In this document: positions 1 through 64,000 of the stretch, piece after piece
Layout: every line of letters starts with the position of its first letter
Numbering within the stretch: the stretch's first letter is position 1
Source: Monosporascus cannonballus
Taxonomy: Eukaryota > Ascomycota > Sordariomycetes > Xylariales
DNA: 64,000 nucleotides
Direction of reading: 5' to 3'
Assembly (NCBI GenBank): GCA_004154925.1
Contig: QJNS01000041.1
Span: 41,815 to 105,814, forward strand
Translations under genes and position numbers: made by a program
Notes under the pieces: model-generated
The model's input: only the letters and a program-made list of their open reading frames with translations
Database searches by the model: none
Told to the model about the DNA's origin: nothing

Positions 1-1757
1 CGCCCGTGAAGAATGTCCATGTCAACAGCCGCTGTTGACATGTAAGAGTATTCCTTTTCCAGGTCATCATAATAGGCATTGGCGTGGCTGTCCCATATTC
101 CGCCTCGCTTTCCAGCAACAGATTCCGCTCGGTAATCGATATTAGAGCTGATATTTGCAAGTTGCAGGCGGAAATGGCCGGCTACCCCTTGGTGGCTCCC
201 ATCTACCCAGCCCCCGCTGAATTTTCCCGACGACAAAGCGTCCCTGACAACCTTGGACTTGACCATGAAAAGGGTGGGATGCCCCACCAACTCGACTAGG
301 CAGTTGTGCCACGGCGTCGGTACGTGCAGCAGGTCGAAAGAGCTCATCTCGGCCGCGTCGAACGAGAGCGTCTCGGCGGCCCTCACCCCGGGTCCGAACA
401 ACCTGATGCCGAACTTGGGGCCGGCATTGTCGTGCGCGTGAATCGATAGCCGCACGTGATAGGGGAAGAGCAGCTCCACGAGGTTCGAGTAGGCCTCGTT
501 CCGCTGTATCATCTCGAACGCGACCTTGGACCCGAGCTTCTTGAGCTTGCTACGGCTCAGGTGCTTCGTGTAGCGGTTGAGCTTCAGGTCTTCCAGCATG
601 AAGCGCGAGAAGCCGCAGTAGAGCTTCAGGGCGCTGTGGCTCCCCGACTCTATGCGCGAGCGCAGGACGCCCTCGCGGGTTCTGCAGCCCTGGACGAGCA
701 TCTGGCGGCTGAGCTCGGCAGCCGGCGTGCGCTGCGTAGAAATATAGGATTGCAGTGAAGGGAGTGGGATGTGCTCTATCTCGGCCATGGAATGCTCGAG
801 ATTGAACAAGTCGACCAGGGACTTGAAGCCGACTCGATCGGTGCCACCGCGACGTTGACCGATCGTGGCGTTCATATTGATTAACTGGGCGTTATACCTG
901 TCGACCATCTCGTCGTCGACACCAACTATCAACATTGTTAGCAATGGGATGGTTTTATAGCTTATATGGAGAAGGCGAGTCAACTCACTGCAGTCACTGA
1001 AGACATGGCCGTCGCTAACGATCCACAGCTTAGCACCTGGTTCGTAGGTGCCCTCGATGGCCTCTACAAAAGAGTGGAGATGTTCGAGTGCGAGCTGTTC
1101 GCCTCTGTCGGGCATCGTGCCGAACACCTTTTCTATGCTCGACGACTTGCACGGAAAGGCCGGGAGACAGAACTCTATCCTCTCTCCCCGCCGCACAAAC
1201 TCGTGAACGCGCCCGAAGAAGTATTCGCGCCCATGGCTGCTCCACTTGTCTTCCGCGCTGACGTACCTCAGCTGCGCATCGAAGAGGTCGACGATTGCGC
1301 CTGTGGTATCCTTGAGCTCCGAATCGATGTCCGAGACCGGGTTTGGGGGTGGCGAGATGAAGAGTTTGATGTTCTTGAGAAGCACCGAGACAAAGACGTC
1401 ATCGAAGCCCGTCTTTATAATGTGGGGCTGCTGAAGGATGATTCCGAAGATGGTCTTGCCGTCGCTTCTTTCTTGGCTTTCGTATAGAGCCAACTCCTCG
1501 CCCTGGATCTCGCCGACCTTGATAAGGGACTTGTTTGTTGATGATGCAGACGGGGACGTACGAGGCAGTCCTGCAGTTTTGTCCGCATCAGGAGACAGTA
1601 GGGGTTGGTGGAGCGCCGTGGGAGTCACCAAGGGCCGGATCAGGTCCCAGTGATTTCGAATTGCATCTTCAAGTCGACCCGTGCAGCATAGAAGGTCCCC
1701 ACCCTGTGTCCGTGCAAATGCACAGCAGACTCTGTGGTAGATACTCAAGTCACTCAT
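1..1757 (-). CDS. Isocyanide synthase, DIT1/PvcA family (3' end outside window)
   Basis: Runs off the left edge, so the C-terminus is missing; about 564 codons are visible. Start ATG at 1757. Exon 1 is 989-1757, a 63-nt intron is 926-988 (donor GTGAGT, acceptor GATAG), and exon 2 is 1-925, open to the edge. The spliced protein carries the DIT1_PvcA family signature: AFPCK, then SDGHVFSDC followed across the splice junction by IGVDD, later FPYHVRLSIH and GPKFGI. Family knowledge: PvcA/IsnA-type enzymes convert an amino acid (Tyr, Trp, Val or others) plus ribulose 5-phosphate to an isonitrile; yeast Dit1 makes N-formyl-tyrosine for spore-wall dityrosine. Some fungal homologues carry a C-terminal TauD or NRPS-like domain; whether this one does cannot be seen. 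It is head-to-head with a DIT2-like P450. Family assignment is strong; substrate is unknown. Confidence 0.93.
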   Translation of the reverse strand, partial: MSDLSIYHRVCCAFARTQGGDLLCCTGRLEDAIRNHWDLIRPLVTPTALHQPLLSPDADKTAGLPRTSPSASSTNKSLIKVGEIQGEELALYESQERSDGKTIFGIILQQPHIIKTGFDDVFVSVLLKNIKLFISPPPNPVSDIDSELKDTTGAIVDLFDAQLRYVSAEDKWSSHGREYFFGRVHEFVRRGERIEFCLPAFPCKSSSIEKVFGTMPDRGEQLALEHLHSFVEAIEGTYEPGAKLWIVSDGHVFSDCSELTRLLHISYKTIPLLTMLIVGVDDEMVDRYNAQLINMNATIGQRRGGTDRVGFKSLVDLFNLEHSMAEIEHIPLPSLQSYISTQRTPAAELSRQMLVQGCRTREGVLRSRIESGSHSALKLYCGFSRFMLEDLKLNRYTKHLSRSKLKKLGSKVAFEMIQRNEAYSNLVELLFPYHVRLSIHAHDNAGPKFGIRLFGPGVRAAETLSFDAAEMSSFDLLHVPTPWHNCLVELVGHPTLFMVKSKVVRDALSSGKFSGGWVDGSHQGVAGHFRLQLANISSNIDYRAESVAGKRGGIWDSHANAYYDDLEKEYSYMSTAAVDMDILHG

Positions 1758-2711
1758 GATGGAGGAGATAGCGCCTAATGACTGAGAATGTTTCACCTTT
1801 GAGCAAGTTTATCTGACTACGGTTAAACTAGTTCAGGTGTGATCAAGTCTTGCTACCTATATAGGAGATGAAGGCTAAATAGTTTCGGAATTGCCTATTT
1901 AGTACGTGATACTGATCCCTAAGCCCCCGTGCACACTATTCTGAATCAGAAAGCCACCATCACCAGTGGCCTGGGTGAAAAGGAGAGTTGTTGGGGTCAG
2001 TCCCGATTCATGATCGTGCCCCCTTGCATTGCGAGCGACGTATAGTCTCACTGTATGACTCTTGATAAAAGTACTTGCACTGAATCTTTCTCGTGTCTCG
2101 CGTAAGATCACGCATTAAGTGAATTGTTATGTAATTCGTACCACATGAGGCGTATCCAAGGCTCGATGGAAACGGTACAGCCCTAAGGCCAAGGAGCCGT
2201 CAGCATGAGAAACAATGCTGGTGGTCTAGAGTCTGCCTCTCACCCTCCTTTCATCACGGCTTAAATCCCCACCACCTCGGATGCAATGGAACATGCAGGG
2301 CCTTGCGCGTGCAGTGGCTGGGGGTGTGAACCATATGCGCCGTGACCTCAACCTTCGTCCCGCAGTCACGTATACTTCGTAGGGACTTGTAGTAGCACAA
2401 GCTCCCTGTCCTACATAACTCAGATCTTGATTCACCATGCACGTGTAAGCCTCAAATCATTCTCGCTTGTACCTACTGTGCTTGGCACGGTGCGCCGCAG
2501 GATTATTCTGGCAAGAGAATCTCGATCTTGCTTCTCCCAAGGACCTCAAGCACGCACACGTCCGCGGGGAAGGTCGAACTCGGGTTAGGATTGAGACGAA
2601 AGAGCTGAAGGAATGCTTCAGGCGCAAACTTGCCTAGCAGCTGGTGACCTGACTTCATCGGCAGGAGCGGTTCGTCACGAGCTGTTCGTCACCAACCGCA
2701 GCGCCAACAAC
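1758..2711. promoter_or_regulatory. Shared divergent promoter region of isocyanide synthase and P450
   Basis: This 954-bp region separates the two divergent start codons and contains no convincing coding sequence. About 40-50 bp upstream of the synthase ATG, on its coding strand, positions 1807-1798 read CTTGCTCAAA. This is one mismatch from the Mac1/MacA copper-response consensus TTTGCTCA. A single such match can occur by chance, so the regulatory reading is inference; the divergent layout is seen directly. Confidence 0.5.
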
Positions 2712-4349
2712 ATGAAGGACGTTCTGTCTTTGCTCGGGATTTTCCTGTTGGGAACAATACTGGCGTCGGGGATCGCCTCTTACGTGTTCCTCCTACCGCC
2801 GAGGCATCCAGAGGGAATCCCCGCAGTGCCCTTCTGGGTGACTCTTATCCCGTTCTTCAAAGATGTTGATCAGTCCGAGACGTTCAAGAAATACGTCGAG
2901 GAACCTATCCGCGCCCACGGGGCCGTGAAGTTGTACTTCGGCGCCCGATGGAACCTCCTGGTCCACCGGCCGCGCTACCTGGCCGAGATGTTCAAGCACG
3001 AGGACGTTTATCAGAAGAGCGGCAACCAGAAGAAGATTGCGCACAGCGTGCTGGCGGCCTTCCTGGGCGACAATATCATATCCAGCCACGGCGCGACGTG
3101 GAAACAGTATAGGGAGGTTATCAAGCCGGGACTACAGAGAACGTTTGAGACCGAGACACTGGAACGGAATGCGGAGAAGCTGTGCCACCTGATAGACAAT
3201 GCCCCCGTACGAGCAGCAGGTGGGGCGCGCGGAATACCCGTCCAAGAGCTCCTGCAGAGATACACCATTGCCAACATTGCCCAGGTGATTCTACAAACCG
3301 ACTTCGGTGTAAGTCCTCCCTACGATAGTACGAGCTATCCTCAGTGATCTAATATGAATCACAGACTCTGGACCGGCCAGACGCGACAATACATACGCTC
3401 CAGACAGCCCTGAAGCAGCAGATCTTCAAACCCATCTTCATGAATTTCCCGTTCCTCGACCGGCTGCCGATCCCGAGCCGCAAGGCCGCCCGGGAGATGG
3501 TAGCCCACTTCAAAGATGAGCTGGCATCCCGCCTGGCCCGCTCACACGAGAAGACAGGCTGGGAATCGCCGCACTCCTCGGAAAACCTCGGTGCCCGCCT
3601 CCTGGCGGCGAGACGCTCGGGTCGGCTCACCGAGAAGCAGTTCCGCGACAACCTCACGGTCCTCTACGTAGCGGGCCAGGAGAACCCGCAGATTGGGCTG
3701 ATCTCGACGCTCTACCTCCTCGCGCAGCACCCGGACGTACAGGATCGCCTGTGGGCCGAGGTTAGCGCGACCGGCCGTGATACCGGCGACAAGCCCACGC
3801 ACGAGGTCCTGCAGCGTATGCCTTTCATGACGGCGGTCGTGTACGAGAGCTTGCGGGTGCTGCCGCCGCTCTCACAGCTCATAAACCGGCGTGCAGCCGA
3901 AGACGTGATGCTCGACGGCCACGTCCGCGTCCCCAGGGGCACGTACCTCGGGTACCACTGCTACTCTACGCACCGCGACGCCGACTACTGGGGCCCCGAC
4001 GCCGACCGCTTCCGCCCGGAGCGCTGGGGCGACAGTGTGGAGGCCATCCAGCGGTTCTACCGCCAGAAGCGCACCAGGGCCGAGTTCGTCAGCTTCCACG
4101 GCGGCAACCGCGCGTGCCTGGGCGAGAGGTTCGCCGTTCTGGAACTCAAGGTCACCTTGTTTGTGCTGGTCAAGAGGTTCTCGTGGCGGCTTGACCCCAG
4201 CTGGCCCAATAAGATGACACCAGTAAGTTCCCCTACGCATGGATCCGAGTGAGAGTTGCCGCTGATTTCCCGCCTAGGCCGGGCCGCTTTTCCCAAAAGG
4301 GTTGAGGTTGATATTTGCCAGCCGTCCTACTAGTGACCAAGATACGTAA
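2712..4349 (+). CDS. Cytochrome P450, CYP56/DIT2-like
   Basis: Three exons: 2712-3308, 3365-4222 and 4278-4349. Introns have GTAAGT donors. I chose the ATG at 2712 rather than the in-frame ATG at 2613 because the membrane anchor (LGIFLLGTILASG) follows it at once. P450 landmarks are present: the ExxR helix (ESLR), the FRPERW motif, and the haem loop FHGGNRACLG with its cysteine ligand. The proline-rich hinge and N-terminal third resemble DIT2-type P450s. Yeast Dit2 (CYP56) couples N-formyl-tyrosine into dityrosine, and Dit1 and Dit2 are divergently transcribed there, exactly as here. It likely acts at the ER membrane on the synthase product. Splicing of the last exon adds a conserved-looking C-terminal tail, so the gene appears intact. 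Confidence 0.9.
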
Positions 4350-4890
4350 CTGCACCACAACGTTGTAAGTCACGCTCATCATAAGAAACAGGATATTACC
4401 ACAGACAAGAACAGGTCTGATCTATTGAATAACCATCCAGTTTGACGGTTGATATGTATGTAATAAGCCATGGCTATACACAGATATGTGCAGGGCAAGT
4501 CATAACCATACGATGTACTTAATCCAGACATCCACAGAATTTGTGCTTTATCTTGCCCGGTTCATGCCTAGCAGTAATGTCATCTAGCAAAGACACCTCC
4601 TGAGTATGAAGGGGAATATTAGCGTACAAGTCATGACCCTTTCTTTAACAAAATTCGTTGGCACTTCTTTTGAATAAGCTACTAGTGACCTAAAGATTGT
4701 GATATGAACGTTCAGTCTGAGTACCAAACTCCAAGGAATCATCAGGAGGAATACAATCACCTAAGCACACAGTGTACAAGGATTTGGCAACATCGGAATG
4801 CTGCAAAGAACTGTGCCATCTGAGCATCCAAACACACACGTTAGGCTTACTAGGCCACACACTTCGACCGAGTACCAACCAGTACCTAGC
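4350..4890. other. Convergent intergenic spacer
   Basis: AT-rich spacer between the 3' ends of the P450 and the Atg22-like gene. I see no supported gene in it. Confidence 0.6.
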
Positions 4891-7200
4891 TCAGGCAAAC
4901 CCGGCTAGAGGCTTTCCGGCTTCCTTTGTGCCCTTCTCTACTCGGACCCAGACGAAGAAAGGGATCGAAGCAACCATAAGCCCTAGAGACAAAAGCATAG
5001 AATAGCGCAGATTATGGGTATTGTCCTGGATGGCCCCCTGAATAAGGGGCAGAATCCAACCGGTGACCAGGTCAAGGATGAAAATGAGGCCGGACAGCAG
5101 GGCCTCGCTCCCCTTGGGAATAAACGAGGCGTACACGACGCGATTGTAGCTAAGCAGGGCGCTGTTGGTGGTCATGAAGAGGACCTGGATGACCCAGAAC
5201 TCCGCCGCCCACTTCAGGCCGATGGCAGACCTAGCGCTGATGCCGACGCAGCCCCAGAAGACGCAGAGTATGTTCACGCCGAGGAGGGTGTACAGCCACG
5301 TCTTGATGGGGGTGCTGACCTGTGGGAACGCGTACATCCACGCGAGGCAGCCAACGCAGCCCGCGACGATGCCGAGCAGGGTGAAGATGGAGAAGGCTCC
5401 CGCGGCCAGATCGAGGCCTGTCGTCTCGAGGAAGAGGGACGACAGGAGCGGGATGAAGTTGAACCAGGCCGCGTCCCAGAGCACCCAGCCCGCACAGAAC
5501 TTGAAGGCCTCAGGGTGCGAGGATACGGAGCGCACGAGTCCCCAGCCTATTTTTGGCTTGTTAGTCGCTAAGGTGCTAGACGAACCGGGCGTGAGCCGGT
5601 TAGCTGTTTGGTAGCGCTTACATGAGCGAAAGGGGAGCGAGATGACGCTCTCATTCCTGGGTCTCCTGATGCCGGGGATGCCTGGAAGCAGAAAATGGCC
5701 TACCACAGCAATGGATACTACAGGATGTCAGCCTCTAAGACTTGGTGTGTAATATTTTGCGGGGTATGCATAAACGGCAAATGCTTGCTGGACTGAGGAC
5801 CGAGGACAGAGGTAGAGGATGGTGTAGGGATTCGGACAGGGGTCTGGGCAGGGTTCAGGGTGAAAGTAGCTGACCGTAGGATCCTGGATCCTTAAAAGAG
5901 GGACGGGGTAGAGATGGACCATGGGAGGTGGCACGGCATGCTCCAACAACCGGATATAGCCTCACTAAAACACGTGCGCTTATGTCCGGTATGTTGTTAG
6001 ATTGGGGAGAGGCTGGTGGAGTGGAGATGAGATAGTGGGGAGCGGGTGAATGGGGCAACCAACGACGGCACGGCCCTTCTGTGGAGTAAAGGCCAGCGTG
6101 CCATTGAGTTGGGTAGGCCCCGCAAATTAAACTTGGGTGGGGTACTTACTGGTGACGGCACCACTAACAGTCATCGCCAAGAGATAGCTAAAGTTGCATT
6201 GTCAGTACGTAATGGTCTTACCATACGTACAGCGAGAGACAACGTCGGGGCAAGTCGGACGAACCTGTTGAGACTCGCACCGGGAGGGGGTCTTTGGGCA
6301 TGAGCGATGATAACTCCAACTAGGACCGACGCCACCATGCCTATGTTACTCATAACTATACCCCAGGTGCTGACTTTGGCACCCTTCGCCCATGAAGCCC
6401 CGCCTCTTCCAGGCTCGGCCTGGGCAGGATTATCGCTTAGGGTTCCCCGCACCGATGCCATAAAGATGGGGATGTATGACGCTTGGATGATCATAAAGAC
6501 ACCCATGACGACCGTCGACACGCAGTATAATGCCGACAGTGCATGCAACGTGCTGAGAGACGGGGCGGTGAGGGCGGCGAGAGGGAGGGAGAGCGCCCCA
6601 AACGAGTAGATGGCTGACATCATCAGCGGCTTTCGAAATCGGGAATAATCAGCAATGCCCGACGTGATGATGCATGCGACCGCCTCCACGGCACGCGTGA
6701 TGGAGCTGAGGTAGAGACTTTTTGGTTACCGCCACGGGTGGTTAGCCTTCTGACCCCTTGTTTCGGTTGCTACACGAGAAGGACTTACAAGTACGTCAGG
6801 TAATCGACTTCTCGAGACCCGAAGGGGACGACGCAGGTAATCACGCCCATGGCAGCGCACGGTTCGTCAGAACCGGGAACATGGCCGATGGTATTAGCTA
6901 CTGTCTGAATAGCAGCAGGCAGATACGTAAAGAGCATGGCGCTCGTTGGGCCGGTCTGCTCAGAAGGATGATGGCGTCAGCGATAGCACCAACATACGCC
7001 TTGGCATGGATGACCCGTACGGAGAGGTTGAGCGTGAGCCAGCCCCAGAATGCCTTAGAGGACCCGAGGGGCATATGGTATCCTCCGAGATGGACCGAAC
7101 CGTTTTCTGGATTGTCTCGGCCGCCTTGCATTTCGTCTTCGCCCACGTGGGCCGGGGACTCCGCCACGGTCATTGTCTGCAGTTTCCCAGGCGAGGCCAT
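4891..7200 (-). CDS. Atg22-like major facilitator transporter
   Basis: Minus-strand gene with proposed exons 7021-7200, 6789-6955, 6265-6717, 6150-6187 and 4891-5699; the last may hide a further intron of about 54 nt near 5580-5640. Joining the first exons gives the TGPTSAM and YLSSITRAVEA stretches, then GIADYSRFRKPL and KVSTWGIVMSNIG, which resemble the vacuole effluxer Atg22-like family (PF11700). The last exon carries six or so hydrophobic helices. Yeast Atg22 exports amino acids from the vacuole; paralogues in specialised-metabolism clusters probably move substrate or product across an internal membrane. The fourth intron (5700-6149, about 450 nt) is unusually long for this window. The ATG at 7200 is used; 7173 is an alternative. 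The exact model is less sure than the family. Confidence 0.75.
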
Positions 7201-8453
7201 GATATTGCACTACTCGCAATCAAGTTCGAAGCTAAAGAGGATACTCAAATTCCTGCCATGTTGCGAGCTCGAACACCTCCTTTTACGTGCGATATCATAT
7301 TCCTGTCAATAGGGGTTGCGCAAGAATGAGTACATTAATCAGCATGCTTTGTGGCTCACACAAAGAAGTTGTCTCGTTGGCTCGCAAACTTGAATCAACC
7401 CGTCGTCACATGGAGCTGAACCCTATCGGGGCCATTGCAGGTCTCGGTTCCCGCTGCTAATGCGATATGCTTCAGGTTCTTATTGCATGAATGTTACAGG
7501 GGTTATTCACGGATGGTGTATTTAATATGTATAAGGCTGATGAGATCCGAGCACGTGGCTGACATCTAGTCGGTAGAGCAGTTTTGCGGGGATGTGTTTT
7601 ACGGTATGCGGCTGATATCGTGGCAGGGTAGCATCGAGATTGCAACATCCTGCCTGTGACTTTCGTATGAAAGGTTGCAACCATCTACCCACAGCTTGTC
7701 TGACTTGTTGACGAAGGGTTAGGGATACTCACCCTTATCCATCTTGGCGAGTAGGAAATTCGAAATGTTGTACGAGGCGCTAAATGCGGCTGAGCCAAGG
7801 CTTGTACTGTTACTGTATCAAATACCAGGCCGATATGCACCGTGATACCTACGCGTATTCAATAACGAAAGATTGGTACCAACAGCCCAAATCAAGCTTA
7901 TCTACCCCCAGACCGAGCATTTCGCCGCGTCCCAGAATGACACATAAAAACTACTAACCTGAATATTGGCTGACAAGACCCAAAGGGGGCCTTTCGATTG
8001 CCTGTAAGGCGCGTTGCCACCCCTCTGGCATAGCCATGTCCACGGTCGTAGGTTCTATCGTACGATTCCAGAACCGAGGGGCTTGTCCAAGTGTACGTGC
8101 CAGAGTATGACTCTGACTAAGAAGATATCGATGCCACACTAATTATTGTACAGATCAGTACCCCGGGGTACTGAACTGTAATGCATACTGTAGTTCTACC
8201 GTAATATACGATAGAGAATCCTACGCTGAGTACTTAAGGTTGAGTCGTGAGGGTTCAAGGTGCCATAGTTATCATCAAGGCAGGCAGGGCGTACCAAACG
8301 AATATCTGAACTCGTATCTTTCGGCTTTCGGAAAATACGGCTCCTTCGAGTCGACATTATCAATTCCAAGTGCTCTTCCTAGCTCCTTGTTTGCCCTCCC
8401 CCTTCTCTTTTAGAGTCGCAGTTTAGCTTATCAGCCACCGCGTCCGTTCCAAC
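7201..8453. promoter_or_regulatory. Divergent spacer between Atg22-like and SDR genes
   Basis: 1.25 kb without a supported gene. It must hold the promoters of both flanking genes. Small open frames here lack family features. Confidence 0.5.
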
Positions 8454-9497
8454 ATGCCACCCCCTCGAGCATTCGACTTCACGGGGGAAGTCGCCATCGT
8501 CACTGGCGCTGGCTCCCGCATGAAAGGGGAGGTTGGCAATGGCAGTGCAACGGCGGTCCTGCTCGCACGCCATGGTGCCCGCGTGGCCATCATGGACCGC
8601 GACTTGGAAGCCGGCGCCGAAACTAAGCGCATGATCGAGGAGGAGGGAGGCTTTGCTGAGATTGTCCAAGGAGACGTGACAGTCGATGCCGACTGTAAGG
8701 CCGCCGTCGCCAGGACCGTAGAGCTATTCGGGAAGGTTGACATCCTCGTAAACATCGGTGAGTGAGACAAACCTGCTTTGTTCCCTACTGCACCTCCCTC
8801 TCGGCTGGGCACGTTTTGATTAGCCGACTACTAACCAACAAAAGTCGGCATCGGAGGCGCCCAGGGAACAGTGGACAAGGTGAACATCGACGAGTTCAAC
8901 AACGACTTCCACTACAATGTCACCAGTATGGTGATGATGGCACGCTACGCGGTGCCCGAGATGAAGAAGAACGGCCGGGGCGCCATCGTCAACATGAGCT
9001 CCGTATGCGGCCTGACGGCTGGGAGCCCGTCCGTCTTCTACCCTACGGCCAAGGGCGCAATTGTGCAGATGACGCGTGCCATGGCCGGCCACCATGGCCC
9101 GGACAACATCCGCGTCAACTGCGTCTGCCCGGGCATGGCCTATACACCCATGGCCCGCAGCCGCGGCATGACCGAGGAGATGCGGATGGAGCGCAAGAGC
9201 CTGGGTTTCCTGAAGTACGAGGGGACCTCCTGGGATATCGGACACGGTTAGTCAATTTATTCTTTTATCACAGTAAGAGACGACCAGCTGACCCTGGCGG
9301 TATTAGCTGTCATGTTCTTGAGCAGCAAAGAGGCGAGGTGGATTACGGGAGCCATTTTGCCCATTGATGGAGGTGTAAGCCAGTCCCGCCCCTATATTTA
9401 TTATTGTGATTCGCTAATCCGCGACAAGTATACTGCCGGAAGAACGGACCATCCTAAGATGGGCATGCCAATGGATGCTCCTCCTGAGCACAGCTAG
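8454..9497 (+). CDS. Short-chain dehydrogenase/reductase (SDR)
   Basis: Four exons: 8454-8757, 8845-9246, 9307-9374 and 9429-9497. The N-terminal Rossmann fold (VAIVTGAGS) has a glycine-rich loop longer than the usual TGxxxGxG, with GEVGNGSA completing it; similar extended loops occur in some fungal SDRs. The catalytic Ser lies in NMSSVCG and the YxxxK pair in YPTAK. The C-terminal FLSS..ITGAILPIDGG matches classical SDRs. It should be a soluble NAD(P)-dependent oxidoreductase of about 260-280 residues. Its position between the transporters and next to the isocyanide synthase/P450 pair suggests it reduces or oxidises a carbonyl/alcohol in the same pathway; the substrate is unknown. Every splice joint keeps frame, so the gene looks functional. 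Confidence 0.88.
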
Positions 9498-10109
9498 TCC
9501 GTACTCATTTGATATGGGGATATAAATATGTTCAGGGAAGATGGCCAAGATCATATAGTTAAAACCAGCTGCAATATTAAAATATGTGACAAAAAAGGGC
9601 TTACGCAGATAGAAAATGCCACGCGATATACCTAGTGGCGGGCACCATCCCCTTGAAACCGTAGGCTTTTCTAAGAATACCAGAGTCTTAGGCCAATTTG
9701 ATTTATGGTGGTTTTACTTTAAATAAAAGTATTAATGGGCCATATGTTGACTAAAATCCAGACAAAAACGGCCAGCCATCATAAGAGAACCAGGCAGGAA
9801 AAGTGTGCTGACAATAAAACCACGATCTTCGAAGCTGGGCATCAAACTTATTGGGAAGGAACAAGTGCACACAGACTCTGTAATTATGAATATAATAAGC
9901 TAACGCACTAGGAAACAAGATCATAACAAAAGTGAATAATAGGAGAGGTTGCCGCCTGTAAGAGAGGCTCAATGATTATCATTGAAATAGGTGGAGCCAG
10001 ACGTAGATAAATATCATTTAGGAGAGCCTAAGCAGGTCTAATCGTACCATTTCCATATCCTACCCCTCTTTTTAGGTAAACATGCCAACTCAAGGAATCT
10101 CCTGCCCAG
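9498..10109. other. AT-rich intergenic region
   Basis: About 610 bp of AT-rich DNA between the 3' ends of the SDR and MFS genes. No supported gene or structured element seen. Confidence 0.6.
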
Positions 10110-11835
10110 TTAAACTTCACCTGCCTTCTTCTTTTCCGTTGCTGAGGAGGTTCCGCTATTTGGCGGCGGCCCCGGAATCGGAGACTTCGCCCTCCAATGA
10201 GGGCCATATAAGCTAAGCGCTAGTAGTCCCGTTAACTTCACAAGGTTGGTGTGGAAATGCTGGAGAACATTACTCACCAAGAGCTCCACTTCCAACACTG
10301 AGCAGATCCAGCAAGGCGAAGCCTGTGAAATACCAACCAGCACCCATCCTAGCGACCAAGGGCGAGAGCACGACAGCAGAAATAGCCGCGGCCGGGTTTC
10401 GCAGCATGTTCTCAAGAGCCATGGCGCCGGCAGCAGCCTGAGGCGCGCACTCTGTCAGAAAGGCAAAAGTTACTACGAGGACCGACGACATGCCGAACCC
10501 GTCTAAGAATGTCTTAGCAAATGTTCCCGGCTTCCAATTCCACGTCTCATGGGAGGACGCACTTAAGAATGTTGCCACCAGCAGAGCGGCAGGGTGAATA
10601 GACCTGTCAACAAACCAGCCATACATGATGGACCCGGCCGCACACGCGATCGTGCCCCATGTCTGGTCCACGAGACGGCTTTCGGGAGCGACGTGGCCGT
10701 CTGCAGACACCTTAGCAGCCCGCGCGCGGCGCCAGTCCGAGAACCTGCCCGCGAGCAGGGAGCCCGCCACGATGGCGATGCCGAGAGCCAGATATCCGCC
10801 GCCGACGGCCGTGACGGACCAGTGATACTTGTCCGTCAAGGTTAGGGGTAGGTCAACGGCCACGGAGAAGTAATTGGCAAACAGGATGGCCGTGTACACG
10901 GACGAGATACTGATGGGTGGGTAGCAGAAGAGACGCCAGAAGCCACCGACCGACGGTTTCGGGGGCCGGGGACCGCGTTCCGACTCGGGTGCCAGTGGCG
11001 AGGCAATGCGCGGCGGCAGCAGGAAGAGGCCGTCGTTGCTATACAGGCTTCCGTTGCCAACCCGGCACCTAAGTGTCTCGGGGAGGGTAAAGACTATGAC
11101 AAGCCATGTGACACCGACGACAATGGCTATTGCCGATAGGGGCTCTAGTCAGTGAGTGTTCCTGGATGCGTGTCTCAGCCATGTCGGGGTGACATACATA
11201 GGACGCCGAACGTCCAGCGCCACGATGCCTGTCCCGTGATAACGCCCCCTAGAACGGGGCCAAGTGTCGGCCCTAAGTTCGGCCCCAGTAAAAAGATAGA
11301 CATGGCGAAGCCTCTGCGGGCCGGTTCCGTGACCTGCTCGCCATCGAGTGGCCGGTTAGTCGAGGGTAAAAACCAAAGCGTCAATCAAAACAGGATGTAC
11401 ACCCACATCAGCTACCGTCCCGGCTCCCAGGGAGATGACGGACGAACACCCGAAGGCCTGCACCATTCGAAGAAATACCAAGGCGCCAAAGTTTGCGGGC
11501 AGCGAAGCCATCAGGACGTTGGCCACGAGATAAATAGCCAGCGATATAACGTAGAGCGGCCTCCTCCCCTTCCAGTCTGCGAAGGCGGACCAGAACAGAG
11601 GTGCGAAGGCGCAGAGGGCCATGAAGACCGACACGGTGGCATTGATTGTCGTGTAGCTCACGCCGAACTCCTGCTCCAGCACAGGCAGGGCAGGGAGGTA
11701 GATGCCCCCCGCCAGAGGGCCCAAGAAGCCTGCGGTACTGACCAGGCCAATGATGAAACGCCACCGGGCCGGAGAGAAGCCGCTGTATGGAATGGCAGTA
11801 TCTCCATGTTGTTGTTGCTTTTGGTTTGCGTCCAT
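10110..11835 (-). CDS. MFS drug:H+ antiporter, QDR/DTR1-type (DHA1)
   Basis: Four exons: 11407-11835, 11198-11333, 10278-11126 and 10110-10219. The start ATG at 11835 precedes a short Gln-rich tail. Family features are the loop 2-3 motif A (SAFADWKGRRPL), the antiporter motif C region (GPNLGPTLGPVLGG), WRWTFGVL, and a charged central loop followed by the second six-helix half. The C-terminus ends GPHWR plus a Lys-rich tail once the acceptor at 10220 is used. DHA1 members include QDR drug pumps and yeast Dtr1, which exports bisformyl-dityrosine made by Dit1/Dit2. Location in a DIT1-DIT2-like cluster makes export of the cluster product the likeliest job; that substrate is inferred. The gene appears intact. 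Confidence 0.87.
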
Positions 11836-12947
11836 GTTTTGCGAGATGTAATGAGACTCACAAGAAGGGTCGAAGTTGATGCTGGCCTGAGATGTTCCAA
11901 TGGTGTCAAGAACTACTACGATCCAAATCGCCCCTTGCAAGGGAGTGTACTATTGGTAATATGAATGATATAGAGGCGGTTTGTTTTACGTATTATACGT
12001 ATCAATACGTAACATAACCTTATTCAGTGTTGTATTCCTCGCCGGGGCACCATGTCGTCTAGATACTAAGTCGGTAGGTAGTTGGTCCGTCTGACTTGTC
12101 AAATATTCTTTGTCCCCCTTCGCGTATCTTACTTCGCTCTCACGGATTCTCCCTGGTTTAGAATCAAAGATATGAAGAAGGCTAATGCATGTAAGCCAGT
12201 TCCGATTACTGCGAGGTAGTCAGGCTAGGGAGGCACTTTCTGAGTATTCCGAACGGCAATCCCTGTTATAACCTCGTCCAGCCGAGACTCGCCTATGGAA
12301 GGGCATAACGAGTCTGCTTACAGGTGGGCGGGACTGCAATATTACAATTGCAAACAGCCTCATTGCTTGCTCGGGCCCGGAATAGTGGGCGTCGACGTGC
12401 GGTGTGGCTGCTTACCGGTAAGTGCAAGAATCGTGTATCATAATTCAGCCCAAATATAGTTGTCTGCATAATGAAACCTAGTGCGGGGGTTCCGTTAGAA
12501 ACGGTTGCCAACCCCAATACATGTGAGTACATGAATTGTACACCAGGGAGTAATAGGGAGCACCGCAGACTGGGATCACAAACACAACAGTTGACGCCGA
12601 CCTTGGTTCGTGATCATTTGATCGCTGCTTCTTGGCGTAAAGGATCTATTCTTGCCATAATGTTCTCAATTTTGCGCAGCCTCATTCTGGGCGTTGGCCT
12701 CGACCTGCACTCGGACGGTCCCCCCTTTTCAATGTTCGCCCGCCTAACTCGGACCAATACGACTTGCTGATTACCAATTTTCATACACGAGCGTAAGGGC
12801 TACCCTCTGCAGCAATTATAATGGCCTTTCCTCTCCTATTAATGGATGCGGTCCTTCTATTTCTTCTAAAGTCTTATCAACGAGGAACCTGGTAGAGGAA
12901 GTGTCTTGCATACCATCACCTTAAACTCTACAAAAACTTAGCACATC
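11836..12947. promoter_or_regulatory. Divergent spacer between MFS and TauD genes
   Basis: About 1.1 kb separating two divergent start codons, presumably holding both promoters. Open frames inside it are short and featureless. Confidence 0.5.
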
Positions 12948-14242
12948 ATGGCACAGTCGTCTCATCGTAAGCCACTGCAGCTGAGTGGTGCTTTGGACAA
13001 GTTCTCCTATGAGGACTCGACGCCTGAGATCGGACGCGAATTCCTTAACGTTAACATTGTCGACGACCTAATCAAGGCCCAAAATGCTGACGACATCTTG
13101 CGTGACCTCGCAATCACGAGTAAGTTCATACCACCTGGCTGAAGAAAACAAAGTAGACGGAGACTCTAACTCGGATGATATAAGTCTCGCAGCGAGGAGT
13201 GGTGTTCTTCCGGGCCCAGGACAACCTCACCGACGAGCTGCAAAAGGAGTTTGTGCACCGCCTAGGTCAACTGGCCGGCAAGCCCGACACGTCAACCCTG
13301 CACATCTTCCCGCTAGCACCAGCCTTCGTCCCAGAGAGCGGCACCGCCGACCGGCAGATTAGCTACGTCAACTCGGTCGGCTTCAAATACATGTTCGAAA
13401 AGATGCCGACCATGGATAAGAGGAGATTCGACGCGGCCGAGTGGCATAGCGATATCCAGTTCGAGAGGGTTCCCGCGGACTACACATCGCTTCGTGTCAT
13501 CAAGCTTCCCAAGACGGGCGGTGACACGTTGTGGGCGTCGGGCTACGAGCTGTACAATCGCCTGTCTAAGACCTATCAAGACTTCGTCGACGGCTTGAGC
13601 GTGACGTGCCGGGCCGACTGCGTGCTCATGGCAATGCAGCATAAGGGCGAGAAGATCGAGGAAGGGGAGAGGGGAAGCCCCCTGAACGTGGGAAGCGCCC
13701 TGGCGGCTGTCCATCCTGTGGTGCGCACGCACCCGGTGACCGGCTGGAGGAGCATCTTCTCCGTTGGCCAGTTCTCCAAGCGTATCAATGAGGTTAACCT
13801 GCAGGAGTCTGACGAGCTGCTGAAGAAGTTCTACAGCATGATCCAGGAGAACCATGATCTGCAGGTCAGGTTCAAGTGGAGGTTTCCGAACGACGTCGGT
13901 AAGTATCTGCCCCCTCCCCTCGCCGTCTAAATCAAGGAATGCCGAAAGGTCTGACTGGGGCTAGCTATCTGGGATAACCGCTGCACCTTCCACCGCGCCA
14001 CCTTTGACTACTTGGGTCTCGGTGAACGCTTTGGTAATCGCGCTGTGGGCATAGGCGAGATCCCGTATTTTGACCCTGAGAGCAAATCCCGGGATGAAGC
14101 TCTGGGTGTAAAGAAGGCCGAAAACCACGGAGTTGCTAACGAAAGTGCTAACGGTGGTTCCCATGGAGGTCATGGGATGACGCATGGATCTCACGGGATG
14201 GGCCAGGGAGGGGCCAATGGTCATGACCGTGCAGCTCACTGA
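12948..14242 (+). CDS. TauD/TfdA-family Fe(II)/2-oxoglutarate dioxygenase
   Basis: Three exons: 12948-13119, 13185-13898 and 13965-14242. After splicing, the protein shows ISQRGVVFFRAQ, the iron-binding HxD motif in EWHSDIQFE, and the distal His with a following Arg in CTFHRATFDY, i.e. the full 2-His-1-carboxylate triad of TauD enzymes. Such enzymes hydroxylate, desaturate or cleave using 2-oxoglutarate and O2. Related proteins occur beside or fused to isocyanide synthases in fungi and bacteria, where they oxidise the amino-acid side chain; that role here is inferred. Unusual: the last ~30 residues form a Gly/His/Met-rich tail (repeated SHG, HGM units at about 14150-14240), absent from typical TauD proteins and suggestive of metal binding. 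The gene appears intact. Confidence 0.9.
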
Positions 14243-15099
14243 AGTTCTCGTTTCCTCAAGCCAGCTAGTACAACAGTAACTGTACTTCAATGCAACTGTC
14301 GCTACCCCTTATGTATCAATAAGGACATATGACGGATGATGGGGGAGTTGATGCCCTCATATTTTCGGTCTACTTCTTCATTACGTATAACAAGCTCGGC
14401 TTTTGTCTCGCAAAAAGCTATCCTAATATGTTCGCGGACCAAAAATAGCGTGGCCGTGAAACCTGTCAGGGAACACGTCATTCTTAGTGCCCCGTAGATA
14501 GTTAATGCTCGCACTACACACTGACTCGAGGAGTACTGCGAGCGGCAGACGAGGTTGTTGCTAGTGCGTCGTCTTTAGTCTTCCTGAAGTGGATGAGGTG
14601 CTAGGCCAGCATCGTTGTTTAAGAACCGCGGGAATTCCTGGATCAGATGCTGGTAGTATTCTTGCATGTAGGCCCTATAGGGAAATACGGGAATTGCCCA
14701 TGTAGATACGTATGAGAGTTGGGGGCGGAAAACAGGGGGTTTCTGACCTCTTTGTTTTAGACTATCCATGGAAAACACGAGTCTCCGAGCGCTCGGCCGG
14801 TAGGTCATAGTGTCCTCCGAATTGCCACAATACTCCGAAGCATATGCCTGCCTTGTTACCTAACAAGCCAATTATCCCTATTATGGAACTACCCATGTTC
14901 TTTTGGATCTTCTGGATCTCTTTCTGTGGAATATCTTCTCTTCGACGGCGAGCCACAAAGCATCGGATTAGCGGTTTTCAAAGATTGGTTAAAGCTCATT
15001 GTAAAGGCACTTCCCCCAACCTTCACTTGAGGGAAATGCTTCTATCTGAAGAGAATTCGCCACCATGACAACAACATTGAGCAGCTAGGGGGGACAAGC
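14243..15099. other. Intergenic, no gene recognised
   Basis: Low-similarity spacer downstream of the dioxygenase. Short open frames on both strands have no recognisable family features. Confidence 0.55.
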
Positions 15100-15379
15100 A
15101 TGCCCCGTAACCATTTCCCTGTCGAGAACAGAGTGCGTACGTCGTTGCCTTAATTGTCTGATTAGCACTGAGATCTTCTCTCAGATGAGTCTCATCACAG
15201 GAGGGAATCGTGAAATGAGACTCGAAGTTGGCCGCAAGCTTGCCGACAAAGGCGGCAACATCATCATAGCTCGACATCAGCAGCGGCTTCAGCACGCCAT
15301 CAAATACATTGAGGCGGTGATTCAATTTCCCTGGCTCCCAACACCAGTGTCTCAGCGAGCCCATAAATTAGATATATAG
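15100..15379 (+). pseudogene. 5' remnant of 3-ketodihydrosphingosine reductase (TSC10/KDSR-like SDR)
   Basis: An ATG at 15100 opens MPRNHFPVENR; a plausible 50-nt intron (about 15134-15183, GTGCGT to CTCAG) leads into SLITGG and then LEVGRKLADKGGNIII and QQRLQHAIKYIE. This order matches the N-terminus of fungal 3-ketodihydrosphingosine reductases, the second enzyme of sphingolipid biosynthesis. Two glycines of the cofactor loop are replaced (NREMR where GMG is expected), one residue is missing after the third beta strand, and similarity stops at about residue 60, followed by a stop at 15377. I read it as a truncated, decayed duplicate rather than a working gene. Confidence 0.6.
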
Positions 15380-16485
15380 CCTCATATGAGAGAATAAGCA
15401 ATGGGCAGTCGACGTAACAAGACGACAATTCCACCATATCTGCACTGACGTAGCTTCGCCGCATGAATCCGCCTGGGCCATCAGCGATTCTACCGCTTGG
15501 AATAACGGAGACTGCCAGACGTCGTGTGGAAATGTGCAGGAAGCTCCCATCCCGCGCTATGTATCGACAACGACATCGACGACGATTATTTGCAGGCTCA
15601 AATGAACCATAATTATTTACGAGATGGCACGCGCAATTCCAAGAACTTGGCTACGACAGGCTCAGAGCTCTGTTCAGACAAGTAACAGAAGTTAAACACT
15701 TCGAAACATCTGGTGTCAACGGCTATAATGTGTCCACCACATCATTTTTACATCCACATTTCGCGCCCTAGATACATTTTCCTGTTGGTGGCATGTAATC
15801 CGACAAAGGCAGCGCTCCGCTAGATTACCGACCCGCTCTCACAGGAGATGAAACTTTACACTGCGGCGAACCCCCTCAGCTCAGGTGCGCGCGCACACAC
15901 AGTCTTCCCAGCCGAGATCCCCACCGAGGCATTTGAGACCGAGCAGCGCATCATGCCGGAGCCAACGATCATTTTAGAGGCCCAGATAAGGGGCAGGTCG
16001 CAGTGGCTGCCGCAGCGGAGAGTATTCACGGCTTGGGGGTAGGGCACGATACGGTGACTACAACGTTACTCACTAAGCTGGCGTTTTGCGGTATGGCCGG
16101 GGGAAGCTATCGGGGGCGGTTTTGGAAGGGACTGGTGGCTTGCGTTATTGCTTATACAATAGGCATTGCCCTGGTTCTTAGAAGATTAGACTCAGATTCC
16201 AATATTAGGAAGTGGAGGGAGAAAAATAGCTCGTTTGGAAGGGCGAAGAAGGCAGCCGAATTTGACGACTTGGGATTGCATCCTTGGCATAGTACACCAA
16301 ATCTCTTTGATCGCCAAACAGTGAGAGGGAATGAAGATGCCTAGGGGTAGATGAGTGTATTGAAGCTGGATGAAAAGCCATCCAAAAGACCTGGGACCCA
16401 AAGCTTCCTTATATAGACAATAACCACATTCCATAGCCTTCCATGCATGCACCCGTGACCCCGTTATTAACAGCAGATTCTAAAA
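15380..16485. other. Intergenic with an unsupported open frame
   Basis: An open frame at about 16003-16344 (+) starts with GTG, contains one hydrophobic segment (VACVIAYTIGIALVL) and ends with charged residues. Nothing ties it to a family and no codon-usage argument can be made by eye, so I do not call a gene. The rest shows nothing. Confidence 0.4.
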
Positions 16486-16893
16486 CTATCTATAGTCGAG
16501 AGTCAATTTAGGTAACTGCTCGCCTACGTCTCCACGCGGCTGAAACATGAGGTTTGGTCCGTCATGTGTCGAGGAGAGGATTTCGTAAAGCTGGTATTCA
16601 TCTTCCTTTTCTCTTCCCCGAGCCAATTTAGGGTTCCCTCCTCCCACTTTGCCCAATTTACCAGGAGCACTCTGAAAATCGAAATACCAGAGAGTCCTAG
16701 CCAAGTTTAAACTTGCCTGCAGATAAGCCATGGCTTTCCCTGCGCAGCTGCGCGTGCCAACTGAGAATGCTTGAAAGGCAGCATTCATGAGAGTTTTCTG
16801 GGATTCGGGCATATCTGCATCTAGCCAGCGCTCAGGTTTGAATGCGAAAGAATCGGGGAAGAATTCCTCGTTGTGGTGCAAGGTGTAGGTATT

Positions 16894-17097
16894 GTCAGGG
16901 AAAATGGTAAAGTACGGAGTGAGAGGCAGAAGAAGCAGCCCAGCAGGTGGTTCATAGTATGGGTAATAAATAGATGACCATTAATGCCTGCCCTTTTCTA
17001 ACTACTCGGGGGCGAAGCCCCCCTATATATATACAAACTGGAGCCACACTGGTGGGTCGCTTGGCCCCGGAAAGGGGGCCGCACCTTGGCACCTGAC
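16894..17097. mobile_element. 204-bp MITE-like insertion in P450
   Basis: Ends are GTCAGG (16894-16899) and CCTGAC (17092-17097), a perfect 6-bp terminal inverted repeat. It is flanked by AGGTATT at 16887-16893 and 17098-17104 (AGGTATTG if the next base is counted), i.e. a 7-8 bp target-site duplication, in the size range of hAT elements. Inside are GC-rich palindromes (GGGGGCGAAGCCCCC) and no coding frame. Confidence 0.65.
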
Positions 17098-17568
17098 AGG
17101 TATTGACACCCACTTGGACGCCAGGGGGTATGACATGGCCATCGACAATCCAGGGCTCACTAGATGTATCAGAAGCGAGAAGCTCGCGCCACAATGTGCT
17201 AGGAGCGGGTGGAGACATTCGTAAAGTCTCGTCGAGGCAGGCTCGAAGGTACTTGCAGTTGGACAGTTTCGCTCCCCCTTTTATTTCGTCTACTGTCTTG
17301 AACGTCGATCGAATTTCTTCTGCAAGTGTCCTATACGCCGTAGGATTCTTAGATAGATAGAAGAATGCTGCGGCCAACAACGTGGACGTCGTCTCGCCTC
17401 CCGCTGGAAAGAAGAACCCCGCCTCTGCCCAAATATCGCTGTCCATGAGGTTATGTCCGCTGAGGCTCATCTCTCCAGCCACAATTGAATAGAGATCGTG
17501 TCTGGCATGTCTATCGGCAAGACGTGACGCGATAAGGCTCTCGATCGCAGCCCAGTAACGACGTACTT

Positions 17569-17778
17569 TGTGAGAAAGGGTGTTAAATTGATGATGTATC
17601 AGAGCTCTGAATTCCCAACAACAACTGGAAAATTCAGGCCTATATATATACACGAATAAATGGATTATTAAGCGTATCATTCCATTATTAATCAGTATGA
17701 AAACGTATGGAAGAAAAGGATTTTTTATTCCGGAAGCGTATAGGGGTAGACCCACTTTTCCGGATCCGGATTCCTAGA
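17569..17778. mobile_element. 210-bp insertion in P450 with 5-bp flanking repeat
   Basis: AT-rich block flanked by TACTT at 17564-17568 and 17779-17783. No clear terminal inverted repeat. On the gene strand it starts after GAGAAGTA and ends before CGTCG; removing the block and one repeat gives an in-frame join at a conserved P450 position, whereas the GT-AG pair at the same place loses one base. Origin as an insertion is inferred. Confidence 0.5.
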
Positions 17779-18693
17779 TACTTCTCGGGCAAAAAAGATT
17801 TCCAGGAAACTGTATAACCGCATGGACTTCAGCAGCGGGAACTGCATGAATAGGTTGCATCGGTAGTTGCCAAAGATGTGAGCGTCAATCATAAAGCGGT
17901 ATTCAGGATGAGACTGTGTGTTGAGGGGTTTTCCAAACGCCAGGAGACTGACTGAATCGATTCCCAGCCGTTTGAGTCTCTCAGTCATATTGACGGGAGT
18001 TCGAGAACGAGAAGACAACAGTAGAAGATGCAAGAATATATCAATCTGCTCGATCATGGTTGGCTCAAAAATCCGCATCGAACGCTCAGAGATGGCTTGC
18101 CCGATGAGCTTGCGCTTGAATCGATGGGACTCTTTGTCGATGACGTTAAATACGTGCCATAAGCCCGTGATGACGGCCGTATGCTTGTATAAGTGCAACT
18201 TGGCCACCCTATCATTCTGATATATGTCTTATACCCGTTAGACTGTTCCTGGCAGATAATTATGGGGTGTTTTTTTTTTAATTTATTTACCATGAACCGC
18301 TTTGAGCGAGCTGAAAATTAGTCGATTCGGTCCATGCCGTAATATGGGCCCTATGACCATGCCAGATCAGAGTCAATTCCAGGAGGAGCAGAGAAGACAA
18401 TCAACGAGCCGGTAATAAATACCATATTGAATGTGATCTTGCCTTGTCTTCACGTGAAGGGACATAGACCCTGCATGGATACCTCCATAGAGATCGGACA
18501 GCTTCGCGAGGAGAGGACCCGGATAGCCTCGTAAGGGATGTAGAAGCAACCGATTGCTAAACAGGGCGACGGTCTTGACGAATGTCAGAAAGGGGCCGGT
18601 TTCATAGGCCCAGTAGGTATGGTTACTTACGTATATCACAACAGTATAGAGGAGATATGAAATCCCCGAGGAAAGAAGGCCCAGAGAATACAT

Positions 18694-19476
18694 TTCGAGT
18701 CACTCGACAAAATTGTCTGATGGAGGTTGAATGATAAGTTTCCAACCTCATTGGCTTCGGAAATGATAGAATATGATACACGAACACTTTTAACTATGAG
18801 TGCTTCAGAGGTCGGCTAATCGCATTGGCGGGTTCATTCAGTTACATGTCTGTGTATTGGCCGCAGAACGAAATCTGACACCCTTACTTAACAGGCAGGG
18901 ATATATTCCGTTTGAACCGGTGAGGCACAAATGGGCTGCAGCTATGCGCCGGGAAGAGATCCACTTTTACGCAAGATGTTGGCCGTTACCACTGTCAAGC
19001 CTGCATTCCTGCAGCGTGGTGGTCTTAAAAGGTTACCTACATTCTCCTACATATATATGCAACATGTCGCCTCGGTAGGACTTCGCGAATGGGGGAATTG
19101 TAAAGAAGGGCTTGGACAAGACATTCATTCTATTATCGGCATTATTCTCGTTGGACAGCGGGAGCGCAATGATTCGTTGTGTACCGACCGCTTAGATGGC
19201 CTTCTATCTTGGATGCAAGGGATTGCAGGTTATACGCAGTTAGTTCTGCATCCCTGTACCCTCAGCAGCAACCAAAAAAGACCTCATGCGCATTTATGTC
19301 TGAGACGTATAGTAATCCTTCGGAGCGACCTGCTGTTAGTACAGGTTAATGGCAAAAACAAGTTGAATTCCTGTTAAATGCCACGCCAAGTGTCAAGTCC
19401 TGGGGCTTGGGGGTTCTATATAGAGACTTGTGGTGTGGGCGACATGACACCTATTCAAGAAGCCGATGAAAATACT
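18694..19476. other. Intergenic, no gene recognised
   Basis: Contains an open frame near 18931-19377 (+) without family features. No supported gene. Confidence 0.5.
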
Positions 19477-19643
19477 TGTCACGGAAAAGGGCACCCCTAG
19501 CTAGGGTCTTCGGGTAATTGTTATTCCTTCCCGGAGCCCTATATCAGTGGATCGCCCACAACAAGTGGGATCAACGCTTCCTAGCTTTAGACAAGTCAAT
19601 ATACCCTCAAGAGCTGTGCACCTGATCCTTAGTAAGTGTGACA
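19477..19643 (+). mobile_element. TIR element copy 1 (167 bp)
   Basis: Begins TGTCACGGAAAAGGG and ends AGTGTGACA, giving a TGTCAC/GTGACA terminal inverted repeat. It is flanked by ATACT at 19472-19476 and 19644-19648 (5-bp duplication). The interior shares long stretches with the copies at 21488 and 53002, including CAGTGGATCGCCCA and CTCAAGAGCTGTGCA. No coding capacity: a non-autonomous element. Confidence 0.75.
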
Positions 19644-20504
19644 ATACTAATATACGCAATACAATGTAGGCAACTACCGTCCACCATGCCGATATTTCTG
19701 CTGTGAACATTCTTGCAGATCTCATGTAAAGGAAAGCGAAGGATTTACCCCAGTACCAAATATACCTGGGTTATGTTTGGTATTACTGGATCTATCCATC
19801 TGTGTAGCTCTACTTGCACCCTCATTGGGCATCTTTGAACCCTCTGCCCGTCCACGAATACTCAGACTGGCATGTTGGCTTCTAAATGGCGGCTAACAGT
19901 CAGTAGACCAAATAGGTTGCCAGGAACTTTGCCATTTGCTATTACTTCTCTAGCCTTGTGTATTCTTCTCGAATAGGATGTTCTGCCGAATCCCCCTGTG
20001 CCATTTGACATATGACGTGAGTAATCATAGGCATGATCTAGTGGCTTAATCGATAAATGAATTAGTAGAGGATGCCTGCCACCTTGTGTTTTGACCGTCT
20101 TGTGCAGATCCCACACTGGCTTCTGTTCGTCTGGTAAACACCCCTGTCCATGAAAAAGCCCAGGGGATGGCCTTGCTAGCTGGAGTTCTGTCGGCGAAGA
20201 TCCTCGAAAAGCGGGCATAGAGTAAACAAGCACCAGCAATATCAGCTCTGCGAGACACCAAAAGAACATGGGGGAAACTATGATATGTCGCATCTTCGGA
20301 GAGAAAATATTGGACCGTCGCAGCAAAGCACAAGCTCTCAGCAATCGTCGTCCTGTCAAATAGGTAGTTAGAATGTCGGTGGATATTCGGTAGGCGGGTT
20401 ACAGAGAAAAGAGAGATCGTACAATATACCAGTAGCGAAACTCTTCCCCTTGCTTCAGCCGATGGTATTTCAAACCACGCCACTGCCAGAGTTTAGAAGC
20501 GCAG
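19644..20504. other. Possible membrane-protein fragment ending at assembly gap
   Basis: On the minus strand, two overlapping frames (20046-20483 and 19862-20359) can be joined by a canonical-looking intron ending TTTGACAG near 20340. The joined sequence has two hydrophobic segments, including FFWCLAELILLVLVYSM. I cannot assign a family, and the 5' end runs into the assembly gap. It may be a fragment of an integral membrane protein. Confidence 0.25.
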
Positions 20505-20514
20505 NNNNNNNNNN
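20505..20514. other. Assembly gap (10 N)
   Basis: Ten undetermined bases, followed within 10 bp by 14 C and then 10 T in a row. Real distance across the gap is unknown. Confidence 0.98.
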
Positions 20515-20946
20515 TTAGAACAACCCCCCCCCCCCCCTTTTTTTTTTCGCATTTGAAGAATATCCTTAATTGTTTCTCTTATTAATCAAGATCCTTATCA
20601 TGATTCTTGCAATGCAATAATTAAACAGATCGAAGGAACCAGTTGAAGATGGGATCATCATCCTGAGATGAATTCGTAAGGCCACGGCTGGCGGGTCACC
20701 GCGGAACATCACAGATCGTACCTGTGAAAAATCACTCTGACCAGTAATCTCTAGGTAATGTTATGTCAAATAACGGATATTCCCAGTCTGGGGGGGAAAG
20801 CTGAGCATGTGTCTGTGACGGAGTGCCCCTTCATACAAATCTACGCTTGGGAAACTACGTATAAATACTTTACTGCAACGTTTTGAGCTTCGAATTGTGC
20901 ATCCTCCGCAGACGAAGTTCTTTGTCCTCGAAGCCAAACCGTCATC

Positions 20947-22126
20947 ATGGCGGAAGCCTCAACTTTAACCTCGACGACGGTGCGATTCGGCACCTGGAAA
21001 TCAAATCTAGCCATCGTCCAGACCGAGGGTATCCGCGGCAGTCTACAGAAGATTGCGCCAGATCGCTCTTTCGAAATTGTAGCTCTCCGCACCATGGGGA
21101 CAAAGACCTAAAAACGACTCTCTGCCACTTTGGAGCAAGGAGTCAGCTGGATGTTGTAGTGCATTGTCTGAGAGATTAAAACCCCAATTTTCCTCTTAGC
21201 GAGCCATTTAATAACCATCCAGCGAAATATGCCAACCAAACTCCCTGACTCCTGTGATTTGGCAGCCATCTCCCTCCGCGAAGTTCCCCGTGATGCTCTG
21301 ATAGCCAAAGCTGGCTTACTTTATACCACCTGACCAGATACTACCCGAAGGTGCTGTTGTTGGCACTTCGTCAGTGCGCCGCTCTGCGCAGCTTCACCGC
21401 CTATACACCCACCTGCGCTTTGCCAACTTGCGTGGGAGCGTGGAAATCCGTCTGGCAAAGGTTTATAATCCTGAGAGTGAGTATACCTGTCGTGGAAAAG
21501 GGCCCCCCCTTTCTGTTGGGCAGCAATATTGGAGCCCAAAAGCTATATATCAGTGGATCACCCACAACAAGTGGGATCAACGCTTCCTAACTTCCTACAA
21601 GTCAATATAACCTCAAGAGCTGTGCAGCTGCTCCTTAGCAAGTGTGACAATACCACTATGATAATGCCTGCCTGGGCCACGAGCGTGTTGGACTTGGGCA
21701 TCGCATTAACCAGTACCTGGGTTCCAAGGACGATGCATTTTGCACGCGGTCGGCCAAGCAGCACTTGGCCTGTAGGTTCGCAAGGGTGGCACCAAGATCC
21801 TGTACTTGCTGAACGGGCTGATCAACCAAAAGTCCCGTTTGGCGTGTCTTGCGGAGCCGGCTCTTATGCGCATACTTGAAGGCGGCTGCAGCGTCCCGAT
21901 TAGCGTCGAAACAGAGTGGCTCGGCGTATCGAAGGATCTGCTAAGATAGGAGCAGTAGTCATCAGCGTTGACGGTTCCCAAAGTGTCCAAGACACCCTTG
22001 ATGCAATAGTGCAGACCAAACGATGAAACGACAACACTCGGACAGGAACGGGCTGCAAGGCCGGTAAAAGCAGGCGCCCATGCAATGTTGAACGATATCA
22101 ATACCAACCGGCCAGCCAAAGACTGA
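20947..22126 (+). pseudogene. Porphobilinogen deaminase (HEM3) pseudogene
   Basis: Pieces in the correct order match hydroxymethylbilane synthase, the third enzyme of haem synthesis: VRFGTWKSNLAIVQTEGI, SFEIVALRTMGDKD, LDVVVHCLRD, MPTKLPDSCDLAAISLRE, PRDALIAK, TSSVRRSAQL, ESEYT, VGLGHRINQYLGS, KSRLACLAE, the cofactor-cysteine loop EGGCSVPI, VVISVDGS, and a C-terminal NRPAKD before the stop at 22124. Reading frame changes several times, about 15 residues are missing after FGAR, a former splice site between HCLRD and MPT looks damaged, and a 162-bp TIR element is inserted at EYT. It is a full-length but dead duplicate; the functional HEM3 is presumably elsewhere. Confidence 0.85.
21488..21649 (+). 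mobile_element. TIR element copy 2 (162 bp), inside HEM3 pseudogene
   Basis: Starts TGTCGTGGAAAAGGG, ends AGTGTGACA, and is flanked by ATACC at 21483-21487 and 21650-21654. The host sequence on both sides is HEM3 coding DNA, which fixes the insertion point independently. Same family as 19477-19643 and 53002-53178. Confidence 0.82.
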
Positions 22127-24296
22127 GAATATTACGGTTGTATGTAGCGATATATAGAGTCCCTCAGATAATAGTAGTCAGCCACGCTGCAGGAGAGACG
22201 GAAACCGCTCAGATCTTTCAACTGACGGGGAACGCGGCACTTCCATATCCAGACAAAACCCTTCACTTTTACTAGGGAGTCAGGCAGAGGATGGTTAACA
22301 CAACAGTGTATGAAGAAGAAATGTTGTCTCCGGAGAGCGAGAGTTGGTCAAGTGCTTTAGGGTGGTCCCCTTGTGCTCGTCGCTGGCTCTACCTCTCTGG
22401 ACCAAATTAAAATATTGCTCCGAAACGACCGGTGTCCTCCTGTGGGCGAAAAATTCGGCCTCATTGTTTCTACAAGGTCCGCAGGGCCCGATCTCAGGGA
22501 AAGGCGTCCAGGCCGAGTTTCTCAAACACGAGCGCCAGAGGCTAAAACTAAACGACCAGCTGCCTTTTACATATCCATTCGGCGCCTCGCGAGTTGAGAA
22601 GCCCAAACCCGGCGAGCAACTGGTTAGCGATTCGCAGGGAGACTCTCCGAGGCCTGTCAGAGGTCTGTCTTATCCTCGACATGGAGACGCTGGGTTACCG
22701 TCTTAACGATAGGGTCTCTTATCGGTCTGGGTTTCTTGCGCTCTATACTCGATTGCGGTTGATACCGCGGGTGATATCGTTGTCAAAGCCGCGCTATTCA
22801 GCTTCAGAGAAGACTTACCTCGCCCACTCGAGAATCTACCATCGACAGTGCCGACCGTCCACTATTGGCGGTGAGTATTGAGCGAGTGCCCCTGAGTTCT
22901 CGGACAATAAAGCGCTTTTTGTTTAGCATGAGGGCCTTCGTCTCTATTCGGCCGAACGCGAAGATGATCACAGGCTATTGAGTTGCCGGCAACCGAAGCT
23001 GGCTCTTACCGGCAGGAACAAGGTCATATTGGATATATCAGCCTCGTTGTTGAGTCCCATATCGGCAGCTACACAAGCGTGAAGTGCATAAGCCATATTT
23101 GCACCAACTACTACTGTCTAGGCGGCGTTGCCCTCAGACGAAGTTGGCGCAATAAACAACCCCTTTTTATTTTATTTTCACACCGGTCCTGATGGCTCAC
23201 GCCACGAAGGTCCGCATATTTGCGATGTAGCTGCCGCCGGCCTTGTGCTGTGCGCAGACCTTACTATTCATGAATCTTTACCAAAGAGTAGTTCATGACC
23301 GCGGCTGCACGTCGCTAAACTCGCCCTACTGGGGTTATTCCATGTACTTCCAGATTTCTCTCCAGACTTTAGCCATATCGCGATTACATTTACTGAGTCT
23401 GTACTACCAAGTTGCTCTCATCCCTTGAAGGGATGGGCGTGAAATTTTGAACTCCCGCATAATTGAAGCAGAGCTTAGTAGATTAGCACTAGAGACTACG
23501 TCTCATGCACAGAATGGCTACAGGCCAGAATTCAGTAATAGCACAGGCGAGACATGATTCAAGTGAAATAAATATAATAGAGGGCTGGAACATGCCACGA
23601 GCAGCCTGAGAGACTCCCGAGTTTCTCGGTTCGGGGATGCAGAAACGATCGGTACTGCGAACCACAGAACCACGATTACCGTAGATGGGGGGTCCTACCT
23701 TCTGGGATTCGTGTTGATTGCCTTCAGGTAACTCCGGGACTATATACTGATACCTAAACAAAGGGGCATCAGAGTTGTCCAGGCGATTGGACTAGGATTG
23801 TACTACATGCGCGTAGCAAAAGCAACCCCGTCGATAAGCGATAAGCCGATAATCAGCCACAGTGTGACAGCCCAGCCTCAGCCCACGAGACTTAAAGCCA
23901 CATTGCATTTTAGTACTCTATACTTCGTAGGCCCATTGACATACCATGATACATAGTAATCCCTGCGCTTATTGCCAACTTAGATCCCGGACTTCGTCGA
24001 ACACAGCTCATTCATTTGCTTAATTTACTTCCCCCTCGTGTCTTCCTTGTCGTTCAAGCAACCATATCTGTGCTGCATATTCCCGCCCGTGTTTATTCCA
24101 AAGCCGGGCCAAACTACGAGCCTACACTTTTCCGCCGTAGAAGAGCTTCGACAACAACATCGCAGTTCGGACAAGGCCGACAACCTTCTACCACTCACCT
24201 GGGAACCTACCGAACATCAGACTAGAGGAAGGAAAGCATCAGGCCGCCCTGACAGAATACGACCACGCAACAGGACGCCAAACCCAGAGAGAGACG
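22127..24296. other. Unidentified, probably decayed sequence upstream of HLJ1
   Basis: About 2.2 kb. Around 22300-23200 several frames have coding-like composition, for example AGDIVVKAALFSFREDLPRPL near 22764-22830, but stops interrupt every frame and I recognise no family. The last 200-300 bp before 24297 should hold the HLJ1 promoter and 5' UTR. Confidence 0.4.
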
Positions 24297-25481
24297 ATGA
24301 GCGCCAAAGCCTCAGGGGCCGACGCCTCCTCCGGCGCCGCGCGCTCGCGGGACCACAAGCAGGGGAACCAGGGGCGTTCGTATACGGCGGAGCAGGCGGC
24401 GGCGGTGCTGCGGATCCGGCGGTGCAAGGCGACGGCCTTCTACGACATCCTGGACCTCGAGGCCGTGCGGTCGACGTGCAGCGACGCCGACATCAAGAAG
24501 GCCTACCGCAAGCAGTCGCTGCTGACCCACCCGGACAAGAACGGCCACGAGCACGCCGACGAGGCCTTCAAGATGGTGTCCCGCGCGTTCGGCGTGCTCG
24601 GCGACAAGGAGAAGCGCGAGAAGTACGACCGCTTCGGCACCGACCCGGATTCGAGGTTCGAGAGCGCTAGGGCGCAGGCGAACCCGTTTTCCGGCTTCGG
24701 CCGCGCGGCCGGAGGGGGCGGCGGCGGCGGCGGCGGCGGGTTTGGGCGAGGCGGCGGTGTGTGGGAGGATGAGATCAGTCCAGAAGAGATGTTCCAGCGA
24801 TTCTTCAGCGGCGGCTTCGGTGGGCCCTTTGGTGGTGAGTGATACCGGTGCCCTTGAATCTCGTAGATGGATGGGTGATGAGCAGGTCGGGGCACGATAG
24901 GCTGACTAGCACATGCAGGATTCGACACGGGACCGCAGTTCGTCTTCAACATCGGCGGCAACAGAGGTTTCCGGGTGCACCAATTCGGGGGCGGGGTACC
25001 GCGAGCAAGGCCGCGCGCGGCCGGTGGCAACGGGCAACAACGCGAGGCGAGCGGGTGGGATACGCTGGTGAGCCTGCTACCGATCCTGTTCCTGTTCCTG
25101 TTCCCGCTGCTGAGCTCGATCTTTGCGGGATCGGGTGTCGGCGGCGGGGCGCAAAGCCCATTACCGGCCATGTCGTTCGACGAGGCCCGGCCGCCGCACA
25201 CGCTGCACCGCACGACGCCCAAGATGCACGTCGACTACTACGTGGACCCGGCGGACGTGGCCGGGTGGAGCGACGGCCAGCTGCGGCGGCTCGACCGCGA
25301 CGCCGAGATCGGGTTCGCGCGCGCCTTGCGCCGCGCCTGCGACGTCGAGACGGCCACCCAACAGCGCCTCATAGACGACGCCCAGGGCTGGTTCTTCCCC
25401 GACGAGGACAAGCTGCGTGTCGCCAAGGAGTTCCAGAAGGTCAACTGTCAGCGCATGGATAGGCTCGGCCTCTCGCGGTAG
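24297..25481 (+). CDS. HLJ1: ER-membrane DnaJ co-chaperone, HLJ1/DNAJB12-type
   Basis: Two exons: 24297-24834 and 24919-25481, with the intron starting GTGAGT. The J domain begins at about residue 48 (FYDILDLE), carries the Hsp70-activating HPD at 78-80 and ends KYDRFGTDPDSR. A Gly-rich linker with a run of ten glycines follows, then FFSGGFGG. The second exon has a hydrophobic anchor (LLPILFLFLFPLLSSIF) and the conserved C-terminal domain of the HLJ1/DNAJB12 family. Hlj1 is tail-facing at the ER membrane and recruits cytosolic Hsp70 for ERAD of membrane proteins. GC-rich third positions contrast with the decayed flanks and indicate a maintained gene. Confidence 0.92.
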
Positions 25482-26119
25482 CACTGTTTGAGGCTTCCCG
25501 GTACTTGATACGTGCGTGTGTGGAAATGAGCTGTCCCTAGCGTCTGACTGAATGGATTGAACCGTGCTCCTTGTATGACTGCCTCTATTTTTGTTTGGTC
25601 TATCAGGGAGGCAAGTCAAGCATGAAGGGGCGATGTGAAAGAATACTTGTAATGCTCGGCGTTGGGGAAAATCAAATGTCAATAAGGGGGTAGCATCTTG
25701 CCGACTTGCTGCGGACGCATTTGCATATCGTAATCCCCTTTCCTAGAGACTAAGGGAATGTCTTGATGAGCTATTATCTGCATTATGATGTTCCTATACG
25801 CCTAATCGCCGGCATTAATGATAATGACTGAGTAATAGAACCAGTATGATGGGTACACGTCATTAAACAATATCCATTGCAACTTGCGAGCGAGTTACAA
25901 CACTTCGCTGCTATGCGTGCTGTCTACTTCGGATGCTAGCTTATGAACGCCTCCTGATGGGCACTTATTGCAAGACTTCTACGCTGAGAATCGAAATGCG
26001 GAACTCATGGCGGCAACCCAGTACGCGCCCCTGGTGCAATAACACCGTCTCATGTCGCGGGAACGCCCGGACCCTGTATACTCCGGCCCCGCTCGTTACA
26101 TCCCTAACCCCCCTCGGTT
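25482..26119. other. Convergent spacer
   Basis: 640 bp between the 3' ends of HLJ1 and the PP2C gene. Nothing supported. Confidence 0.6.
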
Positions 26120-28135
26120 TCACCGCCCCATCGCATGCGAGTCCCCGCCCCTCCTCGGGTCGTTGGCCTCGCTCCGCCTGTAGTCCCTGATCTCCCTGGT
26201 GCCGAGGCTGCCGACGCCGCCCTCGCCGCGGCGCTCCCAGCCGCCGAGGCGGACGACGAGGCAGGTGGCGTTGTCGCCGTCGCGCGAGACCTCGGTGGCG
26301 TAGGCGACGACGTCGCGCGCGGCGCGCTCGGGCGTGGGCGCCTCCTTGATGACGTCGGCGAGCTCCTGGTCCGGCAGGCTGCCCGACACGCCGTCCGACA
26401 CGAGCGCCAGGAAGCTGTACTGCGCCGGCCCCAGCTCGACGCGCGCCACCTCGGGCTCGGCCGACACGCCGAGCCGCTTTGAACCCATGTCCCCGAAGGC
26501 GCGCGAGTTGGCGAGCCCCTGGATGCGCTCCTCGCCGAACGAGTCCGCCACGAGCGACCCCGCGAACCGCCGCAGCCGCCGCGACTCCCCCGGGGAACCC
26601 GGGTGGTGGTCCGCGGTCAGCGGCACGGCGCGGCCCGTCGCCGTCTCGCACAGCAGGATGCGCGTATCGCCCACGTGGCCGACGACGAGCGTCGACGAGG
26701 CGGCCGGGTGCCAGAAGGGGGCCGGCGTCGGCGTCGAGATAAGCGCCACCGACGCCGTTGACCCGCCCTTGAACCGCGACGAGCCCCCGATGTAGTGTCC
26801 CGACGGCGGCATGTGGTACGGCTTGCCCAGGATCTCGTCGTTGTTGACAGCCACGTCCGAGACGTACGGGTCGTCGGGGTCGGGCTTGCGGGCCTGCGCC
26901 GCCACGAAGTCGAGGTCCGCGCGCAGGAAGGCGTATGTCAGGACCGACTCGATGGTCACCGGGGGCTCTGGGGCGTCCGGATCCACGTTCTTGTACGCGA
27001 AGTGTGGGGGATTGAAGCGCTTGAAGTATCCGCCGACCGTCTTCTTATACTCCTCGGCCAATTCCTTCTGCAGCCTCAATGCCTTGGATTGAGAAGCCTT
27101 GGCCAGTACCGGTTCGGCGCCCTCTATAGCACTCGCGTTGGCGATCCCGGTGCTTTTAGCTTTAGCCAATGCTTCTTGCGAGCTCTTGATGTCCAATTTG
27201 TCCAGTGATCGGGTTCCACCAGCCTCCGCAGTGCCCGCTGGCGCCGTATCCGTTCCACGGTTCGACCCCGAAACGGGCTTATGGATCTTACTGTGAGGGC
27301 GGAGGCTGCTCTTGAGTTCGAACTCATCCGCAGCCTCCTCGATATAGCCGTGGAGTTCATTCTTCAGGAATTCGCTGCACTGAGTGCCCCCGTGGCCATC
27401 GAATACCCCGAAGTAGAAGATCTGCGGATCGCCGAATGCGCTGTCGGCTGGCGTCGCTTCCCCGCTCTTCTTTATGGCGCTCCGCACGAGACTGATAGGG
27501 GCCCGCTTGGCGAAGGCGGGCAGATCGATGGTGCCCGCCTGGTGCGTGTCTTCATTGCTGGGACGCGACCCCCTCGACTCGGCGGCCCCAAAGTGGTGTT
27601 TCGCGCTTTTGAGCGGTATGCGAACAACGGTGAGCTCGCGGCTCGGCGGTATATGTGGAGGCGAAGCGGCGGGGGCGGCGCCCGGCTCTGCGACGTGCGG
27701 TGCCGCGGCAGATCTTGGTAGCTGGTGGTGTAGAGCGCCCCGCGAGCTCGAGTCTGGGTGTAGGGACGAGGATGGGAGGTGCGTCACGAAGTAATTATGG
27801 AAGCCACGTCGGACATTATGGCCTGTCGAGGTGTTATGTTGCTCGTGGGCACGTAACGTGCTGCTCCTGGGGACAGCTGCTGCTGCTTCTTGGATTCCAG
27901 ATATGGACCTCGACCGGGAATAGGTTATCTGTCTCGCCACGTGGGCATTCGCCGTGTTCCGAGTATAGGTTGGGGTCTGGGCCTCGAAGAAGGTTGCGAT
28001 GAAGCCTGAGGGCAGTCCTCGGTGAGCGCAAGCTTCGGAGAACTGAGAGGGCGACTGGGCAAGACGGCCGGGCGACTTACCATACGTATCTCTCAGAGAC
28101 CACCGCTTGGGAGACCCCCGCCCAAGGGCCATCAT
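26120..28135 (-). CDS. PP2C-type protein phosphatase, PTC6-like, probably mitochondrial
   Basis: Single long exon. The open frame extends 5' to 28246 but only through a TTG; the first ATG pair is at 28135/28132. An Arg/Ser-rich N-terminus without acidic residues precedes the catalytic domain, consistent with a mitochondrial presequence. PP2C metal-binding motifs are in order: SRPSNEDTHQ, FGVFDGHGG, GHVGDTRILL, ADHHPGSPGE, SRAFGDMGSKR, ALVSDGVSG and DGDNATCLVV. A long low-complexity insert (Lys/Ala/Ser-rich, about 80 residues) sits between the first two motifs, as in fungal PTC6 proteins. Yeast Ptc6 dephosphorylates mitochondrial targets including pyruvate dehydrogenase and affects mitophagy. 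Enzyme family is certain; the PTC6 subtype is likely. Confidence 0.88.
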   Translation of the reverse strand: MMALGRGSPKRWSLRDTYGKSPGRLAQSPSQFSEACAHRGLPSGFIATFFEAQTPTYTRNTANAHVARQITYSRSRSISGIQEAAAAVPRSSTLRAHEQHNTSTGHNVRRGFHNYFVTHLPSSSLHPDSSSRGALHHQLPRSAAAPHVAEPGAAPAASPPHIPPSRELTVVRIPLKSAKHHFGAAESRGSRPSNEDTHQAGTIDLPAFAKRAPISLVRSAIKKSGEATPADSAFGDPQIFYFGVFDGHGGTQCSEFLKNELHGYIEEAADEFELKSSLRPHSKIHKPVSGSNRGTDTAPAGTAEAGGTRSLDKLDIKSSQEALAKAKSTGIANASAIEGAEPVLAKASQSKALRLQKELAEEYKKTVGGYFKRFNPPHFAYKNVDPDAPEPPVTIESVLTYAFLRADLDFVAAQARKPDPDDPYVSDVAVNNDEILGKPYHMPPSGHYIGGSSRFKGGSTASVALISTPTPAPFWHPAASSTLVVGHVGDTRILLCETATGRAVPLTADHHPGSPGESRRLRRFAGSLVADSFGEERIQGLANSRAFGDMGSKRLGVSAEPEVARVELGPAQYSFLALVSDGVSGSLPDQELADVIKEAPTPERAARDVVAYATEVSRDGDNATCLVVRLGGWERRGEGGVGSLGTREIRDYRRSEANDPRRGGDSHAMGR

Positions 28136-29795
28136 CCCTTCGACTATATGCGGAGTGACCCGGTATGCGGCGGTACATGGAAACGTCGACGATGTTGTAT
28201 GTACAGGTAGTACGGGGTTGTACCACGGAATATCAGAAGTGTTCAACCGTATTCACTCTTCCACTCCACCTCCACCACTGCTCGGAGAGGTGTGGTGTAA
28301 TCAAAGATTGGGCTACGTAATGGTGAAAAGAAAAGCAAACCGCCGCTAAGCTGCCCAAACCGCAATTGGCCAAAGGCTGATTGATACAGTAACTCTAGTG
28401 GCGAAGTCTAACAAGCCAGCCAGCTAGGAGGTTGAGATTCTGTCAAAAATCAAGGGCCAGCGTAAGTCGACAGAACCAACAAGATTTTATAGAAAGAGAA
28501 AACTGTAAGGGCGACCAAACCTAGTTTCAAAAGCCGACGGTTTACTGAAGTCAAAAGAAGGTTTCTTATCGGTTCTGAGGCCTGCCCGTATTCCCTTCCA
28601 AGGCTGTTAGTGCAGCGCAGCGCAGCGCAGCGCAGTGCAGTGTGGCATCCTTATAGGCATCTGGTAAGTTTCACCACACATTGCGATGCTGTTGAGATCA
28701 TGTTCTCTTTCGGAAATCTAAGGAATTTAGGGCCGGGTTTGTCCGGCGGGGTCCCCCACCAAACCCCGCCGACCCGGAAAGGCAATAACGCATATATGTA
28801 TGAAGTCCGCTGAGAGGCTATAGTTGAGCAGCCTAGTTAATTACATGTTTTTGGGGTGGGTTTCACTACATTCATCCTCAGCTGCCACATGCCACCCTAG
28901 GTTACCCAATCAGGGCGTTGGATGTGTTGTGAAGTTTGGCGTCGGTGGCTCTGAGCACAACCACCGACATATGATGACATCGCTACTAAGGACCGTCTCT
29001 GGCTCCTTGTATTTTGCTGGCCCAGACTCGAATTTTGGTTAAGTGTACAAACCGTTACATACACTTATTATTAGTCAATTAGCTTCGTTTTCTCTGTCCG
29101 CCGCCGTACTTTGAACAAAGGGATAAATGCATACGAAGACGTGACATAAGATAGAGAGAGAATCGTACTACGAAGTAGACGAGGCAGATTCACCTTAAAA
29201 TATGGATGCTCAGATTTGCAAAAAAAAGGTTTGTTTAAGCTCGACTTGATTGAAGTTATCAGTGGTTGTTAGTTCTACTCTAAGATACCTAGGCACTATT
29301 CAAACCAAGAAACATCATTACCTACCTACGCAATACCTGACTTTTGTCCTTCGCTTCGGACCTTTAACTTCTGATCTAAAGGGAACATTGAAACATGAAA
29401 CTCCAGTTACACTTCGAGTGTGCTGCCTCTTGTCAATACGCGGAGGCGCCGGCTATGCGGCATCCTACCTGATTCGTTACTGCCGCTGAAGGTGTCGAAC
29501 CTGCTTTTCTCGCTTGTCTCCACACTCCAATTCTCGGCTGCCGTGACGTTGCCAAGAGGCAGGCGTTCTTTTAGGCAATACCCGCCCCTTTCTCATCTAA
29601 CCCGCGGGCTAGTCGACACGCGGATATATATTATGTCTATCTCCAACGTCGGGTCAGTCGTGTTGCGCGTGGTGGTTTTCCTGGCTACGCTCATCAACTT
29701 TTCCACGGCACTATCCCATGTCGAACCGGTACTTCTTATCGGCCTGTACATAATCTCGCGATTGTTTGGTCGGGCGCCGGACGAATTCTGGCAGG
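28136..29795. other. Divergent spacer with microsatellite and hairpin
   Basis: 1.66 kb between divergent PP2C and TDT genes. It contains a GCAGC pentamer array at about 28613-28641 and a GC-rich inverted repeat at about 28736-28782 (arms CCGGCGGGGT and ACCCCGCCG). No supported gene. Confidence 0.5.
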
Positions 29796-31580
29796 ATGCC
29801 CGGAGCTGTGAGTTCGGAGCGCGCCCATGAGCCTTACGAAAATGGCTACGTGACGCCTAGGGAGGAACATTTCGAATCCGGGGGGGGGTTCGCGCGTCCG
29901 ACGAATCGGGGGCGCGACAGGAGTCATACCGACAGTGTATCTGGGAATGGCTTCTTTCAGGCCCATGATCCGGACAGCCTGGCGAGGATGATTTCCAACG
30001 CGAGGAAAGACCGCTGTGGCAAGAAGATTGGGATCCGCGACCGGATATGCTGCTATCAGTGGACCTGGTTTACAATGGTAAGCAGTCGTATGCGGTGCTT
30101 GTGGTGAAAACTTGGCCGTCCGTCCACGTCCGCTGATCCGCCTCTAGACGATGGTAAGCAACGTGCACCGAAGGAGGAGACCCAACAGCATACCATTCTC
30201 ACACCTCCTGCAACAAATAGGCGACGGGCGGAATCGCCAATGTCTTTCATTCCAGTAAGTACTTTTGTAACGGGGTGATTAAACCGTGCGAGCTGACAGA
30301 GCTTTAGTATGGGTCGCGTATGAGGCTGCTTGGCTCTACTACATCGGGCTTGTCTTCTTTCTCTTTAACATGAGCCTTTTTATCATGAACTGTGTCTTAA
30401 TCATAATGAGATTCAGAATGGTACCCGGTAGTTTCACCCACTCCTTCACGGACCAGGTCGAGTCTCTCTTCATCCCAGCCGTGGTGAGTCTCCTGAAGCA
30501 CTCGATGACAAAAGACACGTTCTTACGCATGTAGTTCGTATCGACGGGCACTATTCTCATTAACGTGTGCGAATTCGGTATCCCCTATGTGAGCCAGTGG
30601 CTGGTAAAGGCGATGTTAGTTCTGTTCTGGGTGTATGGCGGCGTCTGCATGATAGCCAGCGCTGCCATGTATCTGGTTCTTTGGTCGACTCAGTAAGTAT
30701 TTTCTTCCCATCGGCGCTGACTCGGGCTCTTGCACTAATCATTGCGCACTAGGGTCTTCCCTATTCACACTATGACACCGGTCTGGGTCTTTCCAGCTTA
30801 TCCTCTGCTCCTAACAGCGCCCTTCGCGGGCAATCTGATCCAGTCGGCGGTATCCGCCAACGAACATCCAAAGTTTAACTTCATCCCCATGGCCTTTTGC
30901 GCCGTGGCGATACAGGGCACCGGGTTTCTGATTTCTTTCATGATCTGTGCTGCGTTCATTTATCGACTCATGACGCAGAAGCTTCCTCGCGACACCCAAC
31001 GACCGGGTGTAGTTAGTATAAACCCGGGGTGCCAGCCAAGTTGACAATGCCGCTAACACACCTATTAGTTCATCTCCGTTGGACCTAGTGGGTTTACCGT
31101 TGCCGGTTTAGGTACGTTCCCTTTTTCTTGGCCCGCGGTGAGTGACCCTTGTGCTGACCTGCCTGCCTCCGCTCTCCAGTCCTGCTCGGCCAGAAAGCAG
31201 AGGTCATCGTCCCGGCGAGCTTCGGGAGCCAGGAGCACGCCGTCCTGATACTGCGGATCATCTCGAACCTCGTAGGGCTCTGGCTCTGGGGGCTGAGCGT
31301 CTGGTTCTTCCTCGTGTCGGTCGGGTCGCTCTGGAAGTACGTGCGCCCCGAGCGTAGCATGCCGTTCCAGATGACGTGGTGGTCCTTCGTGTTCCCCAAC
31401 ACGGCCCTCGTCACGGCGACGCTGGCGATGGCCACCGCGCTCGATAGCGCCGGCCTGCGCGTCTTCGGCTGCGTCATGGCCGCCTGCCTCACCATCGTCT
31501 GGCTCCTCGTCTTCGTCACCATGCTCCGCTGTCTCTGGAAGCGGCAGCTCTTGTGGCCGAAGGAGTTGGATAGTAGATGA
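29796..31580 (+). CDS. TDT/SLAC1-family transporter (C4-dicarboxylate/malic acid or sulfite type)
   Basis: Exons: 29796-30077, microexon 30148-30153, 30221-30254, 30308-30483, 30535-30692, 30753-31008, 31069-31111 and 31180-31580. Joined, they give the family hallmark WTWFTM-TM-ATGGIANV, then IGLVFFLFN, SFTDQVESLFIPA, VFPIHTMTPVWVFPAYPLLL, QGTGFLISF, RLMTQKLPRDTQRPG and ISVGPSGFTVAGL. Ten hydrophobic segments fit the tellurite-resistance/dicarboxylate transporter (TDT, PF03595) fold that includes fission-yeast Mae1 and yeast Ssu1. It is a plasma-membrane anion transporter or channel; malate versus sulfite cannot be settled here. The second exon is only six bases (ACGATG), encoding the Thr-Met of the motif. 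All joints keep frame. Confidence 0.9.
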
Positions 31581-32666
31581 ATATGAATTTGAATTGGGTT
31601 AAATATTGTCGGGCCGTAACAGGATGTTGGCTTCCTTTCTGCGCATAAAACAGTATTGCAAATCGTAGTATGTACAGATGTTTCATGTTATCGGGAGCAG
31701 GAGGGTAGTTATAGAGACTAGAATGCCGAAGGGGAATATATATACGTGACGAAATCAATGTAACCTTCGTATGATACACAACATTGGCCATAAGATACCC
31801 CATATATTTAGCATAACACTTTGTCGTTTCGCAGCGAATTCGCATATGCGTTAGACCAAGGTTTGGGTTCGACGACACGGTGCTAGGGCAATAAGGAGGA
31901 GCAACCAACTGCCTGTACCATCCCGCCGTGGTAGTCTACATAATATGACTCCTGCTGTTGAGCGAGACCAATTGCAGTGCGTCTAAGTTTCCACACACAT
32001 ACATCGCACCAGTAGAACGGGGAGTATGACACCGAGTTCGCATTCGCCGCGGGGTGGGAGAGAAAAGATCCTGCTCCTTGTCAGATATCCAATCCCTCTG
32101 GACTAAAGCCGCGAACACACTCCAGGTACCGGTAGACTGCCGTGCGCACCGCCTACAGTACCGCACCTTTGATGGGGCCTGCGATGTACAGAATGTAGGC
32201 CGCCTGTCGAAGACAAGGGGTTCGAGGCCTTAGCAAATGCCTTGGAGGGGATATACGGCCGCCAAGGCGAGAAAGCCGTGTCTACGTTGTCCGTCGAAGG
32301 GAAGAGGATAAGAGGACGCAATATAGAAGATATTGGGGTAAATTAAAGGAACAAAACCGTTTGCGGAGGGGATGGATATCATTGACGTGGCTGCCGGCGT
32401 TCGTGAAAGTCGACGTGATTTCATCGCGTCGCGTTTGCTCCTATAGCAAAGCCGGTTTGTGCTTCTACGCAGGAAAATTATATCTAGAATTTTGAATATG
32501 ACCGACGGGTTCACGGAAAGGAAGAGGAGCTGTTGTGCTACGCGGAAACAGGCTCTTGCAAAGGACAGCCAAGGCGAGTACAGCAGTACAGCTTCGGTGG
32601 CGCCGCGGGCAAAACGCCTGGTCCATAGGTGGCTAATACCGCCGAAAATTATATCAACTGGGTAAC
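31581..32666. other. Convergent spacer
   Basis: 1.1 kb between the 3' ends of the TDT transporter and RTP1. Nothing supported. Confidence 0.6.
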
Positions 32667-35554
32667 TTACTCGATTTCCTCGATCCTAGGCCGGCCCTGT
32701 ACCCCAGAACCCGGATCCTCTTGCCGCAGTGCCGGTAAACTCACCGGATCCCCGATAGTCAGCCCCACGAGCCGCGTCAGCGTAGCGCCCGGACCGTCGT
32801 CTTCTCTCGCCTCGGGCAGGAGCGCCGTGAGGGTCCAGTTCTCAAGGCTCTCGGCGGCCTCCCTCGCGTTGTGCTGTACGAGTCCGTCTGCGTCCGTCTG
32901 CGCGACATACCGCAGCACGCGCGCGATATCGGCGCGCGTGTCGTCCGGCAGCCCGAAGCCGAGGCGGCGGCGGCGTTCCCGCGCGTCAGCGAGCACGCGC
33001 ACGAGGGCGAGGACGACGTGCACGGCGGCACGCCGTAGGATACCCGTCTCGGGTCCGCGCTCGAGCGTTAGCACGTCCAGACACAGGTCCACGGATGCCT
33101 CGACGAGCGCAGCCCCTGGCCCTGCCGCGTTGGTCTCGAGCGCCGCCGTGAAGATCGATAGCGCCGACGCGCGTATGCGGACGTCTTCGCTGCCGCGCCT
33201 GCTCTCCCACCCGCCGACTATCCGTGCAATCGCCTCATCGCGCGCACGCTCCCCCTCAGTCCGCTCGTCGTCGCTGCCGAGGTCGGGCACCTCGCCGCCC
33301 CAGGTGTTCGAGGCCTCCTTGTGCTTCCTCGCCCGCGCGCGCACGTCACGCTCCTGTCTCTTTTCCGTCTTGGGCCGGTGGCCCCGGCGGCCCGCCGTCG
33401 CGAGGAGGTTCTCGCATACAGTAGCGGCGACGTCGCCCGTAAAGGTCTCGCCTAGGCGCTGGATGACTTGTAGTAGAGCCTCGCCGAAGCGGAGGCGGGT
33501 ATCGGTATTGGCCTTCTCGCCAGCATCGACGTAGTGCTCGAGAATATCCTTTGTGACCGATTTGGGGTGTCGCGTCGCGAGCTGCGTGAAGAGCTTTATT
33601 GCTCGTAGGTTCGTATAGTCTTCATCCTCGCTCAATAGCGAGGAGAGCAACGCTAGTATCGCGGGGATGTCGAGGATGGAGCTGTTAGCTTGGATCAAAG
33701 AGGACAGAAGGTTCAGGCCTTCAGACCGCACAGGCGGTGGTGAGTCGGGCTCTGTGATGTATTGTATCGCGAGATTGTAGGTCCTACGGTCCTCCACCTG
33801 CTTCTCTGTCGGTGCCGATAGCCGGTCTGATGGGTCGTCTATTGTGTCGCGGTATGTAAGCAGGAGAGAAAGGTTATGCGCCGTCTGCGACACGTCGGCA
33901 TTATGGGCTTTCCTGATAATATCGAGAGACGCCTCGACAGAGGACAAGATGTCGCTGTCAATGTCCGATTTCCTGAAGCTTGGTGCTGTTACGACGAGGT
34001 TGAGTAAACTGAGTGCGATAGCCGTTGAATCATTGTCCTCCCTAGTTGCATTGAAGTCACGGAGTATCCGACTAACAAGGGTCAACATGGTTTTCGGATC
34101 GTGGACTAGTTTGTTAGGAATCATTTCCAGCATCTTTTGCAGCACTTTTGCCTTTATTAGAGACGTCCTAGGATCGTCCAACAGTTCTTCCTCAACCCTG
34201 ATCTTGATCTCTGGAAGCACTACTTGTTTTGCTAGTGAGTCTCGTAGGAGAACTAGGAACAAGGCAGAGATCTGTGCATCGGAGTCCAGTGACTGTAAGA
34301 GCTCTACGAACGTAGTGGCCTTGGATTCCAGTTCGCCGACATCGAGTTGGCGGTGCTCAGAAGTTTGGCCATATCGAAGCCATCTCACATGGATGCCACT
34401 GTCTGTCGAGCACTCGTATGTCCACTGAAACCGGGCCTCGTCACTTTCCCCCTTGTAAAGGAGGTTATCAACGAGTTCTTGGAAATGTGTCGCAGTTTCT
34501 GAGACCTTCAAAAACATCTCGAGGAGCGTCTTTGCAGGGCGACTATATCGATTCGCGATGTTCTTGTCTTGTTGCGACCACGATGACAATGCCCAAAGTT
34601 GCGGCACTATATTATGAAGAAGTCTCCTCGCCAAACCCGGGTTGGGATGGGAGTTGAGTAACGACGTAAGCCGCCTTAGAGACGTGGCTAGCTCATCTGG
34701 TTCCACAATCACGGCCCGTGTGCTCACATTAATGATATCATCTATGTCTTCCATTGGGGCCTCTGCAGAACTCAGAGGTCGGACAGCCTGAGGCCGGGAA
34801 GGCTGTACGGGATCGCCCGGGTTAGTAGCCAAGCTCGGGTTGATGTTTGTAAGCATTGGAATTGCAAAGGCGTCCCATCCGGCGCCACCTGGCAGTTGAT
34901 CATTAGTATAATGGTCTCGTTCACGGTCTCCGGGCGAACTTGAAGACCTACCCAAAGAGCCATACTTTCGCCTACCCAAAATACCGAAGCCGATGACATA
35001 AGCAGCAACTTTGGCTAGGTCAATGCCATCCTTCCCATCCAAAAGCGCAAGAAGTTGCGGCGCGATGCTGGTAAACCACTCCCTATGGTCGATGCCTGCG
35101 GATGGAACCGAAAGAAGATTAGAGGCCATCTTAAGGGCCTCCATGGTGATGTTGGCGCCCTGTTTCTGAGGGGTCGCGGCTTCAGACATCTTCACCGTGC
35201 TAGAAGGATGAACCGAGAAGACGAATTCAAGGACTGCTCGGACGCCATCTGGACGCTGGGGAAGGCGGGTGAGCTCATTCATCAGACGGGTGTGGAGCCA
35301 GTCTGGGACCCGCCCCGGCTTGATGAGGATATTCAAGGCTCTTATGAGAGGAATAGTATTCGTTCTGCAGAGGTTATTAGGTAGTTCTTATGATGGGACT
35401 CGTTCATAATTACTTACTGTGAAATGAGAAGGTTGAAGTCTCGAAAGTCTGCTGAACTCTTCTTCTTGTTAGATGGGTCAAAGGCCATGGTCGCTGCGTC
35501 CTCGATGGCCTTTACGAGGGAGTCCTCGGCCTCTTTAGCTCGTCTCTTTTCCAT
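32667..35554 (-). CDS. RNA polymerase II assembly/import factor RTP1 (TANGO6 family)
   Basis: Two exons: 35418-35554 and 32667-35364, with intron 35365-35417 (GTAAGT to CTGCAG). The protein begins MEKRRAKEAEDSLVKAIED; the joint gives NLLISQ-TNTIPLIRALNILI. Helical HEAT-like repeats run throughout. Landmarks are RPDGVRAVLEFVFSVHPSS, KQGANITMEALKMASNLL, APQLLALLDG, AAYVIGFGILGRRKYG, and the RTP1-C1/C2 stretches with AIKLFTQLA and RLRFGEALLQVIQRLGE. Length is about 940 residues, within family range. Yeast Rtp1 interacts with RNA polymerase II subunits and nucleoporins and aids assembly or nuclear import; the human homologue is TANGO6. The start could lie further upstream if another 5' exon exists near 35590-35690, where a coding-like frame is open. 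Confidence 0.85.
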
Positions 35555-37935
35555 CGCGAGGGTTACTATGTGCAGCTGTAGCCTCAGATTGTCAAAATGG
35601 CGTAGGCATATCTTGCCAAGACTCTGCTTCCTGTTGCATTAGTTCAACCTTTTTGGGAGCAGCAATAATCCTTGTCAGGAAGTAGTTTCCTTGATCGCGT
35701 CCGTAATCCTTAAACTACAACTGGAAAAACCAATCAAGTCGCTGTCCACGCCACGTTTGACCATGCTGAGGTTCAAATGGTAATAGTTGTCAATAAATAC
35801 AATCAAATGCTTTGTAGACGGTGTTTCCTCGTTTACATACATGTGTGGTGTACATCCAGGTACCAAACCGACGTAGTGTCAACCATTTTGCACGGGGATT
35901 TGAGAGCCCGACTGCCAGGTGGCAGCCAGTCCTGTCAGCCGGCAAGGCGCGTGCCACCAAGACAAAGACGCGATCTCTCATCCTCCCTCCATTTAGTTAT
36001 TTCCATTCTCATCACAAACTCTACCTGGGAACCCCAGTCGCCAGCTTTCTACGTCGGCACTAGAGACAAATTTGTTTGCGATGTTCAATCGAGATACGAC
36101 TTGCATCGTTTCCAGACCTGTCGATCCTCTTCAATTGAAGCTCTCTCGCTCGTCCCCCCTTTGGTAGGCAATCGCGCACCACAAAACTCGCATGACGCCT
36201 CCCCCACAGTTCTCCGATTCCCATTTTCCGAAAGGAATGTCTTCGGACCCCTCGGTTGGTCCGATACCCACACGGCGCGTCGCAGTTCGGGGTCAATGGG
36301 ACCTAATGTTCATGCCGCGTGTGGATCGCCGTGTGAGGGTGGCTAGCTGGCTAGCTTGCGAGACCCGCTGTTGGGAATGGCGTTTCGGAACTTAACCCTA
36401 AGCTATCATTTGGTTCTAGTCTTGCGCTCATAGTCGTCCAGGCCCGCTTTCTAGACTTCTAGTTGTTTGTGTGAGGTTGTGCGCTGCTGAAAAGCAGGGT
36501 GCGCTGAGCCGGCTTCTGGTGGTGGAAGGGCGGTAGGACATTCCAGTCGTCTTTGGCGTGTGAAGGTCTTTGCCATGAGTCGTCAGGTAAGAACTCCTGG
36601 CCTGGAGTCGCTCGTCGGCACTGCTCCGCTGGAACTTGTACTCTGGTCATACGGATTGTGCTGTGGTGTTCGTCGGAGCTACAGAGTCGAAAGATACTTC
36701 CTGGACGGCTTGCTGCTTTGCTGGGTATGATATCGGCCTCGTGGCCATATCGGTGCGTCTGAGAACGTGTGGGTAGGGCAAGGCAGCGGCTTCATACAGT
36801 CAGAGCGAGAGCATTTCACCCCCTTCTTGCCGTTGACCCGCCTCGCCGGAATCACTCAGCTCCTTTGCGCTTTGTGAACGAGCGTCATCTCGGTTACAAA
36901 CAGAATTGCTCGACCTTTGGTCTCATACTTATTGTCGTGTTGTATGCTCTCGGCACTCACATGCTCTTGTCACGCCCAGCAATTTGCAGTGGCCGGAATA
37001 GACCCGGCTATTTTCTAAGTAATCCCGGAATTATCGACTTCGTCTCTGTACTCTTCCGACTCACAGCACCATGCTACGGCACCCGCCATCAGCGTGCTCC
37101 CTGTGAGGTCCGACCAGGCGCATTAGCTTCCTCTCGTGGGCTTTGCCCCACGATGACGGAAGGCGCCAAACTTTCGACGATTGCCCCTGCGGTAGTCGGC
37201 GGAACTTCCTCATCTCTACCAGCAATGGACTGAGAGGAGATGACGAGTGCGGTTTTTATCGACGTCTTTTGATCGCACGCATCTGCCCTCCTTGCCGCCC
37301 CCGGGCTCGACGGAGAGGAATCAAAAACTAGTCTGCGTTGGCTATGCGTTCAACAGAGAGCTCTTCTTTGAAGTGGGTTCGGCAGGAATGTCATGATGGC
37401 AACCGCCGATTTCGATAAACAAATTCGTCGACGACAGTTCTGGTTTATTGGACGCTAATGACGGGGTAATCGGGGTCGTGGGTTGAGGTAATCAGCATGA
37501 ATTGTGTCGCCTCGCAAGACGCAGAGACCGGGACCCATCTAGAGTTGGAGTCAAAGCTTAGAGCTTGTCCGGTCTTTGCGGATTGCCTGTAGCAGCATTC
37601 ATAACGATAACCGAGCAATTCAATTTTTTGATTTTGTCAATCTGGAAGACTGGTCTGAAGACAAACCGTAGGCTGTTCTCCGCTCTGGTGGAGGACAGCC
37701 CCCTATTTTTCACGATAAGTCATCATGCAATTCGGGCTTTTATGGATGGATGCTGACATCACGCAGGCAACGAAACTTTCTAGGTAGAGTCGAGAGCTGG
37801 ATGATAGCATTATTTGACTCTCCGCACTTGAAATACATCAAAATTTCCCCCGGTTGGTGGAATTTGACCGAATGTCGTCTCTGGGAATCCCATCATGATA
37901 ATGCCGACTCTCCCTAGTGATTCTACCAAGCTTGC
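35555..37935. other. Long intergenic region, no gene recognised
   Basis: 2.4 kb between RTP1 (5' end) and the GNAT gene (3' end). Open frames at 35777-36346 and 36769-37233 (+) are Ser/Arg/Pro-rich without family features. A short open frame from the ATG at 36192 could be a uORF or small gene. Around 35590-35690 (-) a frame reading NYFLTRIIAAPKKVELMQQ could be an extra 5' exon of RTP1. Confidence 0.35.
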
Positions 37936-38678
37936 CTATATCTCATACGTTTCTGGGTAACCCCTTTCTGACCATGTCTCAAAGTCCACGTCCTTCGCTG
38001 CACTGGGCATCTTGATCATCAATGGAACTTCGACATCCCCTGGGTGACCAGTTACTTCCTCCGGGAGCACCACCTTCTCGTGTGATACCCTTTTAAAACC
38101 GACGCTGTCGTAGAGCGGCACACCCTCGAAAGTTGCTTCGAGATAAATTGGAAGTTTGAGCTGCTCGGCGATATCGATACCCCACTGCGCAAGCAACCGT
38201 CCAGCACCTCGTCGTCGATGATCTGGGTGCACAGCCATTGACCCAAGATCTCGATTGATATCAGTTGGAGCTCGCTGCAGTAGCGTGTCGTGTTGGATAA
38301 CTCACAGACGTGTCTTCGCTTTCCAAAGAGCTTCTCTCTCATGTCCCACATGGGCAAAATAACGCCCTTGGCCTTGTCCCAGTCTTCGCCGCTCAACCAT
38401 GGAATCCGGTCGGGCTTTTCCCATCCATTCTCCTCGCCCAGTCGCCAGAAGATCTCCCAGATGGCCATGCCGACGATGTCTCCGGTGTCGGTGTCCACGC
38501 ACTTGATCGGATGCTCGACTTGACCCCATCCTTTTTTAATGTACTGTATCTGGACTTTCCGATCCGCGCCTTCGGGGAAGAGGACGCTGACGACCGCCTG
38601 ACCCTTGAACGCTGCGAACCAGACATCATAGAATGGCTCGAGTTCGGCTTCCAGAGCGGGCAACACGATTAACGGCAT
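37936..38678 (-). CDS. GNAT-family N-acetyltransferase
   Basis: Two exons: 38306-38678 and 37936-38249, with a 55-nt intron (GTGAGT to CGAG). ATG 38678 opens MPLIVLPALEAELEPFYDVWF; the upstream in-frame TTG is rejected. The splice joint reads HV-YLGSMAVHPDHRRRGAGRLL, where RRRGAG is the acetyl-CoA pyrophosphate-binding loop (motif A). YDSVGFKRV near the C-terminus is motif B. Total about 228 residues, as usual for fungal cytosolic GNATs. Such proteins acetylate small amines, peptides or antibiotics; the acceptor is unknown. All conserved elements are present, so it should be active. Confidence 0.87.
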
Positions 38679-39774
38679 GTTGGATAGGCGCTGGGGCAAT
38701 ATAAGGAGTGGCTTTCCCCTTCGACTCTCCTAGCTCGAGAGTTGACTTTTTTGTGGCGATAGCGAGTGATTCTGTGAAGGGCAATATGAGAGCTGAGAGT
38801 AGGATGGTTTCAACCGAGCAGATGAGGCAAACTCTCAGCATCTGATGGAAGTTTGTAATCTACTCCGATGTACAAAACTAGGTCTTCACCTGGTAGCTAG
38901 CAAGCTCTTTATATAATGGATGACTGAGCATATTCTCTAGCCCAATCCCTCGATTGCATTAGCTTTTACCTTGGCCCTCACGCTGAGCATGCGTCCTCGA
39001 CGCCGAGGAGAACTCAACATGCCCCCTTTTGGCCGCCAAGCCCTGCCTCGTATTCGTATTACCCCCTGGAAGTCCCATGCTTACATAAGGAGGCGCCATG
39101 GAAATGACAATTGGCATCCTCGAAATGCTCAACCTCGTCTCTCCTTCCCACATTATTCGTATTCGGGTCTCAATGGCTAACAATAGGCAAGTGCTTAAGC
39201 ATATTTCATCCATCTCTTTTTGTTGGCACGACTACTGCTTCAACTAGGCCCAATTACGACGATTCAGGCTAATCCGGGGGCTCGGTGCCAGTTGGTAGGG
39301 TAACTCAGGCATATAGACGGTTCGGCCCATTCTCGTGACAATATTTCGGCGCCCGATGAGTGAGGCCCGCCACTTACCAAATTCACGGACCAAGTGGACC
39401 CCTCATCCATCCAGAGCCCAGATTAGTCTGAACATGTGCGCTCTAGGTTCTTGTTGGTGTTTCGACTGGAGGCCGCATCACACTGTGCGGTAAATCATCT
39501 CTCCGTTGTGGTTAGAAGAAGAGGGAACCTAGCCCCGAACGGCATCCGCCTAGATACCTTTGACATCTATTACAAGGATATCACCGCAATTATTAAGGTC
39601 GACTTCGTTTGATATCTTGACCAGCAAGCCCCATGTGTTCATTAGCATTCTATAGTTATTTCAAACAGCTGAGCGACCGAGTCCACCATCGCTTAGACCA
39701 TGTTCTAGGACTACAGCCGATAGCCTACGTCTCATTATCAGCCTTCCGCTTTTGGCGCCTTTCAAACTCGGTCA

Positions 39775-39800
39775 GGTTAGGTTAGATTAGGTTAGGGATT
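39775..39800 (+). repeat. Interstitial telomere-like repeat (degenerate TTAGG)
   Basis: Four tandem GTTAGG/ATTAGG-like units ending TTAGGG. The fungal telomere repeat is TTAGGG, so this may be a chance array or a small telomeric insertion. Confidence 0.55.
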
Positions 39801-41038
39801 ACTAGCAGGAGAGAAATTCCATTCATATCTCAGTGATAGTGACAACATTCATAACCATAAGAAGCAAACCCCTCTTGGCAAGCCTGGTTAGTTGGTATCG
39901 AGACGGAGGGTGGTATGACCGACATGTCTTCCTACCTCCCACCAGATACCTACTTATGTTCCGGACACAACCCAGCCTCAAATGAATACATTACCCAGAG
40001 CCTGAAGCGGGCCATCTTTACCATCGAACCTTATTCGGTGCCTTGAACCCATGTTCGGTCGAAGCTTCAATACAGCCTTTGAGAGGAGGGTCCTATATGA
40101 GTGTAAATAAAGGCAAATGGAAAGCTAATCGCGGCGAATCAGATGATCTATCTTCGTTCAGGGGAGGCGGCTCGCTACGCCAACTAGGAGGCAGGAGGGT
40201 GTGTTACGGAGAGATCTCCCGGTAGTGAGGCTGATTATGAGGGAAACGTCATGGGTGCTCCGATACAGATGGGAGCCGGCGCGGAGCAAAATTATTAAAC
40301 ACCAGCCACCTGTCACACCCAGAAGAGTCGCAGCAAGCTGGGCTCGGCTTGGATCACTTATATTCTGCATCGCCCCGCGGCTTCGCCAGCCTCTCCATCC
40401 TACATCTACCTGACGACAGATATACCACGTCGCTTTTTATAAAAAGTATTTTATAAGGCCTGCGATTACAATATTCTCCTGTTACCCAAAGCATAATTTG
40501 GATGAATAATGCCTCATTGGAAGCTGCAGCTGGGCCCGACAACACCTGCGTTCTAAAATTTAGAACTGGTTCATCATCGACGGTATCCATTTCTGCAATG
40601 GGGAATATAGCGGCTACTTGTTGAAGATTTTTGGGACGAGGCAGGCAGACACTCCCAACGCAGGAAACGACTCGAAAGGGACACTATTGGCGATACCCAA
40701 CCCACCCCGCAACTCCACTTTGTGATACAACTCGTGCCATTTCCCACGAGCCCTCCGCAACTGCCCTTCTCGACCGGAACTGGAGTGTTGCAAGATTATC
40801 CCAACGGCGCGGACCAACATGGGTTGACCGGCGATAGGGATGCCACCTCGACTGCCCTTGTGCAGTCTAGAGCAGAGCAGCACCGCTATCAGTCTTGTCA
40901 AGTGCTAACAGCAGACCCGACAATGAAGTCGACATCAATGCCTTTGCTGAGCAGGGCTCTGAGACTCCTCAAATGCAAGAGAAGGGAAACCTACTGCAGT
41001 CAGTGATAGGAAACCTTTAGAAAATTGCAGCATATGAG

Positions 41039-41080
41039 CATGGCCACGTAGTTCAGGTAATAGCACTAATCCCTACAGGT
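41039..41080 (+). repeat. Short dispersed repeat, copy 1
   Basis: GGCCACGTAGTTCAGGT followed by CACTAATCCCTACAGG matches 50803-50850 with a few changes. Neither terminal repeats nor duplications are evident, so its class is unknown. Confidence 0.5.
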
Positions 41081-41451
41081 AATATTTTCTATACGCCCTC
41101 GAGGCATGGCTTGTTCATGGGAAATCAGGTGGAATGTTGATAATCACTGCAGTTTTAGCATCGAAAATGGGGGTAAGTGAGGGAAGGACTTCCAGCCTTG
41201 CAACCCCTGATTGGATAGGGGCCGGTCAAGTTTCCGGTCCGGTGTGGCGTACAGACCAATGACGACCCCAGGTTGTGCCTGGGCTTGCATATCAGCTGAA
41301 CCATCGATTTCTCAAAGTGTTGCGGCCTTCCCTCTCTTTAATACTTCTTAAAAAGCTACCCGATTCCGCAGAGCCTGATGTGCTTTTCTCGCCCTTTTCC
41401 TCCCTCCATCCACCTCAGGCCCCGCCAGGTTGACAACCACTGATCACACCA

Positions 41452-43055
41452 ATGGCCACAAACATTACGGCAACAAACACTACCATCGCAGATGGATCAG
41501 GAATGGTTGGTTGGGTCTCCCCGGACGCCCGACGAAACACCTTGGATATCATCCTGAGTTGCTTGTCCATCTTTTTGGTCTGCTCGTGGAAATGCGTCCA
41601 CCTGAATTTGCCAACATTTGAAGAGAGCCGCGCAGGGTGGCATAAAGTCACCATTTCCGGCAAGGATTGGAATATTCCCGTGTTTCCGGAACGCCCGCTC
41701 CTTCGGAAATGGGGCCGCAAGTTGATGTGGATGGGTCTTATCTCAATCGCCCCTGAGCTAGGCGTCGCCTTGGCCGTCAAGCAATGGGAGGCTGCCCGCG
41801 AATCCGCATATGGAGAGTCTTATACGATGACGCATTCGTTCTATGCCCAGATGGGCGGCATTGTACTTCGGGTTGTCAGAGCACTGCCCGAAAAGCATTC
41901 AGCTCGTCCACCTGATAAGATCGTAGAAGCAGAGCCGCCACGGGTGACAGGGCCCGACGCGCGCATCGAGAAGATTACAGTAAAATCAGTTAAAGCGGTG
42001 GACGACAACATCATCGCCGCGAATGTTGTATCACCTAAGATGGCTCTGCCTTTTTTCAGAAAGCCCATTTTGCGAGGCGATGATACGAAATCACCCGAGT
42101 TTGTGGGCGATTACATCATTGAAAGATGTAAGGAACCCCCTTCCATCACCTATGAGATCAAGAGGCTTGCAACGGCTGGAGCATTTCTCTCTCTCCGTCC
42201 CAGCTGGGTCAACAGCTGACTCTCCTCATCCCAGATGACCCCACCATCCGTGGCCTTACATCCACAATCGACGAGGAGGAAATAGCCGATCGAAGCAAGT
42301 CCGACCCCTTTACCAAGTTGTTTGCCATCGTACAGTCCGGCTGGCTCATCGTTTCGAGCATCGCGCGCGTCCACCGCGGCCACGCCATTACCGAGCTCGA
42401 ACTAGCCACCATGGCTTTCATAATTTGTGCTCTCGTCATGTACATCTTTTGGTGGAATAAGCCCTATGGAGTTGAACAAAGGTCTCTTCTTGTCCGGGTA
42501 ATCTCCAGCTCCGACGAGCTGGTTCGCTTCCGTGACTTAACTGTAGGGGATCAGTTTATGGCTGATAAACGAGTTCCAGATTTGGACTGGGAAGGTTTCA
42601 CAGAGCTGATCGTGAACAACGACATCACCAAGGACTTCGACCTGACGGGCGACTGGCCTACCGTGGCTCTCTACCTGAGCGGCATGACCTTCTCCGCTGT
42701 CCATGTCGCCGCGTGGAACTGGGAGTTCCCGACCCCTCTGATACGGACTATATGGAGAGCGGCCACGCTGACTGCCCTCACTGCCTCATGTCTGCCCTTT
42801 ATCGTCATACCCCTCTATCATATATCGACCGCGGGTATGTTGGTCCTAAGCCGCATAATTTTTCGCCGTCGAATTGCGAGCGCTGTGGAGCTCGTCCCCG
42901 CAATTATAGCTGGGATTGTATCATGGGGAATGGCTTTTGCATATGTCGTCTCCCGTTTAATCATCCTGTTTCTTACGTTCTATTGCTTCACGTCTATGCC
43001 TGCGAGCGCATATGAGAAGGTGGAATGGACGGGATACATCCCTCACTTTTCCTAG
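41452..43055 (+). CDS. Fungal integral membrane protein of unknown function
   Basis: Proposed exons 41452-42127 and 42235-43055, with a 107-nt intron (GTAAGG to CCCAG); the frame then reads IIER-YDPTIRGL. Features match a common fungal family of unnamed polytopic proteins: WVSPDARRNTLDI near the N-terminus, LISIAPELGVALAVKQW, THSFYAQMGG, EIADRSKSD, LFAIVQSGWLIVSSIAR, ITELELATMAFIICALVMYIFWWNKP. Six to eight hydrophobic helices lie mainly in the C-terminal half. Members are often found near het-like or secreted-protein genes, but no activity is established. The intron choice is my inference; unspliced, a stop follows at 42217. Confidence 0.75.
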
Positions 43056-43163
43056 GAACCCGGCTACCTTACCAACCTTGCCATGAACAGCTCAAATTAA
43101 TGCCAAGTCATCAGTCTTACTCATCTCAACACTCGTTACCCCTGAACCACCTAAACTACCACC

Positions 43164-43412
43164 TTAGCCCAAGGGACTCATAGGTACTCCCCAAACCACC
43201 ACAACCCTTAGCTCAGAAACATCCACCCAAGCCGCCGGCCCATGATTCCTTGCCCGCAGATATCCAATCGGTCTAAACCAACCCTCACCATCATTCTCCA
43301 AACCAGTCCAATAGGCTTTGCACACCCACCTCCCCCCCCCCCCAGGCACCTGCCGCCCGTCATACGTCACAATCATAAAGAAGTACTCGCTCCCTCCTCC
43401 TATCCACACTCA
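43164..43412 (-). other. Possible small coding fragment of unknown family
   Basis: An open frame (ending TAA at 43164) encodes FFMIVTYDGRQVPGG, GRWVCKAYWTGLENDGEGWF and RPIGYLRA, which reads like real protein, but no in-frame ATG precedes it closely and a 12-C homopolymer (43332-43343) falls inside, where sequencing error is likely. It may be an exon of a small gene or a remnant. Confidence 0.3.
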
Positions 43413-43859
43413 TGACTACTGTCCCTAGCACCCGGAGCAAAGGAGGTGGTTGCTACAACTCTAACCCAGGGTGTTCAGATTGACGGCCAGTCATCAAAGA
43501 CATCCCCCCTGTCCCAAGGACCAGAACGAAATATCGCCCTTCCCCTCAGCGCCAGAGCGCCCTTACAAATCGGCCGCCACATTCACAGCTCTGTTCTTTA
43601 GATTTTTCCTTGAGTCGCTGGCATATCACTTCTATACCTACCCGTGTAGAATGCCCGTGGAGCTAAACAACAAATCATTTTTCATTTGCCTGCTAAATGG
43701 CCCACTATAGCTGACTTTCCCAGTCTAATTCTCCAAAACGAAGACACTCTGGTACATAAAGTTTAATCTGGCTGCAGTTTGTGCATTCTTGTCCGCGCCT
43801 CGCATAATCCATGAATAGATTGATCTGTCTAGTATATCTACATCTCAGATTCCAAATCT

Positions 43860-44302
43860 TCAATCAAGTCGACCCACGCCACGGGAGAGCAAAAGGAATG
43901 GACCGCCAAAGTGTTACAACGCCTCGCTGATGTGTTTCCTTTTCGGAACACGAAAACAGAGAAGAATGGATGAGTTATCTTCCGCATACGCAACCCACCC
44001 TTAAATTGCGGAAGACGACAGATGGCGATGAGGCACCGGCAGGCCTTCTGTCTAGAGTAGGTGGGAGCTTTCACTTATTGGGAAAATATCACGATGCAGA
44101 GCAAATTCAACGGCAAACACTGGAATTGACGGAGAGGGTGCTGGACAAGGGGCATCCCTCCACACTTACCATAATGAACAACCTCGCACTTGTGCTCCAT
44201 AACCAGGGGAAGTATGAGGAGGTGGAGCAGATGCATCGGCGGGGATTGGAGTTGAGGGAGAAGGTATTGGGCAGACAGCATCCCTGCACAATACGGAGCT
44301 GA
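43860..44302 (+). pseudogene. TPR-repeat 3' remnant of an NLR-like (NB-ARC/TPR) gene
   Basis: The frame STHATGEQKEWTAKVLQRLADVFPF continues, after a one-base frameshift near 43943, into HENREEWMSYLPH, then kinesin-light-chain-type TPR units: LLGKYHDAEQIQRQTLELTERVL, HPSTLTIMNNLALVL, KYEEVEQMHRRGLELREKVLG. This order is typical of the linker and TPR tail of fungal NB-ARC/NACHT-TPR proteins, which act in self/non-self recognition. The nucleotide-binding domain is absent upstream and the repeats stop at 44302, about 35 bp before an LTR-like repeat. It is a truncated, frameshifted fragment. Confidence 0.7.
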
Positions 44303-44336
44303 AGTAGTCGTGAGGTCTCTTTCAAAGCGAAGATAT

Positions 44337-44565
44337 TGTCAGACCCAGCTGAAGTCGATCAAACAGCTAAGCCTTGGCTTAGTTTGATCACCGACTGAAA
44401 CAAGGCTACTTTATGCACCCCCGGTATCTTTTCCTCTTAGCTACAGATGTATTTACATGTATAAAAGGAGGGTTCGCTACCCTCACCTTCTAGCTAGGAC
44501 CTTCCAGAGGTCATGCAACCTTTAATACACCTTTTCTTCAGTTATATGCTTCTGTGTGTGATGCA
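44337..44565 (+). repeat. LTR-like repeat, copy A
   Basis: Starts TGTCAGACC and includes TATAAAAGGAGGGTTCGCTAC, CTAGCTAGGACCTTC and GTTATATGCTTCTGTGTGTGA. The same sequence occurs inverted at 45808-46005. The TG start, TATA box and length of about 200-230 bp suggest an LTR. Similarity continues some bases past 44565 (GGGTCTCATAGAT), so the end is approximate. Confidence 0.6.
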
Positions 44566-45807
44566 GGGTCTCATAGATATGAGATCTGATAGTGTCCTGC
44601 CATAATGTGCGGCCTCACATTTTCCGGCACTACAGGTCTGACAGGAGAGAGTGAAGGGATTTGATTCAAAGCCGACTAACCCATGGCACACGTTATTTTA
44701 CTTTCTATCTCATATTCTCTTATATTTTCTTTTTCATATCGGGTGATGGGAAGAGTCTGCGAGGGCGAGCTATGATATAGTTACCGCTTTCTTTTCTAGC
44801 ACGTTCTAGGGTCTTCGATGTCTTTCATCTACCAATAAGTTAGGAATATTAGACATTAGGCCTGCTTTCAATCATCATAGTATCCTCACCCCCTGTCCGA
44901 GGCGGACACTCGTGACGATGGCGGGCAGTAGAGCTGGGGGCCTTGAGGCTGCGGCTTAGTGGCAGTTCTGGAGGTCGGAGCGGCCAACATGCTCATCCTG
45001 CGGCGCTTACGTGGTAGCAACTTATCGATGTCATCATCCTGGCCGGAGTTACGCCCTTTCCTCAATAGTTTTCTTTGAGCTTGATATGGGAGTGTTGGCA
45101 ACGACTTCTATTGTGCCCGTGTCGAGAGCCGATCCGTTCTCTGGCTGTCGGGCGACTGCACGGATGCTCTACGTTAGCCAGTTCACGTGGGTCACTGGCG
45201 CGGGAGCCCTCTTAGGCCGGGGCTCCTACGCTGGCTGGAAGGGTCGAACAATGAATCCTGCGGCTCTTTGGTTGTGGCGGTCGGACGGCATCATCGACGG
45301 TATTCAGTCGAGATCTTTAAAGATCGTGCGTGTCAGACTCAGGACGAAGAAAACCGACTGGAAATGGGACCCAGCGAGTGGTAATACTTCTAAAACATTC
45401 TGATGATAGGATCACTTGGGTTGAGGATTCTGACGATGGAAATTGAGCCTTGTTCGGGTTGCTACCGCTTAGACCGCAGATATAACCAGGCTCTTAAGAT
45501 CCTGTACTACCTTGCGAAAAAAACCGGATCCCGAATTAGGATTGGCGGATCAACGAGTCTTGGAGTTTATTCCCATTGATGCCCTAAGTAATAAGCCTCG
45601 AAAACATCAACACAACCGTCACTGCCAAGCATGACAGGCGCCGTGGCAGGGGTACTGTGGAGTGACGCTCCGATTCTAGCGTCGGCGGGCCGCTTACCTC
45701 TGCTCACTTGCAGATTTAGTGTCGCCGACCCTTGCTAGCGTCCCTGACCCCTGCCAGCGTCGCCGACGACTTTGGCGATTATCGACAAGATAGAATCTAT
45801 GAAACCC
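44566..45807. other. Interior between inverted LTR-like repeats
   Basis: 1.24 kb with one open frame on plus (45011-45403) and one on minus (44886-45101, Lys/Arg-rich with QAQRKLLRKG). No reverse transcriptase, integrase or gag motif is seen. GTCGCCGACCC-like units recur near 45718-45775. Confidence 0.4.
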
Positions 45808-46005
45808 TGACATCACACACAGAAGCATATAACTGAAGAAGAAGTGTATTAAAGGTTCCCTGACCTCTAGAAGGTCCTAGCTAGAAAGTGAAGGTAGCGA
45901 ACCCTCCTTTTATACACGTAAATACAGCTGTGGCTGAGAGGAAAAGGTACCAGGGGTGCATAAAGTAATCTCCGTAAGGGCTGACTGGCGTTGTTAGGTC
46001 TGACA
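45808..46005 (-). repeat. LTR-like repeat, copy B (inverted)
   Basis: Reverse complement begins TGTCAGACC at 46005 and shares TATAAAAGGAGGGTTCGCTAC, CTAGCTAGGACCTTCTAGAGG and the GTTATATGCTTCTGTGTGTGATG end with copy A. About 60 bp near its 5' end differ, so the two copies are not recent twins. Confidence 0.6.
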
Positions 46006-46806
46006 GAATCAGTTCCTCCGTCTCTAAGTGATCCTTGGAAAATCATTAGTTTTCTGTTGTGTCGGGGTCGGGCAATAAATAGCCCACCTCACTGCCGACA
46101 CGTCTTTGTACGTTTTTGTTACTCACAGTGTCAATACTTGACGGCTTGCCGCGGTACTTCTCTTCACAAAGTACGCATTGTAGCTTAAAACCAATCGGGC
46201 CCCAGTTTTCGTCTAAGTACGTAGGACCATCACTCAAGTACATCATCGGATGAACCGCTGTAAAACTTCCAAATGTGAATAGATGACTTGCCCGCATAGC
46301 TCGGCTAGGTACATGTGCGAATACCTCCATAGACAATTTGGACTGCTTTAAGGTTGTCGCTGTGAAGCGCGCTTATGTTACATAAAAACATCACGACAAG
46401 CATTCTACCGATGGATGTGTGTACATTGACAACATTCTGCGTTCACCCTAGAAAACATAGACACGCATCATACAACTACTGGCAACCGGACATTTAGTCG
46501 ATACGAGATTCTTCAGCCAAAAAGTTATTGTTTCAGCCGACTTGGAAATGGAGGACGCCATACATGTCACAGTTAGGCTGATCGCGAGAAAAGGTTGCAT
46601 AGAGTGTGGGAAGTGATAATTGTCTGACTAGAATTAAGCTCCAGGGAGCTGTAGCTAGGGAAGCTCTCTATATACTGTGAACGCGCCGGAATAAGGTTTT
46701 TCCAGGGTGCTGTGGAGCTTGATGACTAACACAGATACCCCTTTTCCACGACAATACAAAGGGAGACGACCAACCAGCTCAAGCTGCCAGCAACAACTCG
46801 ACACCA
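46006..46806. other. Intergenic; possible fourth TIR-element relic
   Basis: Near 46740-46755 the sequence CCCCTTTTCCACGACAATAC is the reverse complement of the TIR end seen at 21488. A matching opposite end is not clear, so this is only a possible degraded relative. No supported gene. Confidence 0.3.
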
Positions 46807-48758
46807 TTGGGAGAACAGCCCCAAACATCGTTATCCTCGAACGAACTCACGACCGAAAACGGGACGCGTGAACACCCAACACGGCGCCGGGGACCAGGCG
46901 AAAAAGCTCGACTGACATACATGCAGTTCTGGGTCGTCATCCTAGGACCAAACTCGGCATTTGCTCATCGTCCTGGACTTCAACATCGTCGCGACCGCTG
47001 TGCCCATCATATCGTCCGGGTTCCAGGAATACTTAAACTCGCAATGGCTGGGCACTGCTTTTCTGATCACCTTCGCTCTGATCCAGCCCATCTGCGCGAA
47101 ACCCGGTGGCATGTGGGCCGCAAGAACCTCTTCCTCTTTTGCACGATAATCTTCATCCTGGGCAGCGCGCTCTGTGGCTGGTCGTCAAACATGGATATGC
47201 TCACCTGGTCTAGAGCCGTCCAGGGTATTGGAGCCGGAGGCATCTACGGGCAGACCAGCATGAGTCTGCTGGTTATTGTAGTCATATGGCAGTTATTCGA
47301 CGCGAGGAAACATGTTGACTGACCTTTCGTTGAATCTAGGTGATCATAGCCGACCTTGTTGACCTACAGGACGCCGGAAAGTACCTATCCGTCGCCGCCG
47401 CCATATGGGGCATTGCATATGTTGCTGGGCCTTTGCTGGGCGGCGCATTCTCCCAGGACGTATCAGCTGTCTCTCCATTTCCGAGATCGCTGATTATGAT
47501 TTAAGGCGACAGATATGTGACATAGCGATGGTGCTTTTGGATCAACTTGACCATTTCCCCCATCAGTTTCGTAATCGTCGTTATCGTGCTCCGTCTACCT
47601 ATGCCGAATGACCCTGTCAAGGACAAGATCCTGTTCTTTGACTGCCTGGGCACTATGCTTGTGGCTAGCGGAACCACCTCCCTGGTTCTCGGCTTGTCCT
47701 GGGTAGTAACACGTGGCCTTGGAGGAGTGGCCATGCCATTGGCACCATGGTCGGAGGCGGCGTGATGCTTTTCATTGCCGCCGAGCGTTTTGCGAAATTC
47801 CCTCATGTCGCCCTCTCCATGTTCAAGGGACAAACGTTGATTGCTATCTTCCGCGCTGAGCTTTTCCATGGCATGGTTCTCCTTGGTAAGTTTGATCTAT
47901 CCTCGGAACAAGGTGAAGATTCTCGTATGGGTGTGCTAACGGGGGTCAGGATCTATATACTACCTCCCGCAATTATTCCAGCTAGTCTTCGGCGATACCA
48001 CCACACTGTCCGGTGTAGGACTTCTAGCAATGATGCTCGGCTTGATGGTGGGCAATCCAGCCGCCGGCTTCATCACCAGCAAAAAGGCATCAGCCTCCTG
48101 AATGCCATTGTAGGCGCCGCTCTGCAAGTGCTCGGCCTGGGCCTCATGACTCGATGTACAGCGGATACTACGCGCGCAGAAGCCGTCATCCTGCCTTTCT
48201 TCATGGACATCGGCCAGGGCGCGATCATGAGGGGCTGTTGCTCAGCGCCGAAGTCGCCGTCAAGCCAGCGGAGATCGGCGTTGTCACCGGCCTCTTCATC
48301 TTCGTGCAGTATGTCGGCAATGCCTTTGGCATCGCCCTGTTCGCCGCGGCGTACGTAAACCGACTTTCCGAGAGCCTCGCGCAGCTCGACCGAGAGGTGC
48401 AGGGGGTAGCGCATGTGCTGACCGACGTACAGGACATCCGCTCCCTATTTTCTCCCGATGTCGTGGAGAGGATCGTGGATGTCTACGCCAACAGCATGCA
48501 GAATGGATGGTGGCTCCTGTTCCTGCCTTGTGTATGTGCTTCATCTGCGCGTGCTTGGGGAAGCAGCACAAGTTCCAGGATCATGCTGAGGCTGCGGGCG
48601 ACAGACCGCCGGCTAGTGGTGAAAAGAAGGAGTCAGTTGGATACGTTGTGGCTCCGCAGAAGAATCTTCTTGTTATAGCTTTGTTTCTTAGGGAGTCTGC
48701 GTCTCAAGTATCGTCGAGGCGAAACAGCCTGATCCCGTTAACCCCATCCGTCGTCTAA
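46807..48758 (+). pseudogene. DHA2-type MFS drug transporter pseudogene (14-TM family)
   Basis: Segments of one transporter occur in order but in different frames: LDFNIVATAVPIISSGFQ, QWLGTAFLITFALIQPICAK, GRKNLFLFCTIIFILGSALCGWSS, AVQGIGAGGIYG, IIADLVDLQDAGKYLSVAAA, WCFWINLTISPISFV, IYYLPQLFQ, GNPAAGFITSK, IVGAALQVLGLGLMTRC, AEIGVVTGLFIFVQYVGNAFG. These are motifs of fungal DHA2 pumps common in toxin clusters. Frame breaks are visible near 46950, 47100, 47730, 48090 and 48235, and the start looks like a damaged ATG (CACCATTGGG). At least three normal introns (for example 47275-47340, 47460-47525) persist. It is dead. Confidence 0.8.
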
Positions 48759-49787
48759 CTCCTACTTTTTAACAAAGACTTCATTAGAAGATATATCACG
48801 TTCCAGGTATCTAGAAGTTCTGAACACAAAAACAGTGTAATATACAATCCTTTTCTTGCTTTCTACCTAGGGTGGCATTTAGTCTCCACATTTAAGGATG
48901 TCAGGATGCTGTATACTCAGACAAAAAACACTCTCATTGCTTGTATTATCTCATGTGCCAATCTAAGGGCAGAAGCTCCCGCGTTCTTATAGTTGAACTC
49001 TATTGCCCTGGACTAACCGCCCTATCCGGGCCGAGAAACATCAGGAAACCCTTTTCTCAATCTCCTGGCCCGTTCTACGGTTACTATACTTGACAGGTTG
49101 TGGCTGCATGTCAGGTAGCTTCAATATTCTCTGATCTATATCATATCCGTCCAACGTTGCAGGCAACCTTGCCCGCGTAACTGCCCACAAGGCTACACCG
49201 CTTCCTGCGACACTCATTTAGCGGAAAATGCAGCACCCGGAGACACCCAAATCCTTTCAGGCGTTAGTATTCATGGATTGTGCCATTTTGCATACCATGT
49301 GGCACCTTTATCATCTTGGGCCACCGAGCATGATTACTTCATCTCGTGGTATTACGGCAAGTGTGGCTGTACGTTACCTTTGCAGTCATACAGCTTGCTT
49401 CAAGTCTCATGATTCTCGTCTACTCTAACCTTCATTTGCTTTACTAAAAGCAAGACTCGAATCTTCCGACCCAAGATAGCTGAGCAGATCTCCGCACCAT
49501 CGGGCCGCAAGCATGGAACAATCCTAGTGTTAACTAAATTCTCAGCATTCTACATCTCTCGCAGCTGAACTCTCGTTTTGATTGGTGCCTAACACTTGGT
49601 ATAAATGCTAGTTTACCTTGATTGATAACTATTTAGGTTTGCCGGAGTTGATTATAAGGTTAACCTTTATTGGAGAACTTTATATTTAAAGATCAGTTCT
49701 GTTCCAAGTCTGGATTCCTTTCACCCCCCTCCCAATCTTCCTAGCAACCCCAGTTTGTCATTGCGGCTCCATCTACATACCTTCAGA
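48759..49787. other. Intergenic, no gene recognised
   Basis: About 1 kb, AT-rich; only short, featureless open frames. Confidence 0.55.
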
Positions 49788-50515
49788 ATGGCTCACCAAT
49801 ACCCCGAATTGACATCGGCTGTCCGGCGTCTCGCCGCCCTGAACGCTCATCCCTCCTGGGGATTTTTCTTCCTTCGAGACAAGACCAGCAACCAAGATCT
49901 TTAGGAGCGCTACGTCGGCTACGTACACGGCGCCGTCTTTGCTGGTCTGAGACCCCCTTGGTTCATCACTACCATGCCCATACCTTCGCATTTTGAGGAA
50001 TGTCAAGACCTACAGAGCGCTTTCGAAATCCTTGTTCGAGACGACCTCATTGTAAAAGGTTTGTCTTTGGAATAAGTTAGACAAGGCTTTGTGGAATGGG
50101 TAGCTAACTAGTTGTTATCAAGCATAGTATATCGCAGGCCCCGGTGCCGTTACTTTATATACGTAAATGACGCGGTACTAGAGCGATTCGAGCAGGCAAC
50201 CGCGGGTAAGCCGAAGCCAGACTATTACTGTGACGATGTTGTGGTGGTCGTCGTGTCAGCCGAACAATACATTTGGAATCCTAACTATCCGGACTCTGAC
50301 AGCGACGAGGAAGATGACGAGGATGGTCTTGATAAGGAAATGGGTTGGGTAAGTGCTTAACCTTTCAAAGTTCTTTGTCGTTTCTGCATAGTTGCTGACA
50401 AGTATAGATGTATGTCCGCCCTACTTCTTTACCTAACTTGTATGATAGCCTTATGTCTTCAGGGGAGGCATGGAGCACCTTCTTTGTCTGGCCGCCTAAG
50501 GTATACGATATGTAG
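49788..50515 (+). pseudogene. Hypothetical fungal protein with one internal TAG
   Basis: Three exons can be joined cleanly: about 49788-50058, 50129-50349 and 50409-50515. The product reads MAHQYPELTSAVRRLAALNA..., YVGYVHGAVFAGLRPPWFIT, EILVRDDLIVK-VYRRPRCRYF, then an acidic DSDSDEEDDEDG stretch and AWSTFFVWPPK. The only defect is a TAG at about 49903, between DL and ERYVGYV. All introns are canonical. I do not recognise the family. Either a single nonsense mutation in a recently lost gene, a sequencing error, or a programmed stop. Confidence 0.55.
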
Positions 50516-51085
50516 TGCCACTCGAGGCGGTGAGCGCTTTGTTGGAAAAGGTGCGATCTAGGGCGATCGTGAGGTACACATGGGCCGTTGGCTGGTTATG
50601 TTATCTGTTTGATGTCACCTGGATAGCTTAACTAAAATACATCTATTACCGCCGTAGGCCAATTTGCTATCAGACTCAGCTATATATATTTTCTGCCCCT
50701 GGTTTGTTCAGTTTACGGACTGGCCCAAGATGTTTATTGGCGCTGTCGCCGCCACGCCTTCGGAGCCCTAATCCCGCCATCTGTCCTTTAAAGGTGCTCA
50801 AATAGCCACGTAGTTCAGGTGGCGGCGCTAATCTCTACAGTTGGTGTTTGCCGTGCGCCCGGTCATGGACCGTCCTAGCAACATCATGACGACAGTGGAG
50901 GATGTCTGGGCTAGTGGACGCTAAATTAGTACATAGTTGTTAAAAAGAACCACATTCCAGACCGTAATCTGGAACGTGATGTTCAATGTTCACATATTTC
51001 CCTTTACATACCTGTGGACCCCCGACTTAGTACTAAGAAGTTAATATATTGAATAACTTGAGAGGGGCAGCCGGAAGTAAGCAAA
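50516..51085. other. Intergenic with dispersed-repeat copy
   Basis: Contains GCCACGTAGTTCAGGT and the following CGCTAATCTCTACAG at about 50803-50840, shared with 41043-41080. Otherwise nothing supported. Confidence 0.45.
50800..50850 (+). repeat. Short dispersed repeat, copy 2
   Basis: Same family as 41039-41080: AGCCACGTAGTTCAGGT, then CGCTAATCTCTACAG. Similarity fades beyond about 75 bp. Confidence 0.5.
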
Positions 51086-52891
51086 ATGGCGCTCCTCAAG
51101 TTCGAAACCCTGAATCTCAAGGGCCTTGCCGTGGTCCTACTAGGTGGAGTAAGTTCCATGAATTGAATCCATCTTCCCCTCCCAATAGCTTAGGTAGGCT
51201 ATGTCGGATCTGACAAGAGGTTGCAAAGATTCTTCTGCATGCTGCCTACAATATCTTCTATAACCTTGTTTTGCACCCCCTGGCTGCGTTCCAAGGGCCA
51301 CTTCTGTGGCGGGCCAGTCGCATTCCTTGGACACTCTCCCTCCTCAGAGGAAGGCTCGTTCTTGACTCGCCCAAAATGCACAAGGAGTACGGGCCGGTAG
51401 TCCGCGTTGCTCCAAATGAGCTGGCGTTCGTGGACGCGCGAGCATGGTGCGACATCATGGGCGGTGGTGCATCCGATCTTCCAAAATGGCATGTAGTACT
51501 CTATCTCTTTCGCTATGGGAGTTCGCTGGCTAACAGGAAACACGTGCCCTAGGAAAGGGATGTACGGCGTGCCTGCGTTTCTACCCCCTCACTTGCAGAA
51601 CACTACCAACAAGGAGCATCATCGCGCGCTGCGCAAAGCCTTGGCTCCGGGTTTCTCAGACGCCTCACTGCGGGCACAGGAATCCGTGGTGCTGGAGTAC
51701 ATCCATTTGCTTATCCGACGCCTCAAGGAAAAGTCCAGGAGCGGCGCCCTTAACTTGGAGTTGTGGTATCGATACGTTGTATTTGATATTATCTGTGAAT
51801 TGGCGGTCGGAGAGTCCTTCAGGTGTCTTGAGTGGGATGACCTTCATCCGTGGATCCAGGCAATGGTGGATGGTGGGAAAGCCGTTAGCTTTCTGACTGC
51901 TATCAACATGTATGGCCCTCTGGCGACGGTTATCAACGCGATGATAAGTCGCCCAGCTGCGGCCATGTTGCGACTCAACAGCGGCATGGTCAAGCCCATG
52001 ATAGAGAAGCGGCTTGCGGCAGGCGACAGACCAGATCTCATTAACCCACTCATCCGTCTTCACGGCGGCAAGGCAAGCGCTCTATTGTTGTCATATAACA
52101 ACCGGACAGCGCTGACTTCCGCCACAGGAATCTAATATGGATGAGCTCCTGAGCAATGCCACTGTCATCGTTGGCGCCGGCGCTGAAACGAGTGCCGGCA
52201 TACTTACGGCGGTGACCTCACTACTAATAGACCACCCGGATAAGCTCGAGAGACTCGCGGAGGAGGTGCGCTCATCTTTTCAGTCCGAGGGTCAGATCAC
52301 AGCTGAAGCCGTCTCACGGCTGTCCTACCTCGTTGCCTGCTTGGATGAATCTCTGCGGCTTTTCCCTCAGACAGGTTCTCCATCCCTGCGGGTTGTTGAC
52401 AAAGATACTGCCATCAGTGGTGTCCCAGTGCCTAAAAATGTAGGTTCGGGCTTTCTTGTTGCCTTTCTCATCACTGGACTGGACTGACCGGTCGTACAGA
52501 CAATTGTTGGTATCTGGACGTACGCAATGTATCGCGATCCGACGCTGTGGACTGATCCGAACGAATTCCACCCTGAACGCTTTTTGGGAGATCCCAAATA
52601 TTCCAGTGACGCTAGGGAGGCATTCAAGCCCTTCTCCACTGGATCGCGAGACTGTATTGGGAAGAAGTGCGCAATCATCCTCCCTGTTGTGGTCCCCAGT
52701 TCCGAACCACTGACATTGCTTTTAGCCTGGCTCTCCTTGAAATGCGGCTCATTCTGGCTCATATGGTTTTCAACTTCGATATGAGCAGAACCGACGATCC
52801 CAACAGCGCGAACTGGGTTAGCAAGCAAAAGAACACATACATCGTTTGGGAAAAGACAGCACTCCCTGTTCAACTCACACCCGTTCGCTAG
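51086..52891 (+). CDS. Cytochrome P450, CYP65/isotrichodermin-C15-hydroxylase-like
   Basis: Supported exon boundaries: 51086-51148, 51220 onward, ...-52072, 52128-52439, 52500-52666 and 52726-52891. After the anchor come FHPL-like VLHPLAAFQGP, EYGPVVRVAPNELAF, HRALRKALAPGFSD, the I-helix GAGAETSAG, ESLR (ExxR), HPERF and the haem loop FSTGSRDCIGK, followed across the last intron by NLALLEMRLIL. The intron 52073-52127 is GC-AG type (AAG/GCAAGC to CACAG/GAA) and keeps frame. The intron between about 51485 and 51556 is unclear; canonical sites there do not preserve frame, and a GC donor (TG/GCATGT) would. Such P450s usually belong to specialised pathways, but no synthase gene is adjacent. Probably functional. 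Confidence 0.78.
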
Positions 52892-53001
52892 TCACGCCTC
52901 TAGGCGTATGGCCAACGGACTACTGGTTTCAAACGCATTGTTATACCTAATGCGGGGATTTGTGCATTGATGATTATAGTATTAATTTTGAACTCAGGGT
53001 C

Positions 53002-53178
53002 TGTCACAGAAAAGGGGCTCCCTGGGAACTTCGGGATAAGCCGGAACAATAATTGATCCTTTCCGGAGCCCTCTCTCAGTGGATCGCCCAAACCAAGTGG
53101 GGTCACTGTTTCCTAGCTTTCTATATAGCCACTTCAAGCCCTCAAGAGCCGTGCAGCAGCTTCTTAGTGAGTGTGACA
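53002..53178 (+). mobile_element. TIR element copy 3 (177 bp)
   Basis: Starts TGTCACAGAAAAGGGG and ends AGTGTGACA. The interior matches copies 1 and 2 (CAGTGGATCGCCCA, CTAGCTTTCTA, CCTCAAGAGCCGTGCAGCAG). Flanking pentamers GGGTC and GCTTC match at only three of five positions, so the target duplication has decayed or never existed. Confidence 0.68.
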
Positions 53179-54088
53179 GCTTCCACATAGCACGGTGGCG
53201 TTGCAGAGATCCGCTTTATATATCATCTCATATTAGATGGTATACTAGAGTTACTATCATCTCATGTCTTATAATTCAATCGCACTTGTCTCCGAGCTGC
53301 ACGCCGTGACGCAGCAAATTGCACTGATCTATTACTCGCTATGAGTCGTGTTGCCATGTCGGTATCCCCTCTCGGCGTATTGAAGGGAGCACCGCTGGTA
53401 GAGGGTCGAAACTGGAATTACGTAGAGTAATATGGTCTCCTGGGAATTGCATTCACAACATTACGAGTATGTCGTTTGCCTCCTATGGCATCTGTAACTT
53501 CCACGCTCCAAACGGGTTATGTGATGACATGATGAATACTATCATCTGGTTGCAGTCTATCTCATAACCTATCCGTGTAGGCTGTGCATCAGCGAGGACC
53601 CAAAGAAACCACATTGCATATGGCGGCGCTGTAAATTTCCAGTGCCCACATTGCGGACCCGCGGGTTAAACAGGTGCTTACGTAGGGTCCACGTGTACGA
53701 ACCATTACCATATCTAACGACGTATGCCCCTTTTATAGGACATTAGTCCCCTTTGCAGTGCATAAGGGGAGTTTGCGATAACCACGAGTCATATCCGTCA
53801 CATACAATATCGCAAGTACTTTAAGCACGACCTGGTGTCCAAGCCCATTTAGTCTGAATTCATATGGTGTCGATAAGTTCGAACTGTAACCTTCGCTATA
53901 TCATGGCTTCAAGTGGCCTTCCAATACCACACTGCACTGAATAAGGGTTACAAGAGGATATGCTGCCTACTTCACTACTTGTCTTTATATATTAATAGCA
54001 TGTGTATTACCTACCTAGCTAGATGGTGTGGATATCTTGAGTGGCACTCTGACACGACCGTAAGCTCCGATGATAGCCTTCTCGTCCA
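53179..54088. other. Intergenic, AT-rich
   Basis: No supported gene. Confidence 0.55.
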
Positions 54089-54343
54089 TTAAGTTTCCTT
54101 CCCCTTCTTCCTCTCCTCTTGTTGGGCGGAGGCTTCCTTTGGACAGCAGGTAGGACATATGTCATCAGTGCCGGGAAACTTCCTACGAACGTTAGCGTCA
54201 CCATTAACGATCCTCTCCGAACAGTATAGTGCGGGATTGACGACATCGAGGCTCAGTTGGTTGGTCCAGCATTGGCGACTTCGATCGTACTTAACATGGT
54301 TCTTCTTGCATTTCTGGTAGTAAAAGGCGTTATACTTACACAT
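54089..54343 (-). CDS. Small Cys-containing hypothetical protein
   Basis: An 84-residue frame from ATG 54343. It begins MCKYNAFYYQKCKKN and has CW, YCSE and ICPTCC later, then a Lys/Glu-rich tail; seven cysteines in all. No signal peptide. Small fungal proteins starting MCxY..YxxC with further spaced cysteines are widespread and of unknown function, and this resembles them; the paired CxxC-like motifs could bind zinc. A longer 5' version from ATG 54376 is possible. No neighbours suggest a role. Confidence 0.5.
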   Translation of the reverse strand: MCKYNAFYYQKCKKNHVKYDRSRQCWTNQLSLDVVNPALYCSERIVNGDANVRRKFPGTDDICPTCCPKEASAQQEERKKGKET

Positions 54344-55793
54344 TGTGCTTGACTGGGTGGATTGAGGCCTGATCATGGAGAATGTGCACAATATTTTGCC
54401 TGGGAGTTTATATACAACCCTAATAACTTATCTAGATATTGAGTTGAGAACAACCAGAAAACACTACATTGTTGCACATTCTTTGAACTTAGTGCTTGAA
54501 TACTGTAATGTTCAATAACGGTTGCTGAAAAGCGCCTTTGTACGCAGTGACTTTGCTTATGGAGAGCTAATTTGTATCAAAGACTTTTGGTCCTAAGTTA
54601 ATGATCTCCCTTTCAAGCAGAGTATGCACTGTCTTTATCTCTGCACCACATGCCGTTACCGTTTGCAAGTGGGACATATTTTTAATCGTTTCCAATTTAT
54701 TGTAGCGCGCTCCCCTACGGAGGTGTCTCTATCACAACAACCATGGTCTAATACCTCTGGCCTGGAAGGCATGTTATGGCATGAGATATTCAAGGAGTTG
54801 ACGAGCTGAAGGCCCCTGGTTCGCTGGTCTAATCCGGTTTTGACGAAACAAATAATGAATGACAAGATGTGGCTTGTGGCGGCATGCTTAAAGGGCAAGG
54901 GCTAGCAAAAGGATAGGACCGCGGAATATAGTCACTTAACATGCCTAAACTAGCGATGGTTTAACCCGGTACCACGATCATGGGTTATATTTGTATGAAC
55001 TGGTGTATGTATCTCCGTTAAGCGAAACATTGATAAGAGCTGTGGGACGGAGTACACTCCGAGATAGTTCCATGCCAAAACCTTCTAGACCGAATCTAAC
55101 TCATTATCACAATACTTTCTACCTCGTTATTTAGATACGCATGCAACCTCCCACCCTGCGCACTCTGGTTAGATGACAGCACATCAAGGCGTCGTCCCAC
55201 CCCTGAGCTAACAATGTAGATATATACATAAGGTGTGTACTTCTAGATGAATATCTATTATACCGGGGTCAAGGCTTATTTTCAGCGCTTTATATAATAC
55301 ATTTCCAGGCCGCCCTTATATTCTTCTAATGATGATATGCCATTAGAATACTTTTCAAAGGCTTAGTTGATGCTTACTAGAGTTCAAGAATAGTTTCGAA
55401 GGTCGTGACCTACCTCCGAACTATGAAGCCCTCCAACACCCCTACCGGATACTAGATATTGTTGAGGCCACTTGTATTTGACCATGTCGACCACTACCTT
55501 GCATCCATGCAACCGCCATTCTGAATTGCCCTAGTAGCTGTGGCGCCCCTTAATACTCACAGCCAGGGGCAACTCTACTTCATTGGGACACTCTATGCTC
55601 CATTCCTTTGCTTCTATTGGCCCTACCTTTGAATAACAGACAGTGATGAACAGGCCGAACTTTAACCAACAACGTTTTAGTACCGTGGAGTCTCTTCTAC
55701 GCTGCTCATATAAGGCCATCAAGCAATTAGGTAGCTGCCACTAGAATAAGGGACTGGATCTGGAATTCCCAAGTGCGAACACCCAAGACGTGA
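54344..55793. other. Intergenic, AT-rich
   Basis: 1.45 kb without a supported gene. Confidence 0.55.
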
Positions 55794-57180
55794 TTAGTTG
55801 CGGACTTGAATATCCCTAACTCTCCCCAAGCCTTCTCTTGCATAGTAGTCCATTGGATAAACACCATTCGCTCCCCAATCTTGCCGCTCCTCAAGCGCCA
55901 CCAGAGCTTCATATGGGGTAAGCAAAGGTCTCGGGAAGGCATAGCCCCAGTCGATGCTCAATCGAGGACAAGCCACCTGAACCCAGCACTCAACATCGCT
56001 CATCATCGCCAGCTTACCAGGGAAAATTTCGCTCAGCAGGAGGTTGACCCAGGGGATACCCATCTGCTTCAGCTTACCCTCGATCAGCGCCATCGTATGC
56101 GGGTTGCCCTGCCGGCCGAGAGATCCGAGGATGAGACCCCACTTCTTCGCCCCCTTTGCCGTCCGGATAGCATCTCGCCGAAGGGACTGCATTTCTTCGT
56201 GTCCGTACGTCTCGCGTGTTAACTTCCGCGAGTACGGGTCATACCGGTAAGCCGGGATTGCCGGGTTATGGATCATGATGCTTTCGAGATGGAAGCGACC
56301 ATCACCTAAGTAGAGGATAAGATCAACCTTCTCGGAATCAGGCAGCCGAGGGGAGGTACATCCTAAGATCTCGCCCTTAGAAAGCGGAGAGATCTGCGGT
56401 ATTAGGACGCTGAAGCCGGCCTTCTCAAGGGCGGATCGGACACCGTGGATGGTGGCATTGAACTGAATTGTGCCGACCATGGCGATGGTCTTGGGCGGTG
56501 CGAAATTTCGCTCCAGAGTAGCTAATAGATGTGACGCGTCTATGCTGATGTCGACAAACACGTAGAGCACCTTGATCTTGGTAACATCGACGGGGATGAG
56601 ACAGCTGTGCGCATAATGGACAAGCAGATCGCATCCAAGCGCCCGTGCCGTGTAGTCATCGATGCAACAGGCACCGTACGTAACATCTCCCATAATTAGC
56701 GTTTCGGTGCCAGGGCAGAACTGCGTGAGTATGTCTGAGATGGTGGTAGCGAATAGAAGCAGCCCCTCGGGCATCTGCAGAGCCACCCTTTTCGCACCTG
56801 ATGACCGGATACGATGTATCGTCTTGTGGATCTCAAAAGAGTAGTTAGCCGGCAGCAGGGCTATCGCGTCATTGATTTCAGCGTTTTCCAAGATCTCAGG
56901 TGGAACTTGGTTCAACATCCTCGGCGCCCGCCTCGGTTGCGGTACTGCGATATCATTGAGTATGCGCTTCATTTCGTGATTTAACTGATATGTATCACTT
57001 ACCCTGCACTGCCCCATTATCCCCAAGGTTATCTGTGCCATTATTCTTCGCCGCCGCGCTGGCAGCCGCTCTTCGCCCGATAAACCTTTTTTTAGGCTGC
57101 TTCGGGACAGGAGGTGGTGACTGTGCCTCTTCTATGTCTGCAGCGATACCTAAATCCGTTTGTGCCCTGTCCTCCTCCAT
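55794..57180 (-). CDS. DPH1: Diphthamide synthase subunit 1 (DPH1)
   Basis: Two exons: 57003-57180 and 55794-56944, with a 58-nt intron (GTAAGT to CGCAG) joining [21 protein letters not shown] 57180 opens [11 protein letters not shown]. The body matches the DPH1/DPH2 radical-SAM-like family: [94 protein letters not shown] and [16 protein letters not shown]. Cysteines in YGACC, AHSCL and VACPR are those expected to hold the [4Fe-4S] cluster. With Dph2 it transfers the 3-amino-3-carboxypropyl group of SAM to the eEF2 histidine, the first step of diphthamide synthesis in the cytosol. Intact, about 442 residues. Confidence 0.95.
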
Positions 57181-59065
57181 GGTCTGGATGGAAAACTGTA
57201 AAGAGAAAGGACTCGTGGTAACTAGGGAGTTGCAGTCTGAGTTGAACAGGGGTCGACGAGATCCTACTCGATGCTCGTAATTGATCAATCTAATAGTAGA
57301 AGTTGCTCCTGCTGCTATTGCACTCCTGACACCGGAGAAATATCGAGATGGCAAAGTATGGAAAACTTAGCATGAGGGGGACCGACAAATGCATTAGGTC
57401 ATGTAGTTGAATAGATAGCCTAGGTGCGGCTGCATTATTACCTGAATCACTCCGGTAATTGCATGATACTTCGTTTTATGCGCTTATCGAAGGATTACAT
57501 CAAAATAACATGCCAAGTCTTCCCCCTTATTTTCATGTGGGCGAAGAAACTCTTCAGAGAATACCAACTTTAGCAACCAAATGAGCTTGATAATTATTAA
57601 TGCAGCTTGAGCTTCGGCCAGCAGGTAAGTGTCTTCTTATGGCGAAAAGCTGGAGCTACGCATACCAGGAGCAGGCTGATACCGAGTCGCCGGGTAAGCT
57701 GCAGGAAGGATTGGAACCAATAAGGGGGTATGGAGATATCAGCAATATCGACCAGTGCGTTATAGAGCGTTTATTTAGAGTACTCTATCTTTCACTACCA
57801 GTATTCCTGTGGGACTAAGGGAATTCCTAATATGTAGAATAACAGTCAGTTGCAAGGCCGCAACCTCCTCAAACGATATCCAAAAAAAAAAAAAAAAACC
57901 AGAAACAAACTGATGAAATATTCATCCAAAGTAACTCTGCCCTGGTGAATATTTTCCCCCCAAATACAGACGATATATAAGCCACTATTCCTAATCCTCC
58001 GGTGTGTTTATTGCTTTCAGTAAAACAGTGATCGTGGAAGCGTCGAGACCAGAGACCTCTGTACGCATATGGGTGCTCCAGAAAGAAGGGCACCCTTGGT
58101 TGCAGTTCCTTTTACTGTTCGTATTACGGCGCCCAGTACTGATATAATTAACCTACATGATCGCCTACGGCATCCCGTTGAAAAATGGGAAATTATCTCT
58201 TCGAGCCTGTCATGAATATACCCTTATTACATCGCCATTTACTTAGCGGATCTTAGGACACCCAGGTGCAGTATTGTCATAATTTTTGGAACCTTTAGAT
58301 TTTTGTCTACATTTCCTATACCTAGGCTTGGCTAGTTGCCTGTGACATACACTCTCTTCGGATAGCACAAGAAGGCGGGCCACATGATATCAGGCTGTGC
58401 TGAGGATTGATCACTATCCTGGATGCTGGCTCTCGGCTGTATCACTTGTGCTTTTTTCATCACGCTGTTCAGATATCTGAGGATGCGAGGAGGATGTTAA
58501 AATGCCCATGCAACGTGTTGCGCTCATTTATTACATTCTGCGGTCCATTTCCACCGTCACAAGATGCCGTCTGATCCTATGAATCCTGCGGTAGCGTCCG
58601 ATCCGACTCTCAGTATTACAATTTGATGCGGTATTACGCAGGTATTCTTCTAGCGCTTGAAGTCCATCATTAGCTAACCATGTCTCTCGTCGCTTAAGAA
58701 CAAAAAGATTCTCACCTCGGACGCTATACAAGATAACGCCTCACGGGCGCTTGGTATTTCGACAAACTTAGGACGAGAGACACAGTATTTTGCATGTGGC
58801 CTCAGACCAGATCATCACGAAATTAAGTGGCAATAAAATTCGACATTCTATGCGTAGAGATGACCGCCATGTGGAGAGTCATAGACTTGATGTTGAGGCG
58901 GCAATGGCTCTGGCCCTTCTGCCCGTGCCTAGAGACTCCGAGTGAGACGAGCACATTCGGCACCCTCGTTATTCTAATAACAAGCGACTTGTCAGACCTG
59001 AAGTGCCGAAAAATGTGAGGCCCCACACTATGGCGAGACACGATTAGATCTCATACGACTGCCGA
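57181..59065. other. Intergenic, no gene recognised
   Basis: 1.9 kb upstream of DPH1. Contains an A homopolymer at about 57883-57898. Nothing supported. Confidence 0.5.
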
Positions 59066-60302
59066 ATGAATATAGACCGCGCTGGAGTTTCGTCAGAAAA
59101 GGGGCCCGCACAGGTGAAGCCACCAAGCCGAAGTGAACAGGTATCTCTCCGTAACACCGGCAACTCGCGGGGCGGGCCAGTCATGGCTTCGGTCCAGCAC
59201 GTTCTGTACGATGTACCACGCAGGGGCAGGGAGTCTCTTACACCACGGCAGGAGCATCACTTCGCGGCGACACAGCTCATTCTGCATCCGACATATGCTA
59301 CCACCGTCATAGTTCACGTACAAACCGGTGAACCGGTGCGCGCAACAAGTCCTCGCGTCGCGCGCCCGCAGCCTCTGCACGGCATTCGACAAAATTGTAC
59401 AACTCCTATTTCAGCCTCAAGCCTGAGGACGGCGGCGAACTAGCGCTCGGGTGGGCCCTGTTCCCACTCCTGGGAGGCTTCGAGAGGCCGGAGTTGCAGA
59501 GCGCGCCGGACCCGTTCGAGAACGCCAGCGGCGAAGGGTTCGGCGCCACGGCTACCCCCTCGCTGCCCCGGCTGCGCAGCGCCCGGCTTTTTGATACGTG
59601 CCCGCGAGTATCGTACGCTAAATGCCACGTAGCGCCGCGACGCTGGAGCGGCTCGAGCTCGGCGCGTTGGACGAGCCGCTCATGCCTGGCGGCGTATCTG
59701 ATGAGCGGGTTTACGATGATGAGAACGATGGTAGCTTCTGGGGCGGGACCGATGCCGGGCCCGTTGTACAACAGTACGCGGCGTGCCCTCGTACTCGGGC
59801 TGGACGAGACCCTGGCGTTCCTGCACCTGACGCACCCCACCTATGCAGGCCGTCCGAATGTGGCCCCGATGACTACGGAGGCTACGACGACATCGTATCC
59901 CCCGATGCGCCATGGAAGACAGGCTCAGGGACAGGGCGCGGCTTCTGGCGTCAGCCCAGGCGACCGTTAAGACGCTCGTGCTCGAACACTGCGTGGTCGC
60001 TGAGAACCAGGAACTGGAAGGTCACGATTCGTACAGCATGACAATGTCGTACGGCTCAGGGCCCGCGGAAGATAGGCCGGTTGGCGCGATCCTCCCCGTG
60101 TTCGAGCGAAACCGGTTCCCGATCCGCGGAAACTCTACATGTACGGCATGTTCGTCGACGGACAGGTGCCCGAGGGACTCGCCGCCCCCTGGAGGGGGCC
60201 CGGGGTCGAGTGGAAGACTGATGTCGGCTCATGGCACCGCTTCGGCGAATACGAAGGCATGACGGAATGGACGAAGGAGTGGTCTAAGGAGGACGAAGAT
60301 TA
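59066..60302 (+). pseudogene. GC-rich broken coding remnant of unknown family
   Basis: Strong GC and coding-like composition contrast with AT-rich flanks, but no single frame spans it. Recognisable stretches switch frame: KPEDGGELALGWALFPLLGG (59395 frame), AATLERLELGALDEPLMPGG (59622 frame), ATVKTLVLEHCVVAENQELE (59912 frame), and RKLYMYGMFVDGQVPEGLA, then SWHRFGEY and TEWTKEWSKEDED to the stop at 60300. The LERLEL and VKTLVLEHCVV pieces resemble F-box/LRR-type repeats, but I cannot name the family. Introns could explain some changes; several frameshifts are more likely. Confidence 0.4.
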
Positions 60303-60864
60303 GGGAAACGGGCTCGTCTCGCAGAGACTACTTGTGTCGAGGGACTATTGCGTCGTCCACACCTAAGCCCATGCATCAAGAGGTCTACGATGCATAAGCT
60401 TTCCTTCCACCTCTCGGCGTGTCAAGCACTGGACTTCTGAGGAGCCCTTCGATAGCATTCTGGCATTGCAGCTGATATCTGAATAAGCTATCCTCTGTGA
60501 AACGAAATATATCCAACGTGTCATGGGTGAACGCCTATATTGTAAACGCATCCTACTGTTATGTATTCGTTTCGAAGCTGTGCAAAATCCAGACGGCATA
60601 CCTTATCATGTCATCGTCCAGTTTCGAACAATGCATCAGGGCATTAGATCATGAATTACACGTATGACTGACTATAGCGCTACTGACGGTGGTAAAATAG
60701 GTACTAGCCAAGACCAACACTAGGACCCCAGCAGCTATCCGCCCACCTCCGCGAGCTTCAGCGCCGGAGACGACGACAGGCGACGGCTGCTGGCCTCCGG
60801 TCCCGGAACCCACGCTAGGACTCGACGAATTCGCACCACCCCCGCCACCGGCGCACCCGCCTTC
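60303..60864. other. Spacer with 3' flank of epimerase gene
   Basis: Nothing supported. The open frame antisense through 60735-60864 is a continuation in another frame past the epimerase stop. Confidence 0.5.
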
Positions 60865-62235
60865 CTACGACGAGGTGGCGGTGGAGGTGGAGTTGATGCT
60901 GAAGACGTAGCTGGCCTGGAGGACGTAGGGGTCGCCACCGGGGCCGAAGATCTGCCGGCTCTCGCGTTGCCACTCGGGGTGGTTGATGGCGTCGATCCAG
61001 TCCTCGACCTCGAGCACGATGCACCCGTACTTCTCGACAACGGGCTTCAAGTCCGGGTTGTCCGACTGCCCCTGGTTCTCCGACTTGATCGGCCACGACC
61101 CGTCCTGCCCGTTGCAGCTGTACACCTGGAACGCGTCCTGGTCCGTGTAGATGTCGAGCTGGATCCCCGACCATGGCGAGTGCACCGTCGCCACGGGTCC
61201 CGAAGTCCGCCAGTCGTAGGGGCCGTTCTGCGCGCGGTTGACGAGCCAGCAGTTGTCTGCGAGCTTCGGTTAGTCTCGATGCGTTCTTCATAAGCGCCAT
61301 GGATACCAACTATCCTGCGCTGAAAAAGAGCTTGGGAAAGGCGTAAAGGATTCGTGGAGCGACTTACCGTATCCGGTGCAGCCGAAACCGCAGTTTCCTT
61401 GGGCCTCGGGCTTGTCCAGGTCGGCACCGATCTGCTTAGGCGCTGACCAGAAGTCATTCACGGACCCGCGCTCGTTGGCCAGGATGTCACCGGTGGGGAT
61501 GAGGATGTTGTCGACGCCGACCCGCTGGCCGCTGTACGGCATATACAGCGTGTGGTTCAGCACGGTGTTGGTCTCGTTGTTGCCGAAGCCGTCGAGGTTC
61601 CAGTAGGCGTGGCTGCTGAGCATGATGGGCGTCTTCTGGGTCGTCGCGATAGCGACCATCTTGATGTCCCACGTGTAGTCGTGCACCGTGTAGGTGACGT
61701 ACGAGATGACCTCACCGGGGAAGCCCTGCTCACCATCGGGGTCGACGATGGAGAACGTGATGCTGTCCTCCGTCTTGGAGACGACGGTGAAGTTGCGGTA
61801 GTCCCAGCCGTTGGGCCCGCCGTGCAGGGTGTTGGCGCCCTCGGGGGCCTCCGGCGTCTCGTTCTCGTTCGGTTCGACGTGGTACGTCTCGCCGTCGATC
61901 TCGAAGGTGCTGTTCTTGATGCGGTTGGCGTAACGGCCGGGAACGCTGCCCAGATGAGGGTGCACGTCCGGGTCTTCGTAGGCCGTCGCGTTATCCCAGC
62001 CGACTATGATGTCCCTCTCAATCCCGTACTGGTCCTTGATCAAGAGCTTCGTGATGGACGCGCCGTAGGGAATGAAGGCGGCTTTGATCCCTTCACTAGC
62101 GATCCAGTAGAAGCCATTCTCGTCCGGCGCCTTGATGCCGGTGGCGTTGCTGCTCCCCGTACCTCCCCTTGACTGTGCAGAAGCAGCTGGGAGCAACAGG
62201 GCTCCCAATGCGGCAAGGCGAGTACCTATGCGCAT
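60865..62235 (-). CDS. Secreted aldose 1-epimerase (galactose mutarotase family)
   Basis: Two exons: 61368-62235 and 60865-61256, with intron 61257-61367 (GTAAGT to CGCAG). ATG 62235 starts a signal peptide (MRIGTRLAALGALLLPAASAQ). Mutarotase features: IPYGASITKLLI, DIIVGWDNATAYEDP, LGSVPGRYANRI, NTLHGGPNGWDYRNF, the catalytic-His region SSHAYWNLDGFG, and VEDWIDAINHPEW late in the protein. Many NxT/S sites agree with secretion. The enzyme interconverts alpha and beta anomers of aldoses outside the cell, probably to aid sugar uptake from plant polymers. Length of about 420 residues matches fungal secreted homologues. The acceptor at 61257 (not the nearby GAAG) is the one that keeps GY-DNCWLVN in frame. 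Intact. Confidence 0.92.
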
Positions 62236-64000
62236 GTTGATGTCTCAGCTTATGCCTGGACTAGGAGTTGAGGACAAGGGCGCAGACAAGAGGGGCCCGA
62301 TGTGACGAACGAGGATACTACTGGCTTATATATATGTACTCTACGTCAACGACTCATTCTTCGCTTCCAGGGACCCGGGCCGGAAAACTTGGAAGAGGTG
62401 TGGGCGGGCTGCCAGTCACGTACGTAGCGGGTGCTTGTTTGAGGAAGTGGTCCGGGAATGTGTTATTTATTAAGGCGAGCCCCAAGCTTTTGGGAAACTG
62501 GGGTATAGACTCGATATGCAGGCTACTCCACTTCAAAAAAGTTGGGGTAACGACGTAACTAATGGGCCAAGCTTTGGCTTCAATGGAACGTTTAGATTGA
62601 ATGATACCCTGTGGTGGGACGGTGACGGCTCCTATAGGCTCGTGTGGTTACATGGAAGAACGCTGGTTTCTGCCGGCCCATGTGAGTTCCTGGATTAGGC
62701 TACGTTGGTCTCGAGACTCTCTGCAGCTTTATATACATCCAAGTAGCTTTGATACTGTATTAGATCAAGTGCAGAGCAGGTACATCGCCATGATCCGGAA
62801 GCTTGAGCCAGGAAGATTGGGCTCACAAGCAAACTGGAAATGCCTACTATGACGGATGGAGTGTACGCAGCAAACAGGTTACAACGTCGGCTCTGCAACC
62901 GTGGATGAGTTCACCGGGTCGAGCGGATTTGCGGGAAACAAGATCAGTGAAAAATGCCTGACATTCCTACCCAGATGGTTAGGTTACCGATTCTGTCATC
63001 GTTGGAACTGCTTGAGAGTCACGCAGTGCTGATGAGAGGGTGTATTTTCTCCGTCTTCGAGAGCAATTGAACATCGTCTCTACGTCATTCGGAGCTCTGA
63101 TTCGTTAGTAGTGAGTGCAGAGGACCTGCTACATGACGTGCTTTAAACAAACCTGCAGATCACCACTGCAAACCCCAGCCTCCCTTCAGCTCATCATGTG
63201 CCTTGCAGCATTTCTTCCCCTCTCCTGTCACCTACGTTGCGCCACATAATTCCCAGAGCTCCTCGTCAGTTATTAGTGGCTCGTTATGGGCACATCAGAC
63301 GGGGAGTCTGCGGATCGGATGCAAGCTCGAGTTTTGCTAAATCGATACCTTAAGATGAGGCACTTGAACTGTTCACGCAATGACCACAATGAATAAGGAA
63401 TTTAACATGTAGTCAGATTAAAAGAGGTATGTGGTGCTAGAGACAACTGCCATGCCTCAGTACGGTCAATTGGTGCGGCTAGACAGTGGCTTTTGACCGC
63501 GCCGGCAGGTTCCTCCAAGCTTTCCTCCAGTGCGGGGTATGGCTGCTGTGGACTGCCGCCTCAACTGTTCTACCGCTATTTCCTCTCGGTTTCCCCCAAA
63601 TTCCTCGCCTCCCAATGGGTTTTCTCCCAGGGGGAATTGCTGCTCGAGATCGCATGATGAGGCTTAACTTACTACCCGGTAGGCCTATGTAACAGAAGCT
63701 TTTATTCTTATTTCCCATCCCCGTCTTCAGGCGGTTGGACCGTGACTGCTGGATCTACCCAGGTGTCGAGGACGGTGTGGCACGCTTCAAATCAATCGAC
63801 CTGTGTAGACAATCTCAACATCATTTGTGGGTTATACTTAGGTATGTACGAAGTATCCGCCAGAACCAGCATGCAGGCTGGCGTAAGGCATGTAAGCAGA
63901 GGAGACGGGACCACCTTACTTTGTATATACACACGGCGGGTTATTTACGGCCGGTGATTTCGCCGAGACGAGTCCCGGGGGGGGGGGGGGGGGGGGGGGG
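62236..64000. other. Intergenic to window end; terminal poly-G
   Basis: 1.8 kb with no supported gene. The last 24 bases (63977-64000) are G, which may be a real homopolymer or an assembly artefact. Confidence 0.6.

Follow-up and report, generated by a model that had tools for sequence, protein, structure and literature searches.

A probable dit locus in Monosporascus cannonballus: a dit-type isocyanide synthase, a divergent cytochrome P450, and a Qdr/Dtr1-subfamily exporter among six compact genes

Positions 1-14242 of the window (the whole 64,000-nucleotide stretch of Monosporascus cannonballus DNA that was analyzed) hold six full-length genes in one locus, according to spliced models with GT-AG introns. 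This is probably the dit locus of a filamentous fungus, in which an isocyanide synthase (ICS) of dit type, a divergently transcribed P450, and a Qdr/Dtr1 exporter would give rise to a tyrosine dimer of the wall. It is likely that the ICS, P450, and MFS genes work together as a dit1/dit2/dtr1-like unit. That all six genes serve one pathway is a more tentative proposal, which we place a shade below an even chance. The locus most likely makes and exports an N-formyl- or isocyano-tyrosine dimer. By analogy with yeast and bacterial enzymes, the ICS would convert the L-tyrosine amino group to an isocyanide that would either be kept or proceed to N-formyl-tyrosine; the P450 would couple two such phenols to dityrosine, and the exporter would carry the dimer to the wall of a spore or resting cell. 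More speculatively, the Atg22-like transporter may supply vacuolar tyrosine or move the product, while the TauD-type dioxygenase might oxidize the side chain and the SDR interconvert the resulting alcohol and carbonyl.

The genes follow one another in the order ICS, P450, Atg22-like transporter, SDR, MFS exporter, and TauD-type dioxygenase (Table 1). Their strands alternate (-,+,-,+,-,+), giving three consecutive divergent pairs, ICS/P450, Atg22/SDR, and MFS/TauD, whose chosen start codons are spaced by 954, 1253, and 1112 bp, respectively. The preliminary description had claimed six consecutive intact genes, with the DIT1-type synthase and a P450 lying head-to-head. Both claims hold: every gene is found at its place and is full-length by its Pfam match and spliced model, and the alternating strands and divergent models agree with the head-to-head arrangement. 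The six are compact, with no further gene detected in between, and of the open frames of at least 120 aa none falls entirely inside a gap. A P450 at 16486-18228 was considered as a seventh working gene and dropped, as it holds two short interspersed repeats and yields no sensible gene model.

Table 1. Features of the locus, in positions of the window
Feature	Positions	Strand	Basis
ICS, dit type (DIT1/PvcA family, PF05141), single domain	1..1757, continuing ~30 bases left of the window	-	Pfam, PDB, ICS comparisons
Intergenic region of the divergent ICS/P450 pair	1758..2711	.	gene models; motif tests negative
Cytochrome P450, candidate Dit2 (CYP56-like by position only)	2712..4252	+	Pfam; intron 3309-3364
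Atg22-like transporter, 550 aa, five exons (7021-7200, 6789-6955, 6265-6705, 6150-6187, 4891-5717)	4891..7200	-	PF11700
Intergenic region of the divergent Atg22-like/SDR pair	7201..8453	.	gene models
SDR, 298 aa, three exons (8454-8757, 8845-9246, 9307-9497)	8454..9497	+	models, Pfam, PDB
MFS exporter, Qdr/Dtr1 (DHA1) subfamily, 473 aa, three exons (11407-11835, 11198-11333, 10270-11126)	10270..11835	-	model, Qdr2 structure, MFS_1
Intergenic region of the divergent MFS/TauD pair	11836..12947	.	gene models
Stand-alone TauD-type 2-oxoglutarate dioxygenase, 387 aa, three exons (12948-13119, 13185-13898, 13965-14242)	12948..14242	+	model, PDB, Pfam

The ICS frame scores 281.8 bits against PF05141 (cut-off 26.4), in a match that is split by the residues of an in-frame, 63-bp intron (926-988). 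Extending the sequence leftward to reach the C-terminus of the synthase, a check proposed in the preliminary description, located the stop codon at C367:41784-41786, about 30 bases beyond the edge. It follows the ICS domain, with no fused TauD or NRPS part, so the synthase is not an ICS-TauD fusion truncated at the window edge. The N-terminus may lie at 1757, as the open frame would have it, or at 1588, the preference of the splice predictor. Among structures, the ICS matches 9dhm (102.9 bits) and PvcA (81.3 bits), and its score of 135.1 bits against the L-tyrosine isonitrile synthase PvcA equivalog (NCBIfam NF045653) is below the curated cut-off of 600.

By sequence comparison, the window ICS probably belongs to the dit type. 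It retains 39 of the 46 near-invariant ICS columns, and 12 of the 13 bacterial ICSs compared (118-153 bits) outscore against it the genome's two further ICSs (102 and 90 bits), in a pairwise ranking that the maximum-likelihood tree left unconfirmed. In that tree the three fungal ICSs group together, weakly (74/93) and on long branches, and a grouping of dit and bacterial enzymes is unconfirmed. The two other ICSs of the genome are 61% identical to each other, and the window ICS shares only ~31% identity with the ICS-TauD of its own genome. Bacterial ICSs are reported to be nearer relatives of dit-type ICSs than the other fungal ICSs are (PMC10153163). At the cut-off, L042, a bacterial ICS, did not match the window ICS, and a fragment (L038) had no match with any query. 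An ICS relative in viral contigs (L043) shows 30%.

The P450 matches the Pfam p450 family with 214.9 bits over 13-439 of 462, with ends that may fall at 2613 or 2712 (start) and at 4252 or 4333 (3' end). Its best PDB match, a plant carotenoid P450 at 122 bits, gives no identification, and this leaves some room for an unrelated P450 that merely lies beside a Dit1-type ICS, in which case the locus would have no Dit2 orthologue and make no tyrosine dimer. We regard such a coincidence as very unlikely. The gene is divergent from a dit-type ICS, in the orientation of yeast dit1/dit2; the P450s of all dit clans form one clade (PMC10153163); and the window P450 is set well apart from the genome's other P450 places, the best of which reaches 70.3 bits (69 rows, compared exon by exon), so that it has no close paralogue.

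The third member of the proposed core was described beforehand as an exporter of Dtr1's family, and the structural comparison bears this out. Its best PDB match is Quinidine resistance protein 2, at 141.5 bits over residues 12-461 of 473, and the next structure scores 43.7 bits; the Pfam MFS_1 match reaches 144.6 bits. On this near-full-length similarity, the window MFS is assigned to the Qdr/Dtr1 subfamily. A second Qdr-type MFS of the genome, at C145, matches Qdr2 with 249.8 bits, and the window MFS has diverged from it. In yeast, DTR1, QDR1, and QDR3 are treated as a single group of dityrosine-export paralogues (PMC3744438).

The remaining three genes are clear members of their families. 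The Atg22-like transporter matches ATG22 (PF11700) with 314.4 bits over 3-481 of 482, and the SDR matches adh_short_C2 with 192.3 bits over 9-236 of 236, its best PDB match being 5jc8 (137.4 bits). The dioxygenase, which carries a His-rich C-terminal tail, scores 155.9 bits against Pfam TauD over 2-255 of 267 and 115.3 bits against the E. coli-type TauD 1gqw. PvcB is absent from its 24 PDB matches, whereas the fused TauD of C97 does match PvcB (70.4 bits), and the stand-alone and fused TauDs of the genome show no significant similarity to each other (E 0.74). A split-off PvcB is thereby ruled out, and by sequence the stand-alone TauD differs from the PvcB type that accompanies other ICSs.

Whether these three genes belong to the pathway is where the promoters, taken as the three divergent intergenic regions, were brought to bear. 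No exact 8-mer is common to all three, and near-words are no commoner across them than in random triples, so a common promoter motif of the clustered genes is unsupported. This favors a reading in which the functional unit consists of ICS, P450, and MFS only, with the Atg22-like, SDR, and TauD genes as neighbors of other function, lying there fortuitously or forming a small unit of their own; we would give it nearly even odds. The TauD and SDR families are also large and have further members in this genome, and hitch-hiking of flanking genes has been raised as a possibility (PMC10153163). A promoter motif common to clustered genes is a reported feature of ICS clusters, at 87.5% of ICS genes, and is not strictly required of a dit cluster. 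In Coccidioides, whose six-gene DIT1-DIT2-DTR1 cluster was studied by deletion and has a spore-wall phenotype, deleting DIT1, DIT2, and DTR1 alone thins the wall, and the other three genes bear on pigment, not wall width (PMC12077801); because wall and pigment roles are split between genes there, caution is due in assigning six neighbors to one pathway. Against a unit of three, the Atg22-like and SDR genes sit between the P450 and the MFS in a compact run of six with no intervening gene found, and the Atg22-like protein is far from the only other ATG22 place found in the genome (C271, 24%, 28.1 bits), leaving it with no close paralogue.

The promoters were also searched for the words TTTGCTC, HTHNNGCTGD, and CRCAAAW, which we take to be Mac1-like, Ace1-like, and MSE-like, respectively. 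The three regions contain no TTTGCTC and no TGTGCTCA words; Ace1-like words number 2, 2, and 1 per promoter (0.75-0.99 expected), and MSE-like words 0, 1, and 2 (0.25-0.32 expected). Copper control via a Mac1-like site is thus unsupported, and copper control of the locus at all is a guess. These counts bear on another possible product, a soluble secreted isocyanide resembling xanthocillin, exported by the MFS and used for metal binding and not as a wall component. ICS, P450, MFS, and tailoring enzymes are the usual set of ICS clusters (PMC10153163), XanG has been described as homologous to Dit2 (PMC5974471), tyrosine isonitrile has been trapped in free form from Phycomyces, and the Ace1-like words are a weak hint in the same direction. 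We nevertheless consider a secreted isocyanide unlikely here: the window ICS is not of xan type, lacking a fused TauD and being distant from the ICS-TauD of its genome, the Mac1-like and TGTGCTCA words are missing from the promoters, and the scan of frames around the locus reported no isocyanide-hydratase domain. Dityrosine itself is described as having no known metal association (PMC10153163).

The wall-directed dimer remains the preferred product, and the locus unites its synthase, P450, and Dtr1-family exporter with named candidates for supply and tailoring. It consequently bears on the possible use of dityrosine in the spore walls of filamentous fungi and on the nature of the Dit1-type product, isocyanide or formyl, a matter of dispute in which PMC7345447 argues against the isocyanide and PMC13005658 for it. 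A bolder version, which we think rather unlikely, would have a self-contained dityrosine-type pathway laid out as three divergent pairs, with an Atg22-like transporter of its own to move tyrosine and a side-chain-oxidized isocyano- or formyl-dityrosine as product. If true, that product would be a new spore-wall or pigment monomer, and the dioxygenase and SDR step would be one undescribed for any dit pathway in the literature covered.

The preliminary description had presented the locus as an expansion of a physical DIT1-DIT2-DTR1 module shared with yeast. In yeast the cluster is said to comprise just two genes (PMC10153163), so such a module is not the yeast arrangement. Yeast DIT1/DIT2 and DTR1 do resemble the window genes in the divergent ICS/P450 pair with a common promoter and in an exporter of the same MFS subfamily (PMC3744438; PMC6723986), but are described with no Atg22-like, SDR, or TauD partner. 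The xan and bacterial pvc/isn clusters share ICS chemistry on tyrosine, with P450 coupling proposed in xan, but differ in their PvcB/IsnB-type dioxygenase, fused in XanB (PMC5974471); the window TauD is not of that type. Closer counterparts weaken the surprise that an expanded module might hold. The dit1/dit2 family is present in many filamentous Ascomycota, and co-located dit1/2 with clan-specific flanking genes occurs in 17.1% of Ascomycete species (PMC10153163). A single-domain dit-type ICS divergent from a P450, as in the window, defines all three clans of the dit superfamily (Clans 1-3; Nickles et al. 2023 preprint, PMC10153163), which include filamentous Ascomycota and usually carry clan-specific genes beyond the core. 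The Coccidioides cluster likewise brings DIT1, DIT2, and a Dtr1 exporter physically together among six genes in total, but the portion of that report drawn on here leaves the other three unnamed except for a cutinase domain and makes no mention of Atg22, SDR, or TauD (PMC12077801). Many fungi are already known to carry clusters of this sort, so the Monosporascus locus is a further example of them and no new kind.

The first 14,242 bases of the window (window 1-14242), which covers bases 41815-105814 of contig C367 in an 88.8-Mb genome of 618 contigs, hold six genes on alternating strands. Introns, a Het-C gene and the kinds of isocyanide synthase present point to a filamentous ascomycete. The preliminary description reported these genes and their coordinates correctly, and the stop codon of the isocyanide synthase (ICS) gene lies ~30 bases past the left edge. 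The genes form three head-to-head pairs in succession, ICS/P450, Atg22-like/SDR and MFS/TauD, with the start codons, as chosen, 954, 1253 and 1112 bases apart. Each of the five spliced models scanned proves full-length in its Pfam match; in the open frame of the ICS the domain is covered in two stretches flanking an in-frame intron.

Features of the six-gene locus, its flanks and the other ICS loci of the genome
Feature	Position	Strand	Basis or remark
ICS	leftmost of six, window 1-1757	-	frame + Pfam
P450	second of six	+	spliced model + Pfam
Atg22-like	third of six	-	spliced model + Pfam
SDR	fourth of six	+	spliced model + Pfam
MFS	fifth of six	-	spliced model + Pfam
TauD	last of six	+	spliced model + Pfam
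Repeat-bearing P450 gene	window 16486-18228	-	
Interspersed repeat, ~206 bp	window 16893-17098		with short terminal inverted repeats; numerous near-identical copies at other sites
Interspersed repeat, ~210 bp	window 17569-17778		few copies found
FAD-dependent (DAO) oxidoreductase + Y_phosphatase2-type phosphatase	C367:32567-33610 and 36847-37821 (L008)		Pfam
Second ICS locus: ICS-TauD fusion beside FAD_binding_3 monooxygenase	C97:134990-139897 (L012)		
Third ICS locus: single-domain ICS; adenylation-carrier-reductase protein + MFS nearby	C131:98542-111126 (L013, L017)		

Among the frames scanned to the left, the nearest Pfam-recognised gene is tyrosine-phosphatase-like and ~4 kb off, and genes for an FAD-dependent oxidoreductase and Het-C come after it; no pathway link was seen for the oxidoreductase or the phosphatase. 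Two of the small frames inside the 4-kb gap have no Pfam match, and a genome search with the gap DNA returned only itself. A frame at C367:21296-21952 (L009, L010) resembles by eye the terminal part of a wall-anchored polysaccharide deacetylase, a likeness left unproven as Pfam gives no match. An AT-rich block at ~10.8-18 kb of the contig (L010, L011; GC 0.15-0.25 over most of it, ~0.5 in the remaining contig) looks as if left by repeat-induced point mutation. To the right, a P450 gene ~2.2 kb past TauD holds two short interspersed repeats, whose copy search scored 40 of 394 candidate places. Of 36 further frames 16 were surveyed, and among these the next genes recognised by Pfam encode a DnaJ-domain protein and a PP2C phosphatase, at 24-28 kb.

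The ICS core matches 9dhm, a Tyr/Trp isonitrile synthase from bacteria, at 102.9 bits and PvcA at 81.3 bits. In an alignment with the genome's two other ICSs and 13 bacterial ones, it retains 39 of 46 near-invariant columns (at most one of the other ICSs departing); three of the seven differing columns fall at the core end, where the alignment is unsure. The other two, the C97 fusion and the single-domain C131 protein, are 61% identical to each other in the core and match the window ICS at 90 and 102 bits. Twelve of the 13 bacterial ICSs score 118-153 bits, and the remaining one (L042) gives no match at the cut-off. Most of these bacterial loci came from genomes retrieved by patterns of an alignment that included the window ICS; four (L039-L042) were drawn from phylum samples by Pfam profile, and three of them match at 125-147 bits and one not at all. 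A likelihood tree grouping the three fungal ICSs with weak support (74/93) and a long-branch warning does not settle whether the window ICS may have bacterial or fungal affinity. As to the other two loci, ICS, TauD and FAD_binding_3, all seen at C97, also share one neighbourhood at bacterial locus L027, and L029 has at least ICS and FAD_binding_3; a candidate zinc-cluster regulator was noted by eye at C131.

The stand-alone TauD is closest to taurine dioxygenase (115.3 bits), with which the WHxD motif and distal His of its metal site are aligned. It is not PvcB-like, whereas the TauD part of the fusion on C97 finds PvcB (70.4 bits), and the similarity of the window TauD to that part is not significant (E 0.74). 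The last ~30 residues of the window TauD (window 14150-14242) form a tail rich in His and Gly, possibly metal-binding and missing from the gene model of its closest genome relative (contig C73). PMC5974471 states that every fungal PF02668 protein in its tree is an ICS hybrid. The TauD places on C73 and C147 have no ICS match near, and that statement therefore seems limited to the PvcB-like branch.

The P450 finds its best other place in the genome at 70.3 bits in an exon-by-exon search, which lowers scores, and the SDR has many relatives there (top score 97.7 bits). The Atg22-like protein spans the entire PF11700, its sole other place found scoring 28.1 bits. Atg22 is linked to tyrosine efflux. 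The Pfam name and PMC4471098 present it as a vacuolar amino-acid transporter, the fission-yeast protein being said to act in vacuolar uptake; the full-text literature searched yielded nothing pairing 'isocyanide synthase' with 'Atg22'. The cluster MFS matches the Qdr2 structure at 141.5 bits (next structure 43.7 bits) and, since a second MFS on contig C145 fits Qdr2 better (249.8 bits), is by sequence a diverged member of that subfamily. Yeast DTR1, QDR1 and QDR3 are paralogues whose triple mutant is without wall dityrosine (PMC3744438).

The three divergent promoters share no exact 8-mer (mean 3.2 in 200 random triples). Words common to all three with one mismatch number 94 (9-mers), 4 (10-mers) and 2 (11-mers); sixty random triples gave mean counts of 120.5, 17.9 and 1.3. 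Neither TTTGCTC nor TGTGCTCA occurs in any of the three, and Ace1-like and sporulation MSE-like words slightly exceed expectation in some. These counts speak against a strong common motif, not against co-expression.

Yeast makes its dityrosine through Dit1 and Dit2 in the cytoplasm of the spore, and Dtr1 then exports it (PMC3744438). It is disputed whether Dit1 is an isocyanide synthase: against it, PvcA does not rescue dit1 (PMC7345447), while free tyrosine isonitrile was trapped from Phycomyces, which encodes a Dit1-like protein, and the same probe gave nothing new in Aspergillus nidulans (PMC13005658). That TauD and SDR contribute steps to the pathway we only infer. The preliminary reading of an expanded dityrosine-type (dit) module is supported in part: it holds as to the dit locus, and the further-modified product that it suggests is a possibility. 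The expanded cluster as such was already known, as PMC10153163 and PMC12077801 indicate. The former describes dit1/2 co-located in 17.1% of Ascomycete species, with a split form in a further 11.2%, and three clans of dit clusters with differing flanking genes. The latter reports a six-gene DIT1-DIT2-DTR1 cluster in which deleting all six genes, or only DIT1, DIT2 and DTR1, thins arthroconidial walls, and the remaining three bear on yellow pigment. Because such clusters are published, the window locus, likewise of six genes, is one more dit locus of a kind already known.
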